Shown one piece after another: positions 1 to 64,000 of a stretch of 64,000 nucleotides of DNA. Below the pieces are notes generated by a model. The model made no database searches. It was not told the DNA's origin and saw only the letters and a list, made by a program, of their open reading frames with translations. The stretch spans positions 1 through 64,000 of the forward strand of contig JANWUV010000005.1 of assembly GCA_025057975.1 (NCBI GenBank). The letters are read 5' to 3'. The position numbers were made by a program, and so were the translations under genes. The stretch is from Chloracidobacterium sp. GTDB lineage: Bacteria; Acidobacteriota; Blastocatellia; Chloracidobacteriales; Chloracidobacteriaceae. Position 1 is the stretch's first letter; every line of letters begins with the position of its first letter.

Positions 1-235
1 CATAGTGCCGCGCCGCCGTCTCGTACTCCACATGCGCCGTGTTGATCGTAATCCCACGCGCCTTCTCCTCCGGCGCCGCGTCAATCTGATCGTAGCTCTT
101 CTTCTGCACCCGCGGATTCTTCTTCGCCAACACCGACGTAATCGCCGCCGTCAACGTCGTCTTCCCGTGATCCACATGCCCTATCGTCCCAATGTTGACA
201 TGCGGCTTGCTCCGGTCAAACTTCTCCTTCGACAT
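1..235 (-). CDS. tuf: Elongation factor Tu, N-terminal part (cut by window start)
   Basis: GTPase that brings aminoacyl-tRNA to the ribosome. The reverse strand from the ATG at 235 encodes [20 protein letters not shown], followed by the P-loop GHVDHGKT and the switch-I region with [10 protein letters not shown]. Only about 78 residues are inside the window. The gene is the last member of a tRNA-Thr, tRNA-Tyr, tRNA-Gly, tRNA-Thr, tuf transcription unit, the same order as thrU-tyrU-glyT-thrT-tufB in Escherichia coli. Identity is certain from the motifs. Confidence 0.97.
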
Positions 236-315
236 GTCAAAACCTCAATAAATGCCGCGCGTTGCCGCGAAAAATAGTGCATCGCCCACCTTCGAGGGCG
301 ATGCGAAATTACAAG

Positions 316-388
<73 letters not shown>

Positions 389-393
389 GTGAA

Positions 394-468
<75 letters not shown>

Positions 469-483
469 CCAAACCCAAGCTGG

Positions 484-568
484 TGCAGGGGACAGGATTC
501 GAACCTGTGAACTCACTGAGGAGGGCAGATTTACAGTCTGCTGCCATTGACCGCTCGGCCACCCCTGC
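484..568 (-). tRNA. tRNA-Tyr (GTA anticodon)
   Basis: This is a class II tRNA with a long variable arm. The acceptor stem is GCAGGGG/CCCCTGC, the anticodon loop contains GTA between CAGAC and GTCTG-type stem halves, and the T arm has AGGTTCGAATCCT. Unlike its neighbours it is followed by an encoded CCA (complement of 481-483). It is the second tRNA of the cluster. Confidence 0.95.
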
Positions 569-587
569 ACGTTGCCAAATTGTGAAG

Positions 588-660
<73 letters not shown>

Positions 661-709
661 GGATAAACCTCCTTGGTGGTGTACACCATGCTTTCCTCGA
701 AAAATCGCT

Positions 710-737
710 ATGTTAGCACAGCGGCCGCCAATTGCAA
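710..737 (-). promoter_or_regulatory. Candidate sigma70-type promoter of the tRNA-tuf unit
   Basis: Read on the reverse strand there is TTGCAA (complement of 732-737), a 16-base spacer and TAACAT (complement of 710-715). This is about 45 bases before the first tRNA. Both hexamers match the consensus at four or more positions. The assignment rests on pattern and position only. Confidence 0.4.
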
Positions 738-906
738 CAGCTTTCTTCCCGTTGTTAGTTGCGCCGACTTGGCCGGTTACGGAACACGTGTAATAATGCG
801 CACACTTTCGCCGAATCCAATCGGCGGTGGATGCGCCGGAGGCGGCGCGCTGCCGCCGTCCCACTTCCGACCCGTCACACGGTCAAACCCATGGGAGGCT
901 ATCGGT

Positions 907-1116
907 ATGTCCCCTTTACGGATTGGATTGCTTGTTGCCGCCATTTTGCTGGCCATCGTGGGCGCGTGGCTTTACATGAGTCAGACATCCTCGACAGAAA
1001 CCTACAAGTTTTGGATCGCCATCGTATGTTTTGTGGCCGCTGGCGGTTCGGCTCTTGGCTTTTTCCTCACCAAACCAGAAGAGCGCGCAGAAGACATCAG
1101 CATTACGAAGTTTTAG
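907..1116 (+). CDS. Small two-helix membrane protein, unknown function
   Basis: A 69-residue protein beginning MSPLRIGLLVAAILLAIVGA. It starts with a hydrophobic helix at about residues 5-23, has a short Ser/Thr-rich loop, and a second helix at about 36-55. It ends in a charged tail with KPEERAED. The ATG at 907 is preceded at a good distance by GGGAGG, which favours this start over longer upstream frames. No family is recognised. It stands alone between the tRNA promoter region and convergent genes. An inner-membrane location is inferred from the helices. Confidence 0.6.
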   Translation: MSPLRIGLLVAAILLAIVGAWLYMSQTSSTETYKFWIAIVCFVAAGGSALGFFLTKPEERAEDISITKF

Positions 1117-1148
1117 TCGCGTGGCGGACATTGACCGCCGCTTCACCG

Positions 1149-1790
1149 TCAACTTGTCCAGCGGATGCGGCCGCTCAGGAACGGGTTTACAGCTAACTCA
1201 CGCGCTACGGTTGTAGACGGCCCATGACCGGGATGGATCTGGTAGTGCTCGCCCAAGGCCACAATGCGCTCTTCGATGGATCTGATAAGCGTCGGGCCGT
1301 CGCCGCCCGGCAGGTCCACTCGCCCAACTGATGAGGCGAACAAACAATCACCCACCCAGGCGTCCGTTTCACTGTGGAGCATCACGTGTCCGGGTGAATG
1401 TCCGGGCACGTGGCGCACCTTGACTTGTTCCCGCCCAAACGTCAGTACGTCGCCGTCTTTCAGGTACACATCCACCGGCGGCGCTTCCTCTAGCGTGAAG
1501 CCAAACCACGCCCCCTGCTCCGGCAACTGCCGGTACAGAAATTCGTCCGCCGGATGCAGATAAATCGGCGCGCCCGTCATTGCCTTGAGCGCCCCAGCGC
1601 TCCAAAAATGGTCGAGATGGGCGTGCGAAACAACGATGTGCGTCACTTTCAGCCGCTCCCTACGGATGGCGTCCGCGATGGCGTCAAACTCTTCACCGGG
1701 ATCAATGACCAAGGTCTGTTGGGTTTGTTCACAAATCAAGAAGTAGGTGTGCGCCTGAAATGCGCCGGTGGTCACTCGAAAGAATCTCAC
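1149..1790 (-). CDS. Metallo-beta-lactamase fold hydrolase (glyoxalase II-like)
   Basis: A 213-residue single-domain MBL protein. It shows the dinuclear-metal motif HAHLDH at residues 56-61, then GHSPGH, then GDCLF, and a C-terminal HPGHGP. These are the metal ligands of the glyoxalase II/YcbL branch. The C-terminal substrate-recognition domain of true glyoxalase II is absent, so a YcbL-like hydrolase of unknown thioester or related substrate is the better call. The start is GTG at 1790 and overlaps the stop of the upstream Fic-like gene by four bases (GTGA), so the two are translationally coupled. Cytoplasmic. Confidence 0.88.
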   Translation of the reverse strand: MRFFRVTTGAFQAHTYFLICEQTQQTLVIDPGEEFDAIADAIRRERLKVTHIVVSHAHLDHFWSAGALKAMTGAPIYLHPADEFLYRQLPEQGAWFGFTLEEAPPVDVYLKDGDVLTFGREQVKVRHVPGHSPGHVMLHSETDAWVGDCLFASSVGRVDLPGGDGPTLIRSIEERIVALGEHYQIHPGHGPSTTVARELAVNPFLSGRIRWTS

Positions 1791-2503
1791 TTGAGTTCCT
1801 CCTGTTCAGACTCAATCCGCTCATATGCCGCCAGTAGCCAGCGCGCAAACAGCTCCAAGCCCGGCTGCGTGATCATTTGGAAAGCATACCCGACAGCGTC
1901 CCGGTAGGCCGACTGTTCCTCGGCGATCGGGATCAGTGGTGGCAGCCCGGCGCGCAGCGTGTAAAAACTCGCCAGCAGGCGCGTCAGCGTTGCGCTGTGC
2001 GCGGCGAAAGGCTGTAAGTCCAGCATTCGCAGATGGAACAACCCAGCCTGCTCAACCGGATGGAGCTCGGCAAACGCATCCGTCGTAAACCAGTCGAGTG
2101 TCATGTCCAGCAACATCGGCAGCACCGTCGGTGACGCCGGACGGTGGGTTTCCACCTGGGGACGACCTTCATCGGTGCGCCAGACCGGATGGCTTCCCTC
2201 GTTATTGCCGATCAGCGCCCGGCAGGCCGCTTCCAGATCGGCGCGCGTCAGCGCGTCCCGATGGCCGTCGGGTTTGGCCGCCGCCCGCGCCAATAGCCAC
2301 CGCGCCGCCCGTTCTAGCGCCGCCAGCGGCGGCCCGTCAGGCGGCGGCTCGTAGGCGCGCAAACCCTCGACCCATCCGGGCAACAATCGCGCCTGCGCTC
2401 TGGCGACGGCTTCGGCCGGCCGGCTTTTCTGAACGTCTTCGAGGCGTTTGGCCCAGTTCGACGATGGGCGGTAGGAATCACTGTAAATTGGCAGTTGGGC
2501 CAT
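1787..2503 (-). CDS. Fic-fold protein with degenerate active-site motif
   Basis: A 238-residue protein. Residues 101-140 (GSHPVWR, HRPASPTVLPMLL) and 148-191 follow the Fic/DOC pattern of helices and end in FYTLRAGLPPLI, a typical Fic ending. The active-site loop that normally reads HPFxxGNGRxxR is here QPFAAHSATLTR (164-175). The catalytic His is therefore Gln, and the GNG anion hole is lost. Fic proteins transfer AMP or other groups from nucleotides to proteins. With these changes this copy is probably not an AMP transferase, unless it uses an altered chemistry. It lies between the Czc-type pump and the MBL gene and overlaps the latter by four bases. The family call is from my own motif reading. 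Confidence 0.6.
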   Translation of the reverse strand: MAQLPIYSDSYRPSSNWAKRLEDVQKSRPAEAVARAQARLLPGWVEGLRAYEPPPDGPPLAALERAARWLLARAAAKPDGHRDALTRADLEAACRALIGNNEGSHPVWRTDEGRPQVETHRPASPTVLPMLLDMTLDWFTTDAFAELHPVEQAGLFHLRMLDLQPFAAHSATLTRLLASFYTLRAGLPPLIPIAEEQSAYRDAVGYAFQMITQPGLELFARWLLAAYERIESEQEELK

Positions 2504-2508
2504 CCGGG

Positions 2509-5500
2509 TTACACCTCCTTACCGGCGTGCGCCGCTCGCTGTTCCATCCATTCGTAGAGGATGGGCAGCAACAGCAGCGTCAGCATAGTCGCCGTCACTA
2601 ACCCGCCGATGACGACCGTGGCAAGTGGCCGCTGCACTTCCGCACCGGCCGAAGTCGCCGTCGCCATCGGCAGAAACCCTAGGCTGGCGACCAGCGCCGT
2701 TGTAAGCACCGGCCGGACGCGCGTCAGCGCGCCCTCCCGAACCGCCGTTTCCAGTGGAAAGCCCTGACGACGCAAGTTTCTGATGGCGGAAATCAAGACG
2801 AGCCCGTTGAGGACGGCGACGCCGAACAGCGCGATGAAGCCGACGCCCGCTGAAATCGAAAACGGCATGCCGCGCAGCATCAGCGCCGCCACGCCACCGA
2901 CGGCTGCGAAGGGCACGCCGGTGAACACCAGCGCCGCCGCACGCGCTTCTCCAAACGACATGTAAAGCAGTGCGTAAATAAGCAGTAGGGCGACTGGGAC
3001 GACCACCGCCAGCCGCGCCGCTGCGCGTTGCAGGTTTTCAAACTGCCCGCCAAACGTGATGCTGTAGCCGGGCGGCAAGGAAACCTCCCGCTTGAGTCGC
3101 GCCTGCGCCTCGGTCACAAAACTTCCGATGTCGCGCCCGCGAACATTGCACTCCACCACCATCCGGCGACGGCCGCGCTCACGCGACACCTGCGCCGGGC
3201 CTTCCGTTACGGCTACGTCGGCCACGGCCGCCAGCGGGACGCGCGTCCCGGTCGGCGTCGCAAGCGTCAACGCCTTGAGTGTTTCAACGCTCCGCCCGCT
3301 TGCCTCGTCCAAGCGCACCACGAGGGGAAACCGCCGCTCGCCTTCATAGACGACGCCGACCTCGCGCCCGACGACGACCGATTCCACCAGCAGGTTGACC
3401 GCCTCGACATTCAGTCCGTAGCGCGCCAGCGCCGCCCGATCCGGCGTCACTTGCACCTGCGGCATGCCCGTGATGGTTTCCAACTTGACATCCGCTGCGC
3501 CGGGAATGTGCGCCAGCGTCTGTGCAATTTGTTCAGCCCGGCGGCGCAGAATGTTGAGATCGTCGCCGAACACCTTGACGGCGATATCCGATTTCGCGCC
3601 GGAGATGAGTTCAGATACGCGCAACTCAATCGGCTGCGTGAAGCTGAATCGCGCTTCCGGGACGCGCCGCTTCAGCGCGTCGCTCATGGCGGCGATTAGG
3701 CCTTCGCGGGTGCGTGCCGTTCGCCATTCGTGCGGTGGTTTCAAGCCAACGTACATATCGCCCAGCTCGATACCCATCGGGTCGGTGGCGATTTCGGCGC
3801 TGCCGTTTTTCGTCACCACCTTTGTCACCTCGGGAAACGTCAGCAGGACGCGCTCGACTTCGGTCGCCGTACGGACGGCTTCCGCGACCGACACGCTGGG
3901 CAGTCGTTGAATCTGGATGGCGAGCGCGCCTTCTTCGAGCCGGGGGATGAACTCCGCGCCCAGTGAGAGCGCGGCTGCGCCGGCCGTCACGAGCAGCCCA
4001 AACGCTACGGCTGCGGCTTGCGCCCGTCGGCGACGAACCACGTCAAACGCCGGGGCATACCACCGTTTCGCCCAACGGATCAGCGGTGCTTCGCGTTCCG
4101 CCACCCGACCGCGCAGTACGAAGACAAGCATGGCTGGGACGTAGGTCAGCGACAAAACGCCTGCGCTGCCGAGGGCGCAGAGTACGGTCAACGCCATCGG
4201 CGCAAACATCTTGCCTTCAACGCCGCGCAATGCCAGCAGCGGCACGTAAACCAGCGCGATGATGATTTCGCCGAACATCGTCGCGCGCCGCACTTCACTG
4301 GAGGCCGCGACGACTACCTGCCGCCGCTCGATGGTCGTCAGCGCGCGTCCAAGGTCATGCCGCCGCTCGGCGACGCGCCGGATGCTGTTTTCGGTCAGAA
4401 TCACTGCGCCGTCCACAATCAGCCCGAAATCAATGGCGCCAAGGCTCATTAGGTTGCCCGAAATCCCCAGCGCCTGCATGCCGACCGCTGCGCCTAGCAT
4501 CGAGAGTGGAATGACAGTCGCCACAAGCAACGCAGACGGCCAGTGTCCCAACAACAAAAGCAGTACGCCGATGACGATGAGCGCGCCTTCGGTCAGGTTC
4601 CAGATCACAGTGCGGATGGTGCGGCCGACCAGCTCGGCGCGGTCGTAAAACGGCGCAATGTGGACGCCCGGCGGCAAGGTGGCGGCAATCTCTTCAAGGC
4701 GCTCGGCGACGGCCTGCGTCACGGTTCGGGCGTTCGCGCCTTTGAGCATGAGCACAATGCCGCACACCGTTTCTCCTGCGCCGTCAGCCGTCACTGCGCC
4801 CTGCCGTACCGCCGGCGGCGCGCACACGACTTCGCCCACGTCGCGGACAAACACCGGCACGCCGTCGCGGCCGGTCTTCACGACAATGCGCTTGATATCT
4901 TCCACGGACTGCGCCAAGCCGACGCCGCGCAGAAGGTACTGCTCCGGCCCGCGGACGATGGACCCGCCGCTGACGTTGGCGTTGTTGCGCGCTACGGCGT
5001 CCATCACGTCGCGGAGCGTCAGCCCGTAGGCGTGCAGCTTGGCCGGCTCGATACGGACTTGATACTGCTTGCTCAGGCCGCCGTAGCTGTTGACTTCGGC
5101 GACACCCGGCATTCCAAGCAGCTGGCGGCGGACAATCCAATCCTGGATGACGCGCAGGCTCATGGCGTCGTGACCGGCGTCGGGTGCGGCGCGCAGCTCA
5201 TACTGGTACACCTCACCCAGCCCGGTGCTAATCGGGCCAAGTGACGGCGAGCCGCCGCCGGGCGGAATCTGGTCGCGGGCGGACGCCAACCGCTCGAACA
5301 CCAACTGGCGGGCGCGGTAAATGTCTACGTCATCGTCAAAAACTACTGTCACGGCCGAAAGTCCAAACTTCGACAGTGACCGGATTTCCTCGACGCCGGT
5401 CAGCCCGGCCAGCGCGGTTTCAATCGGGAACGTGATCTGGCGCTCAACTTCGAGCGGCGTCAGCGCCGGGGCGGACGTGAGCACTTGCACTTGGTTGTTG

Positions 5501-5628
5501 GTGACATCCGGCACGGCGTCAATCGGCAGCCGCCGGAAGGCGTCCAGTCCGGCGACGACCAGCAGCAAAACGCCCAGCAGGATGAGGCTCGGATGCGTCG
5601 CCGAAAAGCGCAGGATGCGGTCAAGCAT
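2509..5628 (-). CDS. Heavy-metal efflux RND permease, CzcA/CusA family
   Basis: A 1039-residue inner-membrane proton/metal antiporter with the usual RND size and two repeats of helices. It starts with MLDRILRFSATHPSLILLGV. In transmembrane helix 4 it has GAIDFGLIVDGAVILTEN, the DFG signature of the heavy-metal (HME) RND branch rather than the drug (HAE) branch. PDVTNNQVQV near the N-terminus is also typical of CzcA/CusA. It lies six bases downstream of the fusion-protein gene, so the two form one operon. No outer-membrane CzcC/TolC gene is present in the window. The substrate metal cannot be read from the sequence. Confidence 0.95.
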   Translation of the reverse strand: MLDRILRFSATHPSLILLGVLLLVVAGLDAFRRLPIDAVPDVTNNQVQVLTSAPALTPLEVERQITFPIETALAGLTGVEEIRSLSKFGLSAVTVVFDDDVDIYRARQLVFERLASARDQIPPGGGSPSLGPISTGLGEVYQYELRAAPDAGHDAMSLRVIQDWIVRRQLLGMPGVAEVNSYGGLSKQYQVRIEPAKLHAYGLTLRDVMDAVARNNANVSGGSIVRGPEQYLLRGVGLAQSVEDIKRIVVKTGRDGVPVFVRDVGEVVCAPPAVRQGAVTADGAGETVCGIVLMLKGANARTVTQAVAERLEEIAATLPPGVHIAPFYDRAELVGRTIRTVIWNLTEGALIVIGVLLLLLGHWPSALLVATVIPLSMLGAAVGMQALGISGNLMSLGAIDFGLIVDGAVILTENSIRRVAERRHDLGRALTTIERRQVVVAASSEVRRATMFGEIIIALVYVPLLALRGVEGKMFAPMALTVLCALGSAGVLSLTYVPAMLVFVLRGRVAEREAPLIRWAKRWYAPAFDVVRRRRAQAAAVAFGLLVTAGAAALSLGAEFIPRLEEGALAIQIQRLPSVSVAEAVRTATEVERVLLTFPEVTKVVTKNGSAEIATDPMGIELGDMYVGLKPPHEWRTARTREGLIAAMSDALKRRVPEARFSFTQPIELRVSELISGAKSDIAVKVFGDDLNILRRRAEQIAQTLAHIPGAADVKLETITGMPQVQVTPDRAALARYGLNVEAVNLLVESVVVGREVGVVYEGERRFPLVVRLDEASGRSVETLKALTLATPTGTRVPLAAVADVAVTEGPAQVSRERGRRRMVVECNVRGRDIGSFVTEAQARLKREVSLPPGYSITFGGQFENLQRAAARLAVVVPVALLLIYALLYMSFGEARAAALVFTGVPFAAVGGVAALMLRGMPFSISAGVGFIALFGVAVLNGLVLISAIRNLRRQGFPLETAVREGALTRVRPVLTTALVASLGFLPMATATSAGAEVQRPLATVVIGGLVTATMLTLLLLPILYEWMEQRAAHAGKEV

Positions 5629-5633
5629 GGGCG

Positions 5634-7040
5634 TTACTCCTCTCTGTCCGCCAAACCGATCAGTTGCGTTTTGAGCGCCAAGCCGCCCCGGACGACCACA
5701 CGCTCGCCGACGGCCAGTCCCCGGCGGATGGGGACAACATCGCCTTGTGCGTCGCCAATCTCCACCTCGCGGACGTGGAACTCATGCGGCGATGCGCCTG
5801 CGACAAACACGACCGTCCGCTCACCGAGTCGGTGGACGGCCTCGGTCGGCACGACAAGCTCCGGCGCAGCGGCCGGCGTCAGGAAATCCACGTCGGCGAA
5901 CATCGCCGCCCGCAGACGTTCGCCCGGATTGGGGACCTCAATCCGCACTCGCACTGTGCGGGTGTCGGCGTTGATTTGGGCTTCAATGAAGGCGACGCGC
6001 CCGCGCAGCGCCTGTACGCCCAGTGCCGGCACATGAACTTCAACCGGCTGCCCAAGGCGAATGGCCCCAAGCTGGGCTTCAGGGACAGCCGCGATGACCC
6101 ACATTGTGCGCAAATCCGCAATCGTCAGCAGCGCCGTCCCGGCTTGGACAAACGCGCCAACGTTGACCATCCGGTCGGTGACGACGCCGGACAGCGGCGC
6201 CGTGAGCGTAATTTCCGCCGTCGGGTGGTCGGCGGCAGCAGTCGGCGGCGCGCCCAAAGCCGCAAGTTGATCCTCGATGTGCTTAACCTCGACTTCGGCG
6301 ACTTCAAGCGCCGCCCGCGCTTCGCGCAAGTCGCGCTCCTGGCCGACGACGCGCTGAAAATCGTACTCTGCCTTGGCTGTGGCGTAGGTCGTTTCGGCGT
6401 CCTGTAGTTCCTGCCGCGACAGAATGCCAGCTTCAAACAACTGTTTGAAGCGCTGGAAGGTGGCCTCGGCCTGCGCCAGCCGGGCGCGCGCCTGTGCCAA
6501 GGCGATCCGGCTTTCGTCACGCTCAACGCGCCGGAGGTTGCGTGCCGCAATGTCGCGGCGGGTTTCCGCGTCGTGCAGCCGGATGTGGAGGTCGGCAATT
6601 TCCGGGCTGTCCAGAACGATCAGCGGTTGACCGGCACGCACACGCGCGCCCTGTGCGACAAGCGCCCGTATAACCCGCCCGGACACCAACGGGGCGACCA
6701 CCACATTCGCCTGTGGGTTAAGTTCAACCGTTCCCGCGACGCGCAGGCGAGTCGTGAGGCTTTGCATGCGCGCCGGTTCGACAATGACGCCTGCGGACGA
6801 TTCAAGCTCAATGACCGACTTGCGCGCCGTCTCTCGTACAGCGGCAGGGGACGGCTTTGTTGCTGTTGTCGCCGGACGGCGCAGGTTCAGCCATAGCCCG
6901 ACACCGGCCGCTAGGACGCCCAGCGCGGCCAGCGTCACCGCCCAAGCGAGCCAGCTCTGCCTGCGCGACGGCGTAGCAGGCGGCGGCACAGCCGTCGCCT
7001 CTCCAGCCGGTATGGTTTCCGGCCTGATTTCCGTTGTCAT
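5634..7040 (-). CDS. RND efflux periplasmic adaptor (CzcB-like membrane fusion protein)
   Basis: A 468-residue adaptor linking the RND pump to an outer-membrane channel. It has a short cytoplasmic tail, a membrane anchor (WLAWAVTLAALGVLAAGVGL, about residues 28-47), a lipoyl/barrel-sandwich half with VVVAPLVSGRV, and a long alpha-hairpin. A second lipoyl half, a beta-barrel domain and a C-terminal GLAVGERVVVRGGLALK segment follow. The ATG at 7040 is chosen because AGGAG lies seven bases upstream. A longer frame begins at 7124 without such a site. It is in an operon with the permease gene downstream. Confidence 0.93.
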   Translation of the reverse strand: MTTEIRPETIPAGEATAVPPPATPSRRQSWLAWAVTLAALGVLAAGVGLWLNLRRPATTATKPSPAAVRETARKSVIELESSAGVIVEPARMQSLTTRLRVAGTVELNPQANVVVAPLVSGRVIRALVAQGARVRAGQPLIVLDSPEIADLHIRLHDAETRRDIAARNLRRVERDESRIALAQARARLAQAEATFQRFKQLFEAGILSRQELQDAETTYATAKAEYDFQRVVGQERDLREARAALEVAEVEVKHIEDQLAALGAPPTAAADHPTAEITLTAPLSGVVTDRMVNVGAFVQAGTALLTIADLRTMWVIAAVPEAQLGAIRLGQPVEVHVPALGVQALRGRVAFIEAQINADTRTVRVRIEVPNPGERLRAAMFADVDFLTPAAAPELVVPTEAVHRLGERTVVFVAGASPHEFHVREVEIGDAQGDVVPIRRGLAVGERVVVRGGLALKTQLIGLADREE

Positions 7041-7133
7041 GACGATGCTCCTGACCAACTGCGTTGTTGATGGAAAGCGGCCGCGCATCCGTGTGTACGG
7101 GCACGGGCGCACGGCGACGCACAACAGCGATGG

Positions 7134-7553
7134 TCAGGCGAGTCGCGGCGGATGGAAGATGCTTTTGAGGAAGAGCCGGGCGTACCAGACCAGCCGAACC
7201 GTGGGGCGCGCTGCGGACGACAAGACAAAGCACTGCGGTGGCAGCGCGACGGTCGGCGCGTCAAGCAGCGACTGGGTGTTCCAGAAACAGGAATGCACGG
7301 GCAGCAATCGCTCCGCCGTCTCAAGCCCGGTAGGGACGGCCGTCCAGCCCGGCGTTGGCGCCGTTGCATCGGATGGCAGGGCGACAACGGCCGGAACGAC
7401 GCAGCCAAACAGTTCGGCGGCGGCGTACTGCGGGTTCAGCATGTGGACGACGCACAGATCGAGGAACAGCCAAGCGAGGAAGAAGCAGCCGAAGCGCCGG
7501 CGCCAAACCAGCTTGCGGTGTTGGAACAGGAAAAAGCGCGCGCGGGTGTTCAT
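7134..7553 (-). CDS. Small Cys-containing membrane-anchored protein ahead of the metal pump
   Basis: A 139-residue protein starting MNTRARFFLFQHRKLVWRRR, a strongly basic N-terminus, followed by one hydrophobic segment (about 22-38, FGCFFLAWLFLDLCVVH). The rest is probably periplasmic and contains Cys residues (FGCVV, HSCFW, PQCFV). The start at 7553 follows GGAGGAACGCC. No family is recognised. Being the first gene before the CzcB/CzcA genes suggests a role in metal response or periplasmic metal handling, which is inference from position only. A frame extending to 7742 has no ribosome-binding site and is not favoured. Confidence 0.6.
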   Translation of the reverse strand: MNTRARFFLFQHRKLVWRRRFGCFFLAWLFLDLCVVHMLNPQYAAAELFGCVVPAVVALPSDATAPTPGWTAVPTGLETAERLLPVHSCFWNTQSLLDAPTVALPPQCFVLSSAARPTVRLVWYARLFLKSIFHPPRLA

Positions 7554-7777
7554 GGCGTTCCTCCGGGCGAAAACGTAGTATGCGCTTACGCTAAGGTCAA
7601 GCCGGTGTTTTGCTTGACGGCATCTGCGCCTGTCCGGTCTCCGGTGTTTCCGGCCAGCTGACGCGAGGTCGCTGACAAAGCGAGCTGATAGCGTTGTCAC
7701 CACCGGCGTCGAACCACGCCTTTCATTGTTGGCACACGCCAACCACCAAGCCGTCGGCGCAGCATTTTCGCGGAGAG

Positions 7778-9754
7778 TTAGAGGGCAGTTTGCCGGAGCA
7801 TCCGCGCAAGCGCGGCGGCGGTCGGTCGGTCGGCTGGACGCTTAGCTAGCGCCGCGTTGATGGCGTTAACCAGTCCCGACGGGGCGTCCGGCCGCCAATC
7901 CCAAATTGGTGCCGGCGTCGCATGCAGGATGGCGTCCAAGACTTCGTAGTACGACTTGCCGTCGAAGGGCAGCCGGCCGGTTGTCATTTCGTACAGCACA
8001 ATCCCTAGCGAAAACACGTCTCCGGCGAGGGAGGCGTGGGCGTCGTTCGCCGCCTGTTCTGGAGACATGTACGTAACTGTGCCGACTAGAACACCGGGTT
8101 CAGTGATGTCGGAGACAGCAGGCAAGTGGTCATCCGAAGCCGACATTGGCGTTCCTTCTGTTCCGACATCCAGCTTGGCGAGGCCAAAATCAATGATGTG
8201 GACATTACCCTCGGCGTCAAGTTGCAGATTGGACGGCTTGATGTCGCGGTGAACCACGCCGCCGGCATGGGCCGCCGCCAGCCCTTCGGCGGCCTGCGCC
8301 CCAATGCGGCACACGTCAGCGCAGGTAAAGCGCCCCTGTTCACGTAGACACTGCGCGATGGTTTTGCCTCGGATGTATTCCATCACCAGATAGGGTACGC
8401 CTTCGACTTCGCCAATCTCGTACAGAGTAGCGATGTTGGGGTGGTTGAGGTTGGACACCATGCGGGCTTCGCGCAGAAAGCGCCGCCGGGTTTCCGATTG
8501 GTGGGCGTAGCGGGCTTTGAGCACCTTGATAGCGACCTTGCGGCCGAGTTCGCCGTCGCGCGCCAGAAAAACATCGCCCATGCCGCCGCCGCCTAACCGC
8601 TCAATGACCTCGAACCGCCCAAAGCGCGTCGGCGTCGCCGCCCCGTTCAACTGCAGCGACTGGGTGTCATCCTGTGAGGTTGGCTGCAGCAGCGCTGGAA
8701 TTTCGAGCGTCGGCGGCACGGTGACGTGTTCGCCGACGCTGCGAACCGGACGAAGCACAAGCGGCAGAAAACGCCGTGAAAACCAGCGCGGGCTCCCATC
8801 GGCTTCCAAGACGACATACCCAGCGCGCTTGAAATCCTCGAAGACATAAGTGTGTTCCCGCAGAATAGGTTGCCCCGATGCCAGCGCCTGACACACCGCC
8901 CGCTCGTCCGCCGAGAAATGCTCCCATAGATAGCGAAAGTGGCCCCGCACCTCGTCGTCAAAGGCTTCCTCCACCGCCGCAAGGTCGAGGCGGCCGCTCT
9001 CCTGAAGCTGTTCAAAGTAAATCGAACAGGCGATTTGCAGGTAAAAGGGAAAATTGCCGCTCAACCGCCGGATCTCGTCGGCGTACGGAGCAAGCGGGAT
9101 GCCCGCCGCTTCGGACGGTTGCACAATCAGTTCGGTAGCTTCATCGTCGGGAAAAGCGCGTAAGTAGATGTTTGTGAAGATGTTGAAAAACGGGGAGTCG
9201 GCGATCTGCTCGGCGTGACACAGTTCCTGAAGGTCACGCCCCGACGAAGTTACATACGCTACTTCGTAGTTGTTCGCCAGCGCCCGGAGAAAGGCGAAGA
9301 AATCCGCCGAAAAGGCGCGGTTCGAGGTCAGAATGTCAAACTCGTCGAAGACGGCGATCAGCTTGCGGTGGGTCGCCCGCAGCGTATCAAGCGCCGCGTG
9401 TATGCCGTCGAAGCCGCATTTGCCGCTGGGAGGCAACGCCGCACTGCGTTCGATTTCCACCAGCCAAGCGTCCAGAAAATCATCCAGCGTAATGCGCCGC
9501 CGCTGCTGCAAATCAAAAAACACAAAGACATACTCTTCCGGCCGCGACAAATACCGCTCGCGTACGGACGGTGCGCACAGGTAGTTCAGCAATGACGACT
9601 TACCGATACGTCGGTCACCGACGACGGCGATGGACTGCGGTCGTCCGGCTCCCAGCCGCGAGAAAATCCGCGCGACTTCGCGCCGGCGACCGTAAAACTG
9701 CGCTGGGTCTCGAATGGCGACGCGGTTGAGGTAGGGATTGATCGTTTTGGTCAT
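7778..9754 (-). CDS. AAA/STAND-type ATPase fused to a Ser/Thr protein kinase
   Basis: A 658-residue cytoplasmic protein. Residues 1 to about 330 form a P-loop ATPase of the type seen in prokaryotic STAND-like proteins, with Walker A GDRRIGKSS (46-54), Walker B LIAVFDEFDIL, and a winged-helix-like stretch after it. Residues 378-658 form a complete Hanks-type kinase: Gly loop GGGGMG, catalytic Lys in VAIKVL (about 410), HRDIKPSN (about 502), DFG (about 522), and MSPEQ. There is no membrane helix or extracellular sensor, so the ATPase part probably does the sensing or switching. The ATG at 9754 is preferred over an upstream frame to 9847 because the conserved sequence begins at NPYLNR. It is followed by intergenic sequence before the metal-pump operon. 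Confidence 0.9.
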   Translation of the reverse strand: MTKTINPYLNRVAIRDPAQFYGRRREVARIFSRLGAGRPQSIAVVGDRRIGKSSLLNYLCAPSVRERYLSRPEEYVFVFFDLQQRRRITLDDFLDAWLVEIERSAALPPSGKCGFDGIHAALDTLRATHRKLIAVFDEFDILTSNRAFSADFFAFLRALANNYEVAYVTSSGRDLQELCHAEQIADSPFFNIFTNIYLRAFPDDEATELIVQPSEAAGIPLAPYADEIRRLSGNFPFYLQIACSIYFEQLQESGRLDLAAVEEAFDDEVRGHFRYLWEHFSADERAVCQALASGQPILREHTYVFEDFKRAGYVVLEADGSPRWFSRRFLPLVLRPVRSVGEHVTVPPTLEIPALLQPTSQDDTQSLQLNGAATPTRFGRFEVIERLGGGGMGDVFLARDGELGRKVAIKVLKARYAHQSETRRRFLREARMVSNLNHPNIATLYEIGEVEGVPYLVMEYIRGKTIAQCLREQGRFTCADVCRIGAQAAEGLAAAHAGGVVHRDIKPSNLQLDAEGNVHIIDFGLAKLDVGTEGTPMSASDDHLPAVSDITEPGVLVGTVTYMSPEQAANDAHASLAGDVFSLGIVLYEMTTGRLPFDGKSYYEVLDAILHATPAPIWDWRPDAPSGLVNAINAALAKRPADRPTAAALARMLRQTAL

Positions 9755-9785
9755 ATTGCGCCCGCCGCAAACTCCCGCCGCAAAC

Positions 9786-10772
9786 TTAGGAATGAGACTG
9801 CTGCGAGTCGGCGACCGACAGTTGATCGGCAGGGAGCGCTTCCGCAATCCGCTCCCGCAGCACGGCCGCCGAATGCCGCAGCGCCGCCAGTTCCGAGTCG
9901 TCCAGCGCCGGCAAGATGCTGGTTTCGAGTCCGGTTTGCCCGACGATGCTCGGCAGACTCAAGCAAACCCCCGACACCCCATACGCTCCCTGCAAACGGA
10001 CGCTGACCGGCAGGACGCTGCGTTGATCGTCGAGAATGGTCCGCGCCAGCCGGGCGATGACCAAACCAATGGCAAGGTTGGTGTAGCCCTTCCGCTCGAT
10101 GATGTCGTAGGCGCTGCGGCGCGTTCGCTCAAAAATGGCGTCCAGCGCCGGACGGTCATAAGGACGGCCGTTAATGACGTTGCCAATTAGGGGCAAACCG
10201 CCGATGTGGGCGTTGCTCCAGACGGGAAATTCCGTATCGCCGTGCTCGCCCAGAATGTAGGCATGCACTGAGCGTGGGTCTACGCCGTAGTGTTCCCCTA
10301 GCAAACTGCGAAACCGCGCCGTGTCGAGCATGGTCCCTGTGCCGATGATCAGCCGCGCCGGCCGTCTGGATAGCGCCTGCGCCACATAGGTCAACACGTC
10401 CACCGGATTGGTCGCAATCACGAGCAGCGCCTGCGGCGCGTGGCGATCCAGTTCAGCCAGAATGGCGCGAAAGACGGCGACGTTGCGCTCCATCAGGTCC
10501 ATCCGCGTCTCACCGGGCCGCTGGCCGACTCCGGCGGCGATAATCACCAACTGCGCCTCAGCCAAGTCGGCGTAGTCCCCGACGCGCACGCGCGTCGGGC
10601 CGGCAAACGGCTGCCCATGCATCAGGTCAAGCGCTTCGCCTTCCGCACGGCGCTGATCCTTGTCAATCAGAATGAGGTCGCCGGCCGTCCGCTGCATAAA
10701 CAGCGCATACGCCGCCGCGACGCCGACATTCCCCGTCCCGACAATGCCGATGGTTCGCTTCTGGATGACCAT
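9786..10772 (-). CDS. ldh: L-lactate dehydrogenase
   Basis: A 328-residue NAD-dependent 2-hydroxyacid dehydrogenase interconverting pyruvate and L-lactate in the cytoplasm. It has the Rossmann motif GIVGTGNVG, GTGTMLDTARFR, and the catalytic-His segment ILGEHGDTEFPVWS. In the specificity loop GVGQRPGETRMDL a Gln occupies the position that is Gln in lactate but Arg in malate dehydrogenases, so lactate is the likely substrate. The ATG at 10772 is preceded by GAGGAG. The next gene on the strand (AAA-kinase) starts 31 bases after the stop. Confidence 0.93.
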   Translation of the reverse strand: MVIQKRTIGIVGTGNVGVAAAYALFMQRTAGDLILIDKDQRRAEGEALDLMHGQPFAGPTRVRVGDYADLAEAQLVIIAAGVGQRPGETRMDLMERNVAVFRAILAELDRHAPQALLVIATNPVDVLTYVAQALSRRPARLIIGTGTMLDTARFRSLLGEHYGVDPRSVHAYILGEHGDTEFPVWSNAHIGGLPLIGNVINGRPYDRPALDAIFERTRRSAYDIIERKGYTNLAIGLVIARLARTILDDQRSVLPVSVRLQGAYGVSGVCLSLPSIVGQTGLETSILPALDDSELAALRHSAAVLRERIAEALPADQLSVADSQQSHS

Positions 10773-10918
10773 GCCTGCGCTCCTCGTCGGAAAACTTGCT
10801 GTGGGTTAAGGATACATCGCCCTTCGGTAGAATCTAAGCCGTTGCTTGGCGGTCGCCTCAGACGTAAAGCGCTGCCTTACCCCCCCCACACACACACAGA
10901 CGCTGACGGAGTTGCTGC

Positions 10919-11740
10919 ATGAAGTCATCGCCTTCCCGTTGTCTTTTACGGTGGTTTTTGAGGCCTTTGCTCTGGGGAGTGTTGGGCGCGACGGCTGCGC
11001 AAGCGCAACAGGCAATCGAACATGCCCTCGGCCGACATCACACCGAAGGGACGCCACTTCATCATGCACGAGACCCAGTGGCGACCGTAGAACCCGGGCC
11101 GCTACTGGTACGGAACGAACTTCTACTGCTACGGCATCGGTAAGAACACTGAGTTGGCGTTGACGACGTACAACAGCGGCACGCCGCAAGCGCCAATGAA
11201 AACATTGGCGTCAGGTTCAAAGCCGCCGTCCTGTTTTTCCAGAAGAAACACCCCAAGTTGGAAGTCAAGTGGACGTTTGGACAAATGCTGATCTACAACT
11301 TGCGCGGCAAGGGGTTGGGCGGCTTTACGTACTCACACGGCAGCTTGGTGCTGCCGAAGACGCACACCCGCCTCACCGCCGGCGTCAGCTTCGGGACGCG
11401 GAATCTCTTCAAAAAGACCACGGTTCACCCTATCGCCGCGTTCGAGCAGCCCATCATTAAGCACCGGCTGTATCCTGTTGGGTGAGTGGTTTTACGGCCG
11501 GCATGACTTCGGCTTCTTCACGCCGGGCGTCCTGTTTCATCCGGCCAAGATCACATGATCGTCGTCGCCTACAAGATTCCCAATCACCCGTCCAACGGTA
11601 AGAGCGGTCTGGTGATTGAGTACGGCTTCTTTTGCGGCGGCAAGGAAAACGGCGGCGGGCATCACGATCACGACGACAATCAGCACTTGCCGCCGACGCC
11701 TAAGCTGGCGCCCAAGCCCAACGCCGCCCTGCGTCCGTAG
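10919..11740 (+). pseudogene. Decayed secreted/outer-membrane protein gene with several frameshifts
   Basis: The start encodes a clear signal peptide (positively charged MKSSPSRCLLRWFLRP, hydrophobic core, cleavage after AQAQ). The reading then breaks at several points. The frame moves near 11025 to SADITPKGRHFIMHETQ, meets an in-frame TAG at 11088, and continues as NPGRYWYGTNFYCYGIG. It shifts near 11194 to IGVRFKAAVLFFQ, near 11480 to GEWFYGRHDFGFFTPGVLFHP, and near 11555 to VAYKIPNHPSNGKSGLVIEYG. It ends in a His/Asp-rich and Pro-rich tail. The joined text reads as one protein of about 270 residues rich in beta-strand patterns. At least four frame changes plus a stop argue for true decay rather than one sequencing error. 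The original function is not known to me. Confidence 0.8.
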
Positions 11741-11850
11741 GCAGGTGAAGGCAAGAGCCGGTTTCGCGGATTTCCTTTGACAGCCGACGGTGAGACCGGT
11801 ACATTCCACGACCTACTGTCGCGTCGTCGGTTTGGCGTCGGGCGGCTTGC

Positions 11851-11922
<72 letters not shown>

Positions 11923-12037
11923 CCACGTTGATCCCGTCCGGATGCCGAACCGACGGCGCGGCTTTGTCTGTAGGCGTGGGTATTGACCACGCAATCTTTT
12001 GGGGGCGAGGAATGTTGGGAAGTTCCTCGTGACGTGT

Positions 12038-13966
12038 ATGGAGTCATCCGCCGCGCACTCCGCGGCCGCTGGTTTGACGGCCTTTCGTGTCCTTCAGGCG
12101 CGCGACGCCGAGTCCGCCAAACGCGCCATTGCGGCGCGGGTTAACGGCGAACTGTGCGACCTAAGCTACGTCGTGTCGGAAACCGACCTGGTAGAGCCGG
12201 TGCTTCCCGAAGACCCGGAAGCGCTGGAGATTTACCGTCACTCGACGGCGCACCTGCTGGCCGCCGCTGTTCTCGATTTGTTCCCGGACACCAAGTTGGG
12301 CGCAGGGCCGGCGCTCAAAGATGACCCCAAGGGGGGCTTTTACTACGACTTTCTTCAGGAAAAGCCCTTTACGCCCGATGATCTGGTGCGCATCGAGAAG
12401 CGCATGCGGGAAATCGTCAAGCGCAACGTTCCGTTTCAGCGCGTTGAAATGACCCGTGAAGAAGCGCTGCGGAGGTTCAGCGCCGATGAACTCAAATGCT
12501 ACTTCATTAGGGAGAAGGGCGGCGAAAACCCCAGTTTTTACACCCTCGGCGACCGGTTCATTGACTTTTGTCGCGGTCCGCATGTGCCCAGCGCCGGGCG
12601 CATTAAGGCGTTCAAGCTGCTTTCGGTTGCTGGCGCGTACTGGCTAGGCGATGAAAAGAACCCGCAGATGCAGCGCATCTACGGCACATCGTTTTTCACC
12701 CAGGAGGAACTCGACGCTTGGCTTCAGCAACGGGAAGAAGCCGCCAAGCGCGACCATCGTAAGCTCGGCAGGGAACTCGACCTGTTTAGCTTTACGGAGG
12801 AGGTCGGCAGTGGACTGGCGCTGTTCCATCCGAAGGGGGCGCTGATTTTGCACCTGTTGCAAGAGTTTCTCTATGACGAGTTGCTGGCGCGCGGCTACGA
12901 CTTGGTGCGCACGCCTCACATTGCGTCCAGTCGGCTGTGGGAAACGTCGGGACATACGGCTAAGTATCGCAGCGATATGTACCCCGCCATGCAGTTTGAG
13001 GACGAGCCGGTTGCATACCAACTCAAGCCGATGAACTGCCCGTTTCACATCCAGATTTACAAATCTCAGCCGCGCAGTTATCGAGAGCTTCCGCTGCGCT
13101 ACGCTGAAATGGGCACGGTGTATCGCTATGAGCGGTCGGGCGTCCAGCACGGTCTGTTGCGCGTGCGCGGGTTTACGCAGGATGATGCGCACCTGTTCTG
13201 TACGCCGGAAACGCTCGAAGACGAAATTATCGGCTGCTTGGACTTTGCCCAGACGGTTTACGCCACGTTTGGTTTCGAGTACAAGATTGAGCTTTCCGTC
13301 CGTGACGCGCAGGATCACACGAAGTATCTAGGCGGCGACGAAGTGTGGACGTTGGCGGAAACAGCGCTGACGAAGGCGCTTAACAAGCTGGGGTTGTCCT
13401 ACACGCGCGTCGAGGGCGAGGCCGCCTTTTACGGCCCGAAGATTGACATCAAAGTCATTGACGCCATCCGGCGGACGTGGCAGTTGGCGACGATTCAGGT
13501 GGACTTCAATCTGCCGCAGCGGTTTGGGCTGGAATACATCGGCCCCGACAATCGGCCGCATACGCCGATTATGGTTCACCGCGCCATTCTGGGATCGCTG
13601 GAACGGTTTTTCGGGTTGCTAATTGAGCACTTCGGCGGCAAGTTCCCGGTGTGGCTGTCGCCGGTACAGGTCGCCGTCCTCCCCATTGCCGACCGGTTGA
13701 ACGACCATGCGGCGGCGGTCGCGCGGCGGCTACGTGCAGCCGGACTACGGGTTGAAGTGGACGCTCGCAGTGAAAAAATCGGCGCCAAGATTCGTCAGGC
13801 GCAGTTGCGCAAGATTCCCTACATGATTGTTTTGGGCGATCGTGAAGCCGAAACCGGCGACGTGGCGGTTCGGACGCGCAGCGAAGGCGACATTGGGACG
13901 CTTACTCTGGAAGCGTTTGTGGCCCGCGTCACCGACGAGACGCGGCGACGGCTGATGACGCCCTGA
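12038..13966 (+). CDS. thrS: Threonyl-tRNA synthetase
   Basis: A 642-residue class II synthetase charging tRNA-Thr, the same length as the E. coli enzyme. The order is TGS domain (about 10-70), the editing/SAD domain with [11 protein letters not shown] and the zinc-site [16 protein letters not shown] region, the catalytic core (motif 2 [21 protein letters not shown], motif 3 [13 protein letters not shown]), and the anticodon-binding domain ([12 protein letters not shown] to the end). The start is uncertain. ATG at 12038 is used, and GTG at 12029 lies at a better distance from GGGAAG. thrS is followed by infC, rpmI and rplT as in many bacteria. Confidence 0.96.
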
Positions 13967-14046
13967 GTCAACGGCCGCGTGCGTTGCGCGGCTCAACGGA
14001 AACCGGCATGGTCCTCGTGACATTGCCCTAACAAAGGAGTTGTCAT

Positions 14047-14589
14047 ATCGCCATCTCACCGCATCGAAGCGCCCGCGACCGTGGCCCACAAGTGCCTATC
14101 AATGAGCGGATTCGCCACCGTGAAGTGCGGGTTATAGACGAGGAAGGTCGTCAACTCGGCATCATGCCGCCCCATGAAGCGTTGGCGATCGCTCAGGAAC
14201 GAGGGCTGGACTTGGTGGAAGTCGCGCCCCAAGCTAACCCGCCGGTTTGTCGTATTATTGACTACGGCAAGTGGCAGTATGAACAAAAGAAGAAACAGCA
14301 CGAGGCTAAGAAAAAGCAAACCGTCATTTCGGTCAAGGAAATCAAGCTTCGCCCGGCGATTGGGGATCACGACTATGAGTTCAAGAAGAACAACGCCATT
14401 CGCGCTCTTGAAGAAGGCGACAAGGTAAAAGCCTCTGTGCGTTTTATTGGGCGTGAGATCACCCACCGCGAACTGGGCGAGCGCCTCTTGGCTCGTCTTG
14501 AAAAAGACCTTGCGCACGTAGCGACGGTAGAAGGTCGCCCTAAGATGGAAGGCATGACGATGTTTGTGATTTTCGCGCCGAAGAGATGA
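14047..14589 (+). CDS. infC: Translation initiation factor IF-3, rare ATC start codon
   Basis: A 180-residue factor that binds the 30S subunit and checks the start codon. The N-domain has [16 protein letters not shown], the basic linker [15 protein letters not shown], and the C-domain runs from [14 protein letters not shown] to FAPKR. The first ATG-type codon in frame is GTG at 14092, which would remove the usual leader. AGGAG at 14035-14039 sits seven bases before an in-frame ATC at 14047, giving exactly the common IF-3 length of 180. infC genes in many bacteria start with AUU or AUC, which IF-3 rejects, allowing self-limitation of its own synthesis. The same control is inferred here. Confidence 0.9.
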
Positions 14590-14682
14590 GCTGGCGGATG
14601 TTATGCGGCGTCTCCCGCGCCCGCTAGTTTCAGGGCGGCCGGCGTTGATACAGATTTTTCAGAAGGAGTTGCAGCATTAGCT

Positions 14683-14883
14683 ATGCCCAAATTGAAAACG
14701 CACAAAGGAGCCGCCAAGCGGTTCCGCTCGACAGCGAGCGGGCGCTTCAAGCGCGGACACTCTCATTGTCGTCACCTCTTGACCAAGAAATCGCCGAAGC
14801 GTCGTCGTCGTCTTGACATTGACACTTATGTGGCGCCGGCTGATGAGGCGAGGGTTCGGCGCATGCTGCCCTACGGCAACTAA
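14683..14883 (+). CDS. rpmI: 50S ribosomal protein L35
   Basis: A 66-residue, highly basic protein starting [20 protein letters not shown]. It is the usual L35 opening and length, with the conserved [14 protein letters not shown] stretch. The ATG follows AGAAGGAGTTGCAGC. It is the second ribosome gene of the infC-rpmI-rplT operon. The 93-base stretch between infC and rpmI has no ORF and could hold control elements, but no L20-binding structure could be shown by eye. Confidence 0.96.
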
Positions 14884-14910
14884 ACGTTTTCTGAGGAGTT
14901 CGGAAACGCT

Positions 14911-15267
14911 ATGCCCCGCGTCAAACGTGGAAATAAACGCCTTCAGCGACGTAAGAAGATTCTCAAGCTGGCTAAAGGCTACAAGATGACCAAAAGCAAG
15001 CTTTACCGCTCGGCAAAAGAGTCGGTTGAGCGAGCGTTGAAGTTTGCTTACATTGGTCGCCGCATCAAGAAGCGCGACTATCGGTCATTGTGGATTGTCC
15101 GCATCAATGCCGCCGCACGGCGGAACGGCCTCAGCTACAGCCGGTTTATGTACGGCCTCAAAAAGGCCGGCGTTACACTCGACCGCAAAATGCTGGCCAA
15201 CCTAGCAACGCTGGATGAGCAGAGCTTTGCCAGCCTAGTCTCGCAAGTGAAGCAGGCGCTTGCATGA
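14911..15267 (+). CDS. rplT: 50S ribosomal protein L20
   Basis: A 118-residue RNA-binding protein needed for early 50S assembly. It begins [20 protein letters not shown] with the long basic N-terminal extension and contains the conserved [21 protein letters not shown]. Length and order after rpmI are standard. In other bacteria L20 represses this operon by binding its leader. That cannot be shown here. Confidence 0.97.
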
Positions 15268-15325
15268 GATAAGACGCCCGTGAGGCGCGTCGCTCCGCGA
15301 ACACCTTCCTCAATCCCAGATTCTC

Positions 15326-15353
15326 AAGGACGGGTCTTAGTAAACCCGCCCTT
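15326..15353. terminator. Hairpin between convergent rplT and DUF1844 genes
   Basis: AAGGACGGGT (15326-15335) pairs with ACCCGCCCTT (15344-15353), with one mismatch and an eight-base loop. It lies between the ends of rplT and the convergent DUF1844 gene, the expected place for a two-way terminator. No U-tract follows on either strand, so intrinsic termination is not assured. Confidence 0.35.
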
Positions 15354-15371
15354 CGATTGAGACTGCATCCG

Positions 15372-15824
15372 TTAGGTGTCTTTGCGGACACTGGCAGCCA
15401 TACGGTTGGTGATGGCGACGAATTGCATCCGCAAGGATGAAAGGGTGTCCTGAAGCTGGCGTTCCTCGGCTGGCGCTAAGTTCCCTTTGGTTTTCTCCGC
15501 CAACATACCAAGGATGTCTATGTAGTGTCGCCCGCCCTCGATATCGGGCGGCATGCGCCCATACTGCGGATGCTCTATGATGCCGAGCATCACCATGGCG
15601 TTGGTGGCCAACTCAAGGACGAAATCACTAAACAATGGATCTTCCTTGGGCGTCGCCAGCTCGCTTGGCGTTTGGTTCACAGGCGGCGCTGGAGCTGCAT
15701 CGTGTCTTGTCGCCGCAGCCTCTTCTTCTGAGGCGTCGCGTTCAATGTTCACGCGAAGGGTTCCGTCGGGATTGAACAACCGGCGATCACTGACTTTGAA
15801 CGACGAAGGCGCTTCTTCACTCAT
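15372..15824 (-). CDS. DUF1844 domain protein
   Basis: A 150-residue soluble protein. The first 65 residues are polar and probably disordered (FKVSDRRLFNPDGTLR, then a Glu/Ala/Pro-rich stretch). The C-terminal part is the DUF1844 domain: FSDFVLELATNAMVMLGI, then DILGMLAEKTKGNLAPAEE and LSSLRMQFVAI. The biochemical role of the family is unknown. The gene is convergent to rplT and shares no operon with the redoxin gene upstream on the same strand (230 bases apart). Confidence 0.85.
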   Translation of the reverse strand: MSEEAPSSFKVSDRRLFNPDGTLRVNIERDASEEEAAATRHDAAPAPPVNQTPSELATPKEDPLFSDFVLELATNAMVMLGIIEHPQYGRMPPDIEGGRHYIDILGMLAEKTKGNLAPAEERQLQDTLSSLRMQFVAITNRMAASVRKDT

Positions 15825-16054
15825 GGGAAATGGCTCTCCATTTCAGCGATACCAGTCTCAGACTTGCAGAGCCGCTTGTGGCTTTCAACTCCATGCATGC
15901 AGTGGTGAACAGTGAACTCGTACGCCGTAGCCCGACGCGCTGACGTGTGAAGGGGACGCAATAGAGAGATGTTCGCCGCCCGCCTGCACGGATTCGGAGC
16001 AGAAGGTCGGCGCGGCCCAAAGGGCTCGCCGACCGCAACCACCACTGCGACAAC

Positions 16055-16699
16055 CTACGATGCGTATTTGACGCTACAACCATACGGCTTGGTTCTCGGC
16101 GTAGCCACCGGCTTTCCAGCCATAGCCGCGTCAAGCGCCGCTTCAACGTAGTTGATCTTGGCTTTCTCGTTAACATCGGTGGAAGCCGAATCGTCAATCG
16201 CTCCCTGATAAATCAGGTTACCCTGCGGATCAATGACGAACATGTGCGGCGTCGTTTTTGCGCCGTATGCCTTACCGATCTTTCCATCCGTATCAATCAG
16301 GTACGCCGTCGGCGCGGCGTTGCGCTCTTTGAGTTTGGCGTTGATTTCAGCTGGCGTGAAGTATCCCTGCTTACCGACGGCGGAAGAGTTAATCGAGAGC
16401 CAAATGACGCCCTTGGCGGTGTATTTGCGCTGCAGAGCCTGCATGTTACCGCTCTTGTAGTGGCGCACCACGAAGGGGCAGTCAAAGTTGACCCATTCTA
16501 GTACAACAAACTTGCCTTTGAAATCGCTCAGGGAATGTGTTTTGCCGTTGCTGTCCACGGCTGTGAAGGGCGGTGCCGGTGTCCCAGTCGCCAGCTCGAC
16601 CGCCACCGTCTCGGCTGTCTTGACGGCGGCGCAGGCCGCAACGAACAACGCCGCGACCAGCGCGCACAGCGCCGATGCGCGTTTGAGTGTCATACGCAT
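16055..16699 (-). CDS. Redoxin/AhpC-TSA family thioredoxin-fold protein, probable lipoprotein
   Basis: A 214-residue thioredoxin-fold protein. The N-terminus is a signal peptide ending in FVAAC, a plausible lipobox, so membrane attachment in the periplasm is likely. The fold region has GTPAPPF, WVNFDCPFVVRHY with a single conserved Cys in place of CxxC, and TTPHMFVIDPQGNLIYQG with the cis-Pro. The single-Cys CPFVVRHY type is a redoxin family of unknown partner, not a classical thioredoxin. A peroxidase or thiol-transfer role is possible. The start at 16699 has GAGGAG eight bases upstream. Confidence 0.85.
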   Translation of the reverse strand: MRMTLKRASALCALVAALFVAACAAVKTAETVAVELATGTPAPPFTAVDSNGKTHSLSDFKGKFVVLEWVNFDCPFVVRHYKSGNMQALQRKYTAKGVIWLSINSSAVGKQGYFTPAEINAKLKERNAAPTAYLIDTDGKIGKAYGAKTTPHMFVIDPQGNLIYQGAIDDSASTDVNEKAKINYVEAALDAAMAGKPVATPRTKPYGCSVKYAS

Positions 16700-16940
16700 T
16701 TTTCAAGCTCCTCGAAAAATGTTTGACGGTTGGTCGGCGGCTCATCCGAACGCCGTCGTGCGTGGACTGGGCGTAGGGCTCCGCCTCTGCGACGCCGCCC
16801 GTGTGACGCCGACGCCTTACCGTGCGGGCATTCTAGTGTGGAACGAGCGTTCTGACGATGCTTTTTGGCGGGCGGACACGTTAGCGCGACTTGAACGCCG
16901 GCTGAAACTCCGGCAACCTACTGTTTGTTATTTGCCCGTT

Positions 16941-17858
16941 ATGTCCACCAGTGTTCACGCCAAGGCTTCCCCATCCCACGTCGCTTCCGCGACCGAGCCG
17001 GTTCGGTTTGATTTTTTCTACCGCATTGGTCTTACGTTCCACCGCATCTTCCCGGCTGTCGCCGATTTGGCCAGTAATGAGGTGTACGTTTCAGCCTCGG
17101 CAATTGCGTTCAATGCGCTGCTGGCGCTGTATCCGTTTCTGCTGCTAGTGCTCCTGATGTGCCGGGAAGTGCTCCACTGGGACGCCGGTGTTGAAACAAC
17201 CTTCTTCCTGCTCAAGGCGGCGTACCTACCGGTCGCTGAAGATTTTATTGTCCGCAATCTGCGGGTGGTGCTGGAGGAACACGCCAACCGGGGTGTCGCC
17301 CTGTTTTCCGTTGCGGCGTTGATTTTTACGAGCGCCGGCATTTTCACGCCGCTAGAACTCGCCCTCAACCGTGCTTGGCGGGTCAAGCGTCCCCGCAGCG
17401 GGTGGAAGAGCCAGTTGTTGGCGATGGGGTTGGTGCTTGTATGCGGCGCTTGCTTCCTGGCAATTGTCGCCCTAACGGCCGGATTGCAGTGGCTGGCGAC
17501 GCACTCCATCGGCCGCTTCGGTGGCCCGCGCATAGCGACGGTGGCTGCGCTGGTTGGGGCCAAAGTCTTGTCGCTCCCGATCACCATCGGGATGCTGTTC
17601 GGGCTGTATATGATTTTACCGAGCGAGCGTCCAGCGGCGCGGCGGGTTTTGCCGATGGCGGTGTGGGTTGGACTGCTCTGGGAAGCTGCCCACTACATTT
17701 TCGTGGCCTGTCTGCCGCTGCTGGATTTTCGGAAGACGTACGGCCCTTTCTACGTCACCGTGTCGCTGGTGATGTGGGCGTTTGTCTCATCGCTGTTACT
17801 GCTACTAGGCGCAAACCTCGCGGCGCTGGACGCTGCCGCGCCCTCACGCCACACGTGA
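16941..17858 (+). CDS. YihY/UPF0761 family inner-membrane protein
   Basis: A 305-residue membrane protein once called ribonuclease BN, for which no nuclease role holds. It shows about six helices. Family landmarks are SASAIAFNALLALYPFLLLVLL in the first helix, GIFTPLELALNRAWRVKRPR, and FRKTYGPFYVTVSLVMWAFVSSLLLLLGANL near the C-terminus. The ATG at 16941 is a guess: the open frame runs back to 16488, but upstream codons overlap the redoxin promoter region and lack family similarity. It is followed by aroC 34 bases downstream on the same strand. Confidence 0.82.
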   Translation: MSTSVHAKASPSHVASATEPVRFDFFYRIGLTFHRIFPAVADLASNEVYVSASAIAFNALLALYPFLLLVLLMCREVLHWDAGVETTFFLLKAAYLPVAEDFIVRNLRVVLEEHANRGVALFSVAALIFTSAGIFTPLELALNRAWRVKRPRSGWKSQLLAMGLVLVCGACFLAIVALTAGLQWLATHSIGRFGGPRIATVAALVGAKVLSLPITIGMLFGLYMILPSERPAARRVLPMAVWVGLLWEAAHYIFVACLPLLDFRKTYGPFYVTVSLVMWAFVSSLLLLLGANLAALDAAAPSRHT

Positions 17859-17892
17859 CGCGGCTACTACGGGAGGCGAAAAAACCTAGGCT

Positions 17893-19080
17893 ATGTTGCG
17901 GTTTGTGACGGCCGGTGAATCCCATGGCCCAGCGCTGGTGACGATTGTGGAGGGCTTGCCCGCTGGGTTGACGATTGACTTGGACGCCGTCAACGCCCAG
18001 CTCCGCCGCCGCCAACTTGGTTACGGGCGCGGCGGCCGGATGAAGATCGAACAGGATGCGGCCGAAGTGCTTTCCGGTATCCGCCATGGACGGACGCTTG
18101 GCTCGCCCGTGGCGCTACTCATTCGCAACGCCGATTTTGAGAACTGGCGAACGGTCATGGCAAGCCAACCGACGCCTGACTGGGACGCCATCGCCGACGA
18201 TCCGAAGAAGTCCCGGCGGCTAACGCGCCCGCGTCCGGGCCATGCTGACTTAGCGGGTGGGCTGAAGTACGCCACGTATGATCTGCGAGACATTCTGGAG
18301 CGCGCTAGTGCACGGGAAACGGCGGCGCGAGTGGCGGCCGGGGCGCTTGCGCGGCAGTTGCTAGCTGTTTTCGGTGTAGAAATTGCCAGCCATGTTGTAC
18401 GGCTTGGCGGCGTCCCGGCCAATGATGCGCTACTAAATGCGCCGTGGGAACGCATTGCGGCTGTCCAGGACAGCGCTGTTCTGCGGTGCATAGACCCGGC
18501 AATTGAGGCAGAGATGGTTGCGGCTATAGACGCCGCCCGTGAGCGCGGCGATACCTTGGGCGGGACGTTTGAGGTTGTTGTGCGGGGGCTGCCGGTCGGC
18601 TTGGGGACGCATACGCAGTGGGACTTGCGGTTGGATGGGCGGCTTGCGCAGGCGATCATGTCCATTCAAGCCGTCAAGGCTGTTGAAATTGGGGACGGCG
18701 TGGCGGTGGCCTACCGCTCCGGCGCACAGTTGCACGACGAAATCCGCTATGACGGCGGAAAGTTTACCCGGCCAACAAACCACGCAGGCGGCCTTGAGGG
18801 CGGGATGACAAACGGCGAGGAGTTGCGACTGCGCGGCCATCTCAAGCCGATTTCGACGCTGCGCCGGGCGCTGCAGAGCGTGGATGTTGTGACCAAGGAA
18901 GCGCAGGCGGCGGCGTTTGAGCGGTCGGACACAACCGCTGTACCAGCGGCGGGCGTGATTGCCGAAGCGATGACGGCGTTGGTGCTGGCGCAGGCATGGT
19001 GCGAAAAATTCGGCGGCGATTCGCTGGCGGAAATGCAGCGCAACGTCGCAGGCTATCGGGCGCAGACGGCGATGTACTGA
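17893..19080 (+). CDS. aroC: Chorismate synthase
   Basis: A 395-residue enzyme that converts 5-enolpyruvylshikimate-3-phosphate to chorismate using reduced FMN, the last step of the common aromatic pathway. It starts [21 protein letters not shown] with the first signature (GESHG), has the [13 protein letters not shown] and [12 protein letters not shown] signatures, and [14 protein letters not shown] near the end. The length is near the upper end for the bacterial type. It is probably expressed with the YihY gene. Confidence 0.96.
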
Positions 19081-19343
19081 CGGGTTGGTAGGCGGCCCAC
19101 CGAGGCGGTGCGAACACAACGCGGCGGGAGCACGCCCCGCCCTGCGCGTCTGGGCGAACAAGGCTCGCCCAAACCTACGAGCAATGGGCAGGGCGGCTTA
19201 GTGTGTTTCAGCAACCTTTCCGAAAAACGGGGCCGTTGACGCGCCGTCGCATAGCGGGTAACCGACGCTCGCCGGCCGCCGCGCTGGGTTGCCAGCGCTG
19301 CATCTTCGTGAAAACTGCGCTGGACGCGCTAGGCTGGTTTCAC

Positions 19344-19371
19344 AAAAACCGCCGCTTGGTTAGGGCGGCGG
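19344..19371 (-). terminator. Rho-independent terminator of accA
   Basis: On the reverse strand CCGCCG pairs with CGGCGG around an 11-base loop and is followed by five T. It lies 55 bases beyond the accA stop. The rest of 19081-19343 shows no gene. It holds one small hairpin (GGGCGA with TCGCCC near 19155) after aroC but no U-tract. Confidence 0.55.
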
Positions 19372-19425
19372 GCGGGGTGACTGTACCGGCGCAAGGCGAA
19401 TCGCAGGAGGAATGAAGCCGCCAAA

Positions 19426-20418
19426 TCAGTTCTCAATGACGAACGCCCCCATGCGGCAATAGCGGGCGTACCGTTGCTCGATCAGCTCCTCCGGCGACAA
19501 CGTGCTTAGTTCCTTGAGGTACTTGACTAGGTAGGGACGCAGCGCCTCGGCCGCCGCCTTGTGATCAGTATGCGCGCCTTCGCCCGGTTCAGGGATGATG
19601 TCGTCAATAATGCCGGCTGCTTTGAGCGGCTCTGGCGTGATCTTCATCGCAGCGGCGGCTTTGTCCGCTTGGCTCGCATCACGCCACAGAATCGAAGCGC
19701 AACCTTCCGGCGAAATGACGGAATAAATCGTGTTTTCCAACATCAACATCCGATCACAAGCCCCGATCGCGAGCGCGCCGCCTGAGCCGCCCTCGCCGAT
19801 AATGACGCCGATTGTCGGCGAAGGCAGCCGCATCATTTCAATGATGTTGCGCGCAATGGCCTCGCCCTGTCCACGCTCTTCGGCCTCAATACCCGGATAC
19901 GCCCCCGGCGTATCAATGAACGAAATGATCGGACGCCGAAACTTTGCTGCCATCTGCATCAGCCGGATTGCTTTGCGATAGCCCTCCGGTTTTGGCATGC
20001 CGAAGTTGCGGTATTTGCGGTCCTCCATCTTGCGCTGTTTGTAGTTGGCCTTTTGCTGCCCAACGATGAAAACCGGTTCGCCCTCAAACCGCGCAAAGCC
20101 GCAAACAATCGCTGGGTCGTCGGCGAAACGTCGGTCGCCATGGAGTTCATGGAAATCCGTAAACAGTGCATAAATGAAGTCCAACGCATATGGACGGTCA
20201 GGATGCCGGGCAAGCCTGACGCGATCCATCGGCGTCATTTCCTTGGTGCCGCTTGCGTCACCAAGAATTGCCTCCTGCAACTCTCGCACCCGCGCCTGCA
20301 AACGGAGAATCTCCTCATCTTGCGCCGACGTGTGTGGGGCGGTGGCGAGTTGCGCCAGTTGGGCTTCCAAGGCTTTGACCTGTGCAGCTTTTTCCGTTGA
20401 TGACATGCCGGAACTCAT
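19426..20418 (-). CDS. accA: Acetyl-CoA carboxylase carboxyltransferase, alpha subunit
   Basis: A 330-residue subunit that, with AccD, moves CO2 from carboxybiotin to acetyl-CoA in fatty acid synthesis. An N-terminal coiled region (KAAQVKALEAQLAQL) is followed by the crotonase-like core with RPYALDFIYALFTDFHELHGDR, GMPKPEGYRKAIRLM, and FIDTPGAYPGIEAEERGQGEAIARN. IIGEGGSGGALAIG comes next. The length fits AccA (about 320). The start may be at the internal ATG at 20406. accD is not in the window. Confidence 0.96.
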   Translation of the reverse strand: MSSGMSSTEKAAQVKALEAQLAQLATAPHTSAQDEEILRLQARVRELQEAILGDASGTKEMTPMDRVRLARHPDRPYALDFIYALFTDFHELHGDRRFADDPAIVCGFARFEGEPVFIVGQQKANYKQRKMEDRKYRNFGMPKPEGYRKAIRLMQMAAKFRRPIISFIDTPGAYPGIEAEERGQGEAIARNIIEMMRLPSPTIGVIIGEGGSGGALAIGACDRMLMLENTIYSVISPEGCASILWRDASQADKAAAAMKITPEPLKAAGIIDDIIPEPGEGAHTDHKAAAEALRPYLVKYLKELSTLSPEELIEQRYARYCRMGAFVIEN

Positions 20419-20618
20419 CAGAACGCGAAAAGTTGATGGGACGGGCCAAGATAGTTGACTCTAATCAGCCGCTTGTACCACGACAAGTTTTACGCGACGG
20501 TTTTATCGGCGATGGCCGTCTGATGTGGTGCGCCCTTGCAGCGCCGCGCCGACTCGTTTACGTTCGTGGCTGTTTTATGCGCCCTTTTACTGGCAACTTT
20601 CAAAAGGAGACGAATTGT

Positions 20619-20840
20619 ATGCCCCAGGGAACCTGTCCTGAGTGCCAGGCGACCGTCCACGTAGATGAAGATGCTGACAAGGGCGAGCTCATCGAGTGTG
20701 ACGAGTGCGGCGCGGTGCTGCGGTTGGTCGGTCTTGATCCGATTGAACTCGATCTTGAGTCCGACTATGACGACGAAGATGACTATGACGACGAGGATTA
20801 CGACGATTATGATGATGACGACCAGGACCGGTACTACTAA
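20619..20840 (+). CDS. LysW-like zinc-ribbon protein with Asp/Tyr-rich tail
   Basis: A 73-residue protein. Residues 5-45 follow the amino-group carrier protein LysW: CPEC (6-9), GELIECDECGA with CxxC at 27-30, then LVGLDPIELD. LysW carries lysine or arginine intermediates on its C-terminal Glu, in the ending EDWGE. Here that ending is missing, and the protein continues in a strongly acidic Asp/Tyr stretch ending DRYY. Carrier chemistry on a terminal Glu is therefore not possible in the known way. A good ribosome-binding site (AAAAGGAGA) precedes the ATG. No lysine or arginine biosynthetic gene is nearby. The fold call is firm; the function is unknown. Confidence 0.75.
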   Translation: MPQGTCPECQATVHVDEDADKGELIECDECGAVLRLVGLDPIELDLESDYDDEDDYDDEDYDDYDDDDQDRYY

Positions 20841-20882
20841 GTCGCCGTTTGACCGACCACTTTGATTTCAACTGTGAGGCCC

Positions 20883-21725
20883 ATGGGAAGTTTCGCCGTG
20901 ATCGGCGCTGGAACAATGGGCAGCGGCATTGCCCAAGTTGCTGCTCGCGCCGGTTTTGACGTTGTTCTACGCGATGTCGCGCTCGAATATCTTGAACGCG
21001 GCCTGGCCGCCATCAGCGCAGGCCTTGATCGCGACGTGAAGAAAGACCGCCTAACGCCTGCTGAAAAAGAAGCGGTTCTGGCGCGCATTCGCCTAACGAC
21101 TGATTTGACCGACGTGAAGGACGCCGAAGTTGTCGTCGAAGCCATTACTGAAAACTTCGACGCCAAAGCCGCGTTGTTCCGCGAACTCGATGCGCTGACG
21201 CCGCCTGAAACCATCTTGGCGACCAATACGTCCTCCCTCTCCATCACAAAAATCGCCGCCGTTACCAAGCGTCCGGCTCAGGTCATCGGCATGCATTTTA
21301 TGAATCCCGTGCCGGTAATGCCGCTGGTGGAGGTCATCCGGGGCTGCGCAACAAGCGACGCGACAACAAACTACATTTTGGAGCTGGGCGCAAAACTTGG
21401 GAAAACCTGCCTGACGGTCAATGATTTTCCGGGCTTTGTGTCCAATCGCGTCCTCATGCCGATGATTAATGAGGCTATTTTTGCGCTCTACGAAGGCGTG
21501 GCGCCGCGTGAGACCATTGACGGCATCATGAAGCTCGGCATGAACCATCCGATGGGGCCGCTCGCGCTAGCTGACTTCATCGGTCTGGATGTCTGTCTGG
21601 CGATTCTGGATGTGCTGTATGAAGGGTTCGGCGATCCGAAGTATCGGGCCTGTCCGCTGCTGCGGCAGTACGTCGCCGCCGGATGGCTGGGGCGTAAGAC
21701 CGGACGCGGGTTTTATGAGTACTAA
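20883..21725 (+). CDS. 3-hydroxyacyl-CoA (3-hydroxybutyryl-CoA) dehydrogenase
   Basis: A 280-residue NAD(P)-dependent enzyme that reduces acetoacetyl-CoA or oxidises 3-hydroxyacyl-CoA. It begins [21 protein letters not shown] with the Rossmann GxGxxG. It has the catalytic-His segment [38 protein letters not shown], and the C-terminal [20 protein letters not shown]. The length is typical of Hbd/PaaH. The start at 20883 is the conserved one, and GTG at 20874 is also in frame. Its end overlaps the next gene by 11 bases. Confidence 0.95.
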
Positions 21726-22809
21726 GCCAGCTCGACTCGGCAATGTCGGCGTACGGCGGCCATCCGTCTGGTTAGCCGTTTTGGTTATCCTGCTCATTCG
21801 CCTTGGGAGCGTTGTCGGCGCGCAGCCGGCGGATGAACTGTCGTTGGAAGCCTACCGCGCCCGGCTGAAGGAGGCGCGGGAGTTGGTTCATCAGGCCGAT
21901 GAGGCGCTCAGGACTGACGACACCGAGGAGAAGCCATGGCGGATGGACGCCGTGCTGTCGCCCGCCGCGCGCGAGACATTGCGCCGCCTGTTACCGGAGC
22001 GGTGTACGGTGACGACGCCGACCAGCATCGTCACCGTCAACAACCAGTCCATCCGAAGCGCGCTTGACGAACTGTTCGCCTCCGAAACCCCTTGGGAGAT
22101 GAGTCGGCGACTTCAGGCGCTGGAAGCGCAGCTCGACATTGTTCAACGGCATGTGTCCGCAACGCCGGAAGGTGAGGCGGCGGACATCCGGGCAATTCTG
22201 GCGCGCGAGGCGTTTCAACCGATCAAAAAGACCAAAACCCCGCTGGAGTACCTTCAGGCGTGGCTCGTCGAGCTGATTGACAAAATCTTTGGGAAACTCC
22301 CCAAGGACGCGCCGAGCCTAGACGACGCCGCGAAGGACCTCTGGTCGAACCAGTGGGTGCAACTTGGGTTGTGGGTTTTCTTGACCCTGCTGCTTTGCAG
22401 AGCCGGCCTGCGGTTTGTGCGCCGATGGCGACAACAGCAGGCTATGGCGGAAGACGGTGCACGCCTCATTCTAGGCGAACCGGTGGCGTTGGAGACAAGC
22501 GCCGATGAGTTACTGGCGCAGGCGCGCGCAGCGGCGGAAGCTGGCGACTGGCGGCAAGCCGTCCGCAAGGTGTACATCGCCCTTCTGCACGACCTCGACA
22601 AACGCGAGATTGTGCCGCTCAATCGGGCTTGGACAAACCGCGAGTACCTCAACGCCGTTCGCGCTCAAGCTCTTCTCTATCCGGCCATGCGTGAACTGAC
22701 CGACCGCTTCGATGTCCTGTGGTACGGGCAGCGCCACGGCGACCGGGAGGACTACGAGCAAGCGTTGCTTCGTTACCGTGAAGCGCAGGCCGCGCTGTCC
22801 GCCGCCTAG
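21715..22809 (+). CDS. DUF4129 domain membrane protein
   Basis: A 364-residue protein with an N-terminal hydrophobic segment (about 17-38, signal or anchor). A periplasmic helical region of about 200 residues follows, then a central transmembrane helix ([18 protein letters not shown], about 230-247). The cytoplasmic C-terminal DUF4129 domain has [22 protein letters not shown] and [10 protein letters not shown]-type sequence (here [10 protein letters not shown]), ending in a DVLWYGQR segment. DUF4129 genes commonly sit with DUF4350 and MoxR genes. DUF4350 follows nine bases downstream. It overlaps the dehydrogenase gene end, so it is coupled to it. Confidence 0.8.
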
Positions 22810-22818
22810 CCGTCGGCT

Positions 22819-24090
22819 ATGAGTCGCCAGACCTTCAAAAACGGCCTCGTCGTCGCCTTGGTCGTGGCGTTGTTGTTGGGCCTCAACCTGCTGTTTTACG
22901 TCAAACCGGAACCTGCAGAAGAATCCGATGTATTCGCTGACCGCTCGACGCACTCCGGCCGCGCGTATGGAACACTAGCGGCGTATCTGTTGTTGCAAGA
23001 ATCAGGCCTGCGAGTCAGTCGGTGGGAGCAGGATTACCGCGCCTTGGCCGACAACCGCGACGTACGCGCGGTCATCTTTGTCGAACCGCGTGAAAAGCCG
23101 GGACCGCGCCAACTGCGCGCCCTGCGGCGGTGGATCGTGAACGGCGGCACATTCATTGTGTTCGAGCGAGCTTGGCCGCTGGCGCTGGGCGGCCAAGAAC
23201 TGTCGCCGAGCGACCGGTTGCCGCTTGAGGCGACAGGTTCGGCCTTCGGCAAAGCGCCATTGCAAAGCGTCGCGCCGTGGCAACCGGGCGGCGTCTTTCA
23301 TGGCGTTAGCCGACTAGCCTGTTCGGAGACGGCCGTGACAGTCAAGCTCCATCCGCTGTCGAAACCCCATTCGTTTGAGTTGGGGAATTTCGATGAACCC
23401 CACCGGCTCAAAGGCGCCGTCCCACTGGCTGGCGTCAAGGATGCGCCCGCTGTTCTGGAAGTCGGCTACGGAGACGGGCGCATCATCTTCGTTGGCGATC
23501 CGTTTGTCATCGCCAACAACGGCATCGGCGAAGGCGACAATGCGCGCTTCGTGCTCAACTTGGCGCGCATGGCCGTTGGCGAGGGCGACGGTCGCATCGT
23601 TTTTGACGATTACCATCACGGCTATCGGATGACCAACGGCGGGCTGCTCGGCTTTCTGGGCTACTTCCGGGGGACGCCGATTCCATGGCTGGTGTGGCAT
23701 ACGGTCGCGTTCGGTCTACTGGTCGCTTATACGCTGGGGCGCCGCTTTGGGCGACCGTTACGATTGCCCGTCAAACCACGGACGAATGCGCTAGAGTTCG
23801 TCACCGCGATGGCCCAGATCCAGAAAGCGGCGGCGAGCCGCGACTTGGCGCTGGAGAATCTTTACCGGCGGTTTCATCGGCGGTTGTGCCGTTATACGGG
23901 GTTGCCGACCACGACGCCGCTTCGGGATTTGTGTGTGGCGGCGGGGGAGCGTTCGGGGCGACCAGGAAGCGAATGGCGGTCAGTGACGGAGCGTTGCCAA
24001 GCGATTATTGACGGCGCGCCGACGACGGACGCCGAGTTGCTCCGGCTTGCCCGGCGTTTACGCGAGTTAGAAAGCCTGCTCCCAGCGTAG
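22819..24090 (+). CDS. DUF4350 domain membrane protein
   Basis: A 423-residue protein. The N-terminal helix (GLVVALVVALLLGLNLLFYV) is followed by a periplasmic DUF4350 domain: DRSTHSGRAYGTLAAYLLLQ, then LRRWIVNGGTFIVFE. A GRIIFVGDPFVIANNGIGEGDNA segment and FDDYHHGY follow. A second helix lies near WLVWHTVAFGLLVAYTLGRRFG, with a cytoplasmic tail. This is the usual partner of DUF4129 proteins. The MoxR-type ATPase normally found beside them is 37 kb away at 61306 in this window. A role in cell-envelope complex assembly has been suggested for such sets but is not established. Confidence 0.8.
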   Translation: MSRQTFKNGLVVALVVALLLGLNLLFYVKPEPAEESDVFADRSTHSGRAYGTLAAYLLLQESGLRVSRWEQDYRALADNRDVRAVIFVEPREKPGPRQLRALRRWIVNGGTFIVFERAWPLALGGQELSPSDRLPLEATGSAFGKAPLQSVAPWQPGGVFHGVSRLACSETAVTVKLHPLSKPHSFELGNFDEPHRLKGAVPLAGVKDAPAVLEVGYGDGRIIFVGDPFVIANNGIGEGDNARFVLNLARMAVGEGDGRIVFDDYHHGYRMTNGGLLGFLGYFRGTPIPWLVWHTVAFGLLVAYTLGRRFGRPLRLPVKPRTNALEFVTAMAQIQKAAASRDLALENLYRRFHRRLCRYTGLPTTTPLRDLCVAAGERSGRPGSEWRSVTERCQAIIDGAPTTDAELLRLARRLRELESLLPA

Positions 24091-24715
24091 TCTTGTTACC
24101 TGCATAAAATCCGCCGCGTCCCGCTTATTAGGGAAGGACATTTTCGTCCGACAGCATTGCCGGTATGTCTAGGTTGGTGGCGTGACCTAGTAGCTGATTT
24201 ACGTTTCCAGACAAACCCCTGAATTGGTCATCTGTGATCAGACCTCTTCAGTTGCTAAGTAACTCTCCGAGGAAGTTATAGCGCCACACACCGCTTGGCG
24301 AGCGGGTCAAGCCCACACTGGCAGAAGCCCACACTGGCAGGCGACAGCCGACCGCTAGTGGCAGCCCTGTGAGCGAGCAACGCTGGCTTAGCGCCTTATC
24401 CACTTTGAAGCCTGCAACGTGGACGACACACCAGCCTGCCTAACGAACAGGTGGAGATCAAAACAACTCCAGCTTTTGTCTCCGTTCCCGCCGCTAGGAA
24501 GCGTGCTAGCCCGCTTTAGTGGGCTGTCTCGTCGCCGCCATTGGGTGGGGAGGAACTTATGTCGCCCGTTTGCAGAGCTGTCTTGCCCGGTGTCCATGAG
24601 CACTCCCACCACCACTGATTGGTGGATGATCACTACATTTTCTCGAAAACCGCTTCTAGTAAAACCTTTATCCAGCGTTTGGGGCATAGGCGTAGGTGGT
24701 TATGGGCACATCCGC
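24091..24715. other. Gene-poor stretch with a short direct repeat
   Basis: No supported gene is seen between the DUF4350 stop and the terminator at 24716. A 15-base unit AGCCCACACTGGCAG occurs twice in a row near 24309-24340. A 99-codon open frame on the reverse strand (24388-24687) has no ribosome-binding site and no recognisable similarity, so it is left uncalled. Confidence 0.4.
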
Positions 24716-24752
24716 AAAAAAAGCCCATCGGCTTTACTAAAGCCGATGGGCT
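24716..24752 (-). terminator. Strong Rho-independent terminator of the Oar-like receptor gene
   Basis: AGCCCATCGGCTTT (24722-24735) and AAAGCCGATGGGCT (24739-24752) form a perfect 14-bp stem with a three-base loop. On the reverse strand this is followed by seven T. It lies 55 bases past the receptor stop codon. The DUF4350 gene converges on it from the other side, but no T run follows on the plus strand. Confidence 0.9.
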
Positions 24753-24807
24753 AAGCTGTTGCGTGTTTCACTGGCGACGAAACATCGCGCCGCAACTAGA
24801 ACCGCAA

Positions 24808-27800
24808 CTAGAAAATGTAACGGGCAGTGAAGATCATTGACCGTCCGCCGACGTTGGTCTGACCAAGGTTGAGGAACAGCGCCGGGTTCGTGTTGGCGCT
24901 AACCGTATTAGCCGGAATCACAGTAAAGTTGCGCCGGTTGAAGACATTAAAGACTTCCCAGCGGATTTGGAGCGTCTGCTGCCGGTCGCCGCTGCCGAAT
25001 GTCCGAATGTTCTTCACAAACGCAAGGTCGGTTGAAGCGATCCCACCCGTCCGCAGGATGTTCCGGCCGGCGTTCCCATTGATGCCGGAGTTCGCCGGAT
25101 TGAGGACATAGAACGGGTTGGTCACGCCAGGGAAGCCGGTCGCTGTTCCGGGAACGCCGTTTGGATTGATACTGACACGCTGCGAGAGTTCAACCGTCGA
25201 GATCTGGCCAGGAAGGATGCCCAGCGCGTTGACGGCGCTGAGTACGCTGAAAGGCGTCCCTGAAGCAAACGTCGAAATGCCGCTCATAGACCAACCATTG
25301 AGTAGGCGGTCAAAAAACCAGTTGTTGATCGTGATGCGCGGCATCTCAAAGGTATAGTTCGCTACGAGGCGATGCGGTTGGTCCAGCCCCGACCGCGCTC
25401 GATCCTGCCTGAAGTTGAGAGGGTTAGCTGGCAAGGTTGCATTGACCTGACCACCCAGAATGTCGTCGCTGTCATTGATAAAGGCGCTCCACGTATAGTT
25501 CAGTTCATACTGAATGCCGTGCCGGAAGCGCTTGGCATGCGTAATCTGGAGCGAGTGATACCACGAGCTGGCCAGACCATCGCCCACCAGAATCGAGCCG
25601 CGCGATGGGTCGCGGCGGAACGCCGGTTGGCCGCCAATGGTCACCGGACGCAAGGTTGGGAGAATATTGGCGTAAAACGCCGGGTTGTTGTTGATGGCCG
25701 CTTGGAAGAAACCGATGTTTGATTCAACTTCACGCACGAGTTTCAGCCCGCGCGACCCGATGTAAAACACCTTAAGCACGTAGTCACTAAACAACTGCCG
25801 CTCAAAGCCAAGGTTGAACGACTGTTGGTAGGGCAGCGCTACGCGCTTGTTGGGGGAATAGAGTCGCACCGGCAGCAAGTTAGGATCGCCGGTGAACTGC
25901 TGGGGCGTCGGCGGTGCCGGACGGTTGGCCGGAATATAGAGCCGCTGCCCAGTGATGTTGCCCAAGGCAATGTTGACGCCGCGCGGGAAGTTGCGCGAGG
26001 TGTTGAGCAGAATGTTGAGGAAAATTTGGTCGTACGAGATGCCGTAGCCCCCGCGGATAACCGTCTTATCCCCGCCCAACATCGTCGCGATGAAGCCGTC
26101 GCCGCTTACGCGCGGATTCCACGCGAAACCAACGCGCGGCGCAAAGTTGTTGATGTCCGCCTCAGCGTTGGAGAAATAGCCAAACGGCGCCGATACATAC
26201 TCATAGCGTAGCCCAAGATTGAGCGTGAGTTCTGGTGTGATGCGGAAGTCGTCCTGCACGAAGACGCCGAGTTCATTGACGCGCGCCGGAACGAGACCCG
26301 TTCCTGCATACTGCGAAAACAGCGCGTTCCGGTCGAAGAGAAACTCTTGCATTGAAGGATACTGCACCGTACCACGGAAGTTCGGTGCAAAGAATGAATC
26401 AAGATGGACTCGGTTGTACGAACCGCCAAACTTCAACGTGTGCCGCCCCACCGTAAAGGTGAAGTTGTCAGTAAATTCAATGACCTTACTGTTGCGGAAC
26501 TGTGGGAAGTTAGCGTTACCCACACTGTTGAAGCCACTGATGACAAAAGCCGGCGGCAGATTCTCAGGGAAGTTGAGCGCCCGGTCCACATAGCTGAACC
26601 GGAACTCATTAACAGCGCGGGGGCTAAAGGTACGGATGTAGTTCACCGCGCCGTTGTAGTTATCTATATTTGTGCCAATTTCGTTGCCCGGAATAGCCGC
26701 CGGAGCGCCCGGATCACGCGACCGGTCCTGCAAGTAGCGGAGCGTAAAACGGTCGTTGTTGGTCAACTGAATGTCGCCACGGGCGAGAATGCGCCAGAAG
26801 GTTGTGCCGAAAGGCAACGGCGCGCCTTGCAGCGCCCGGTTGAACTGTTGCACCGGCAACGTGAGGATGATCGCGTTGTCGGATGGACGCCGAATCGTCA
26901 GCGTCCCACGTGGCGTTGGATCGTTCGCCACTGGGAAGGTGTTGAGCAAGAATTGCAGCGCGCCCGGTGCAAAGGCATCCGGCCCGGACGTGACGGTATT
27001 GGCGTAGTTTTGCAACGCCGTCACCGCCGCTGGCGCTAGCGCCAGCGTATTCGTCCCCGAGACGGTTGTGCGTTCGGTCGTGCGATCAAAACTGGTAAAG
27101 AAAAAGATTTTGTCTTTCTTGATAGGGCCGCCGAAAGTGCCGCCCCAAGTGTTGTTGACTGTTACGCTCCGCGCCCGGCGTAGGGATTCACGCTCGCTGA
27201 AGCCGGCGGCGCGGGCGGCGGCGAACGTCCGTTGCTGGGCGGTTGTCAATGCATTTAGCCCATTGCCGAACCAAGTGTAGTGGGCAATGCCACTAAACTC
27301 GTTTGTTCCCGACCGAGTGATCTGCTGCACAATCGCGCCGCCGTTGCGGCCGTATTCCGCCGAGAAGTTGTTGGTGATGATTTGGAATTCGGCCAGCGCC
27401 TCTGGCGGCAGGTTCTGCGTCGGGATGGACAGGGAGGGGTCGTTGTTCTGGGTGCCGTCAATCAGGAAGTTGTTGGAACGGGTACGTGCGCCGTTGACAG
27501 CAAAGCCCGAACCAGGACGACCGTTCTGGTTGTTGACAACGCCCGCCTGGAGCAGCGCCAAACCGTTGAGTGAGTTACGTCCCGGCAGTTCTAGAATGCG
27601 TCGGGCATCAACTTGTTTGCTAATTTGGCTGCGGGTGGTTTCGATGAGCGCTGCGTCGCCTTCAATCGTCACAACCTCTTGGGTGCTGCCCGGCTTGAGT
27701 TCAACGTCCACTGTGGCGTCGCGGGCGACTGTAACGGCGATTGGCTCACGGACAAGCGTTTCAAACGTGTCGGCTGAGATTTTGACCGAGTACCGGCCGC

Positions 27801-28047
27801 CGGGAAGCGCACGGAAGAGGTAAACGCCGTCGCTGCCAGTGGTTGTTTCACGGGTTTCCCCGGTGTCCATGTTACGAGCTTCAACGCGCGCGCCAGCAAT
27901 GGCCGCGCCTGTCTGATCGGTGACTCGCCCGGAGAGGTTGCCGTAAATGGTCTGGGCAGCGATTGACCAGCTCAGCAGTCCCAGCGCCCCAAACAGCGTT
28001 ACCATACGGACAAGCCAAGGCGTCAACTGCCTGTTGTGTGGATTCAT
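24808..28047 (-). CDS. Oar-like TonB-dependent outer-membrane receptor
   Basis: A 1079-residue receptor. The signal peptide (about 1-32) ends SWSIAAQ. A carboxypeptidase-regulatory/CnaB-like beta-sandwich (GRVTDQTGAAIAGARVEARN, about 38-115) follows. The plug contains LPGRNSLNGLALLQAGVV and FAVNGARTRSNNFLIDGT, and the large beta-barrel ends in FTARYIF, with the usual terminal Phe. This architecture is common in Acidobacteriota and Myxococcota. The substrate is unknown, though large polymers are proposed for relatives. The ATG at 28047 is chosen for its AGGAGG site and the signal peptide. The frame stays open up to 28251. Confidence 0.93.
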   Translation of the reverse strand: MNPHNRQLTPWLVRMVTLFGALGLLSWSIAAQTIYGNLSGRVTDQTGAAIAGARVEARNMDTGETRETTTGSDGVYLFRALPGGRYSVKISADTFETLVREPIAVTVARDATVDVELKPGSTQEVVTIEGDAALIETTRSQISKQVDARRILELPGRNSLNGLALLQAGVVNNQNGRPGSGFAVNGARTRSNNFLIDGTQNNDPSLSIPTQNLPPEALAEFQIITNNFSAEYGRNGGAIVQQITRSGTNEFSGIAHYTWFGNGLNALTTAQQRTFAAARAAGFSERESLRRARSVTVNNTWGGTFGGPIKKDKIFFFTSFDRTTERTTVSGTNTLALAPAAVTALQNYANTVTSGPDAFAPGALQFLLNTFPVANDPTPRGTLTIRRPSDNAIILTLPVQQFNRALQGAPLPFGTTFWRILARGDIQLTNNDRFTLRYLQDRSRDPGAPAAIPGNEIGTNIDNYNGAVNYIRTFSPRAVNEFRFSYVDRALNFPENLPPAFVISGFNSVGNANFPQFRNSKVIEFTDNFTFTVGRHTLKFGGSYNRVHLDSFFAPNFRGTVQYPSMQEFLFDRNALFSQYAGTGLVPARVNELGVFVQDDFRITPELTLNLGLRYEYVSAPFGYFSNAEADINNFAPRVGFAWNPRVSGDGFIATMLGGDKTVIRGGYGISYDQIFLNILLNTSRNFPRGVNIALGNITGQRLYIPANRPAPPTPQQFTGDPNLLPVRLYSPNKRVALPYQQSFNLGFERQLFSDYVLKVFYIGSRGLKLVREVESNIGFFQAAINNNPAFYANILPTLRPVTIGGQPAFRRDPSRGSILVGDGLASSWYHSLQITHAKRFRHGIQYELNYTWSAFINDSDDILGGQVNATLPANPLNFRQDRARSGLDQPHRLVANYTFEMPRITINNWFFDRLLNGWSMSGISTFASGTPFSVLSAVNALGILPGQISTVELSQRVSINPNGVPGTATGFPGVTNPFYVLNPANSGINGNAGRNILRTGGIASTDLAFVKNIRTFGSGDRQQTLQIRWEVFNVFNRRNFTVIPANTVSANTNPALFLNLGQTNVGGRSMIFTARYIF

Positions 28048-28377
28048 ACGTTTGAATCCCTCCTTCGTCCTAAGGTTACGTTCTAAAGCAGGCAAACTCT
28101 GTTCCAGAATTTGGCGACGTTCTGGGATCTCACCGAGCCGAACAAGGTGTGTCTCGCGCAGGTGGGTTCTTAGAACGTCATTCAAAAGGCTTTCCACCTT
28201 GGGAAGGCGAAGGGCAACGGTACGCCTTCGGTGCGAGGTCATAAAACACAACCGCCTGCTTTTGGCATATAGGATACAAAAAAACAGACATTTCCAGAAA
28301 ATTGGAGTCCGTCAGATTGGCGTATCGGCGCGACACCGTGGTTGGTGAAAACACAGGCGTCAGCGCTTTTTCTTCAG
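28048..28377 (-). promoter_or_regulatory. Leader region of the Oar-like receptor gene
   Basis: The 330 bases between the receptor start and the next gene contain an in-frame open stretch of 68 codons (28048-28251) without a stop. Its predicted peptide is rich in Arg, Leu and Glu and does not look like an extension of the signal peptide. An A/T-rich stretch around 28260-28290 could hold the promoter. I see no clear operator. Confidence 0.35.
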
Positions 28378-29571
28378 CTACGCCGCCTGAGGGTAATCCA
28401 CCAGCCGGATGGTCAGTTTCGGCGCACGCCACGCCGCTGGTGCAAACAAGCTCCGCAGAACCTGTCTCTTGAGCGAGACATAATCCACGTCGCCCGCCAA
28501 TGCCTGGCGCATGATTGTCACGACGCCCCCATGAATCGTCGAAAGTTGCAACACCCGGTCAATAACCGACGCTCCCAACATCCCGCCACGGTAAAACTTC
28601 GGCAAACGTCGTGAGGCTTCGGTCAAATCCGCCTCAAACGACGCCCGCCACGCGCGGTCGTACGCCCGGATGTCGCCTGCCTGCAACGCCTGCGCCAGTA
28701 ACTGCGCCGAATGCAGGGCGTAAAAAATGCCCTCGCCAGTGATGGGATCGACAAAGCCGGCGGCGTCGCCGATCAGCGCCCAGCCGTCGCCGACGACGCG
28801 GTTTGTCTTCCACGACGCGCGTCGCAGCATCGGTACGCGCGCCGCGTACTTCACCCGGTCGCGCGGCAGTTCGCCTTGCCGGTGCCACCGTACAAAGGCG
28901 TCCAACTCTGCCCAGAGCTTCGCCGGCGGATACTCGCCACACTGATTGATAATGCCGTAGGAAATATGATCCGGGCGTGGGAACGCCCAGACATATCCCG
29001 TAAAACGCTTTGGGAACGCCACCACGGCGCGCGTCGCGCCCGCCGCCGGGACGTAGTACCCGCAGCACAGCGCCTGATCGGCGTCCGGCAGGCGGTGTCC
29101 GATTGTCCGCCGGACGAAACTTGTACAGCCGTCCGCGCCCACCACCACGTCCGCCGGCCAGCGGTCGCGGTCGGCAGCGACAGACCACCGATTTGCCGCG
29201 CGCGTCAGACCTGTCACGCGCCGGGGGATAAAATCCGCGCCGGCTTCCGTGGCGCGTTCCAGTAGTAGGCCGTTCAAGTTGCGGCGCGAAAAAATCTGAA
29301 ACGGCGCGCCGCCCAGCGGAAACACAACGCTGCGTCCCCCGGATGAAACGAGTTCAATTTCGTGGATGTCCTGACGTGGAAAACGCTGGGTTTTATCGAG
29401 GAGGAAATCAAATTGGCGGAGGGCTTTTGCGGTGACGCCGCCTCCGCACGGTTTTTCCCATGCGCCGCCCTGCAAATCGTATAACCGCACTCGCGCGCCC
29501 GCCGCAGCGAGCGCCGCTGCCAACGCCGACCCCGCCGGACCTGCCCCAACAATGGCGACATTGAAGCTCAT
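28378..29571 (-). CDS. FAD-dependent oxidoreductase, geranylgeranyl reductase family
   Basis: A 397-residue flavoprotein. The N-terminal FAD-binding motif is VAIVGAGPAGSALAAALAAAG, then PCGGGV, the hallmark of the geranylgeranyl reductase family. VVVGADGCTSFVRR, WAFPRPDHISYGI and GDAAGFVDPITGEGIFYAL (second FAD motif) follow. Members reduce isoprenoid double bonds in (bacterio)chlorophyll, quinone or lipid chains. In a phototroph this could be bchP, but no pigment genes are near, so the narrower name is not given. It is transcribed alone, with open intergenic DNA on both sides. Confidence 0.85.
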   Translation of the reverse strand: MSFNVAIVGAGPAGSALAAALAAAGARVRLYDLQGGAWEKPCGGGVTAKALRQFDFLLDKTQRFPRQDIHEIELVSSGGRSVVFPLGGAPFQIFSRRNLNGLLLERATEAGADFIPRRVTGLTRAANRWSVAADRDRWPADVVVGADGCTSFVRRTIGHRLPDADQALCCGYYVPAAGATRAVVAFPKRFTGYVWAFPRPDHISYGIINQCGEYPPAKLWAELDAFVRWHRQGELPRDRVKYAARVPMLRRASWKTNRVVGDGWALIGDAAGFVDPITGEGIFYALHSAQLLAQALQAGDIRAYDRAWRASFEADLTEASRRLPKFYRGGMLGASVIDRVLQLSTIHGGVVTIMRQALAGDVDYVSLKRQVLRSLFAPAAWRAPKLTIRLVDYPQAA

Positions 29572-30135
29572 AGCAAGAACAAGGGAAAGTGTAAGGAATA
29601 GAGAGTCAAGACGAAGAAGGAAGAATCATTCGGGTAGAGTTTGCCTTCGTGGACGATTTGCGACAGTAACGAGCGGACAAGGAAGTTCCTTGCTTTCAAC
29701 TTAGATGGATTTGGATGACCAGGGTAGTCGGGTGGTAGTCGGGTGGCGGGACTCCAAGCCGGCAGTAGAGCGTTTCATTCGCCTCTTTTAGCACACATTC
29801 AAGTCAGTCTTGCTCTCGACCGACTTCGCTTTCCAGACTAGAGCAGGTTCCGAAGTGATTTAGGACCGTAACCTTGGCGCGGCGGTCAGTTATTGGCAGC
29901 CTACCGGCCTCCGGTCCGCACAAGCGGGCGACCCATCCCCAATCCCCGCTGGACAGGGCAGGGAGATAGGATAGCTTTCTGTTGTACGGGCCGCTTACCG
30001 TAAGCTGCTGCGCGTTACGCCGTTAAAACGCGCTTCCACACAATGTCCTTTTGAACCGCGTGCCGGAGCGGCTGCGGGGCGACAAGCGCCGACTGCACTC
30101 GCTCCTATTTGGTTCAGATGGAAACTGAATCCTCT
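29572..30135. other. Intergenic stretch without supported gene
   Basis: About 560 bases between the flavoprotein start and the selA stop. No frame with coding character, no tRNA and no strong hairpin with a U-tract was found. A short imperfect direct repeat GGTAGTCGGGTGG occurs twice near 29725-29745. The promoter of the flavoprotein gene should lie near 29580-29650. Confidence 0.4.
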
Positions 30136-31551
30136 TTAGGCCGCGCCGCATGCCTTGGTGACGCTTGCTACTACGGCGCTGACGAGCGCTGCTTCTTGAG
30201 AAGGGAAAACCGTACGGGGGTCAAGCAGAATACGCCCGTCGGCGGTGCGCGTAATCACTGGCGGCGACGCCTGCCGCAGTTGGGTGGTTAAGTCGTCGGT
30301 GGAGCTGTGCTTTGGTACCAATGCAACCAGCGTCGTCGGAAGCTCGATGTTCGGCGCGCAGCCGCCGCCGATAGCCGACGCGCCCGGCGCAAGTTCAATC
30401 CGGCAGACTTCCGGCGAAATGCGTCGGCGCAGTCGCCGCGCCAATTGCTGCGCCCGCCGTTTGAGCGTCAGAGGCGACGTACGCAACATGGCCAAAATCG
30501 GTATGGCTGCCCAATTGCCCGCCCGATATAGGCGCAAGACGGCCTCTAGGGCGGCGTAGGTCAACTTGTCGGCCCGGAGTACGCGCATCAGGGGTCGCCG
30601 CCGAATCTGTTCGATGAGGTCGCGCCGCCCAGCGATGACGCCCGCTTGCGGCCCGCCGAGAAGCTTGTCGGCGCTAAACGTCACCACGTCTGCGCCATCG
30701 GCGAGCGACCGCGCTGGCATGGGCTCGTCGTGCAACCCGTCCGCCGTCAGGTCAGCCAGTAGTCCACTGCCGATATCATCAAACAAAATGAGGCCATGTT
30801 GCTTAGCCAGTTCGGCTAGTTCGGCAACGGTTGGACGCGCCGTAAAGCCGGTCATGCGAAAGTTTGACTGATGGACGCGGACAATGAGGCGCGTGTCCGG
30901 CGTCAGCGCCGCTTCGTAGTCGGCTAGGCGGGTTCGGTTGGTTGTCCCGACTTCCCGCAGCGCGACGCCGCTGTACGCCATAATGTCGGGGATGCGAAAC
31001 CCGCCGCCGATTTCAACCAACTCGCCGCGTGAGATGAGCGCTGCGCCGCCGCGTCCTAGCGCCTCAAGGACGAGCCAAACCGCCGCCGCGCAGTTGTTGA
31101 CGACAACCGCCGCCTCGCAGCCAAGTAGTTCCCGCCAGAGCGCCTCGCCGTGGGCGTCGCGTCGTCCACGCCGGCCGGTTGTCAGGTCATATTCCAGATT
31201 GGCATAGCCGCCCGCGATTTCAGCGATGGCTTCCAGCGCCGCCTGCGGCAACGGCGCGCGTCCCAAGTTGGTGTGCAGAATGACGCCCGTCGCATTGATG
31301 ACCGGGCGCAGCGACCGCGCTTCATACAGCCGGAGCCGTGCGGCTACGCAGAGTTGTTCAAACACTTGCTCGCTGATGAGGCCGCCCAACGCGACGGCGT
31401 TTTGAATAAGCTCGGCGCGGCGCTGGGCAATCACAGCGCGAGCCGCCGCACGGCGTTCAGCCGGTGTGTAAGCCTGCAAAGTCGGGTCGGCGTCCAATGT
31501 CTGCGCCAGACGCTCCACCGACGGCAGGACGCGCAGCCCTTCAGGCGTCAT
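30136..31551 (-). CDS. selA: L-seryl-tRNA(Sec) selenium transferase
   Basis: A 471-residue PLP enzyme converting seryl-tRNA(Sec) to selenocysteinyl-tRNA(Sec) with selenophosphate. The N-domain carries LRVLPSVERLAQTL. The catalytic part has LRPVINATGVILHTNLGRAP, EYDLTTGRRGRRD, HQSNFRMTGF, LILFDDIGSG and the PLP-lysine motif TFSADKLLGGPQAG. The start is uncertain. ATG at 31551 agrees with the family opening. A TTG at 31572 would overlap the FAA hydrolase stop by four bases. SelA implies that the organism makes selenoproteins. No in-frame TGA selenoprotein, selB, selD or tRNA-Sec was seen in the window. Confidence 0.94.
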   Translation of the reverse strand: MTPEGLRVLPSVERLAQTLDADPTLQAYTPAERRAAARAVIAQRRAELIQNAVALGGLISEQVFEQLCVAARLRLYEARSLRPVINATGVILHTNLGRAPLPQAALEAIAEIAGGYANLEYDLTTGRRGRRDAHGEALWRELLGCEAAVVVNNCAAAVWLVLEALGRGGAALISRGELVEIGGGFRIPDIMAYSGVALREVGTTNRTRLADYEAALTPDTRLIVRVHQSNFRMTGFTARPTVAELAELAKQHGLILFDDIGSGLLADLTADGLHDEPMPARSLADGADVVTFSADKLLGGPQAGVIAGRRDLIEQIRRRPLMRVLRADKLTYAALEAVLRLYRAGNWAAIPILAMLRTSPLTLKRRAQQLARRLRRRISPEVCRIELAPGASAIGGGCAPNIELPTTLVALVPKHSSTDDLTTQLRQASPPVITRTADGRILLDPRTVFPSQEAALVSAVVASVTKACGAA

Positions 31552-31568
31552 CTCTCCATCCCGATCCG

Positions 31569-32429
31569 TCAATCTTGTGGCGCGACAACGACATTGCGGA
31601 GCGTTCCGATGCGCTCAATTGTAATCGCCACTTCGTCACCGGGCTGGAGAAAAACCGGCGGCTGACGAAAGACGCCGACACCGCCCGGTGTGCCGGTGGA
31701 GATCACATCGCCCGGCTCAAGCGTCATCGCCTGCGACAAAAACCAGATGAGGTAGGGGATGTCGAAGATCATCTCGCGCGTGTTCGACGCCTGTATGACG
31801 CGCCCGTTGAGCGTGAGGCGGATATCCAGCGCGTGGGGGTCGGGAATGTCCTCGGCCGTCACAAGCCACGGCCCCATTGGGGCGAAGGTGTCGCAAGACT
31901 TCGCTCGCGTGAACTGCTTGTCTTGGCGCTGCATGTCGCGGGCGCTCACGTCGTTGAGCACGGTGTAGCCCCCAACGTAGGCGTATGCGTCTTCGCGGAC
32001 AATGCGGCGGGCCGTTTTGCCGATGACGAGGGCAAGTTCGGCTTCGTAGTCCACTTCGCGGCTGTTGGGTGGGAGAACGATCGGCCTGCCATGGCCGGTC
32101 ACGGCGCTAGCGTACTTGGCGAAAACGACCGGCTCAGTCGGCGGCGCTTTACCCTGTTCGGCGGCGTGGTCACGGTAGTTCAACCCAACGGCGATGATCT
32201 TGCCCGGTCGTGGGACAGGCGGCAGGAACTCGACCTCATCCAGCGGCGTCACGCCGTCGCCGCGCTGCGCCGCTTCCGTGACGTACGTGGACAACGCCGC
32301 GCGCGCCGCCACGTCGAGCGTGAAGAAATCCTTCGGCTCGGCGAGGATGTGACCGACCGCGACGGCGACCTGATCCACAATGGCGGCGGTGAAGGTCTTG
32401 GATTGGCGGCGCAAAAGGGCAAGACGCAT
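31569..32429 (-). CDS. Fumarylacetoacetate hydrolase family protein
   Basis: A 286-residue enzyme of the FAH family (acylpyruvase, 2-hydroxyhepta-diene-dioate isomerase and related). A short N-terminal domain is followed by the catalytic domain: IAVGLNYRDHAAEQG, PVVFAKYASAVTG, DYEAELALVIGK with metal-binding Glu residues, GYTVLNDVSARDMQ, and GDVISTGTPGGVG. The metal triad of Glu/Glu/Asp is intact. The exact substrate cannot be read. It is directly upstream of selA and probably co-transcribed with it, though no functional link is known. Confidence 0.9.
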   Translation of the reverse strand: MRLALLRRQSKTFTAAIVDQVAVAVGHILAEPKDFFTLDVAARAALSTYVTEAAQRGDGVTPLDEVEFLPPVPRPGKIIAVGLNYRDHAAEQGKAPPTEPVVFAKYASAVTGHGRPIVLPPNSREVDYEAELALVIGKTARRIVREDAYAYVGGYTVLNDVSARDMQRQDKQFTRAKSCDTFAPMGPWLVTAEDIPDPHALDIRLTLNGRVIQASNTREMIFDIPYLIWFLSQAMTLEPGDVISTGTPGGVGVFRQPPVFLQPGDEVAITIERIGTLRNVVVAPQD

Positions 32430-32533
32430 GAGCGTTCAAACGCTTTTTCAACATTTGGGGAACGGTGTCCGTACCGTCCGAAAAGTACGAACGGGCGGTA
32501 AAGAACCGCCCGCCAAAACTTCCCGATTGGTAG

Positions 32534-32606
<73 letters not shown>

Positions 32607-32654
32607 GGAAACAGGATATAAGTCGTCTGGCAACTCTCTGTCAAGCTGGTGACT

Positions 32655-33902
32655 TCAGTCTAGCGCGTACGCTGTGGTTACAGGCGACGGCTGCCTCCGC
32701 CAAGCTTCCTCCAGCAACTGCCCAAGCCAGCTCAGACCAACCTTCGTTGCATGCCACGGATCGGGCATCGCCATCAAATACACCAAGCGGCGCGTCAGAT
32801 AGCCGGCTAAGCCATTAAACGCCACGCCTAGGATGTTGGCGGCGGCTGTGCCGCGTCCGAGCGTCATCATCTCACCTAACGGCTCATACCGGTACTCCTG
32901 CAACAGCTCACCGCGTAAGGCGGCGTCAATGTTATGGGCGACCACCGCCGCCTGTCGGACAGCGACCTGCGCCGTCGCAGGCGCAGCAGCGCTCGCCGCA
33001 ATATCGCCCAGGGCATAGACTCCCGGAAAGCCGGGAACTTCCAGCGTCCGCCCAACGGGAATGCGTCCCCGCCGGTCACGCACAAACGGGAAGGCCGCCA
33101 ATACCGGCGTCGGACGGCTGCCGGCCGTCCATACTATCGTGTCGGCGGCGATATGCGCGCCGGTTTCCAGCTCAACACCGGCGGCGGAACAGCTCGCTAC
33201 CCCAACGCCTAAATGCAACTCGACGCCGCGCCGCGCCAACTCACGGCGCGCGAAACGCCGTAGGGACGAAGCGTACTGCGGCAAAATCTCCGGCAGCCGA
33301 TCAATCAGATGCAGCCGCGCGCGCGTTGGCGGCAGGCCGACTCGCTGTAACTCGGTGCGCAGCCGATCGGCTAGGACGGCTGACAACTCAACGCCGCTCG
33401 GTCCTGCGCCAATGACGGCAAACGAAATGGTTTCGTGGGGCGCTGCCGCCGCCCGCCGTACGGCATCCATCACGGAAGCTTTCAGCGCATGGGCGTCGGC
33501 TAGTGAGCGAAACGGTCGAGCGTACGTCTTGACGCCCGGCAAGCCAAAATCATCCGGCACGCCGCCGAGCGCCAGCACAACGGTGTCAGCTTCGAGCGTC
33601 GCCTCGCTGTCCGTTTGGCGGATGCGCACGCGACGACAATTCGCCTGAAACTCACCACCTACGACTTCGCCGCACACAAAACGGCAGCCGGATGGTAGAA
33701 CCTCGGTAAAGGACGGCGCAATCTGCCAATCGGCGACCTCGCCGGTCACAATCTCGTAGAGGAGTGGGAGGAACAGAAACGTCGGCGTGCGGTTGACGAG
33801 TGTCACCTCCGCTTGGCGCGTCACGCCAAGCAAACTCAACGCGCGTGCGGTGTACAGCCCGCCGAAACCGCCGCCCAAAATCAAGACCCGGTGCTTTGCC
33901 AT
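32655..33902 (-). CDS. ndh: Type II NADH dehydrogenase (NDH-2)
   Basis: A 415-residue membrane-attached flavoprotein passing electrons from NADH to quinone without proton pumping. The N-terminal FAD motif is VLILGGGFGGLYTARAL, then FLPLLYEIVTGEV. A second Rossmann motif for NADH is FAVIGAGPSGVELSAVLADR, and VYALGDIAA follows. The C-terminal part holds an amphipathic/hydrophobic stretch (about 350-380, ANILGVAFNGLAGYLTRRLVYLMAM) as expected for membrane binding. Transcribed alone. Ferredoxin-quinone or sulfide-quinone reductases share the fold, but the redox Cys pairs of SQR are absent. Confidence 0.9.
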   Translation of the reverse strand: MAKHRVLILGGGFGGLYTARALSLLGVTRQAEVTLVNRTPTFLFLPLLYEIVTGEVADWQIAPSFTEVLPSGCRFVCGEVVGGEFQANCRRVRIRQTDSEATLEADTVVLALGGVPDDFGLPGVKTYARPFRSLADAHALKASVMDAVRRAAAAPHETISFAVIGAGPSGVELSAVLADRLRTELQRVGLPPTRARLHLIDRLPEILPQYASSLRRFARRELARRGVELHLGVGVASCSAAGVELETGAHIAADTIVWTAGSRPTPVLAAFPFVRDRRGRIPVGRTLEVPGFPGVYALGDIAASAAAPATAQVAVRQAAVVAHNIDAALRGELLQEYRYEPLGEMMTLGRGTAAANILGVAFNGLAGYLTRRLVYLMAMPDPWHATKVGLSWLGQLLEEAWRRQPSPVTTAYALD

Positions 33903-34029
33903 GGCCGACCCAACCAGATAAGCGATGGATGCCGTCGCGCAGGCGCGGCGATATGGCGCGGCAACCGGCTACGCCACAAACCAACCACCGGCGGGCAAGC
34001 CGACCGCAGCGGGTAGGGCCGGCGGGAGT

Positions 34030-35847
34030 CTAACGGGAATCCTTCTCGCTGCGCACGAAACGCGCCACTTCACCAAGGCTGGTCATGCTTTCATTGTTGA
34101 GGTAGTTGCTGATGTCCTCCGGGTCGTTTTCCTTACCGACTGCGCGCGCCGACAGACCAATCTTCCGATTGGCTTCATCAAGTTTAAGAATTTTGAACGG
34201 CATGACCTGTCCGACCGACACCACTGATTCAGGACGGTCTACCCGTTGATCAGACAGCTCTGAAATGTGACACAACCCTTCGATGCCTTCCTCTAGCTCC
34301 ACAAAGACGCCAAAGCTGGCGGTGCGGACGACCTTGCCCATCAACACGTCACCCGGCCGGTGCTTCTGGAAGAAGCGCTCCCAAGCGTTTGGTTCAAGGT
34401 CCTTGATGGAAAGGCTCAGGCGTCGGTTCGTCGTGTCAATGTTGGTGATAATCGCTTCAACCGTCTGACCCTTCTTCAGGACCTCCGAAGGGTGCTTGAT
34501 GCGCTTCGTCCACGAAAGATCGGACACATGAATCAAGCCGTCAATCCCATCTTCGATTTCGACAAAGGCCCCGAAGTCCGTTAGGTTGCGCACTTTACCA
34601 GAGACGCGCGAACCCACCGAGTAGCGCTGCGTAATGGTGTCCCAAGGGTTCGGCTGAACCTGCTTCATCCCAAGGCTGATGCGACGGTTGGCTTGATCCA
34701 CTTCCAGAATCATCGCCTCAACTTCATCACCGACCGACACGATCTTGGACGGGTGCTTGGTTCGCTTCGACCACGTCATCTCCGAGACATGGACCAGTCC
34801 TTCGACCCCCTCCTCCAGTTCAACAAACGCCCCGTAGTCGGTGATGGACACCACCCGTCCCTTGACAATGTCGTTGCGTTTGAATCGCTCCGTCACTGTA
34901 TCCCATGGGTCCGGCAGCAGTTGCTTGTAGCCCAAACTGACCCGTTCTTTCTCACGGTCGAACTTGAGCACTTTGACCTGCACCGTGTCGCCGATGTTGA
35001 ACAAATCGGACGGCTTGGGCAGGCGTCCCCAAGACATATCTGTGACGTGCAGCAGCCCGTCAATCCCACCCAGATCGATAAAAGCCCCGTAGTCGGTGAG
35101 ATTCTTAACCCGCCCAGAAACAATGACATTTTCATCGAGGATGCGCAGCGTCTCGGCCTTACGCGCCGCTAACTCCTCTTCCAACAGAACTTTCCGCGAC
35201 AGGACGATGTTGTTGCGCTTCTTGTTGAGCTTTAAAATGCGGAACGTTAGTTCTTGTCCAATCAGCGCATCTAAGTTGCGAACTGGGCGCAAGTCCACTT
35301 GGCTGCCCGGCAGAAAGGCCTTCACACCGCCTAGATCAACGTGCAGCCCGCCTTTAGTGCGTTCAATGATCCTACCTGAAATGGTTTGGTTCTCAACGAA
35401 CGCTTTCTCAATGACTTTCCAGAGATGGTGCCGCCGGGCGTCGGTGTAGGACAGTTCCACATAGCCGTCGCCGCCCTCAAGCTGCTTGACCATGACCTCG
35501 ACTGAAGCGCCGCAAGCAACGGTCAACTCTCCGTCCGGCCCAAGGAATTCCTCTTTTGGTACCAGTCCTTCCGACTTAAACCCAATGTCAACGACGACGC
35601 CACGCTCCGTGATGGAAACAACCCGTCCGGCGACAATATCTCCCGGAGCAATCGAAGCGGAGGTCTGCTCATAGTCGTCGAGCATGGCGGCGAAATCCGC
35701 CTCCTCGCTAGGCTCCGCTCCGGGCGCAACGGCGGACGCCGTATCCGACGCGGCGACTTCTGGGGCTGGTGGAGAGGTCACGACCGGCGTACGCAGCGGC
35801 GTGATGGTCACGCCCTCAGGGCCGGCCGGCTGCACATTGTCTGCCAT
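34030..35847 (-). CDS. rpsA: 30S ribosomal protein S1
   Basis: A 605-residue protein with six S1 (OB-fold) repeats that helps mRNA bind the 30S subunit. An acidic Ala/Pro-rich N-terminal extension of about 60 residues is followed by repeats. Clear examples are GDIVAGRVVSITERGVVVDIG, VKNLTDYGAFIDLGGIDGLLHVTDMSW, VVSITDYGAFVELEEGVEGLVHVSEMTW and VRNLTDFGAFVEIEDGIDGLIHVSDLSW. The C-terminal tail after the sixth repeat contains DPEDISNYLNNE. The ATG at 35847 is the conserved-type start. Confidence 0.95.
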   Translation of the reverse strand: MADNVQPAGPEGVTITPLRTPVVTSPPAPEVAASDTASAVAPGAEPSEEADFAAMLDDYEQTSASIAPGDIVAGRVVSITERGVVVDIGFKSEGLVPKEEFLGPDGELTVACGASVEVMVKQLEGGDGYVELSYTDARRHHLWKVIEKAFVENQTISGRIIERTKGGLHVDLGGVKAFLPGSQVDLRPVRNLDALIGQELTFRILKLNKKRNNIVLSRKVLLEEELAARKAETLRILDENVIVSGRVKNLTDYGAFIDLGGIDGLLHVTDMSWGRLPKPSDLFNIGDTVQVKVLKFDREKERVSLGYKQLLPDPWDTVTERFKRNDIVKGRVVSITDYGAFVELEEGVEGLVHVSEMTWSKRTKHPSKIVSVGDEVEAMILEVDQANRRISLGMKQVQPNPWDTITQRYSVGSRVSGKVRNLTDFGAFVEIEDGIDGLIHVSDLSWTKRIKHPSEVLKKGQTVEAIITNIDTTNRRLSLSIKDLEPNAWERFFQKHRPGDVLMGKVVRTASFGVFVELEEGIEGLCHISELSDQRVDRPESVVSVGQVMPFKILKLDEANRKIGLSARAVGKENDPEDISNYLNNESMTSLGEVARFVRSEKDSR

Positions 35848-35948
35848 GGATTTTTGGAAAGCGTCTCTGTTCGAAGTCGTATTTGTGGAAGCTTGTGACT
35901 ATACAATCTTCTTCAAACGGATGTCAAGCCATCCCAAGCCCCACAAAT

Positions 35949-35981
35949 AAAAATGACGACGAACCTTGCGTATTCGTCGTC
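35949..35981 (-). terminator. Rho-independent terminator behind tRNA-Gly (GCC)
   Basis: GACGACGAA (35955-35963) pairs with TTCGTCGTC (35973-35981) around a nine-base loop. On the reverse strand the stem is followed by ATTTTTATT, ending transcription after the tRNA. On the plus strand four T follow as well. Confidence 0.75.
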
Positions 35982-35996
35982 TTTTGTCGTTTCGTA

Positions 35997-36072
<76 letters not shown>

Positions 36073-36344
36073 AAACACCCCCATTTCACTGTACAAGTTA
36101 CAACGAGGTTAGTGGATGCTAGGCGGCTTGTCAAGTTTCTTGCGCGCCGCCGCCTAACGGCGCGCAAGAAGCCGCCACGGCGGGGTGAAATTTGTGCTTT
36201 CTGAAGAAGTGGGTTGTGTCGTTTCCAAAAGTGTACGAAAATGTACTTAACCGTCGAGCATCCACAGGCTCTGACGAGTCTCGTCCCCGGCGGCTTCGGT
36301 CCGCTGACGACCGGCGGAGACGCAGCCGCCACGGGAGTTTCGCC

Positions 36345-36944
36345 ATGTCGGCGCCAATCGCCAAAACGTTCGATAGTATTGTTCACCACCTCAACGCGCG
36401 GACTGAGCAGAACGGAGGCGGGCTGCCGGTGACGGAAACCGACACGTTCCGCACTCTGAACTTTTCACTCATGCTCAGTATCTCGCACTACATTGAAGAC
36501 CGCTTCATCGAGAAGGGGCTTTCAGGCCTCTTTATCGCCTCGTTTCAGAAGTTATCGCTGTTTTTGCCGCAGCAGGAGCGGTACGCCACCATCGCCAAGA
36601 CCTCGCAGGCGGTCTGGATTATCGGCGAACCGGACATTACACCGCCTGCTGTAGCAGAGCGCATTCGGTTTTTCCGTCCCGCCGACTGTGAGTGCCAAGA
36701 CTACTGGATTGTTCTCAGCGATGATCCTCGTTTCCGCATCGCCCTATTTGCCCGTGAACGACGGGATACCGCCCGCCCGGCGGCGTCCGGCAAGAACGGT
36801 TATGCTAGGGGCAAGCGAAGCTTCGAGGGGTTCTGGACCTACCGGGATGAGTACATAGACGCCATCCGCAACAGCGTTCAGACGCACTACGCCCGCCCAG
36901 AATACTTGGTCTTACCGCAAACGGACACCTTAGTGGTTTCCTAA
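36345..36944 (+). CDS. Stand-alone DICT sensory-domain protein
   Basis: A 199-residue soluble protein that matches the DICT domain pattern: LMLSISHYIEDRFIEKG, LFIASFQKLSLFLPQQERY, AVWIIGEPDITPP, then DYWIVLSDDPRFRIALFARE and FEGFWTYRDEYIDAI. DICT is a sensory domain found with diguanylate cyclases and two-component proteins and linked by context to light responses. Here it is alone, with no output domain. The ATG at 36345 follows GGGAG. The gene converges on the ubiquitin-like gene; whether they work together is unknown. The 270 bases between the tRNA-Gly and this start hold no other gene. Confidence 0.65.
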   Translation: MSAPIAKTFDSIVHHLNARTEQNGGGLPVTETDTFRTLNFSLMLSISHYIEDRFIEKGLSGLFIASFQKLSLFLPQQERYATIAKTSQAVWIIGEPDITPPAVAERIRFFRPADCECQDYWIVLSDDPRFRIALFARERRDTARPAASGKNGYARGKRSFEGFWTYRDEYIDAIRNSVQTHYARPEYLVLPQTDTLVVS

Positions 36945-36966
36945 AACTATCGCCGACGGACTCGTC

Positions 36967-37212
36967 CTAACCACCGCGCGTGTTGAGGAAGATCCCAATC
37001 GTGTCCCCGGAAACGACGCCGACCTGAGCCAGCGTTTGGTGGGGACGTAACTGCACATTGCGGAAGACAAGCGTTGTGCCCGGTACGTTTGGAATAATGC
37101 CGGCCTCCACGAGGTTTCGCACAATGGCGTCCGCCGTCATATCGTCGGAAACGGTAACTTCAACTTCCTTCCCGTTGTTTTCGTTGCGAAATGTAACGTC
37201 AACATCCGCCAT
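36967..37212 (-). CDS. Ubiquitin-like beta-grasp protein ending in Gly-Gly
   Basis: An 81-residue protein beginning MADVDVTFRN. The strand-strand-helix-strand pattern of ubiquitin is visible: two strands in residues 4-22, a helix at TADAIVRNLVEAG (26-38), a strand at TTLVFRN, the turn VQLRPHQTLAQVGVVSGDTI (53-72), and a last strand IGIFLNTRGG. The protein stops directly after Gly80-Gly81, so no protease is needed to expose the tail. Helix and turn resemble the YukD/EsaB group more than MoaD/ThiS, but the free GG fits activation by an E1. The E1-like gene is two genes upstream on the same strand. It is probably the activated or conjugated component of the set at 36967-38950. Target unknown. 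Confidence 0.8.
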   Translation of the reverse strand: MADVDVTFRNENNGKEVEVTVSDDMTADAIVRNLVEAGIIPNVPGTTLVFRNVQLRPHQTLAQVGVVSGDTIGIFLNTRGG

Positions 37213-37248
37213 GGAAACAACCTCGACTTAGGCTTTCAACCTCTTGGC

Positions 37249-37572
37249 TTACAGGGTGTAATGGCGACAACGGGTACAGTACCCTGTTTGCGCCTCAAAA
37301 CGGTCACCCTGGTGGCAAACTTCGCACCGCGCTGGGCGTTCAGCGCGTCTGACCCGAAAGGTCTGCGCCGAACCATCAAACCGGGCAAGGCCGTAGGTGC
37401 GCTGATGCAGGTCCGCGTAGTAGCGACGCGGCAGCAGCAGGGAATCGCTCGATTGGCGGCCGTCTTCAAGCGCGCGGCGTCCGTCGTAATAAAGCTCATA
37501 GACCTCAAAGCCGCAGGACACGACGAAGATCAGAAGGAAGAGCAATGTCCCGAGAACCGCTACGCCTTCCAT
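37249..37572 (-). CDS. Membrane-anchored zinc-ribbon protein in the ubiquitin-like set
   Basis: A 107-residue protein. One transmembrane helix at about residues 4-25 is followed by a polar linker with acidic and Arg patches. A C-terminal putative zinc site has CEVC (83-86) and CTRC (99-102), with His at 87 and 104. Two CxxC pairs 12 residues apart could form a zinc ribbon; a full RING cross-brace (eight ligands) is not present. The gene lies between the E1-like and ubiquitin-like genes (gaps of 70 and 36 bases). An adaptor that brings the system to the membrane is possible, but no known family is recognised. AAAGGAC precedes the ATG. Confidence 0.7.
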   Translation of the reverse strand: MEGVAVLGTLLFLLIFVVSCGFEVYELYYDGRRALEDGRQSSDSLLLPRRYYADLHQRTYGLARFDGSAQTFRVRRAERPARCEVCHQGDRFEAQTGYCTRCRHYTL

Positions 37573-37642
37573 CGGTTTGCGTCCTTTCTAGGCCATGGGG
37601 TGCCTTGCCCTCCTAAGAGCTGTTGAACAGCTTTGGAGTCCT

Positions 37643-38950
37643 CTAACTAGCGCTAGTTTTTTCTCGACCGCTGCCCGCCTCAGCACGTCCCCAATCGCCG
37701 AGCGTTGTCGCCAGATCACCCGTCAACTCACATGACCAGTAACGTCCCTGTCGATCTTCGACCGTTAGAATATGCAACGGGGGGATGCCAAGTTGCCGTA
37801 ATGTACGCTCCGCCGTGTCATCCGTCAGCGGTTGGTCACCGAAGCGATGACGTGAAAAACGAGTAACGACCTCAATATAGCTTTCTCTTTCATAGCTTTC
37901 TTTGGCGGGCGTGCGTAACGACTCACTTATAGCAGAAGCGTTAGCGGTTTGACAGGGCGCACAGATCAACTCGTCGTCATAGAGCTGGTGCGCCGCTCGT
38001 TCAATCACGAGCGAACACCCACAACGACGGCAGGCAATGCGCCGGATGTAGCGCCGGTCGAGATGCACCTGCACGCCGTCACCCAGCGTCTCCTCCAAAA
38101 CATCAAGCGTCTGTTCCAGCGTGGCGTCTGCGCCAAGCGGCAGCTCAATGACGGTCTCAAGGCGACCGTGGGCAAGGCAGTACGGATCGTACGGCAGCGT
38201 GATGGCGTGAAACCCATGCGTCCAACCGTTGTAGACATAGCGCACGCCAAAGGCGACCGGCTCACCGTGAATGACTTTCAGCGCCTCCTGAACTTGCAGC
38301 GCCGAGGTTAACGCCGAGGTTACTTGGATGGTGGGAAGACGCTCCTCCGCAAGGTAACGCCGCCGTACCTGCTCGCAGGAGTCGTAGCGTGAGCGTGCAT
38401 CGGCAATCTGGTCGGGCGTCGCTGCGCAGGCAAAGCAGGGCCCTTCATCCGGCGCAAAGACCGTGATGCTTCCGGTCAATTCGTGCATCCCGGCATTGAT
38501 CCAAGGAACGCCGACGGCGCGGGCGGCCCGGTTAATGCTCAATCGCGCTTCGTCGTTATCGACGCAGCCCAAGATCAGGTCAACCCGCCGAAAAACCCCC
38601 AAACCGACATCCCATACCAAGTCGGCATCCAGCGCGCGCACACCGCTGGTGGCCTCACGGCACAGAGCCTGCACCCGCTCAGCAGCGACCAGCGCCTTCC
38701 GCCGCCCAATGTCGGAAGGATGGAAGAACACTGTCCGGCTAAGGTTGGAAGGCGCAATGTCGTCGTTGTCCACAATCAACAACCACCGTGCGCCTAGCAG
38801 CGCTAAGTTCTTGAGGGTTTCATTGCCTAGCGCCCCGGCTCCGGCCACAAGGATACGCACCGACCGGAGCGTCTCCTGTCGCCACCAACCCAATCGTTCT
38901 TGCCGGTCAAAGAGAGACTCCACAGGTGACGCTTCCGCCGAACCTTTCAT
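37643..38950 (-). CDS. ThiF/E1-like ubiquitin-activating-type enzyme with extra zinc ribbon
   Basis: A 435-residue protein. Residues 12-230 are the E1/ThiF/MoeB adenylation domain: VAGAGALGNE (35-44), VDNDDIAPSNLSR (60-72) with the nucleotide Asp and Arg finger, DIGRRKA (80-86), GCVDNDEAR (128-136). CFAC (172-175) is the first half of the zinc site. Cys192 in DSCEQV stands near the place of the E1 catalytic Cys. The second zinc half appears as CLAH (258-261), CxxH in place of CxxC. A C-terminal region with an added zinc ribbon (CRRCGC 307-312, CAPC 330-333) and about 100 further residues is not seen in MoeB or ThiF. It would adenylate the GG tail of the nearby ubiquitin-like protein. No E2 or JAB gene is adjacent. 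Confidence 0.85.
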   Translation of the reverse strand: MKGSAEASPVESLFDRQERLGWWRQETLRSVRILVAGAGALGNETLKNLALLGARWLLIVDNDDIAPSNLSRTVFFHPSDIGRRKALVAAERVQALCREATSGVRALDADLVWDVGLGVFRRVDLILGCVDNDEARLSINRAARAVGVPWINAGMHELTGSITVFAPDEGPCFACAATPDQIADARSRYDSCEQVRRRYLAEERLPTIQVTSALTSALQVQEALKVIHGEPVAFGVRYVYNGWTHGFHAITLPYDPYCLAHGRLETVIELPLGADATLEQTLDVLEETLGDGVQVHLDRRYIRRIACRRCGCSLVIERAAHQLYDDELICAPCQTANASAISESLRTPAKESYERESYIEVVTRFSRHRFGDQPLTDDTAERTLRQLGIPPLHILTVEDRQGRYWSCELTGDLATTLGDWGRAEAGSGREKTSAS

Positions 38951-38971
38951 CTTGTCGGCGAAGAAATAGGG

Positions 38972-39006
38972 GAAAAAACTTGACCGTAGCTTTCGGCTAC
39001 GGTCAA
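38972..39006 (-). terminator. Rho-independent terminator between the TPR gene and the E1-like gene
   Basis: TTGACCGTAGC (38980-38990) and GCTACGGTCAA (38996-39006) form a perfect 11-bp stem with a five-base loop. On the reverse strand it is followed by GTTTTTT. It ends the Exb/TPR unit 38 bases after the TPR stop codon, and only 22 bases before the E1-like start, so that gene needs its own promoter inside or above the hairpin, or depends on read-through. Confidence 0.85.
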
Positions 39007-39043
39007 CTGCAAATCAGATTGGAGCAAAAAAGTATCCAAACTT

Positions 39044-39916
39044 CTAACTGCCGCCCGACAGTTCAGCCGCCGCTTGGCGATTCAACTCCTGAAACTTCTC
39101 AGTCGCTTCTTGGGCAGACTTCTCAAGCTTGCTCACCAACTGAGCGTCAGCCGTCGCCTTGATTTGCTCTTTGAGCAGAAGCGACTTGTAGCTGTAGGCG
39201 TTAGCGTACTTTGGATCGGCCGCAATGGCTTGTTCGATGTACTTGAGTCCAGTCTGAACAGCTTGCTGGAGCGCGTCAATGTCTTCTTTTTTCCACTTAT
39301 CTGGTTTAGCGACCTCCGGTAGTTTACCCGGCACCTGTGTTTCATACTTCTTTGAGATTTTCGTGGCTTCGTTCCAGTAGGTTACGCCAATCGAGTAGAA
39401 GCACTCCGCCTTCGTTGTCGGCTTTTGGTTGGGCAGGTCAGCACGCTTCTGAAGCCATTCCTTGTAGCTTTTCTGGTCATCCAAGGTTTTGTAGAGATCA
39501 GCGATGAAGGCATAGACCTGGTCGCGGTCGCGCTCTTTGAGACGGGATTCATTTTCCGGCTTGAGCAGTTCCTTGTAGGCGTCAATCGCCATTTTCGCGG
39601 TTTTGATCTGCTCTTCCCCATCTTCGCTGGCGACGCGCGACCGAATCGCTGTTGCATAAAAGAGCTTAGCCTGAACAAAATCAGGGTCCTTTTCCATGGC
39701 CTGTTTGAAGAGCTTTTCAGCCTTCTCATAACGGCCCTTGTTGTACTCACGCGCACCCTGATTCAATAGATCTTTAGCAATCAGTTTGTTGCATCCGGCG
39801 ACGCCTACAGCAAGCACCATCGCACCGCACGCCGGGACGGCCTTGCGCAGGATGGAGCGCATCCACTGAAAAACACTGCGCGGGGCTTGTTTTACCATAA
39901 GAACGAAGTTGCTCAA
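39044..39916 (-). CDS. TPR-repeat protein, probable lipoprotein
   Basis: A 290-residue protein. A basic N-terminus and hydrophobic segment end in VGVAGC (about 38-43), a likely lipoprotein signal, so it is probably anchored in the envelope. The rest is helical repeats of TPR type: LLNQGAREYNKGRYEKAEKLF, then KDPDFVQAKLFYATAIRS. GVTYWNEATKI and GLKYIEQAIAADPKYANAYSYKSLLLKEQ follow. The start overlaps the ExbD stop by four bases, so it belongs to the ExbB-ExbD-ExbD operon. Tetratricopeptide proteins often scaffold complexes; a link to the TonB-type motor is inferred. Confidence 0.8.
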   Translation of the reverse strand: MSNFVLMVKQAPRSVFQWMRSILRKAVPACGAMVLAVGVAGCNKLIAKDLLNQGAREYNKGRYEKAEKLFKQAMEKDPDFVQAKLFYATAIRSRVASEDGEEQIKTAKMAIDAYKELLKPENESRLKERDRDQVYAFIADLYKTLDDQKSYKEWLQKRADLPNQKPTTKAECFYSIGVTYWNEATKISKKYETQVPGKLPEVAKPDKWKKEDIDALQQAVQTGLKYIEQAIAADPKYANAYSYKSLLLKEQIKATADAQLVSKLEKSAQEATEKFQELNRQAAAELSGGS

Positions 39917-40350
39917 TCGAGATTATCAATCTGCAATCCAATCGGAGTTGCGCCAGCCCCCTTAGCAATGTCAATCAGCTTGAGGACCCGCTCATACTGA
40001 ACATCGCGGGGCGCTTTGATGAAGGCGGCGCGCAGATCGGATGGTCGTTTTTCCAAGAACTCTTTCAGCTCACGCTTGAGCTGTTCTTCAGTTTTTTCCT
40101 GCGTATTCCACCGAATGACGCCTTGCCGGTCAATAGTGAGTACAGGAAAAATTGTTTCGCTTTGCGTTCGCTGTTGTTCTTTTGGCTTTTCTGGAATTTT
40201 ACTCTCAAAGCGGTGGGGATCCTTGTGCTTGATGACCATAAAAATAATGATCATCACCAGCAAAACATCAATGAGCGGCGTAATATTGACATCAGGACGT
40301 GGGCCGCTGACATCACTGCCGCTGGGGCCGCCACCGGTCGCTATGCCCAT
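39913..40350 (-). CDS. ExbD/TolR family biopolymer transport protein (second copy)
   Basis: A 145-residue protein with a short Gly/Ser-rich N-terminus, one transmembrane helix (PDVNITPLIDVLLVMIIIFMV, about 20-40) containing the conserved proton-path Asp, and a periplasmic domain. It forms the energising complex with ExbB. It follows the first ExbD copy by 78 bases and is coupled to the TPR gene by a four-base overlap. Two different ExbD copies suggest mixed subunits or separate TonB and Tol-like roles. Confidence 0.92.
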   Translation of the reverse strand: MGIATGGGPSGSDVSGPRPDVNITPLIDVLLVMIIIFMVIKHKDPHRFESKIPEKPKEQQRTQSETIFPVLTIDRQGVIRWNTQEKTEEQLKRELKEFLEKRPSDLRAAFIKAPRDVQYERVLKLIDIAKGAGATPIGLQIDNLD

Positions 40351-40428
40351 GGTTTGTTCCTCCTTGAGTTATGGGTCGTTGCCTACCTGCCGACGAAGGC
40401 GCGCGAGGAATGAACGTACATAGCTTCC

Positions 40429-40866
40429 TTACTGCTTCTTTTTGCGCTTTTCAGTTACAAGGCCGATCCGATCAATGCCGGCGTTCCGGATGGCATCCAC
40501 CGTCATGACGACCTCACCGTATGGTACGTTCTTATCGGCCCGGATATAGACCACCTGATCTTCTTTTTTGGATTTTTCACGCATCAAGCGTTTGATGCGC
40601 TCAACTAACTCCCCGCGCGCCACCAAGTCGCGCCCGACAAAATACTGCCCTGGCCCAGGAATGGAAACCACCACCGACGTGTCCTTTGTGATGTTCGGAT
40701 CCTCGTCTGGGTTATCATTTTCAGGCAGGTTGACGTTGACGCCTTGCGAGAGCAAAGGAGTCACGACAATGAAAATAATCAAAAGCACCAACATAACGTC
40801 AACCATGGGCGTTACGTTGATGTCACTATTGTAGCTGCTACTGCCGCCGCCAGTAGAGATGGCCAT
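40429..40866 (-). CDS. ExbD/TolR family biopolymer transport protein (first copy)
   Basis: A 145-residue single-helix protein with SDINVTPMVDVMLVLLIIFIVV (about 14-35), including the conserved helix Asp, and a periplasmic domain ending NAGIDRIGLVTEKRKKKQ. Its start lies two bases after the ExbB stop, so the pair is tightly coupled. Confidence 0.93.
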   Translation of the reverse strand: MAISTGGGSSSYNSDINVTPMVDVMLVLLIIFIVVTPLLSQGVNVNLPENDNPDEDPNITKDTSVVVSIPGPGQYFVGRDLVARGELVERIKRLMREKSKKEDQVVYIRADKNVPYGEVVMTVDAIRNAGIDRIGLVTEKRKKKQ

Positions 40867-40868
40867 CG

Positions 40869-41624
40869 CTAGCGCGCTCCCCGCCGCTTCAAGAAATAAT
40901 CAATCAACTCAGATGAGGAGTTTTCCATTTCAACATTATAGGCTTCCACTTTGCTGGTGAAGTAGTTGAACATCCACACAGCAGGCACTGCCACCAGCAA
41001 CCCGAAAGCCGTTTCGACCAGCGCCTCCGAGATGCCGCCCGCTACGGCCCCAATCCCAGCGCCTTCAGCTTCCTTCATGCCTTGGAAGGCATTGATGATA
41101 CCGACCACTGTGCCGAACAAACCTACAAACGGGGCCGTTGAGCCAATGGTCGCTAGACCAGAAAGGCCGCGCTTGAACTCGGCCATCTTGACCGCCACGG
41201 CTCGCTGCAAGGCCCGCTTAGAAGCTTCAATGACGTCGCCCGACAAGTTGGGGTCGTTCTGGTGCGCCCGGAACTCCTGCAAGCCAGCGTTGACCACCAC
41301 TGCCAGATGACTCTTCCGGTGTTGGTCAGCGATGTTGATAGCCTCCTCGATGCGGTCGTTCTTGAGCGCCTGCGCCACTTTCGGGGCAAATTCACGGGAT
41401 TGGGTCTTCGCCTGCGTGTAGGTTAAGAACCGCTCAACCATGATGGCGATGGAGTAAACAGACATCAGAAACAAGATGATCGCCACCACCAAAGCGGTTG
41501 GACCCATCTTTCGGATCATGCCAAGTAGGGTGAAGTCTTCAGTTTCGGCCTTGCCGCCTTCCTGGGCAAACATAATCATCGCCTGCATGGCCAACAGGCC
41601 GAACTTCGTGAACAGCAACGTCAT
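40869..41624 (-). CDS. ExbB/TolQ/MotA family proton channel protein
   Basis: A 251-residue inner-membrane protein with an N-terminal segment, a first helix near ALVVAIILFLMSVYSIAIMV (44-63), a cytoplasmic loop, and two close helices. LSGLATIGSTAPFVGLFGTVVGI (154-176) is the family signature, followed by ALVETAFGLLVAVPAVWMF. It forms the proton-driven motor with ExbD and TonB. Operon order is ExbB, ExbD, ExbD, TPR. Confidence 0.94.
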   Translation of the reverse strand: MTLLFTKFGLLAMQAMIMFAQEGGKAETEDFTLLGMIRKMGPTALVVAIILFLMSVYSIAIMVERFLTYTQAKTQSREFAPKVAQALKNDRIEEAINIADQHRKSHLAVVVNAGLQEFRAHQNDPNLSGDVIEASKRALQRAVAVKMAEFKRGLSGLATIGSTAPFVGLFGTVVGIINAFQGMKEAEGAGIGAVAGGISEALVETAFGLLVAVPAVWMFNYFTSKVEAYNVEMENSSSELIDYFLKRRGAR

Positions 41625-41785
41625 GAGATGTTGTCCTCCAAGTTAGAGAGAAACTTTTGAAGATGCCGCCGGCGCGAAACAACACTTTAATTTCGGAATA
41701 AGCTCTTGACGTTCGACGCCATAGCGACCCTGACTAGCTTTTTTCAATCAGCAAAGTTTGCTCTTATACGTGCAAACCCATGCGC

Positions 41786-41814
41786 AAAAGCCGCCGTAGG
41801 AGGTCCACGGCGGC
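41786..41814 (-). terminator. Terminator between tonB and the ExbB gene
   Basis: GCCGCCGT (41790-41797) pairs with ACGGCGGC (41807-41814), with a nine-base loop. On the reverse strand four T follow. It lies just after the TonB stop codon, so tonB is at least partly a separate unit from the Exb genes. Confidence 0.6.
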
Positions 41815-41826
41815 CCGCCCACTAGT

Positions 41827-42615
41827 TCAGTTGAGTACAAATCTAAACGTAATCGCGCCTGTAACTTTGACTGGTTGACCGTTGAGAATCGTCGGCTTGA
41901 ACAACCAGCGCCGCGCCGCGCTTACTGCCGCCTGTTGCAGAAGCGCCGGGCCGCTAACGGCGCGCGCACTTACCACCTGACCTTGCTCATTGATTAGAAT
42001 TTCAACCACGACATCACCCTGAATGCGAGCCGATTTGGCAACCGCCGGGTAATCCGGCTGAACACGGTTGATGGCGCTCCCGCGCAACACACCTTCACTA
42101 CGGCGGACAGGCCCCGACTGCACTTGTGTATCCTTTGGCGGGTCCGGCGGCGGCGGCGGCGCAGCGTCGCCGGTGCTTCCTGGCACGCCGCCCGGCACAC
42201 CGCCCGGGACACCGCCCGGCACGCCGCCCGGCACACCGCCTACGATACCAGCCGTAGCACCAGCCCCAGCGTCTCCAACACGTGAACGAAGCTGCGCTTG
42301 CTTCGGAATTTCTTTAATCTCCTTTGGCACTTCCTTCGGCGCCGTAAATGTGTCGTCAATGATCGGCGCTTTGGTTTGCGGCGCAGCCGTCGCTGCCGCT
42401 GGCGGGGGCGGCGGTGGAGGCGGCGGTGGAGGCGGCGGTGCCAATAGGGTGACATCGTTGGCCGACTGACTCAGTTCGGCCGCAGCCGTCCAAACTTGCC
42501 AGATGACCAAACCAGTAAAGCCAATCACCCAAATGACAAAGGTACCAGCCATAAAGGCCGAACGCCGTTTCGCGTCTTTGATGTGTGAAGTGGACTCAAC
42601 CATAGTGTCAAACAT
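41827..42615 (-). CDS. tonB: Energy transducer TonB
   Basis: A 262-residue protein with the TonB layout. A cytoplasmic N-tail is followed by one helix (MAGTFVIWVIGFTGLVIW, about 23-40), a periplasmic Pro-rich stretch (13 Pro in a run near 63-75), and a linker of repeated GGVP units (about 125-145). The C-terminal domain has RVQPDYPAVAKSARIQGDVVVEILI and WLFKPTILNGQPVKVTGAITFRFVLN. The C-domain contacts the TonB box of receptors such as those at 24808 and 48443. The GAGG site precedes the start; ATG at 42603 is also in frame. Confidence 0.92.
   Translation of the reverse strand: MFDTMVESTSHIKDAKRRSAFMAGTFVIWVIGFTGLVIWQVWTAAAELSQSANDVTLLAPPPPPPPPPPPPPAAATAAPQTKAPIIDDTFTAPKEVPKEIKEIPKQAQLRSRVGDAGAGATAGIVGGVPGGVPGGVPGGVPGGVPGSTGDAAPPPPPDPPKDTQVQSGPVRRSEGVLRGSAINRVQPDYPAVAKSARIQGDVVVEILINEQGQVVSARAVSGPALLQQAAVSAARRWLFKPTILNGQPVKVTGAITFRFVLN
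42182..42240. repeat. Twelve-base tandem repeat inside tonB
   Basis: About five tandem copies of a 12-base unit (GGCACRCCGCCC on the plus strand) encode the GGVP repeats of TonB. Unit loss or gain keeps the frame and changes only the linker length. Confidence 0.8.
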
Positions 42616-43153
42616 ACGCTTACCTCACCTTCCACGAGCAACCAAAAGACAGACCCAACCCACACTTGGGCGGATTCTTCCCGGATAACGGAGTCGGCCG
42701 TAAAGCATGGTAGAGCTTGTAATGCCTTGAAGATCGCGCGTGTAAAACAGCCTCGTCACCTTGCCTCAGCGTCGGCATTGAGTCAGGCAACCTTGAAAAT
42801 CCACTCAACCGATAGCCAACCTGCGGCGGTATGGTTACGTTGCTCTGGCGTATTTTGAGTGCGCCAAACGTTACTTCCGAGTAAAAGCTTAAGTCAAGGC
42901 TTTTTCCGTTTTTGAGCCGATACACGGCTGTTGCTTGTCCGACCGAAACCACACGGAGCGACCATCAACGTTTTGATGATCGCCCCACCCTCCCTACCTA
43001 CCGGCGTTTGACACATACGTCGTGGGGTAGGTTCCCACGACTTGCCGTTTCTATGCTACCGCCTCTGTCGTTTGGCGCAGGTGCAGGGAAAGCATCTAAA
43101 AGCCGACTTTCGGTAGGCGCGGCTTGATTTGGCTTGCTTGTTCCGCGTTGATA
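42616..43153. other. Intergenic region ahead of tonB, hairpin near 43019
   Basis: About 540 bases without a supported gene. A 110-codon frame on the reverse strand (42620-42952) lacks a ribosome-binding site and known similarity. GTCGTGGG (43019-43026) and CCCACGAC (43034-43041) form a perfect 8-bp hairpin downstream of the ArsR gene, but no U-tract follows. The tonB promoter should lie here. Confidence 0.4.
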
Positions 43154-43510
43154 TTAACCCAGCAGCGCCGCCCGGCGGGCGGCGAGTTGCGCCTCAATGC
43201 CGCTGCACACCAATTCACACAGGGCAAAAATTGTCTCGTCGGCAATGCGGTAGCGAACGCTCGTCCCCTCGCGCCGCCGCGCAACCATCCCGGCGTCGAG
43301 CAGTACCAGCAGGTGCTTCGAGACGTTGGCCTGACCGTAGCCGGTTTCCGTCACCAACTCGCCGACGCTCATCTCCCCGCGCTCACGCAGCAGGTTCAGC
43401 AGCTTGAGGCGGGTCGGCTCGGACAGCACCCGGAAGCGAGCGGCGATCATTTCCAACGCTTCGTCGCTCAGACGATGTGATGCAAGGGGCATAGAACAGG
43501 CAACCGTCAC
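43154..43510 (-). CDS. ArsR/SmtB family transcriptional regulator
   Basis: A 118-residue winged-helix repressor. LSEPTRLKLLNLLRERGEMSVGEL is followed by the recognition helix GYGQANVSKHLLVLLDAGMVARRREGTSVRY. Cys pairs of the ArsR CVC type are absent from helix 3, so the signal may be another metal site or none. The ATG overlaps the RND permease stop by four bases (ATGA), so it is the last gene of the efflux operon and probably controls it. A candidate operator lies at 48318-48343. Confidence 0.9.
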   Translation of the reverse strand: MTVACSMPLASHRLSDEALEMIAARFRVLSEPTRLKLLNLLRERGEMSVGELVTETGYGQANVSKHLLVLLDAGMVARRREGTSVRYRIADETIFALCELVCSGIEAQLAARRAALLG

Positions 43511-46500
43511 GTTCCTACCACAGATTCCGCCGGGACAGGCTCTACTGCGTCGCCAGTTTCCACAGACGGCGTCACTGGCGTCGCCAGCCGCGGCCGATGG
43601 ACCATGTAATACAACGTTGGGACAGCTAAACGCGAGAGCAACAAACTTGCTGCCTCGCCCGAAATCAACGCCAATGCCAATCCCTGAAAAATCGGGTCGA
43701 GCAGGATGATCCCTGCGCCGACCATCACGGCCGCCGCCGTCAACACCATCGGTCGGAAGCGTACCGCGCCTGCGTCCACCACCGCCTTCTCTAGCGGCAT
43801 GCCCTCTGCCAAGCGCAGTTCAATGAAGTCCACCAGAATAATCGAGTTGCGCACGACGATGCCTGCCCCAGCGATGAACCCAATCATCGAGGTCGCCGTG
43901 AAAAACACCCCGAACGCCGCATGCGCCGGCAGGATGCCGACCAGCGAAAACGGAATCGCTGCCATGATGACCAACGGCGTCACAAACGACTCGAACCAAC
44001 CAACAGTCAGTACGTAAATAAGCAACAAAACAACGACGAACGCCAAACCCAAATCACGGAAGACCTCATAGGTAATATGCCATTCGCCGTCCCACTTCAT
44101 GGCGTACCGCGCATCGCTTTCGGGCAACTGCGCCACGTAACGGGTCAGAGCTGTTCCGTCCGGCAACTTGAGCGCATCCAGCGCGGCGTTGAGCTTCAAA
44201 ATCGCATAGACCGGGCTTTCCGTCCGTCCGCCGGTATCGCCCGTGACATACACCACCGGCATGAGGTTCTTGTGGTAGAGCGGACGCTCGGCAACGCCGC
44301 TTTCACGGCGCACCAGTTCACCAATGGCGACCGCGCCCCCCTTGGCGGCGCTCACCCGCAGGCTTGCTAGCGCCTCCGGGTCGGCGCGAAAGGCGCGCGG
44401 CGCCTCAAGGACAATCGCCGTCGGCTCGCGCTCGGTCGGCAGGTGCGCCAACCCGACGACGCGCTTGTTGAGCGCCCAATCCAGCGTATTGAGCACCGCC
44501 GCCTCCGCCACGCCGTGTCCAGCTAATCGTTCGCGGTCAAGTCGGAAGGTCGTCTGCGGTTGCGGCTCAACGCCGTACCAATCCACATCCACCACGCCTT
44601 CCGTCTTTTCAAAGATCGTCCGCACCTCACGGGCGATACGCTCGCGCTCGGCGTCGTCGGGGCCGTAGATTTCCGCCACCAGCGTTGACAGCACCGGCGG
44701 TCCCGGCGGCACTTCCGCTACTTTGATCCGCGCGCCGTAGCGTTCGGCGATTGCCATCAATCCCGGTCGTACCGCCTTGGCGATGTCATGCGACTTGGCG
44801 GAACGCGCATGCCGGTCAGTCAGATTGACCTGCAAATCGGCAACTAACGGCCCTCGCCGCAGAAAGTAGTGCCGTACCAAGCCGTTGAAGTTGTAGGGGG
44901 CTGCCGTCCCGACGTAGGACTGGACATTTTCCACGTTAGGTTGCATCAGCAGGTAGTCGGCCAGCTCGCGCGCGAGTGCGCCGGTTCGCTCCAGAGTCGC
45001 GCCCTCAGGCATGTCCACGATGACCTGAAATTCCGATTTGTCGTCAAAGGGCAGCATCTTGACGATAACGGCTTTGAGCGGTACGAGCAGCAACGCACCC
45101 AACAGCAACGCAATCATCCCGCCCAGAAACAGCCGCCGCCACTTGGTTTCACCGATGACGTGATGCATGACGCGCCGGTACAGGCGCGTGAGGAAGTCCT
45201 CCGGTTCGCCTTCGCCATGACCGCCGCTGCGACCGCCCTGCGACAGAATGCGGTACGCCGCCCACGGGGTCACGACGAATGCAACGACCATGGAAAACGC
45301 CATCGCAGCCGATGCGCCAATCGGGATTGGCCGCATGTAGGGTCCCATCAGCCCACCGACAAACGCCATCGGAAGAATCGCCGCCATCACGGCCAACGTC
45401 GCTAGAATGAGCGGCGAACGCACTTCGTTGACGGCCTCAATCGTGATCTCCAGCGCCGAACGTCCCTGATTGCGCGCCATGCGGACATGGCGGACGATGT
45501 TTTCAACGTCCACAATCGGGTCGTCCACAAGGATGCCGATGGAGAAGATGAGCGCAAACAACGTGATACGGTTGAGCGTAAAGCCGAGCCAGTAAAACGT
45601 CGCCAAGGTCAGCGCCAGCGTGACCGGAATCGCCACGCCGACAATGAGCGACTCGCGCCAACCCAGCATCAATCCAATCAGCGCCATCACCGAAACGACG
45701 GCGATGAACATGTGAAACAGCAGCTCGTTGGATTTCTCCGCCGCCGTCACACCGTAGTTGCGCGTCACGGTCATCTCGACATCCGACGGAATGACGCTCC
45801 CCTTCAGCGCATTAACGCGCGTTAGGATTTCATCCGCCAGTCGGGTGGCGTTGACGCCTTTCCGTTTAGAAACCGCAAGCGTGACGGCCGGGTGCTCGCC
45901 GGTTGGCTGTCCGGTCTTTTCGTCGCGTGCGGCGTGCCGGACAAAGCGCGTCAACTCTTCCGCGCCGTCGCGGATGTCGGCCACGTCGCGGAGGCGGATT
46001 AACTGGTCGCCGCGCCCGCCTACTACGATGTCACCCAACGCTTCGGCGCTTTCCACCGCGCCGGTGGCAACGATGACCGTCGCGCTGTCTGCGCGGGCCG
46101 CCTCCGCCGGACTAAGCGCCTGATTCGCCGCTGCGAGTCGCGCGGCGAGCGCGTCCGCTGTGACACCGTAGGCTTCCATCCGCGCCGGATCGAGGACAAC
46201 ACGGAACTGACGGCGCGCACCACCGATGATTTCCGTCTCGGAAACGTCCGGCGTCCGTTTGACGACCGTTTCCACTTCGGCTGCAATGCGCCGCAGCGCC
46301 AGATCGTCTTGGACGGCGCTCCAGAACGTCAGCGTCAGGATGGGTACGTCGTCAATCGAACGCGCAATCACTTGCGGCGGCGTCGCTTCCGGGGGAAGGT
46401 CGCCGACGTGGGCGTCCAGTTGCTTGCGCAAACGCACCAGCGCGTCTTCTTCATCTACGCCGACGAAAAACCGAACGACAACCAGCGTTTCGCCGGGCGT

Positions 46501-46776
46501 CGTCGTTGAGTAGACGTACTCCACACCGGGAATCGCCCACGCCAGCCGTTCCAGCGGCGTTGTCAACCGCCGTTCGGTTTCCTTAGCCGACGCGCCCGGC
46601 AGCCGACTCATCACGTCCACCATCGGGACGACAATTTGCGGCTCCTCTTCGCGCGGCAGCATCACCACGGCGCCCAGTCCGACGAGTACCGCCGCAACCA
46701 CCGCCAGCGGCGTCAGCTTTGACTGAATGAAGAAGCGCACGATGCGCGACATCAAATTCTCGGATTCGGCGCCCAT
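43507..46776 (-). CDS. RND efflux permease, HAE/AcrB-like
   Basis: A 1089-residue inner-membrane pump with the two-fold RND layout. Helix 4 has LIFSIGILVDDPIVDVENIVRHV, the Asp-Asp proton relay of the drug-type branch, without the DFG of the heavy-metal branch at 2509. The N-terminus is RIVRFFIQSKLTPLAVVAAVLVGLG, and MLPREEEPQI is typical of a subgroup often linked to ArsR genes. It works with the adaptor encoded at 47045. No outer-membrane channel gene is seen. The substrate is unknown. Confidence 0.93.
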   Translation of the reverse strand: MGAESENLMSRIVRFFIQSKLTPLAVVAAVLVGLGAVVMLPREEEPQIVVPMVDVMSRLPGASAKETERRLTTPLERLAWAIPGVEYVYSTTTPGETLVVVRFFVGVDEEDALVRLRKQLDAHVGDLPPEATPPQVIARSIDDVPILTLTFWSAVQDDLALRRIAAEVETVVKRTPDVSETEIIGGARRQFRVVLDPARMEAYGVTADALAARLAAANQALSPAEAARADSATVIVATGAVESAEALGDIVVGGRGDQLIRLRDVADIRDGAEELTRFVRHAARDEKTGQPTGEHPAVTLAVSKRKGVNATRLADEILTRVNALKGSVIPSDVEMTVTRNYGVTAAEKSNELLFHMFIAVVSVMALIGLMLGWRESLIVGVAIPVTLALTLATFYWLGFTLNRITLFALIFSIGILVDDPIVDVENIVRHVRMARNQGRSALEITIEAVNEVRSPLILATLAVMAAILPMAFVGGLMGPYMRPIPIGASAAMAFSMVVAFVVTPWAAYRILSQGGRSGGHGEGEPEDFLTRLYRRVMHHVIGETKWRRLFLGGMIALLLGALLLVPLKAVIVKMLPFDDKSEFQVIVDMPEGATLERTGALARELADYLLMQPNVENVQSYVGTAAPYNFNGLVRHYFLRRGPLVADLQVNLTDRHARSAKSHDIAKAVRPGLMAIAERYGARIKVAEVPPGPPVLSTLVAEIYGPDDAERERIAREVRTIFEKTEGVVDVDWYGVEPQPQTTFRLDRERLAGHGVAEAAVLNTLDWALNKRVVGLAHLPTEREPTAIVLEAPRAFRADPEALASLRVSAAKGGAVAIGELVRRESGVAERPLYHKNLMPVVYVTGDTGGRTESPVYAILKLNAALDALKLPDGTALTRYVAQLPESDARYAMKWDGEWHITYEVFRDLGLAFVVVLLLIYVLTVGWFESFVTPLVIMAAIPFSLVGILPAHAAFGVFFTATSMIGFIAGAGIVVRNSIILVDFIELRLAEGMPLEKAVVDAGAVRFRPMVLTAAAVMVGAGIILLDPIFQGLALALISGEAASLLLSRLAVPTLYYMVHRPRLATPVTPSVETGDAVEPVPAESVVGT

Positions 46777-46801
46777 GGCTTTCCTTCACCAACGCAGTCG
46801 T

Positions 46802-47014
46802 TCACCGTTCACAGGCAATTTCGGCGGCCCGCTTGACGCCCAGCCGACGCAAAATCGCCATCATCGGACACCAATCCGCGACGCCGCCCAAAATCAGGTT
46901 CAACCCGACGAAAGCCGTTAGCAGCAGGGCGTAAGGCGTCCACCACACGCCCGCCGCCAAACTGGCTAACACGACAACACCGGCGATCACGAACAAAATG
47001 CGCTCCATCGGCAT
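46802..47014 (-). CDS. DUF2892 (YgaP-type) small membrane protein
   Basis: A 70-residue protein beginning MPMERILFVIAGVVVLASLA, with two helices (about 5-22 and 26-45). The family sequence LTAFVGLNLILGGVADWCPMMAILRRLGV follows. This domain often accompanies rhodanese or sulfur-stress and efflux genes. It lies between the adaptor and permease genes and is part of their operon. Confidence 0.85.
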   Translation of the reverse strand: MPMERILFVIAGVVVLASLAAGVWWTPYALLLTAFVGLNLILGGVADWCPMMAILRRLGVKRAAEIACER

Positions 47015-47044
47015 AATGACAGTTTCCTTCCAGATTTCGATGAT

Positions 47045-48274
47045 TTAGGGCTTTGCAGCCCCGTTCGCTAACCGCACGCCATCGCGCAGTGCGGAGGAAC
47101 CAAACACAACCGTCTCACCTTCGCGTAAGCCGGTCAGTACTTCAACGCGGTCGCCGAAGCGTTCGCCGAGCGTCACGATGCGCCGCCGTACAACGCCGTC
47201 TGCGCCAAGCGTGAACACGCTTTGCAGCCCGCCCTGCTCCATCACGGCGGCCTGCGGAACCGTGACCACCTCCACCGTATCACGCGGGATGGCGACGCGG
47301 ACGAACATCCCGCTGCGGACATTCACCGTGGGCGGCAGTTCGACCTTGACGGTGACGGTGCGCGTCGTCAGGTTCGCCGCCGGGCTTTGCTCCACGAGCG
47401 TCCCCGTCACAAACTGATGGTCAGGCATTTCCACGCGCAGGGGCTGTCCAACGGACAGGCGCGCGGCGCGTTCGGCTTCGACTTCAGCCACGGCGCGCAG
47501 TGAGCCGTCGGACTCAACCACCAGCAATGGGACGCTCGGCGCGGCCAGTGCGCCGGGATCAGCTAGCCGCTCGGCGACGCGCCCGGCGAACGGCGCGACA
47601 AGCCGCGTTTGACCGACGCGCGTTTCAGCTTCGCGCCGCGCGCGTTCGGCTACGTCAATCCGGGCGACAGTTTGCGCCAAGTCGGCTCGTTCGGCCTCGA
47701 GGCGGCGTTCTGCCGCTATCCGCGCCGCGTCGGCTGCTTTGAGTCGTCCTTCGGCGACATCCACGCTCTGACGCGGCACGTCGCCCGTCTGAAAGAGCTT
47801 TTCTTGGCGGTTGTAAAGCGTTTGCGCCAACTCGTATTCCGCTTGCGCGCCCCGCAGCGCGGCTTCAGCGACTTCAACGCGCCACCGGGCTGCGTCGGCC
47901 GCCTGCTTGACAGCGGCGACTTCCGCCTGCGCGGTTGCCATGGCGGCCGTCGGTACGGCGGCGTCAAGCGTGATGAGAGTCTGACCGGCGCGGACGGCGT
48001 CGCCGACTTTGACGGCGACCGACAGGACGCGCGCCGTCGTTTCCGCCGACAACACAGCCGTCTCGCGCGGGCGGACGGTCGCCGCAACCAACCATTCACG
48101 CGGGTAGGGTTGGCGGGCGACCACCTCCCGCCGAACGGCGTCCGTCACCGGCGGTGACGCTTCGGCCTGCGCCGTTTCGGGATGCGTCCGCCAAAACCAC
48201 GCCGCCCCACCCAACAGGCCAATCACGAAAACACCACCCACAATTCCTACGGCGCGTTTGCTCCACTGCGGCAT
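47045..48274 (-). CDS. RND efflux periplasmic adaptor (HlyD/AcrA-like)
   Basis: A 409-residue membrane fusion protein with an N-terminal anchor (about 8-28, VGIVGGVFVIGLLGGAAWFW), a lipoyl half (VLSAETTARVLSVAVKVGDAVRAGQ), and a long alpha-hairpin rich in Ala/Glu. The second lipoyl half (TRLVAPFAGRVAERLADPGA) and a barrel with VRSGMFVRVAIPRD follow. It is the first gene of the operon adaptor, DUF2892, permease, ArsR. The upstream region is shared with the divergent receptor gene. Confidence 0.92.
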   Translation of the reverse strand: MPQWSKRAVGIVGGVFVIGLLGGAAWFWRTHPETAQAEASPPVTDAVRREVVARQPYPREWLVAATVRPRETAVLSAETTARVLSVAVKVGDAVRAGQTLITLDAAVPTAAMATAQAEVAAVKQAADAARWRVEVAEAALRGAQAEYELAQTLYNRQEKLFQTGDVPRQSVDVAEGRLKAADAARIAAERRLEAERADLAQTVARIDVAERARREAETRVGQTRLVAPFAGRVAERLADPGALAAPSVPLLVVESDGSLRAVAEVEAERAARLSVGQPLRVEMPDHQFVTGTLVEQSPAANLTTRTVTVKVELPPTVNVRSGMFVRVAIPRDTVEVVTVPQAAVMEQGGLQSVFTLGADGVVRRRIVTLGERFGDRVEVLTGLREGETVVFGSSALRDGVRLANGAAKP

Positions 48275-48317
48275 AACCCACCACCTCGTGTCTGACTGTG
48301 GCTAACTATATAACTAT

Positions 48318-48343
48318 AAAAACATAAAGTCAAACATGTTTTT
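48318..48343. promoter_or_regulatory. Inverted repeat, candidate ArsR operator/divergent promoter
   Basis: AAAAACAT (48318-48325) and ATGTTTTT (48336-48343) form a perfect inverted repeat with a 10-base spacer. A nested perfect palindrome AAACATGTTT lies at 48332-48341. The surrounding 48300-48345 is very A/T-rich in a GC-rich region, as expected for a promoter between the divergent adaptor and receptor genes. Binding by the nearby ArsR protein is inferred. Confidence 0.5.
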
Positions 48344-48442
48344 CTGCTGCCGCGCCTTGCACCTTGTCATCGGATGCAGTAGTTAGGAAAGTTCTTGGAA
48401 TTGAGTTTTCAGTTAACTGGATTTTTCGTGGAGCATCTGCTT

Positions 48443-50692
48443 ATGGGTGTGTCTGCTTTGTCGGCGTGCCGCCGACGTTTGGCGTTGCTCGTAACGGCGC
48501 TGGCGATGTTTTTTATTCCGGCGACGGCTCAATCGGCCGGCTCACTGCGTGGGCGCGTCATGTTGGAGCGTGACGCCAACCCCGTTTCGGAAGCTGTCGT
48601 CACCATCATTGAACTGCGCCGTTCCGTCATAACCGACCAAAACGGTGAGTATCGCTTCGACGACGTACCGCCGGGTGACTACCAAGTGTTCGCCCACCTT
48701 GACCGCATCCCGGATGTCGTGCAGCGGGTGACGGTCAGCGGCGCGACGACGCTCGATTTCGTCCTGAAGCTGCGCCCGGAGACCGAACAAGTGACCGTAA
48801 CGGCGACGCTGCGCGAGGAAACCACGCGCGACACCATTCAATCGAGCGTCGTCGTCAACAGCTTTGACCTGGCCGAGCGCGCCCCGGTGTCGCTTGGCGA
48901 CGCGCTGGAACGTGAAGTCGGCGTGGCGAAGCGGTCGTTCGGTCCTGGTACGGGGCGGCCGGTCATTCGCGGTTTTGACGGCGACCGCGTACTGGTCACG
49001 CAGGACGGCCTCACGACCGGCTCGATTGGGTTCCAGTCGGGCGACCATGCCGAAATCGTTGACCTGCAGGGCGTTGAGCGGGTGGAAATCGTCAAGGGGC
49101 CGGCGACGCTGCTCTACGGCAGTACGGCGGTGGGCGGCGTCGTCAACGCCGTGACCGGCAACGAGGAATCGCACCCCGGCTTACAGGGCTACGCCACGGC
49201 TTTCGGCGGGACGGGCAACGCGCTGGGCGGCGGGAGCGGCGGCGTCAAGTACGGGCGCGGGCCGTGGATGGTCTTCGCCAACGGCGGCGGACAGCGCGCG
49301 GACGACTACCGGACGCCGCTGAGCGTCATCAAGAACAGCTTTGCGCGCAGCGGCAATGCGACCGGCGGCGTCGGCTACTACGGCGCGAAGGGCTTTTTCA
49401 ACTTCGCCTACGGCTACACCGGGCAAAACTATGGCGTGCCGCCGCTGCCGGAAGACGACGATGAGGAGCGGGTTGAAGGACGGCGGCGAACGAGCGTTGT
49501 TTTCCGGCCGAAGGGCGGCGAACCCGGCGAACTGGTGCGCCTCAATCCGCGTCGGCATGGATTTCGCTTCACGGCCGGCGCGCGCAATCTCGATGCGTTG
49601 TTCACCGACGTACAGGCGCAGTTTCAGTACAACCGCTACCGGCATGACGAAATTAAGGTTGAGGAAAACGAGGTGGAAACGGCGTTCCGCAACGGCACCT
49701 TTGCCTACCGCATCTTCGCCGACCACCGGCGCGTCGGACGCTTGCAGGGGACGCTCGGCTTTTCGGGTTTTTACCGTGACTATTCGACGCGCGGGGATGA
49801 GACGTTGACGCCGGCGACGACCCAGACCAACTTCGCATTTTTCGGCCTTGAAAAGGTCGGCTTTGAGCGCGTCACGCTTCAGTTCGGCGGGCGCGTCGAG
49901 CGCAACGCCTATTCGCCGACCAACGCCCGTGCGCGGAGCTTCACCGGCTTTTCAGGCGGCGTTGGGTTGCGCGTTGGACTCAACAGCGACACGGCGCTGA
50001 CGGTGAACTACACGCAGGCCTACCGCGCGCCGGCGCTGGAAGAGCTGTACAACTTCGGCCCGCATCCGGGGACGTTTTTGTTCGAGATTGGCGACGACGA
50101 TCTCACGCGCGAACTAACCAACGGTATTGAAGTCGGCGTACGGCATCAGTCGCGGCGCGCGCGGGCAAGTGCGAGCTTTTACTACTATGACATTTGCTCG
50201 TTCGTCTTTCCGGCGCTGACCGGCGAGTTTGAGGACGGCTTGCCGGTCGGTGTTTTTACGCAGGGCGACGCGCGATTTTTGGGCACGGAGGCGCAGCTTG
50301 ACATCAACCTGCATCCGAACCTGTGGTTTTACAGCCAACTGGATTACACGAACGCCGAGTTGAAAACGGGGCTGCCGTTGCCGCGCATTCCGCCGCTGCG
50401 GGCGCGGGTGGCGCTGGAAGGAACGTTCAAAGGGCTGCGTCTGATGCCGGAGTTGCTGACAGCCGGGCGGCAAGAGCGGGTTTTTACGCTTGAGGAGCCG
50501 ACGGCGGGCTACGCGGTGGTCAACCTTGTCGGCTCGTACACGATCACGACCCCGCATACGGCGCATGTCTTTTCCGTGACAGGCTTCAACTTGGGCGACC
50601 GGCTCTATCGCAACCACCTGTCGTTCATCAAAGCCTTCGCGCCGGAAATTGGGCGGGGTGTGAGGTTCAGCTACACAATGCGCTTCTTTTAG
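48443..50692 (+). CDS. TonB-dependent receptor, ZnuD-like
   Basis: A 749-residue outer-membrane receptor. The signal peptide (about 1-30) ends PATAQS. A carboxypeptidase-regulatory domain (GRVMLERDANPVSEAVVTI) and a TonB-box-like EQVTVTATL follow, then the plug with RGFDGDRVLVTQDGLTTGSI and VEIVKGPATLLYGSTAVGGVVN, and the barrel ending FSYTMRFF with terminal Phe. The plug sequence is closest to ZnuD-type receptors (zinc or heme). The His-rich loops of ZnuD are not evident. It is divergent from the efflux operon and so probably part of one metal-related response. ATG at 48443 follows GGAG; a TTG at 48395 is also in frame. Confidence 0.88.
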   Translation: MGVSALSACRRRLALLVTALAMFFIPATAQSAGSLRGRVMLERDANPVSEAVVTIIELRRSVITDQNGEYRFDDVPPGDYQVFAHLDRIPDVVQRVTVSGATTLDFVLKLRPETEQVTVTATLREETTRDTIQSSVVVNSFDLAERAPVSLGDALEREVGVAKRSFGPGTGRPVIRGFDGDRVLVTQDGLTTGSIGFQSGDHAEIVDLQGVERVEIVKGPATLLYGSTAVGGVVNAVTGNEESHPGLQGYATAFGGTGNALGGGSGGVKYGRGPWMVFANGGGQRADDYRTPLSVIKNSFARSGNATGGVGYYGAKGFFNFAYGYTGQNYGVPPLPEDDDEERVEGRRRTSVVFRPKGGEPGELVRLNPRRHGFRFTAGARNLDALFTDVQAQFQYNRYRHDEIKVEENEVETAFRNGTFAYRIFADHRRVGRLQGTLGFSGFYRDYSTRGDETLTPATTQTNFAFFGLEKVGFERVTLQFGGRVERNAYSPTNARARSFTGFSGGVGLRVGLNSDTALTVNYTQAYRAPALEELYNFGPHPGTFLFEIGDDDLTRELTNGIEVGVRHQSRRARASASFYYYDICSFVFPALTGEFEDGLPVGVFTQGDARFLGTEAQLDINLHPNLWFYSQLDYTNAELKTGLPLPRIPPLRARVALEGTFKGLRLMPELLTAGRQERVFTLEEPTAGYAVVNLVGSYTITTPHTAHVFSVTGFNLGDRLYRNHLSFIKAFAPEIGRGVRFSYTMRFF

Positions 50693-50976
50693 AAGAAGCG
50701 GAGCGCTCTCCGGCGTAAGCTACGTATCAGTTTGGCATGCAGTGCGCTTCGCCGCCTACCGAATAGCAGGCAAAGCAGCTTTCGTAAGTGCTTCTGGCGG
50801 TTGCCTTTTGGCGGCTCGCTTGAACTAAGGAGGCAGGGCTGCTACGGACTCTTGGCGCACTTTCACCCGAAAAGTCCTTGTGTTAGCGTTGGTGAACAAG
50901 GTTTCCGGCGGAGTCCCCGCGCCGGTTCTTTTTCTTTTTGGACGGCTTCAAGCCGGGTTGTGGAGTCTTTGGGTTC

Positions 50977-52593
50977 ATGAGTACGGTTGAGATTATTGGA
51001 CGCGGTAGAAGCCATTACGGGTTAGAGCACCACGGATTGACCAACCAAAAAACGGTCTACTGGAACTCCGCCACCGAGGTGCTCTACGAAGAAGCCATAA
51101 AACGCGGCGAAGGGTTGCTGGCGCATGACGGCGCATTGGTGGTACGTACCGGACGCCACACTGGGCGCTCGGCGAAAGACAAATACATTGTGCGCAACGC
51201 TGAGTCTGAAGCGCGCGTCTGGTGGGAAAACAACGCCGCCATTCCGCAGTCGGTCTTTGACGCGCTGTATCTGCGCGTGTCAGCCTACCTACAAAACAGG
51301 GATGTGTTTGTACAGGATTGCTACGCCGGGGCTGATCCGCGTTATCGCGTACCGATTCGGGTGGTGACAGAAACGGCGTGGCACGCGCTTTTTGCCCGCA
51401 CGCTGTTTTTACGTGAGTACGACGCCGCCAAACTTGCCCAGCACGTACCAGAGTTTACAGTGATTCACGTCCCAAACTTTCTGGCGATTCCCGAAATTGA
51501 CGGAACGAAATCGCCGACGTTTGTTGTGCTGGATTTCGCCCGCAAGCTTGTTCTCATTGGCGGCACGCACTACGCCGGAGAGATCAAGAAATCCGTCTTC
51601 ACGCTGATGAACTACGTGTTGCCTCAGCGCGGCGTTCTTTCAATGCATTGCTCGGCGAACTACGGCAAGAAAGGCAAAGAGGACACCGCCATCTTCTTCG
51701 GTCTGTCAGGCACAGGAAAGACGACGCTTTCAGCCGACTCCACCCGCACGCTCATTGGTGACGACGAACACGGCTGGAGCGAAGACGGTATTTTCAACAT
51801 CGAAGGCGGCTGTTACGCCAAGATGATTCGCCTCTCGCCGGTTGGCGAGCCGGAAATCTTCGCCGCCACTCGGCATTTTGGGACGGTGCTAGAAAACGTC
51901 GTCCTTGACGAACATTCCCGCATCCTTGACCTTGACGACGCCAGCATCACCGAGAACACCCGTGGGGCCTACCCCGTTACACAAATCGCTAACATGGCGC
52001 GCGACGGCTTGGGCGGTATTCCGCGCCATATCGTCATGCTGACCTGTGATGCGTTTGGCATTCTCCCGCCGGTCGCCCGGCTGACGCCGGAACAGGCGAT
52101 GTATCACTACATTTCCGGCTACACGGCCAAGGTCGCTGGAACGGAAATGGGCGTTATTGAACCGGTGGTAACCTTCAGTGCTTGCTTCGGCGCACCATTT
52201 CTGCCGCTGCATCCTAGCGTGTACGCCAAGATGCTTGGCGAAAAGATCGCCAAATACAAAGTCAACATCTGGTTGATGAACACCGGCTGGACAGGCGGTC
52301 CTTATGGCGTCGGGCAGCGGATGAGCTTGCCTTATACGCGCGCCATTTTGCACGCGGCGCTGGACGGGCATTTGGACAACGTCGAGTATGTAAAAAACCC
52401 CATCTTCGGCTTTGAGGTGCCGACCAGTTGCCCCAACGTGCCCAACGAGATTCTCAACCCACGAAACACTTGGAAAGACAAGGCGGCTTTTGACGCGCAA
52501 GAAAAACGGCTGGCTGAAATGTTCGTCAACAACTTCAAGAAGTTTGAAAGCATGGTTGAGCCGAGTGTGCGCGCTGCCGCGCCGCGGCCTTAG
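50977..52593 (+). CDS. pckA: Phosphoenolpyruvate carboxykinase (ATP)
   Basis: A 538-residue cytoplasmic enzyme converting oxaloacetate and ATP to PEP, CO2 and ADP in gluconeogenesis. It has VVRTGRHTGRSAKDKYIV, the kinase-1a loop GLSGTGKTTLSAD, the metal-site GDDEHGWSEDGIFNIEGGCYAK, NTRGAYPV and the long C-domain with LMNTGWTGGPYGVGQRM. These mark the ATP-dependent form. ATG at 50977 gives the usual length. The 284 bases before it hold no other gene. Confidence 0.95.
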   Translation: MSTVEIIGRGRSHYGLEHHGLTNQKTVYWNSATEVLYEEAIKRGEGLLAHDGALVVRTGRHTGRSAKDKYIVRNAESEARVWWENNAAIPQSVFDALYLRVSAYLQNRDVFVQDCYAGADPRYRVPIRVVTETAWHALFARTLFLREYDAAKLAQHVPEFTVIHVPNFLAIPEIDGTKSPTFVVLDFARKLVLIGGTHYAGEIKKSVFTLMNYVLPQRGVLSMHCSANYGKKGKEDTAIFFGLSGTGKTTLSADSTRTLIGDDEHGWSEDGIFNIEGGCYAKMIRLSPVGEPEIFAATRHFGTVLENVVLDEHSRILDLDDASITENTRGAYPVTQIANMARDGLGGIPRHIVMLTCDAFGILPPVARLTPEQAMYHYISGYTAKVAGTEMGVIEPVVTFSACFGAPFLPLHPSVYAKMLGEKIAKYKVNIWLMNTGWTGGPYGVGQRMSLPYTRAILHAALDGHLDNVEYVKNPIFGFEVPTSCPNVPNEILNPRNTWKDKAAFDAQEKRLAEMFVNNFKKFESMVEPSVRAAAPRP

Positions 52594-54160
52594 CCGTCGG
52601 CAGGGACGGTCGCCGAGCCGTCCCCCTCTGGGGTTGGTCTGTTGGGCGGCAGGTAAACGTCAAACTGCAGGCCTTTACCCACTTCCGACTTGACGCCGAG
52701 CAGTCCGCCCATTTGCCCCACAACTGAAGCGGCCGTGACAAGACCCAAGCCGGTGCTTTGTCCACGGGTTTGGTTGTGAAAAACGGCGTGAAAAGCTTGT
52801 TCAGTGTTTCGGCGTCCATCCCCGTTCCGGCGTCAATAACCGACAACTTGCTGAACCGCACAGGCGCGCTGGCGGAAAAGATCGCCCCCGTATCCCCGAC
52901 CAGTCGGTACCTCGCCGCCGTCAAGCGCGCCATAGCTTCGCCGTCCAGTTCAACTTGGCTGGTCGCCAGCGTCACAACACCGCCCTGCGGCATGGCGTCG
53001 CTGGCGTTGAGTAGCAGGCTCAGCAACACCTGCGACAGCAACGATGGGTCGGCGTATGCTTGCGGCGCTGGATTGGACACCGCAAAACGAAGACTAATGA
53101 GCGGGTTGAGCGTTTTCTCCAGAAGCTGGGCTTCTTGATCGAGAAAAGTGTTGAGATTGATGACTCGTGGGTTGGGAGCGAGAAAGTGGCCGTAAGCCAG
53201 GAGCCGCTCCACCAACACGCGACCGCGCAGCGCCGCCTGACGAATGTCCGCCGCTCGCCGCCGTTGACGCGAATCCTGTTCCGGCAACGTCCGCAGCATC
53301 ATTTCGCTGTAGCCCTGCACGATGGTCAACAGGTTGTTGAAGTTGTGGGCGATACCGCCGGCGATGTGCTTGAGTAACTCGGCTTGTCGCGACCGGTACA
53401 GCCGTTCTTCACGGTGACGCTGTTCGGTCACATCTTGGGCGACGACCAAATAGCGAGTCAGCGGCTCGAATTCTTGTTGAACTGGAATCACTTGGATGCG
53501 CCACCAGCGCGGCGTACCGCCGGCGCGCGCCAACCACGCCTGCAGCGTTGCACTTTGCCCGCTGTCAGCTTGCTCCAACAACGAGGCAAGGGCAGCCGCA
53601 GCGGATGAATGCCAGAGTTGCAGCCATGGCCGCCCCAGTATGGCGTCCGACGACGGTTCGCCCAGCGCCTCCAGTCCGGCTCGATTAATGAACTGTACTC
53701 GTCGTTCCCCATCAAGTAACTCGATGGTGTCCGGGATGCAACTCAGAATCAGGCGACCCAGTTGATCTGTTTGCGCCAATGACCGTTTGAGCCGGTGGCG
53801 TTCACGCGCGTAGCGCACCGCCCGCCGCAGCGCGGCGACGCCCAGCTCGTTTTTGGCGAGATATTCCTCCGCGCCGGACTGAAGAACCTGCATGTCCACC
53901 TCGCCGGTTGTTTCGGCTGTTAGCACCACCAGCGGCAGGTGCGGCACAGCAGCGACCATGGCTGTAACCGTCGCTGTACCATGGGAATCCGGCAAATTGA
54001 GATCGAGGAGGCAGACATCAAACGATTCCGTCGTCGCTAGAGAACGCGCTTCGGCCAAAGATGTGACATGCCGGACGGTAACCTCTGGAAATAGACGCTT
54101 CAAATAGCTTTGCGCCACCGCCGCATAGTCGCCATCGTCTTCAACAAAGAGAATACGCAT
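52535..54160 (-). CDS. REC-PAS-histidine kinase with a frameshift in the ATP-binding domain
   Basis: Signalling protein with an N-terminal response-regulator receiver (EDDGDY acidic pair, LLDLNLPDS phospho-Asp, residues 1-120). A PAS domain (about 145-260) and the kinase core follow: H-box HIAGGIAHNFNNLLTIVQGYSEMM, N-box LLLNASDAMPQGG, G1 IDAGTGM, F-box LFTPFFTTKP. After TTKPV the frame breaks. Restoring one base (an extra G near 52762-52764) gives QSTGLGLVTAASVVGQMGG, then FDVYLPP, and a stop at 52590. As written the G2 box is lost and the protein runs on to 52535 in a meaningless tail. The change is one base in a short G run, so either true inactivation or a sequence error is possible. Divergent from the NtrC-type gene. 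Confidence 0.85.
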   Translation of the reverse strand: MRILFVEDDGDYAAVAQSYLKRLFPEVTVRHVTSLAEARSLATTESFDVCLLDLNLPDSHGTATVTAMVAAVPHLPLVVLTAETTGEVDMQVLQSGAEEYLAKNELGVAALRRAVRYARERHRLKRSLAQTDQLGRLILSCIPDTIELLDGERRVQFINRAGLEALGEPSSDAILGRPWLQLWHSSAAAALASLLEQADSGQSATLQAWLARAGGTPRWWRIQVIPVQQEFEPLTRYLVVAQDVTEQRHREERLYRSRQAELLKHIAGGIAHNFNNLLTIVQGYSEMMLRTLPEQDSRQRRRAADIRQAALRGRVLVERLLAYGHFLAPNPRVINLNTFLDQEAQLLEKTLNPLISLRFAVSNPAPQAYADPSLLSQVLLSLLLNASDAMPQGGVVTLATSQVELDGEAMARLTAARYRLVGDTGAIFSASAPVRFSKLSVIDAGTGMDAETLNKLFTPFFTTKPVDKAPAWVLSRPLQLWGKWADCSASSRKWVKACSLTFTCRPTDQPQRGTARRPSLPTAKAAARQRAHSAQPCFQTS

Positions 54161-54323
54161 CGAGGACACGCATCTTGGCGCTTTCAAAGGACGCTGTCCG
54201 GTTGCGGTCGCCGTTGGACGGCTCAGTAAGTTTCCAGTAGGCTTCGCAAAACCGCAAGCTGCCGTTACAGCTTTTCTCCGTACTCAAAAAGCAGTCGGCG
54301 CGGGTGTTGTTTCGAGCTTGGTC

Positions 54324-55532
54324 ATGACCACTGGCGGAGCAGATGTTCTGATTGTTGAGGACAAAGACGCGCTGCGTCAGATGTGGCGACTGACGCTGGA
54401 ACGTGCGGGCTACGGTGTTCTGGAAGCCGCTGATCTCAAACAGGCACGGCAAGCCTTGCGTCGGCAGCCGCCGACCGTGGTGCTGACCGACCTTCGACTG
54501 CCGGATGGTACGGGGCTAGACGTGTTACGTGCCGCCAAGGCGCTCGACCCTGACATGCCGGTGGTTGTCCTGACCGCCTACGGCTCAATTGAAGAGGCCG
54601 TCGCTGCCATGAAAGAGGGCGCGGAGGACTTTCTCCAGAAGCCGGTTGATCCCGATCACCTGCTGCTGGTTTTGGCGCGACTGGTCGAGACGCGCCGCTT
54701 GCGCCGTGAGTGCGTCCTGATGCGTGAGGAATACGCCCGCCGCTATGGGTTCCCGCGCATCATCGGCGACTCGCCCGCCATGCAGGAGGTGGGACGACAG
54801 CTTCAGCGCGTCGCGCCAACCGATACAACCGTCCTACTACTGGGTGAATCGGGTGTTGGGAAGGAATTGTTTGCGCGCGCTATTCATCATCTGAGCCAAC
54901 GGCGGCAGGAAGCGTTTGTCGCTGTCAACTGCGCAGCGATTCCTGAAACGCTCATTGAAAACGAACTGTTTGGCCACGAAAAAGGCGCGTTTACCGGAGC
55001 CGACGCCCGGCAGGTCGGCAAGTTCGAGTTGGCGCGCGGCGGGACGCTCTTTCTTGACGAAATTGGCGAACTGCCGTTGTCCGTGCAGTCAAAGTTCTTA
55101 CGCGCTTTGGAGGAGCGAGTTATCACGCGCATCGGCGGCGCGCAGGAAATCGGCGTCAATGTCCGCATTGTCGCCGCGACGAACCGTGATCTAGCAGCGG
55201 CGGTCGCCGCCAAAACGTTCCGGGAGGATTTGTTCTACCGACTGGCTGTGTTCACGATTGAGATTCCCCCGCTGCGCGAGCGGCGCGAGGACATCCCGGC
55301 GTTGGCGGCGCACTTTGCCGAGAAATATGGCCGGGAGATTCGTCGCCGGAAGCTCACCCTGTCGCCGGCGGCGCTTCAGGCGCTGCAAGCCTACGACTTT
55401 CCGGGCAACATCCGCGAGCTTGAAAACTGCATCGAACGTGCTTGCATTCTCTGCGACGGGACGACGCTCGAACCCGAAGACCTGCGGCTGCCGACCGCTA
55501 CGCCCCCGGCGGGGCGTCGTCGTCGAAGTTGA
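54324..55532 (+). CDS. NtrC-family sigma54 response regulator without a DNA-binding domain
   Basis: A 402-residue protein. It has a receiver (VLIVEDKDALRQMW, VLTDLRLPDGTGLDVL with the phospho-Asp, LTAYGS) at about 1-125. The sigma54 AAA+ domain follows: Walker A LLGESGVGKELFAR, the sigma54 loop ELFGHEKGAFTGA, Walker B GTLFLDEIGELPL, and R-finger region. It stops soon after NIRELENCIERACILCDG at LRLPTATPPAGRRRRS. The C-terminal Fis-type helix-turn-helix of NtrC is missing. It may activate from solution as such proteins sometimes do. ATG at 54324 is used; TTG at 54318 is in frame. Probable partner: the divergent kinase. Confidence 0.9.
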   Translation: MTTGGADVLIVEDKDALRQMWRLTLERAGYGVLEAADLKQARQALRRQPPTVVLTDLRLPDGTGLDVLRAAKALDPDMPVVVLTAYGSIEEAVAAMKEGAEDFLQKPVDPDHLLLVLARLVETRRLRRECVLMREEYARRYGFPRIIGDSPAMQEVGRQLQRVAPTDTTVLLLGESGVGKELFARAIHHLSQRRQEAFVAVNCAAIPETLIENELFGHEKGAFTGADARQVGKFELARGGTLFLDEIGELPLSVQSKFLRALEERVITRIGGAQEIGVNVRIVAATNRDLAAAVAAKTFREDLFYRLAVFTIEIPPLRERREDIPALAAHFAEKYGREIRRRKLTLSPAALQALQAYDFPGNIRELENCIERACILCDGTTLEPEDLRLPTATPPAGRRRRS

Positions 55533-56046
55533 AGCCATTTGTCCCGACCTTGTGAACCGGGCTGTCGTCGGGGCAGTCGGCCAGCAGCGCCGCGAAGGTC
55601 CGCGCTAGGCGCGGGTGTCGCTCGTCGGGAATCAGGTCGCAAAGCGGCGTCAGGACAAACCGCCGCAGATGCAGACGCGGATGGGGCAGCGTCAGCGTCA
55701 AGTCGTCGGCGACGAGAAACGCCCCCTCCGCTGTCCGACACAGCAGGACATCCACATCGAGGGGACGCGCGCCTTTCGGCGTCGTCCGTACGCGCCCAAA
55801 TTCGGCTTCAAGCGCCAGCCCGTGCGCCAGCATCGCCGTCGGCGTCAGACGGACGGTGATTTCAAGGACAGTGTTGAGAAACCACGGCTGCGCTGTGTAG
55901 TCCACCGGCGCGGTGGCGTACCAATCGGCGCAGCGCCACTGCGTCGCCTCAGCCGTCAGTCGCTCAACGGCGCGCGCCAGCGTCGCTGCGCGGTCGCCAA
56001 GGTTGCTTCCCAAGCCAAGGTAAAATGTGTGCAGCGCCGCCGTCAT
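55498..56046 (-). CDS. folK: 2-amino-4-hydroxy-6-hydroxymethyldihydropteridine pyrophosphokinase
   Basis: A 182-residue folate-pathway enzyme (HPPK), transferring pyrophosphate from ATP to hydroxymethyldihydropterin. It has FYLGLGSNLGDRAATL, APVDYTAQPWFLNTVLEI, the signature RPLDVDVLLC preceded by GRVRTTPKGA, and LPHPRLHLRRFVLTPL. The last 12 codons overlap the end of the convergent sigma54 regulator. They form a tail ending DDDAPPGA that is not part of the usual fold. Confidence 0.93.
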   Translation of the reverse strand: MTAALHTFYLGLGSNLGDRAATLARAVERLTAEATQWRCADWYATAPVDYTAQPWFLNTVLEITVRLTPTAMLAHGLALEAEFGRVRTTPKGARPLDVDVLLCRTAEGAFLVADDLTLTLPHPRLHLRRFVLTPLCDLIPDERHPRLARTFAALLADCPDDSPVHKVGTNGFNFDDDAPPGA

Positions 56047-56124
56047 ACACCAAAACGACTTGCCTTACGCCGCTGCGGCGTGCGATTGAGAGAAAGCAGT
56101 TTCCATCTTGTCCAGTCCGTACGG

Positions 56125-56490
56125 ATGTCCACGCCGACCATGTTTGCCACGCCCCCGGCGGAACTCTTCGAGCCTTACGAACGCCTCATCCCGATTGAGG
56201 TCTTGGGGCGGGTTGTCCACGTCCCGGAAAACAACGTCGTCCTACGCGGCTTTCAGTTCCTCGACCTAGAAAGCATCTCGTACGGGGATTTTTGCTGGAA
56301 CGGCGACTGTACGAACTGCCAGATTCGCTACTATCGCCCCGGCGAGGACCGCGAGCGGCCGGCGCTGTCGTGCCGCATCCAGGCCCGCGAAGGAATGCGC
56401 ATCGTGGGCTTGAGCAAACACATTCGGCTGCGCTGCCTGAGCGACGCCGCGCCGCCCACTGCTTTCACCGCCGCGCCGTCACCAACTTGA
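56125..56490 (+). CDS. Small [2Fe-2S] ferredoxin-like protein
   Basis: A 121-residue protein. A beta-grasp ferredoxin pattern is seen: IPIEVLGRVVHVPENNVVLRGFQFLDLESISYG, then FCWNGDCTNCQIRYY with Cys spacing CxxxxCxxC, and a later Cys in LSCRIQAREGMRI. These are four possible cluster ligands as in plant-type ferredoxins. The N-terminus is uncertain: ATG at 56125 or 56140, with the longer frame to 55615 lying under folK. Function and partner are unknown. The last 26 bases overlap the convergent peptidase gene. Confidence 0.75.
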   Translation: MSTPTMFATPPAELFEPYERLIPIEVLGRVVHVPENNVVLRGFQFLDLESISYGDFCWNGDCTNCQIRYYRPGEDRERPALSCRIQAREGMRIVGLSKHIRLRCLSDAAPPTAFTAAPSPT

Positions 56491-58282
56491 ACGTCAGCCG
56501 CTGTGCGCCGCGCAGGACAATCACCTCGACTTCCTGCTCTGGTTCAAGCTCCTGCAACACGTAGGTGTAGTCGTAAACACTCTTGATGTCGCGTCCGGCT
56601 AACCCGACGATGACATCCCCGGCTTGCAGTCCCACCTTGGCCGCCGGGCTGCCTTCGCGGACGCCGGCCAGTTTGACGCCGGCGATTTCCGCCGCGTAGT
56701 CGGGAATCGTGCCCAATGAAACGCGGAAGCTGCCGCGCGCCCGCTCGGCTGGCTCGCTCGCCTTAGGCGCGATGAAATCAGGCGGCGTCGGCAGGTTCGC
56801 CGCCGTACGGATGACGTCGCCAATTAGACCCAACACCCGTCGCTCACCTGCGTAGTTGATTTTGTCCGCCGTGTCGGACGGGCGGTGGTAGTCGGGGTGA
56901 CTGCCGGTGAAGAAAAACAGCACTGGGATGTTTCGTTTGTAGAACGACGCATGATCGCTCGGCCCGAAGCCGCTTTCGCCCAGCGACAGGTCAAAGCCAT
57001 GCCGCTGGTTGGCTTCCGTCAGGAGCGGTCGCCAAACCGACGAGGTGCCGACCCCTTGAACAGTGAGTCGGTTGTCGCGCAGGCGGCCGATCATATCCAT
57101 ATTGACCATGGCGACGATGCGCTTGCCGCGCGTCGTCGGATGGTCAACAAAGTAGGCCGAGCCGATCAACCCCTTTTCTTCGGCGGAAAACGCAATAAAG
57201 AGCAGGCTGCGCTTAGGCCGCGCCATTCGCCGACCGAACGCTTGGGCAAGTTCGATAAGGCCGGCCGTACCGGAAGCATTGTCGTCCGCGCCGGGGTGTA
57301 CATCGCCTTCACGCGGCGCAAGGGAGTTTGGGCCGCCGAGTCCTAGGTGGTCGTAGTGTGCGCCGACGACGATGACTTCCTCGCGCAGGGTCGGATCGCC
57401 GCCCTCCAGAAAGCCGATGATGTTGAAACCTGTTTGCCGTTCCTTGACGAGTTCCGTTTGCAGCGCCAGTCGGACGTTAGGCAGCGTCCGCGACGCCGGC
57501 TGCCCACTCGCGGCGATGGCTTTTTCGAGATCAGCGACCGGCGTCCCCAGCAGCTTGGCGGCGAAGGCGCGGCTGACGACAGCGCAGGGAAAGCCAGCGT
57601 CACCAAAGGCGTCGTCGTAGCGCAGGCGCGCGACTTGTGCGCGACTGAAGTCGTCATCTTCCGCGATGACGATCAGGGCCGCCGCGCCTTGGTTGCGGGC
57701 TGTCGTTGCCTTATAGCGCAGCGATAGGAAGGGGCCGAACTTCGTATGCGGGTTTGAGCCGGCTGGGCTGTAAGGCAGCGTCAGAACGATGCGCCCTTTG
57801 ACATCCAGCCCAGCGTAGTCGTCATACTGCGCGTCTTTGGCGGCGGCGATGCCGTAGCCTGCAAAGACTACCTCGCCTTCCGTTGCGCCGTTGGCGGAAA
57901 ACGCCAACGGGCGAAAATCGGCGTCGGCCTTGGCTGTCAAGCGTGTTGCGCCGATGGTCGCCGTCAGGGCGTTCCGACGTCCCAGACGGACTTTGGCGAT
58001 GAAGGGAAATGGCTGCCAGTAGCCTTTCTCGCCCAGCGGGCGCAGTCCGGCGCGTCGGAAGTGGCTGGTGATGTACTGCGCGGCTTTGTCCGCGCCGGGC
58101 GTACCGGGCAGGCGTCCGGCGAGTTCAGTGGACGCCAGATAACCGATATGTCGGCGCAAGGCGACTTCAAGGGCGGCGTCGGCCGGGGCGACTTCGGCGA
58201 AGTAAGCCGGCGGAGGCGACGACAGCCACAGGGTCAGCAGAGCGACTAGGACAAGGCGATACAGGCGGGCGACAACTGGCAT
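56465..58282 (-). CDS. M28 family metallopeptidase with PA and PDZ domains
   Basis: A 605-residue exported zinc peptidase. The signal peptide (1 to about 28) is followed by a PA insert (VFAGYGIAAAKDAQYDDYAGLDVKGRIVLTL). The M28 catalytic part has VIVVGAHYDHLG (first zinc ligands), HPGADDNASGTAGLIELA, FIAFSAEEKGLIGS (catalytic and ligand Glu pair), and GPSDHASFYKRNIPVLFFFTG with the last His. The C-terminal PDZ carries GLQAGDVIVGLAG. An aminopeptidase is likely, in the periplasm or outside. Its end overlaps the ferredoxin-like gene on the other strand. Confidence 0.92.
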   Translation of the reverse strand: MPVVARLYRLVLVALLTLWLSSPPPAYFAEVAPADAALEVALRRHIGYLASTELAGRLPGTPGADKAAQYITSHFRRAGLRPLGEKGYWQPFPFIAKVRLGRRNALTATIGATRLTAKADADFRPLAFSANGATEGEVVFAGYGIAAAKDAQYDDYAGLDVKGRIVLTLPYSPAGSNPHTKFGPFLSLRYKATTARNQGAAALIVIAEDDDFSRAQVARLRYDDAFGDAGFPCAVVSRAFAAKLLGTPVADLEKAIAASGQPASRTLPNVRLALQTELVKERQTGFNIIGFLEGGDPTLREEVIVVGAHYDHLGLGGPNSLAPREGDVHPGADDNASGTAGLIELAQAFGRRMARPKRSLLFIAFSAEEKGLIGSAYFVDHPTTRGKRIVAMVNMDMIGRLRDNRLTVQGVGTSSVWRPLLTEANQRHGFDLSLGESGFGPSDHASFYKRNIPVLFFFTGSHPDYHRPSDTADKINYAGERRVLGLIGDVIRTAANLPTPPDFIAPKASEPAERARGSFRVSLGTIPDYAAEIAGVKLAGVREGSPAAKVGLQAGDVIVGLAGRDIKSVYDYTYVLQELEPEQEVEVIVLRGAQRLTFKLVTARR

Positions 58283-58328
58283 AGACGTACGGCAGGCGGG
58301 CGGTAAAAGGCGAACGCGGTAAAGCAGG

Positions 58329-59702
58329 TCAGCACAGCATCACCAGGACCGCCCGGTTGGTTTCAGCTTGTGTGACGCGACGATTATAGGCTTCCACAAC
58401 ACGCCGAAACACCCTATCAAGCGGTTCCGCCTTCTCCGCCGCAATTTCGATAAGGTTCATCGCCAAATAATCTTCCAGAGCAAAAACAGTGACGCGGTTC
58501 TCGATGCCCATGGCTTCAGCCAGCCCGCGCGCTTTAGCGACCTTTTCCCGAAGTGTCACCACAATCGGACGACTCCCTTGACGCAGGTTCGCTTGGCATT
58601 TTTCCAAGAGTGGTTGAGTCGGGTTGGCGGTGACATGAATGACAACCTGCCCGTTGAGCAAATCAAAATCCCCACTCCGTCCGGTTTGTTGATCCGGCGC
58701 ATGAGCCGGCAGCGCCGAAACGTCAAAATCTGGAAAGCGAAGCTCAAGCTTTGCGCCGACCAAGTGCTGTTCAACGACGCCGGTCGAGGTTGTGCGCGCT
58801 GCGGTCAGTAGGCGCTCAACCCAGCTTGTTGGGGACTCGTTCACATCAAGGTTAAACTGTAGCCTTTGCGCAGTCTGACTCTCCGCTTCTTGGCGCAGTC
58901 GGCTAAGTAGAACGTCAAGTACGGCGCGTCGTTGCCCGGCGTCAAGCGCCGCCAGCGGCGCTCCCCAATCAAGGGCTTCAAACAACCGCCGTCCCTCATG
59001 CGGAGCTTGGCGGGTGGTAACTTCTTTGAGGTAATCAGTTGGAAATCCGTGACGTGCGAGCGTCTGGCGCAGTGTGCGCCCGCGTGCGCCCATGATCTCG
59101 CCGCCTGAACTAACAACCGTTTTGGGCATGAGAGGAAGCGTTTCGGCGCGGAGGATGTGGTCAATGACGACCACGCCGACAGCCACGGTATTGCGTGAAA
59201 GCCTGCCCCTTCGCCGACAAGACTCAAGCCACGTGTCAAACTGCGCGCCGAGGCGCTGTTGAATGGACGCCGTTTCCATATGCTCCTTCCGCTCGGCGAG
59301 AACGGCTTGCAGTCGCCGTCGGATGCCCGGCAAGTCACGCGACAACTCATGCTCCCAGAATCTTACAACGCGCCACCCCTGTTCAGTCAGGCGGCGTGTC
59401 TGGTCGGCGGCGCGCTCGATGTTGCGGGTGATTTTACGTCGCCAGTCGTCGCGGCGCGTCTCCGGCAACGGCCGTCGGCATACCGGGCAACCGTGCCAAA
59501 AACAACCGTCGCTAAAAACGGCGATCTTGAGTGTATCCACGGCGGCGTCGGGTTGACCCGGCAGGTCAGGGGCGTTTTTTCGCCATCCGCGCACGCGCAA
59601 ACCGGCGAGCAACGACCAGAGGCGGCGTTCGATGCGCGTCCCCTTGCCCTTGACCGCCTGCATTGTACGACGGCGGGCTTCCGGCGAAAGATTGTCAACC
59701 AT
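58329..59702 (-). CDS. Vsr-type nicking endonuclease fused to a DUF4928 domain
   Basis: A 457-residue two-domain protein. Residues 1-140 are a full Vsr endonuclease: MQAVKGKGTRIERRLW, LPGQPDAAVDTLKIAVFSDG with the catalytic Asp, CFWHGC, zinc Cys residues, KITRNIERAADQTRRLTEQGWRVVRFWE. Vsr cuts next to T:G mismatches made by 5-methylcytosine deamination. Residues 145-457 match DUF4928, seen in proteins beside C5 methyltransferases and thought to be restriction enzymes: RLSRNTVAVGVVVIDHIL, SSGGEIMGARGRTL, YLKEVTTRQAPHEGRRL. ATG at 59702 overlaps the methyltransferase stop by eight bases, so the two are coupled. The fusion may join repair and restriction in one chain. Confidence 0.8.
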   Translation of the reverse strand: MVDNLSPEARRRTMQAVKGKGTRIERRLWSLLAGLRVRGWRKNAPDLPGQPDAAVDTLKIAVFSDGCFWHGCPVCRRPLPETRRDDWRRKITRNIERAADQTRRLTEQGWRVVRFWEHELSRDLPGIRRRLQAVLAERKEHMETASIQQRLGAQFDTWLESCRRRGRLSRNTVAVGVVVIDHILRAETLPLMPKTVVSSGGEIMGARGRTLRQTLARHGFPTDYLKEVTTRQAPHEGRRLFEALDWGAPLAALDAGQRRAVLDVLLSRLRQEAESQTAQRLQFNLDVNESPTSWVERLLTAARTTSTGVVEQHLVGAKLELRFPDFDVSALPAHAPDQQTGRSGDFDLLNGQVVIHVTANPTQPLLEKCQANLRQGSRPIVVTLREKVAKARGLAEAMGIENRVTVFALEDYLAMNLIEIAAEKAEPLDRVFRRVVEAYNRRVTQAETNRAVLVMLC

Positions 59703-61011
59703 CCGGCAGTAAGCGGGGTTGATAGGCGGCAGTGCTGTAAGCCGCCGGAGCAACGTGAGAACGACCACCGGCGGCTTGTAGTTGGAGCGCCTTTCCAAGA
59801 TGGTGATCGGCCACCCAAGCGACGGCCGGCACGCACACGGCGTCGCCGAACGCCGTCACCGCCTGCGTTTCACTCAAACCCGTACCATCCAGCGGAATGT
59901 CATCCGGGACGCCCTGCAGTCGCACGTATTCACGCGCCGTGAGCGCCCGCATGCGAAGGCGTCCACATCCGGCGCGGACCAAAAACTGCCGGCCGTTGCC
60001 GCCGGCCGCCGTCCGTAGGCAACCGGCGATGTCGTCCGTGCGGACTTCGGCGCGTTGTCCATCGGCGCGACGGCGGCGGTAAAACGTCCGGCAGGTTTCA
60101 ACCGGCGCAGCCGCCAGCTTCTCCACATAAACCCGGTGCGCCGCCGACATCATTGCCAGATGACGCTCGGTTTCCGCCAGGGTCCACCAGCGCGGATCAT
60201 GTTCGGCGAGTGGTTCAAGGATGTCGTTCAAGCCGCCGGCGCGGAGCGGAGGCGGGAGCGGAAGGGACAGGGCAAACCACGGCAAATCCGCATTCCGGTG
60301 AACCGCCTCGCGCAGACGCGGTGAAAGCAGTCCGGCCGGCCGCGCCAACAGTCGGTTGCGGTTGCCGACTTCCGGCGCGGCGAAAAAAGCCTTCCAGCGG
60401 GGCGTCACACCGATGAGGAACACGCGCGGGCGGCTCTGCGGCGTAAAGCGCCGCGCGTCGAGCGTCAACACGTCGCAGGCGTAACCGAGGTCGGCCAGCG
60501 CGCCGACCGTGACGCGAAAATCGCGCCCGTCGTTGGCGTAGAGCCAGCCGGGGACGTTTTCCAGCAACAGGAGCGGCGGCCGCCGGTCGCCTTGCTGTTC
60601 GAGAAGGCGCGCAAAGCCCCAAAAGGCGCTCGACCCGGTTTCCGATGGTCTCTCTTTCGCGCACTTCTCGTCATCCCTCATCCCCCATCCCTCATCCCTC
60701 CAGTTGGTCTTCCTGTCTTTGATGCCCGCCATCTTGCCGGCCAGCGACACGTCAATGCAGGGAAATGAACAGGCGGCCAAGGTCGCCGGGGGTACGTCTT
60801 CGGGGCGCAAATCAAACACGTCGCCGACGCGATAAACGTCGGTTTCGTGCGGGAAAAACACGCGATAAAACGCCGCTTTCTTCGGCGACACGTCGTTGGC
60901 GAACAGGATGCGCCAACCTGAACGGCGCAGCGCCATCCCCACGAGGCCGATGCCGGCGAAGTACTCAACAGCGGTAGGTGGAGGTTGACGACGTTGAACC
61001 ACGCCTTGCAT
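59695..61011 (-). CDS. DNA (cytosine-5) methyltransferase
   Basis: A 438-residue C5 methyltransferase, modifying cytosine in a restriction-modification set. Motif I AVEYFAGIGLVG (14-25); motif IV FPCID with catalytic Cys85, where the usual PCQ is PCI as in the PCxD subgroup; motif VI ENVPG (151-155); motif VIII QSRPRVFLIG. The target region comes next, then motifs IX and X (LTAREYVRLQGVP, AVTAFGDAVCVPAVAWV). Residues about 103-122 (after DRKTNW) are an insert encoded by the heptamer repeats at 60672-60699 and following bases. The specificity is unknown. It is the first gene of the pair with Vsr-DUF4928. Confidence 0.93.
   Translation of the reverse strand: MQGVVQRRQPPPTAVEYFAGIGLVGMALRRSGWRILFANDVSPKKAAFYRVFFPHETDVYRVGDVFDLRPEDVPPATLAACSFPCIDVSLAGKMAGIKDRKTNWRDEGWGMRDDEKCAKERPSETGSSAFWGFARLLEQQGDRRPPLLLLENVPGWLYANDGRDFRVTVGALADLGYACDVLTLDARRFTPQSRPRVFLIGVTPRWKAFFAAPEVGNRNRLLARPAGLLSPRLREAVHRNADLPWFALSLPLPPPLRAGGLNDILEPLAEHDPRWWTLAETERHLAMMSAAHRVYVEKLAAAPVETCRTFYRRRRADGQRAEVRTDDIAGCLRTAAGGNGRQFLVRAGCGRLRMRALTAREYVRLQGVPDDIPLDGTGLSETQAVTAFGDAVCVPAVAWVADHHLGKALQLQAAGGRSHVAPAAYSTAAYQPRLLPDG
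60672..60699. repeat. Four tandem heptamers inside the methyltransferase gene
   Basis: Four copies of CATCCCY in a row (CATCCCT, CATCCCC, CATCCCT, CATCCCT on the plus strand) lie in the coding frame at residues about 105-114. Since seven is not a multiple of three, gain or loss of a unit shifts the frame. The encoded stretch is not part of a conserved motif. Confidence 0.85.
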
Positions 61012-61305
61012 CCGAGTCCATTTGTTCAGAATAAGTCAGAATCAGAATAAGTTAGCTAGGCGCTAATGCATGGCTCTGTTCAGCCGCTTGGAAACCGGCA
61101 GGGCAAGGTATCACTTTCACCCGGTCGCTTCCCAACTGATGTACGCAAACGCCTCTATCCAGAAGCAGTGCGGACTTCTTTGCGTCCGGTGGTCTCACCT
61201 ACGGAACAAGGTCTTACTGTGCGCTGCCGGACTTGCAACCAAGCTGGCATGGCGTAAGCTCGCGCCGGCTTCAGCAGCTTACAAGGAAAGCGAGTCGCTC
61301 ACGTC
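61012..61305. other. Intergenic region upstream of the methyltransferase and MoxR genes
   Basis: About 290 bases between divergent genes. CAGAATAAGT occurs twice close together (near 61027 and 61041), just above the methyltransferase start, and may mark its promoter or a control site. No ORF or RNA gene was recognised. Confidence 0.4.
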
Positions 61306-62283
61306 GTGACGCCGTCTTCGACTTCCGTCGCACCAAATCCGACCAGCGCTGCCGAACAGTTACATGCCCTTGAGTCCGCCATTGAAACCGTCGTGCGCGG
61401 CAAGCGCCAAGTGGTGCGACTTGCCTTGGTCACACTTGTCGCCGACGGACATCTGCTGATCGAAGACGTGCCGGGCGTCGGCAAAACCACCTTGGCGCGC
61501 GCGCTTTCCCGCGCCCTTGATTGTTCCTTCCAACGCATCCAGTTTACAAGCGACCTGCTGCCCAGCGACGTACTGGGCTTGAGCGTCTACGACCAGCCTA
61601 CCGGACGCTTTGAGTTTCGCCGAGGGCCGATCTTCGCCAACGTTGTCCTTGCCGACGAAATCAACCGGACGACACCCAAGACTCAAAGCTGTTTGCTGGA
61701 AGCGATGGCGGAGGGTCGGGTGACGATTGAAAACCAGACCTTCGACTTGCCCAAGCCATTTATCGTGCTGGCAACGCAAAATCCCATCGAGCACCACGGA
61801 ACGTATCCGCTGCCGGAGTCGCAGCTTGACCGCTTCATGATGCGCTTGAGTATGGGCTACCCGGCCGCTGAAGACGAACGCCAAATCCTGCTTGGTAAGG
61901 TCCGGCGTGACCCGCTGCTGGATTTACAACCCGTGCTGAGTGGCGACGACGTGCTGGCGTTGCAGGAACAGGCGCGCAATGTCCGGGTGGACGACGCGCT
62001 GGTGGATTATTTGCTGCGCATTGTCAACGCCACCCGTACGTCAGAACTGCTCGAAATGGGCGTCAGTCCACGGGGCAGTTTGGCGCTGTTTCGTGCGGCA
62101 CAGGCGCAAGCGCTGTTTGAAGGACGCGACTACTGCTTGCCGGATGACATCAAGCGTCTGGCCGTACCGGTGCTGTCGCACCGCATCATTGTCAATCCGC
62201 GCTATGCGCGCGGCGCACGCGAAACCGATGACGCCAACGCTGCGCTGGAAGAAATTCTCAAAACGGTTGCCGTGCCGATGTGA
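61306..62283 (+). CDS. MoxR family AAA+ ATPase
   Basis: A 325-residue AAA+ chaperone-like ATPase. Walker A is EDVPGVGKTTLA, preceded by GHLLI. FTSDLLPSDVLGLSVYD is followed by Walker B VVLADEINRTTPKTQSCLLEAM, VLATQNPIEHHGTYPLPESQLDRFMM with sensor 1 and the Arg finger, and a C-terminal lid with SPRGSLALFRAAQAQALFEGR. MoxR proteins usually act with DUF58/VWA proteins; none follows here. The start is GTG at 61306. The DUF4129 and DUF4350 partners often found next to MoxR are at 21.7-24.1 kb. Confidence 0.93.
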   Translation: MTPSSTSVAPNPTSAAEQLHALESAIETVVRGKRQVVRLALVTLVADGHLLIEDVPGVGKTTLARALSRALDCSFQRIQFTSDLLPSDVLGLSVYDQPTGRFEFRRGPIFANVVLADEINRTTPKTQSCLLEAMAEGRVTIENQTFDLPKPFIVLATQNPIEHHGTYPLPESQLDRFMMRLSMGYPAAEDERQILLGKVRRDPLLDLQPVLSGDDVLALQEQARNVRVDDALVDYLLRIVNATRTSELLEMGVSPRGSLALFRAAQAQALFEGRDYCLPDDIKRLAVPVLSHRIIVNPRYARGARETDDANAALEEILKTVAVPM

Positions 62284-62498
62284 AGCCGAATGGGAAGACG
62301 AGGAAGAGGAGGAAGGCGAGGCGGCGGTAGAGCTGCTTGCTGTGGACTGTCGTGCGGAAAAAGCGCTGTTACGTCAGTTGACACCATGCCGCGCCCACCG
62401 GAACAAATGCCGCTACGGTCGCCTGCTGTGCTGGTGTAGCCGCCTTGAAGCAAAACGCCTATCAGCTGACACCTGCGGAGAATGACTCCCCAACGAGT
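62284..62498. other. Short non-coding stretch after MoxR
   Basis: No gene is seen. An acidic open frame continues past the MoxR stop in another phase, but it begins inside MoxR and is a shadow. No clear terminator hairpin was found. Confidence 0.35.
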
Positions 62499-62839
62499 TC
62501 AGGGCTTGAGTCCAGCCTGTAGAATGTCCGCCACTGCGTCAATGATCCCCTTCAGGAATTCCGTTTCAGGGCCGCCCACTTGCGCCGTCATAAGAGCAGC
62601 GCCGGTGTGAACAACTTGCCGGGACGCGCATAGCTCGTTACACGCAAAGAACCTGTGTGAAAGCTGGCCTCGGTCAGCTTGACGGCTCGTTTGTCGCTCT
62701 ATGGGTTGCTGTCAATTGACACAAAATCCAGCTCGCTCCAGCATCCGCTAAAACTACGGCTGGTCTCAACTTGGCTTGTGATAGGTCGGAAAACGAAAGA
62801 GGGGATGATCACGACGTCTCCTGTTGTAGGTATGACCAC
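62499..62839 (-). pseudogene. Broken PemK/MazF-family toxin gene
   Basis: Read on the reverse strand and joined over frameshifts, the text gives a PemK/MazF-like toxin (ribosome-independent mRNA endonuclease family). GTG at 62839 lies at a good distance from GGAGGAAG, then GDVVIIP, FSDLSQAKLRPAVVLADAG with the typical RPAVVL, and a break. DKRAVKLTEASFHTGSLR and TSYARPGKLFT follow, a break, and EFLKGIIDAVADILQAGLKP before a stop. At least three frame changes lie near 62800, 62705 and 62600. The total of about 113 codons is the family length. None of this forms a long ORF, so it is easily missed. Inactive as it stands. Confidence 0.7.
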
Positions 62840-63003
62840 GCGGCATCTTCCTCCGGCCGATTCCGATCTTCCGCCAACGCAAGTTCGCTCAAAGTCGCTG
62901 TCTCAGAAGCGTTGCCTATCGGCTCATCTAAAAGATAACCAACGCTCGCCGCACCTCTAACAACCGGACTAGTTCCAACAAGCGAACACGTTTCCGCTCG
63001 TCA
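62809..63003 (-). pseudogene. Possible antitoxin remnant upstream of the PemK-like gene
   Basis: An open stretch of about 60 codons without a normal start ends at 62809 after ELALAEDRNRPEEDAAWSYL, overlapping the toxin start as PemI/MazE genes usually do. Its acidic C-terminus fits an antitoxin, but no family motif is visible. This is inference from position only. Confidence 0.3.
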
Positions 63004-63262
63004 AATCATGGCCAACAGTTCTATGCATATGCTTTCTCCATACGAGTTTGCCTGTGATGACCTCGCCCCCCCCTCAGGCGGCAGAGGTCGAGACTGAAAA
63101 CACCCTTCAGTCACAACAAGAAACTTAATAACGACGACGTGGCAATAGCAGGGCTTTTCCGTCCGGGCGGCGTTCAATCATAGAGGGCGTACTGTTTTTG
63201 AGCAGCCTGAGAAGGCTTTTGTCGCTTTTGCGGGCTATGCTTGTGGAGGTCAGGCCTTGATT
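63004..63262. other. Intergenic region before the transglycosylase gene end
   Basis: About 260 bases with no gene recognised. It contains a run of nine C near 63066 and an A-rich stretch near 63115-63130. No terminator of the transglycosylase gene could be assigned. Confidence 0.35.
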
Positions 63263-64000
63263 TCAGCGATTGGTCAGCAACAACACGCCGTCCCGAACAA
63301 TCACCCGCAGCGGCTCTGGTGTCGGCTCAGACGGCGGCGTGTCCGGTTTCGGCGACGGCTTTGGCGTCCGGTGGTTGGTCTTCCCATAGCGGGCGATGAT
63401 GGCTCTCACGTAGTGCCGTGTCTCAGCGATATTCGGCACTTGATAGCCGCTGCGGATCACCCGGTGCTCGCCAGCGTTGTACCCCGCCAACGCCAGCGAA
63501 ACATCGCCGTTGAACATGTCAAGCAGCATCCGGAGGTACTTGACGCCGCCCTCGACATTTTGGCGGATGTCGAAGACGTTGCGCGTCCCCATGCGTGCTG
63601 CTGTCTCATCAATGAGTTGCATCAGCCCTTTGGCGCCGGCAGGCGAAACGGCGTAGGGGTTGAAGCCTGACTCCTGCCGCATGACCTCGACGATGAGTCG
63701 TGGATCAACGCCGTATTTGCCAGCCATCTCCATGACAATGGCGTCCAACTCCGGCTTGCCCGTCGAAACAGGCGTCAGCGGCTTCGCCGGCTGCGCCTCT
63801 TCTTTCGGCGGAGGCGGCAGCGCTCGGCTGACCAGAATCCAGTTACCGTTGGCGTCCTGCCGTGCGATGAGTTCACTAAACGGGGTTGCGTCGGAGACGG
63901 ACGCCTCCGATGCAGCAGCCGGCGTCGTCCCGTCATTTGCCCCCGTGATTGCCGGTACCGCATCACGCGCCTGACCAGGCACAGCCCCACCGCCGACCTC
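63263..64000 (-). CDS. Lytic transglycosylase (SLT domain), N-terminus outside the window
   Basis: Peptidoglycan-cleaving enzyme acting in the periplasm. The catalytic part reads YGVDPRLIVEVMRQESGFNPYAVSPAGAKGLMQL, with the catalytic Glu in QESGFN. MGTRNVFDIRQNVEGGVKYLRMLL and ALAGYNAGEHRV follow. A Pro/Lys-rich tail then leads to a short beta-like end (LRVIVRDGVLLL). The frame is open to the right-hand edge, with Gly/Val/Ala codons before the GTG at 63982, so the gene most likely starts beyond 64000. Confidence 0.88.
   Translation of the reverse strand, partial: EVGGGAVPGQARDAVPAITGANDGTTPAAASEASVSDATPFSELIARQDANGNWILVSRALPPPPKEEAQPAKPLTPVSTGKPELDAIVMEMAGKYGVDPRLIVEVMRQESGFNPYAVSPAGAKGLMQLIDETAARMGTRNVFDIRQNVEGGVKYLRMLLDMFNGDVSLALAGYNAGEHRVIRSGYQVPNIAETRHYVRAIIARYGKTNHRTPKPSPKPDTPPSEPTPEPLRVIVRDGVLLLTNR

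Follow-up and report, generated by a model that had tools for sequence, protein, structure and literature searches.

The window, i.e., the whole analyzed stretch of 64,000 nucleotides, belongs to a Chloracidobacterium genome of 3.52 Mb and carries on its minus strand three neighboring genes, as the original prediction had described. The first (37643..38950) encodes an E1-like activating enzyme of 435 amino acids, identified by a Pfam ThiF match, PDB matches, the alignment and structure matches. The second (37249..37572) encodes a protein of 107 amino acids (TM protein) with a hydrophobic N-terminal helix and a C-terminal RCE(V/I)CHQ...CxRC motif, and the third (36967..37212) a ubiquitin-like protein (Ubl) of 81 amino acids, recognized by Pfam Rad60-SLD and its fold model, which ends in LNTRGG directly followed by a TAG stop codon. 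The intergenic gaps are short, 70 bp between the E1 and the TM gene and 36 bp between the TM and the Ubl gene. A DICT-domain gene (36192-36944, plus strand, assigned by Pfam) converges on the Ubl gene, and such a gene adjoins the trio repeatedly in Chloracidobacterium genomes. Upstream of the trio we read the open reading frames as a TPR-ExbD-type-ExbB-type-TonB-type cluster. A terminator-like hairpin with a T-run (38980..39006, minus strand) was found by a pattern scan 3′ of the upstream TPR gene. As this hairpin stands before the E1 gene the trio is probably a separate transcription unit, a weak argument when taken alone, as the scan found one site and shuffled sequence averages 3.4.

We searched 58 genomes including that of the window (G000) for the Ubl; 14 of them belong to the order Chloracidobacteriales of the class Blastocatellia (Acidobacteriota), in which NCBI places the genus, and several of these 14 are draft metagenome bins. 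The Ubl is present in all 14 and was not found above noise in the other members of the class in this search, where the one marginal match (E 0.008) contains an internal stop. The E1 gene was found in 13 of the 14 genomes, the exception being the fragmented assembly G008, in which the Ubl gene adjoins a TM gene that is cut off by the contig end. Wherever the E1 gene is found the gene order E1-TM-Ubl is kept (13/13), and the co-occurrence which the original prediction had proposed to check thus extends to 12 further genomes with adjacent genes. In G010 (L045, 10428-11117) two tandem, diverged one-helix CxxC genes lie between the E1 and Ubl genes. Among 84,980 species genomes there are nine Ubl loci. 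The records are titled Chloracidobacterium, Blastocatellia or Acidobacteria, and one is an Actinomycetota-labelled bin, whose scaffold name reads 'Acidobacteria' and which gives the same match as the G008 contig.

The Ubl gives a Pfam match to Rad60-SLD/SUMO-like proteins (2.5e-6, over the cut-off) and weaker ones to ubiquitin and YukD (the latter 4.5e-5, under the cut-off), and NCBIfam gives no family for either the Ubl or the TM protein. Its AlphaFold2 model (pLDDT 91, with a flexible tail) has the ubiquitin fold, so that the predicted beta-grasp protein was borne out, and the best PDB matches of this model are ubiquitin, NEDD8, SUMO, ISG15 and the Caldiarchaeum ubiquitin (TM about 0.8, Z about 13). 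In the 14 genomes 49 of the 81 positions are invariant, among them residues 7-25 and the IFLNTRGG at the C-terminus. All 14 proteins contain exactly one lysine, K15; this includes those of the low-GC genomes, in which the E1 and JAB proteins have about 5% Lys. A HMMER alignment places G14-K15 on G10-K11 of ubiquitin; that Ubl chains form via K15 is possible, but at present a guess.

The C-terminal GG, whose lack of conservation had been named as a point that would speak against the prediction, is present in 14/14 Ubl proteins. A stop codon directly after GG, as in the window's gene, is however not the rule: only G000, G002 and G005 end in this way, and in the other 11 genomes the frame continues for 1-26 residues with tails unrelated to each other. 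Three of these tails consist of a single residue (A in G011, S in G013, H in G012) and the others are longer, up to about 26 residues, with 16 residues in G001. Within the genus the Ubl coding DNA is 78-88% identical through GG, the next 30 nt only 10-43%. Since conservation ends at GG and the downstream DNA drifts, the residues beyond GG show no sign of constraint. We also considered whether the GG end merely reflects the chance position of a stop codon and rejected this, as conservation halts at GG in all relatives. Because adenylation needs a free glycine carboxylate, the relatives with tails must mature a Ubl precursor.

That the largest protein is a ThiF/E1-like enzyme was confirmed. Pfam ThiF matches with 4e-46 as a single adenylation domain (residues 24-258 of 435), and the PDB sequence matches are the activating enzymes of ubiquitin (UBA1), SUMO (SAE2), NEDD8 and UFM1 (UBA5) together with ThiF, MoeB, MccB and Cap2. 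In the alignment the nucleotide motif and Cys192 (RYDSCE) are kept, the latter invariant and by its position a candidate catalytic, thioester-forming cysteine. Two zinc-type sets are invariant too, C172, C175, C258 and H261 (CxxC/CxxH) and, toward the C-terminus, C307, C310, C330 and C333. The structure model reaches a modest pLDDT of 65; its top matches, at Z about 25, are MoeB and ThiF, and SAE2, UBA3 and UBA1 are matched as well. Against SAE2 and UBA1 the aligned ends extend to model residue about 412 with high rmsd, which hints at best at a ubiquitin-fold, E2-recruiting domain at the C-terminus. The large inserted Cys domain of eukaryotic E1s is missing, and this counts against a role in conjugation.

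The middle protein has, as predicted, one helix and two CxxC pairs. It diverges fast, down to about 27% identity, save for RCE(V/I)CHxxDxF...CxRC...T, and its four cysteines are invariant in the alignment. Its place is fixed as well, always between E1 and Ubl; no Pfam family matches above the cut-off. We consider it probably a membrane-anchored, cytosolic zinc ribbon. A c-type cytochrome or another redox protein anchored in the membrane would fit the CxxCH found in every aligned copy, which could also be a heme site, and there is a weak Cytochrome_C7 match under the cut-off (E 0.014). We regard this as improbable: the second invariant CxxC has no adjacent histidine, which points to a metal site of four cysteines, basic residues after the hydrophobic helix suggest from the sequence a cytosolic C-terminus, and the position between E1 and Ubl is constant throughout the order. 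That the putative zinc ribbon acts as an E3-like adaptor of the Ubl system is a guess, to which we give somewhat less than even chances. Membrane binding, which the original prediction had ascribed to the whole system, is suggested by the sequence for this protein and not for the other components. A Prok-RING_1 protein as E3 was rejected, since a search for this RING family gave no match in 16 genomes, those of Chloracidobacteriales included. With Prok-RING_1 searched there is no recognized E3 in the system, which also counts against the conjugation reading.

Known bacterial operons of this kind usually carry an E2 and a JAB peptidase, and the lack of both had suggested a minimal system with a distinct layout. 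Near the trio both are indeed missing, but they are encoded elsewhere in the same genome, and the idea of a minimal system had to be given up: searches with the proteins of the sister family gave one E2 and one JAB match in each of the 14 genomes of the order. In the sister family these genes form one operon with the trio, E1-TM-Ubl-E2-JAB in G011 and G013, with one gene inserted between E2 and JAB in G012, while in G010 E1-TM-TM-Ubl-E2 stand together and JAB is found at another place. The E2 gene of the window's genome (182 aa, L086) starts at G000:C5:213352 on the same contig, ~175 kb from the trio, and JAB lies on another contig (G000:C20, about 19934-20704, L087). Three separate loci, E1-TM-Ubl, E2 and JAB, are the arrangement in Chloracidobacterium. 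In G007, G008 and G009 E2 adjoins JAB, both apart from the trio. The three-locus split is not an assembly artefact because it is seen also in the two-contig assemblies G001, G005 and G006. Judged from these arrangements, the layout of the window is operon dispersal and not a distinct minimal system.

All 60 PDB matches of the E2 (60/60) are E2/UBC-fold proteins. The motif HPHVW(P/S)DGK(I/V)C is found, and HPH and the catalytic-type Cys95 are invariant in the alignment. The match to Pfam UQ_con is significant, yet remains under the family cut-off, a further point against conjugation. JAB passes the Pfam JAB cut-off and carries the JAMM motif HTHPGFGVFMSGTD; a pattern check showed the motif intact in 13 JABs, and visual inspection showed the same for the 14th. 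The pairwise distances of Ubl, E1, E2 and JAB correlate with r 0.91-0.97 (78 genome pairs), the mean distances being 0.16 for Ubl, 0.22 for E2, 0.38 for JAB and 0.40 for E1. Such a correlation is as expected for vertical co-inheritance and would equally result from a species history in common. We infer that the system is vertically inherited in Chloracidobacteriales.

Gene linkage, co-conservation, motifs, fold and the unconstrained tails were computed in this analysis. Very probably, then, a complete ubiquitin conjugation system of eukaryote-like type is encoded at dispersed sites in the window's genome, and the trio forms its activation part. Motifs and homology suggest the following catalytic steps. 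JAB would cut off the residues beyond Gly81, a step needed in the relatives, the window's gene ending at GG already; by analogy with the action of BilC on BilA (PMC11354881) JAB probably is the enzyme that trims the precursor. E1 would adenylate the carboxylate of Gly81 and then hold the Ubl as a thioester at Cys192, from where it would pass to Cys95 of the HPH-type E2. The E2 would join the Ubl to target amines, perhaps with guidance from the membrane-anchored zinc-ribbon protein, and JAB would undo the linkage. A fuller picture, in which a bacterial order uses a housekeeping Ubl system with a tailed precursor, E1 and E2, the membrane-anchored zinc-ribbon protein as an E3 of a novel type and possibly chains via K15 (the K11 position of ubiquitin), is speculative and as a whole rather unlikely to hold.

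The same conjugation chemistry could also serve anti-phage defense as in Bil and probably Bub. Bacterial E1-E2-Ubl-JAB operons with known phenotype are defensive (PMC13373217, PMC11354881), and a relative in G015 is accompanied by a TIR-type protein. The system of Chloracidobacteriales is however present as a single copy in 14/14 genomes and dispersed, unlike mobile defense cassettes. No defense genes adjoin the trio, where PADLOC gives weak matches only, and no Ubl relatives were found in collections of plasmids, phages and viral contigs, from which records near the window may be missing. A defense function is therefore in our view unlikely.

The original prediction had left the choice between protein tagging and a sulfur carrier. 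The ubiquitin-like activation module has stood up, whereas the sulfur carrier has lost much of its appeal. In that case the Ubl, like ThiS, MoaD or Urm1, would be converted by E1 to a thiocarboxylate that serves the synthesis of cofactors, tRNA or cysteine, and JAB would only trim the tail. E1 is a single-domain ThiF-type enzyme with MoeB and ThiF as top structural matches, and a cysteine near the position of Cys192 is also usable by ThiF-type enzymes. On the other hand an E2 with an invariant catalytic cysteine is co-conserved in 14/14 genomes, and the listed neighborhoods of the trio, E2 and JAB show no linked sulfur-metabolism gene; the trio has no linked sulfur or cofactor genes and its E1 no rhodanese domain. 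The role is very unlikely given two further ThiF paralogues of the sulfur type in the genome, a fusion of MoaD-like, MoeB and rhodanese parts and a MoeB-like protein. A YukD-like role of the Ubl as a structural or adaptor protein that is not conjugated, as the sub-threshold Pfam match might suggest, is hardly conceivable given the invariant GG with an unconstrained tail behind it, the co-conserved E1, E2 and JAB and flanks free of ESX/type VII secretion genes.

A proteasome link was considered as well and dropped, as there is no link between PF00227 proteins and the Ubl loci. By our reading of the sequences the stronger PF00227 match of each genome looks HslV-like. A second proteasome-family protein occurs in 13 of the 14 genomes of the order (L133, L134, L135); that of the window's genome (L133, G000:C15, 5619-6347) reads as Anbu-like and adjoins an alpha-E-type gene, and those of G010 and G011 look different from it.

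In the phylum as a whole an E2 profile search matched in 13 of 396 Acidobacteriota genomes, eight of them in Chloracidobacteriales. G219 (L125, 7265-13579) has a compact E1-Ubl-E2-JAB operon, the Ubl ending in ...EGGLR, beside genes that we read as type VI secretion-like; the opposite strand encodes a CxC...CxxC protein with a membrane anchor. In G041 (L049, 5364-10891) and G017 (L050, 4035-10885) we find E1, a two-domain Ubl without GG end, E2, JAB with a hydrophobic stretch at its C-terminus and a vWA-RING membrane protein, with Prok-RING_1 matched in L049. The locus of G015 (L051, 9701-14704) looks like a defense island and comprises E1, a TIR-like protein seemingly with Ubl-like repeats, a Ubl-E2 fusion and a JAB-like protein. 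G081 (L126, 7669-9003) has a compact Ubl-E2-JAB set with no E1 adjoining and a Ubl without GG end. With similar cassettes scattered in the phylum, it seems that one lineage has fixed its own version.

The 14 genomes sampled from the order all retain the complete system, and its modifier changes very slowly, which suggests a core cellular use, whereas the bacterial Ubl operons with known phenotype act in defense. As a bacterial model it would allow ubiquitin-like conjugation and precursor processing to be studied, and it includes a putative membrane-bound partner in which E3 function may be sought. A cultured species of the genus is Chloracidobacterium thermophilum.

Prokaryotic operons with E1, E2, Ubl and JAB were predicted as types 6a-6e (Iyer et al. 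2006, PMC1779556). The literature calls these operons sporadic (PMC1779556, PMC4197634), and Acidobacteria are named among the bacteria with related operons (PMC4197634). The four components are the same here, and E2 and JAB are separate proteins as in type 6d, whose E2, however, lacks the classical histidine, whereas the E2 described here has HPH. With Bil (BilABCD), as described in a review (PMC11354881), the system shares E1, E2, JAB and a Ubl with a processed C-terminus. BilA, however, is a two-domain Ubl and the Ubl here a single domain of 81 amino acids, the Bil E1 combines an inactive and an active adenylation domain in contrast to the one ThiF domain here, and BilB has a CEHH motif where our E2 has HPH before the cysteine, a comparison made at the level of motif descriptions.

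The cluster of Caldiarchaeum subterraneum (PMC4197634, PMC11354881) likewise consists of a single-copy ubiquitin, E1, E2 and a JAMM protease, and the Ubl structures match (TM about 0.8). It differs in the RING E3 of its five-gene cluster, compared with no Prok-RING_1 protein here, and in the roughly 60 amino acid Cys domain of the archaeal E1, missing from ours; its genes are clustered, those of Chloracidobacterium scattered. Compared with eukaryotic pathways the E1 is simpler and there is no known E3 and no proteasome link. Ubiquitin, NEDD8 and SUMO nevertheless resemble the system in the fold, the R-GG end, the precursor tail, the E1-E2-JAMM logic and a lysine at the K11 position of ubiquitin, and as in pro-SUMO conservation stops at GG and a tail follows. 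Such operons are already known from the literature, Acidobacteria included; the version described here differs from the operons of PMC1779556 in being order-wide and dispersed and in its one-helix CxxC protein.

Follow-up and report, generated by a model that had tools for sequence, protein, structure and literature searches.

Is the short ubiquitin-like protein encoded at this Chloracidobacterium locus the modifier of a conjugation system, and which of the known families does it resemble most? The gene (36967..37212, minus strand) lies in a stretch of 64,000 nucleotides, the whole of which is called the window here. It encodes a ubiquitin-like modifier (Ubl) of 81 aa with one lysine (K15) and the C-terminus ...GIFLNTRGG, the codons of Gly80-Gly81 (36970..36975, minus strand) being followed directly by the stop codon TAG. 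The Ubl gene is single-copy in its genome and is the last of a minus-strand set that also encodes an E1-like activating enzyme of 435 aa (37643..38950) and a membrane zinc-ribbon protein of 107 aa (37249..37572), with 36 bp between the Ubl gene and the ribbon gene upstream and 70 bp more to the E1 gene. A preliminary description had placed the gene next to an E1, which is correct in that an E1 gene is close by, but the ribbon gene separates the two. Its basic observation of a ubiquitin-like protein with terminal Gly-Gly is borne out by the open reading frame, a match to the Pfam family Rad60-SLD, the predicted ubiquitin fold, and the conservation of the protein. Convergent with the Ubl gene is a plus-strand DICT-domain gene (36192-36944; PF10069, 3.9e-10), which is also found beside the Ubl gene at loci L008, L009, and L010 and is without a match at L011-L013. 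A likely ribosomal protein S1 gene (label assigned by eye) adjoins in conserved synteny in five genomes (window, L008-L011).

By Pfam, the Ubl stands between SUMO-like and YukD models. The highest-scoring family is the SUMO-like Rad60-SLD (2.5e-6, 27.6 bits, above the cut-off of 23.8), followed by YukD (4.6e-5, 24.5 bits), where it stays below the cut-off of 27 and thus outside the YukD/EsaB family as delimited there, and by ubiquitin (0.0025, also below cut-off). No sulfur-carrier family (ThiS or MoaD) was among its Pfam matches at E <= 1. A homologue in a Nitrospirota MAG (L091), with 34% identity to the Ubl, does pass the YukD cut-off (1.8e-7, 32.2 bits). The AlphaFold2 model of the Ubl (pLDDT 90.5) has a ubiquitin (beta-grasp) fold and aligns to ubiquitin (1ubq) with a Z of 12.6 and an rmsd of 1.7 over 76 residues at ~20% identity (VIA-align). 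Caldiarchaeum ubiquitin (CsUb, 6fj7) is its fourth Foldseek match among the matches listed (TM 0.81), and no YukD-, ThiS-, or MoaD-named entry occurs among the best 50 Foldseek or the best 50 VIA-align matches listed. The predicted fold is, among these matches, nearest to ubiquitin, and the Ubl as a whole stands between YukD, SUMO-like proteins, and ubiquitin. The protein had been described as nearer to YukD/EsaB than to MoaD/ThiS, and a leaning in this direction holds because YukD is matched in Pfam, ThiS and MoaD are absent, and the Nitrospirota relative passes the YukD cut-off. YukD as the nearest relative does not hold, as Rad60-SLD scores higher and the predicted fold fits ubiquitin best; the Foldseek comparison that had been proposed as a check placed Caldiarchaeum ubiquitin fourth, with none of the names YukD, ThiS, or MoaD among the matches listed.

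Gly-Gly is present in 14 of 14 orthologues but is the true C-terminal end in only three of them, from the window's genome (G000), G165, and G303, the number of residues after it being 0, 0, 0, 1, 1, 1, 7, 8, 9, 10, 11, 16, 19, and 21, where the 16 belong to G123 and the 21 to G063. The single-residue tails, found in three genomes, consist of A, S, and H, and the tails of the 11 orthologues (1-21 residues) are without mutual similarity. As conservation and selection stop at Gly-Gly, the Ubl reads as a trimmed precursor. The Gly-Gly typical of conjugated modifiers is thus free in three and tailed in 11 of the 14 orthologues, and its exposure in the latter by trimming is predicted. That the protein ends in Gly-Gly with nothing after it is accurate for the window and common to only three of the 14, and the further claim that no processing peptidase would be needed fails for the family: it applies to these three only, because the other 11 carry tails, and an Rpn11-type JAMM protease is encoded in 7 of 7 genomes tested. 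Orthologues ending without Gly-Gly, named in the preliminary description as evidence against its reading, do literally occur (11 of 14), yet the C-terminal alignment finds Gly-Gly within all 14. Two distant relatives are without it: L091 ends in DAG and L105 in VAGSFQC. For Caldiarchaeum, Rpn11 has been shown to cut the ubiquitin precursor of that organism exactly behind Gly-Gly, so that nine residues come off (PMC6043591).

All three cognate enzymes of a conjugation set, E1, E2, and JAMM, are present in 7 of 7 genomes tested. The E1 matches ThiF (4.3e-46) and also ThiF/MoeB models, and it has a C-terminal extension with CxxC pairs; the best match of its profile to PDB sequences is the SUMO-activating enzyme SAE2 (1.3e-31). 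Cys192 in the motif RYDSC (codon 38375..38377, minus strand), invariant in seven aligned E1s, is the candidate thioester cysteine. The E2 is encoded beside the Ubl gene in G267, where the adjoining gene product contains the active-site motif FHPHVWPDGKICVGNW; E2s were found in 7 of 7 genomes tested, the other six being 65-72% identical to the G267 protein, and that of the window's genome lies outside the window (C5:213352-213897). Cys95 and HPH within the motif HPHVWPDGKxC are invariant in the seven aligned sequences, HPH standing where classical E2s have HPN. The match to Pfam UQ_con is below cut-off (5.4e-5), and UBE2W-like E2s are the best PDB sequence matches of the E2 profile (4e-4). The E2 model is of low confidence (pLDDT 50.2, pTM 0.45) but has the UBC helix-strand order, and each of the 50 Foldseek matches listed, at low TM-scores, is an E2 or an entry that includes an E2. 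Both features of a UBC protein, the fold and an active-site cysteine after HPx, are therefore present, the fold on a low-confidence model. In a neighbourhood conserved in four genomes (L071:6502-7898, L073, L076, L077), the E2 gene and a ubiE/menG-like methyltransferase gene (by eye) are divergently oriented.

All seven genomes tested likewise encode a JAB/JAMM protease bearing the motif WYHTHPGFGVFMSGTD, in the window's genome on contig C20. The E and HxHx7SxxD residues of Rpn11-type JAMM deubiquitinases are invariant in the seven aligned proteins, and Caldiarchaeum Rpn11 is the best match of the profile to PDB sequences (2.4e-11). These E2 and JAMM counts refer to seven genomes, with G301-G304 outside the tested set. 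The arrangement of the genes varies. At two Blastocatellia loci (L088, L089) a single operon runs E1-ribbon-Ubl-E2-JAMM; L090 has the same order with one extra gene between E2 and JAMM; the G267 operon reads E1-ribbon-ribbon-Ubl-E2; E2 and JAMM genes are adjacent in G063 and G051; and in the window's genome both are far from the Ubl gene. At the sequence level, the parts, their conservation, their co-occurrence, and in some species their operon are thus in evidence.

We consider the Ubl to be the modifier of a ubiquitin-like conjugation cycle, to which we assign a probability of roughly 0.78 from sequence; this estimate covers JAMM trimming where needed, activation by E1, transfer to E2, and JAMM removal (steps 1-3 and 5 below). 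What we infer is the chemistry of every step, along with the trimming, a location at the membrane, and an E3 function, as follows. In step 1, the JAMM protease (JAB1/Rpn11-like) would cut the short random tail off the Ubl precursor after Gly-Gly in most species; in the window species and two others this trimming would be skipped because a stop codon directly follows Gly-Gly. The E1 would then adenylate the Gly-Gly end and take over the Ubl as a thioester, probably on Cys192 (step 2), and hand it to the E2, onto the cysteine of HPHVWPDGKxC (step 3). In step 4, the E2 would join the Ubl to lysine residues on target proteins, which probably happens at the inner membrane, with the operon-encoded ribbon protein and its paralogues acting as E3-like adaptors or receptors, and in step 5 the same JAMM would take the Ubl off its targets.

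The candidate E3-like or adaptor protein in the window has an N-terminal membrane segment, the peptide F-R-V-R-R, and a 4-Cys ribbon (CEVC...CTRC), and includes a 36-aa tag-plus-zinc-ribbon module (37252..37359, minus strand; profile A6), copies of which are found in many proteins of the order Chloracidobacteriales. No family in Pfam, NCBIfam, or PDB was found for the ribbon protein or its module (operon alignment against PDB, paralogues against Pfam); HypA, DZR_2, and zf-UBR were rejected, their scores being at chance level. A match in G037 was dropped, as its surroundings (L107) show no E1, Ubl, or JAMM by eye. At each of the 13 distinct loci of the order with both an E1 and a Ubl gene (window, L008-L013, L082-L084, L088-L090), a ribbon gene lies between the two. 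Of the 297 phylum genomes, the A6 profile hits 7, the same ones in which the Ubl was found, in a scan that scored at most 26 candidates per genome and may thus miss weak modules elsewhere. This co-occurrence is confounded, since the seven genomes belong to one order in which 14 of 14 genomes have both, and shared ancestry could suffice to explain it. The number of A6 copies at E <= 1e-6 in these 14 genomes is 2, 2, 2, 2, 2, 2, 2, 16, 44, 42, 37, 17, 11, and 4; Chloracidobacterium has one ribbon paralogue besides the operon gene (G000 C6:128661, L121). The module is N-terminal, as in 56 of 57 distinct A6 ORFs examined a start codon falls at most 25 residues before the first cysteine. At least one membrane segment is predicted after the module in 49 of 52 complete A6 ORFs, and others have ankyrin repeats. 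The family members at loci L117-L125 and L129-L148 differ in their membrane or ankyrin domains, and their genes often form tandem clusters.

A short peptide, F-x-[VI]-[KR], links the ribbon proteins with the enzymes. It precedes the ribbon (with K, R, N, or Q in the last position in operon proteins), has two copies in each of the 10 E2s examined from the order, in a C-terminal tail that is otherwise variable (some of these E2s end in RRTFLIRK), and occupies residues 3-6 in 10 of 10 JAMM proteins. It also occurs at the E1 N-terminus in G051, G063, and, with Leu, at L088-L090, whereas five E1s (window, G165, G123, G096, and G267) do not have it N-terminally. A further E2 copy at position 108 is inside the folded domain and probably unrelated to the tail peptides. 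In 27 terminal or juxta-ribbon segments we counted 29 occurrences, compared to a mean of 1.46 and a maximum of 7 in 5000 shuffles, a test that is post hoc because the peptide was noticed beforehand and whose members are related. Among background ORFs of the same loci, the peptide is present in 4 of 226 first-20 and 3 of 226 last-20 stretches. The 57 ribbon paralogues comprise 19 with F-x-[VIL]-[KR], 28 with another hydrophobic residue in place of F, and 10 with neither form. Similar peptides are found at the Nitrospirota locus L091, in the E1, the E2, and a membrane protein that has FSIR plus a zinc ribbon at its end. In two other acidobacterial clusters the shared short peptide is a different one: the E2 and the product of the preceding gene both have ITFKP near their C-termini (L106), and E2 and JAB have RIKLG in common (L108).

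These shared peptides suggest a docking code. We tentatively put the ribbon proteins forward, from operon position and co-occurrence within the one order, as E3-like adaptors or receptors, at somewhat less than even odds. About as open to doubt is the competing explanation that the ribbon family and its peptide are unconnected with the Ubl and represent a lineage-specific domain of the same order. It would fit with the restriction of all 14 module-bearing genomes to one order and with the Nitrospirota genome, which has a related operon without any A6 match or a ribbon gene between E1 and Ubl; moreover, the peptide was defined after being seen, and both the 10 paralogues with neither form and the window's E1 are exceptions to it. 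It would have to account for the position of the ribbon gene between E1 and Ubl at 13 of 13 loci of the order, for 29 peptides in segments where shuffling gives 1.5, and for the Nitrospirota operon having its own membrane protein with FSIR and a zinc ribbon. A wider extension of the adaptor role is rather unlikely, namely that a membrane-centred Ubl network exists in which one F-x-[VI]-[KR] code would gather enzymes, ligases, and substrates around a large repertoire of E3-like proteins or receptors, as many as 44 per genome and most of them membrane-spanning. Within such a network, it would probably be the acidic face of the Ubl that recognises the code, by analogy to SUMO and its interaction motifs, and, if true, this would be, to our knowledge, the first bacterial many-member family of ligases or readers for a native ubiquitin-like tag.

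The distribution and conservation of the Ubl bear on the purpose of the conjugation cycle. The Ubl was found at E <= 1e-4 in 7 of 297 genomes of the phylum, being absent from the other 290, and once each in all 14 genomes of the order Chloracidobacteriales examined. IFLNTRGG is conserved in 14 of 14 orthologues, 49 of 81 alignment columns are invariant, and each orthologue has exactly one lysine, K15. With this single lysine, any Ubl chain would need linkage through K15 or the N-terminus. With 81-91% identity to the window protein, the Ubl is the slowest-evolving member of the set (E1 50-76%, ribbon protein 27-65%), and between the window and G063 it is 84% identical, compared to 67% for the neighbouring S1-like ribosomal protein (label by eye). 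Its pN/pS of 0.018-0.146 (10 pairs among five congeneric genomes), with heavy synonymous change and rare amino-acid change, indicates strong purifying selection. Judging from these sequences, the Ubl system is vertically inherited and core to the order.

Defence systems are usually patchy and mobile, and work on ubiquitin-like conjugation in bacteria has to date been concerned chiefly with patchy systems of phage defence. That the system described here is a conjugation system of the Bil, Bub, or CBASS type modifying phage or defence proteins is improbable. The enzyme classes are the same and PADLOC models match weakly (E1 5.3e-13 to an E1-E2 model, E2 8.5e-4, JAMM 0.0019), but the E1, E2, and JAMM matches are partial, the Ubl and the ribbon protein have none, and the NCBIfam 6A-MBL score is far below cut-off. 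One copy in each of the 14 genomes, synteny with the likely S1 gene in five genomes, the dispersal of the parts to distant loci in Chloracidobacterium, and the strong purifying selection also argue against it. Housekeeping modification of membrane proteins may be the purpose rather than phage defence, which is the least certain step of our proposal.

Even less probable is a sulfur carrier of the ThiS/MoaD/Urm1 type, in which the E1 would adenylate Gly-Gly for a sulfur donor to form a thiocarboxylate used in cofactor or tRNA synthesis, with no protein tagging. E1, Ubl, and JAMM are known from sulfur-carrier pathways and the E1 matches ThiF/MoeB models too, but the Ubl is without a ThiS or MoaD match, and sulfur carriers do not use an E2, which here is conserved in 7 of 7 genomes and belongs to the same operon in several. 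The genome also encodes two other ThiF-family E1s (C7:22703-24153 and C2:225051-225773), one of them beside a JAB gene, which probably serve ordinary cofactor pathways. A YukD/EsaB-like structural factor that acts without conjugation, e.g. in secretion, and whose Gly-Gly is incidental, is hardly credible, as the YukD score just under cut-off and the Nitrospirota relative above it are set against an IFLNTRGG that is invariant in 14 of 14 orthologues and followed by random sequence, and against a dedicated E1, E2, and JAMM. None of the six proteins around the Ubl gene that were put to Pfam is a type VII/ESX secretion component.

Among known systems, the conjugation cycle proposed here shares with that of Caldiarchaeum subterraneum (CsUb, E1, E2, RING, CsRpn11) a Ub-fold precursor with residues past Gly-Gly, an E1, an E2, and an Rpn11-type JAMM, but it is bacterial, and a mononuclear membrane zinc ribbon takes the place of a RING, none of which was seen in the operon. 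The modifier is also more distant from ubiquitin (~20% identity) than CsUb, for which 31% is published (PMC6043591). Parallels to the SUMO system are the SUMO-like Rad60-SLD as the best Pfam match of the Ubl, SAE2 as the best match of the E1, and a recurrent short hydrophobic strand motif recalling SUMO-interacting motifs; here, however, the motif is basic instead of acidic, the protease is a JAMM rather than a SENP-type enzyme, and the E1 is a single chain. Bil, Bub, and CBASS-associated conjugation (Cap2/Cap3) also uses bacterial E1/E2/JAB machinery, whereas the present system is not patchy within its order and matches PADLOC and NCBIfam models weakly. YukD/EsaB proteins (PF08817) have the beta-grasp fold and a weak sequence match in common with the Ubl, which differs in its Gly-Gly tail and its E1/E2/JAMM partners. 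In Iyer et al. 2006 (PMC1779556), YukD is reported as not conjugated, and bacterial E1/E2/JAB/Ubl operons are described.

An order-wide, single-copy, and highly conserved modifier with E1, E2, and JAMM offers a good natural system for studying ubiquitin tagging and its origin outside eukaryotes. Because the order to whose core the set belongs has a cultivable member genus, Chloracidobacterium, three questions become testable: the housekeeping use of native ubiquitin-like tags in bacteria, the evolution of precursors in which Gly-Gly is exposed or hidden, and the replacement of RING ligases by zinc-ribbon proteins as E3s. The members of the expanded ribbon family can be taken directly as candidates for ligases, readers, or substrates. 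Among the papers listed in a literature search there was no account of such a system in Chloracidobacterium or Blastocatellia, which we do not equate with absence from print; within the literature searched, the order-wide core status, the mix of free and tailed Gly-Gly, the expanded ribbon family, and the shared peptide appear to be new.

The evolutionary idea behind a YukD-like Ubl with a conjugation-ready tail is reportedly already in print: Burroughs, Iyer and Aravind are said to have predicted in 2011 the conjugation of YukD-like Ubls in bacteria, with RING E3s. Those clusters reportedly contain a bacterial E1, E2, JAB, and YukD-like Ubl as well, but here Gly-Gly is invariant, the system belongs to the core of an order, and the position of the RING falls to a zinc-ribbon family. 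Clusters of this general kind were found in other Acidobacteriota (L104, L105, L106, L108) and in Nitrospirota (L091). The Nitrospirota operon (L091:2716-9557) encodes an E1, the YukD-like Ubl ending in DAG, an E2, a protein of 714 aa that combines a JAB domain with a second E2-like stretch, and a membrane protein whose zinc ribbon is C-terminal. An acidobacterial E1-Ubl-E2-JAB set (L104:5265-7720) lies beside type VI secretion-like genes (by eye), and its Ubl ends in EGGLR, i.e. Gly-Gly plus two residues. Locus L106 (2977-8704) combines in one cluster a RING-like protein (by eye), an E1, a TIR plus Ubl-like protein, a Ubl-E2 fusion, and a JAB protein, and L108 (5117-8068) encodes a tandem-Ubl protein, an E2 with a C-terminal double zinc ribbon, and a JAB protein.
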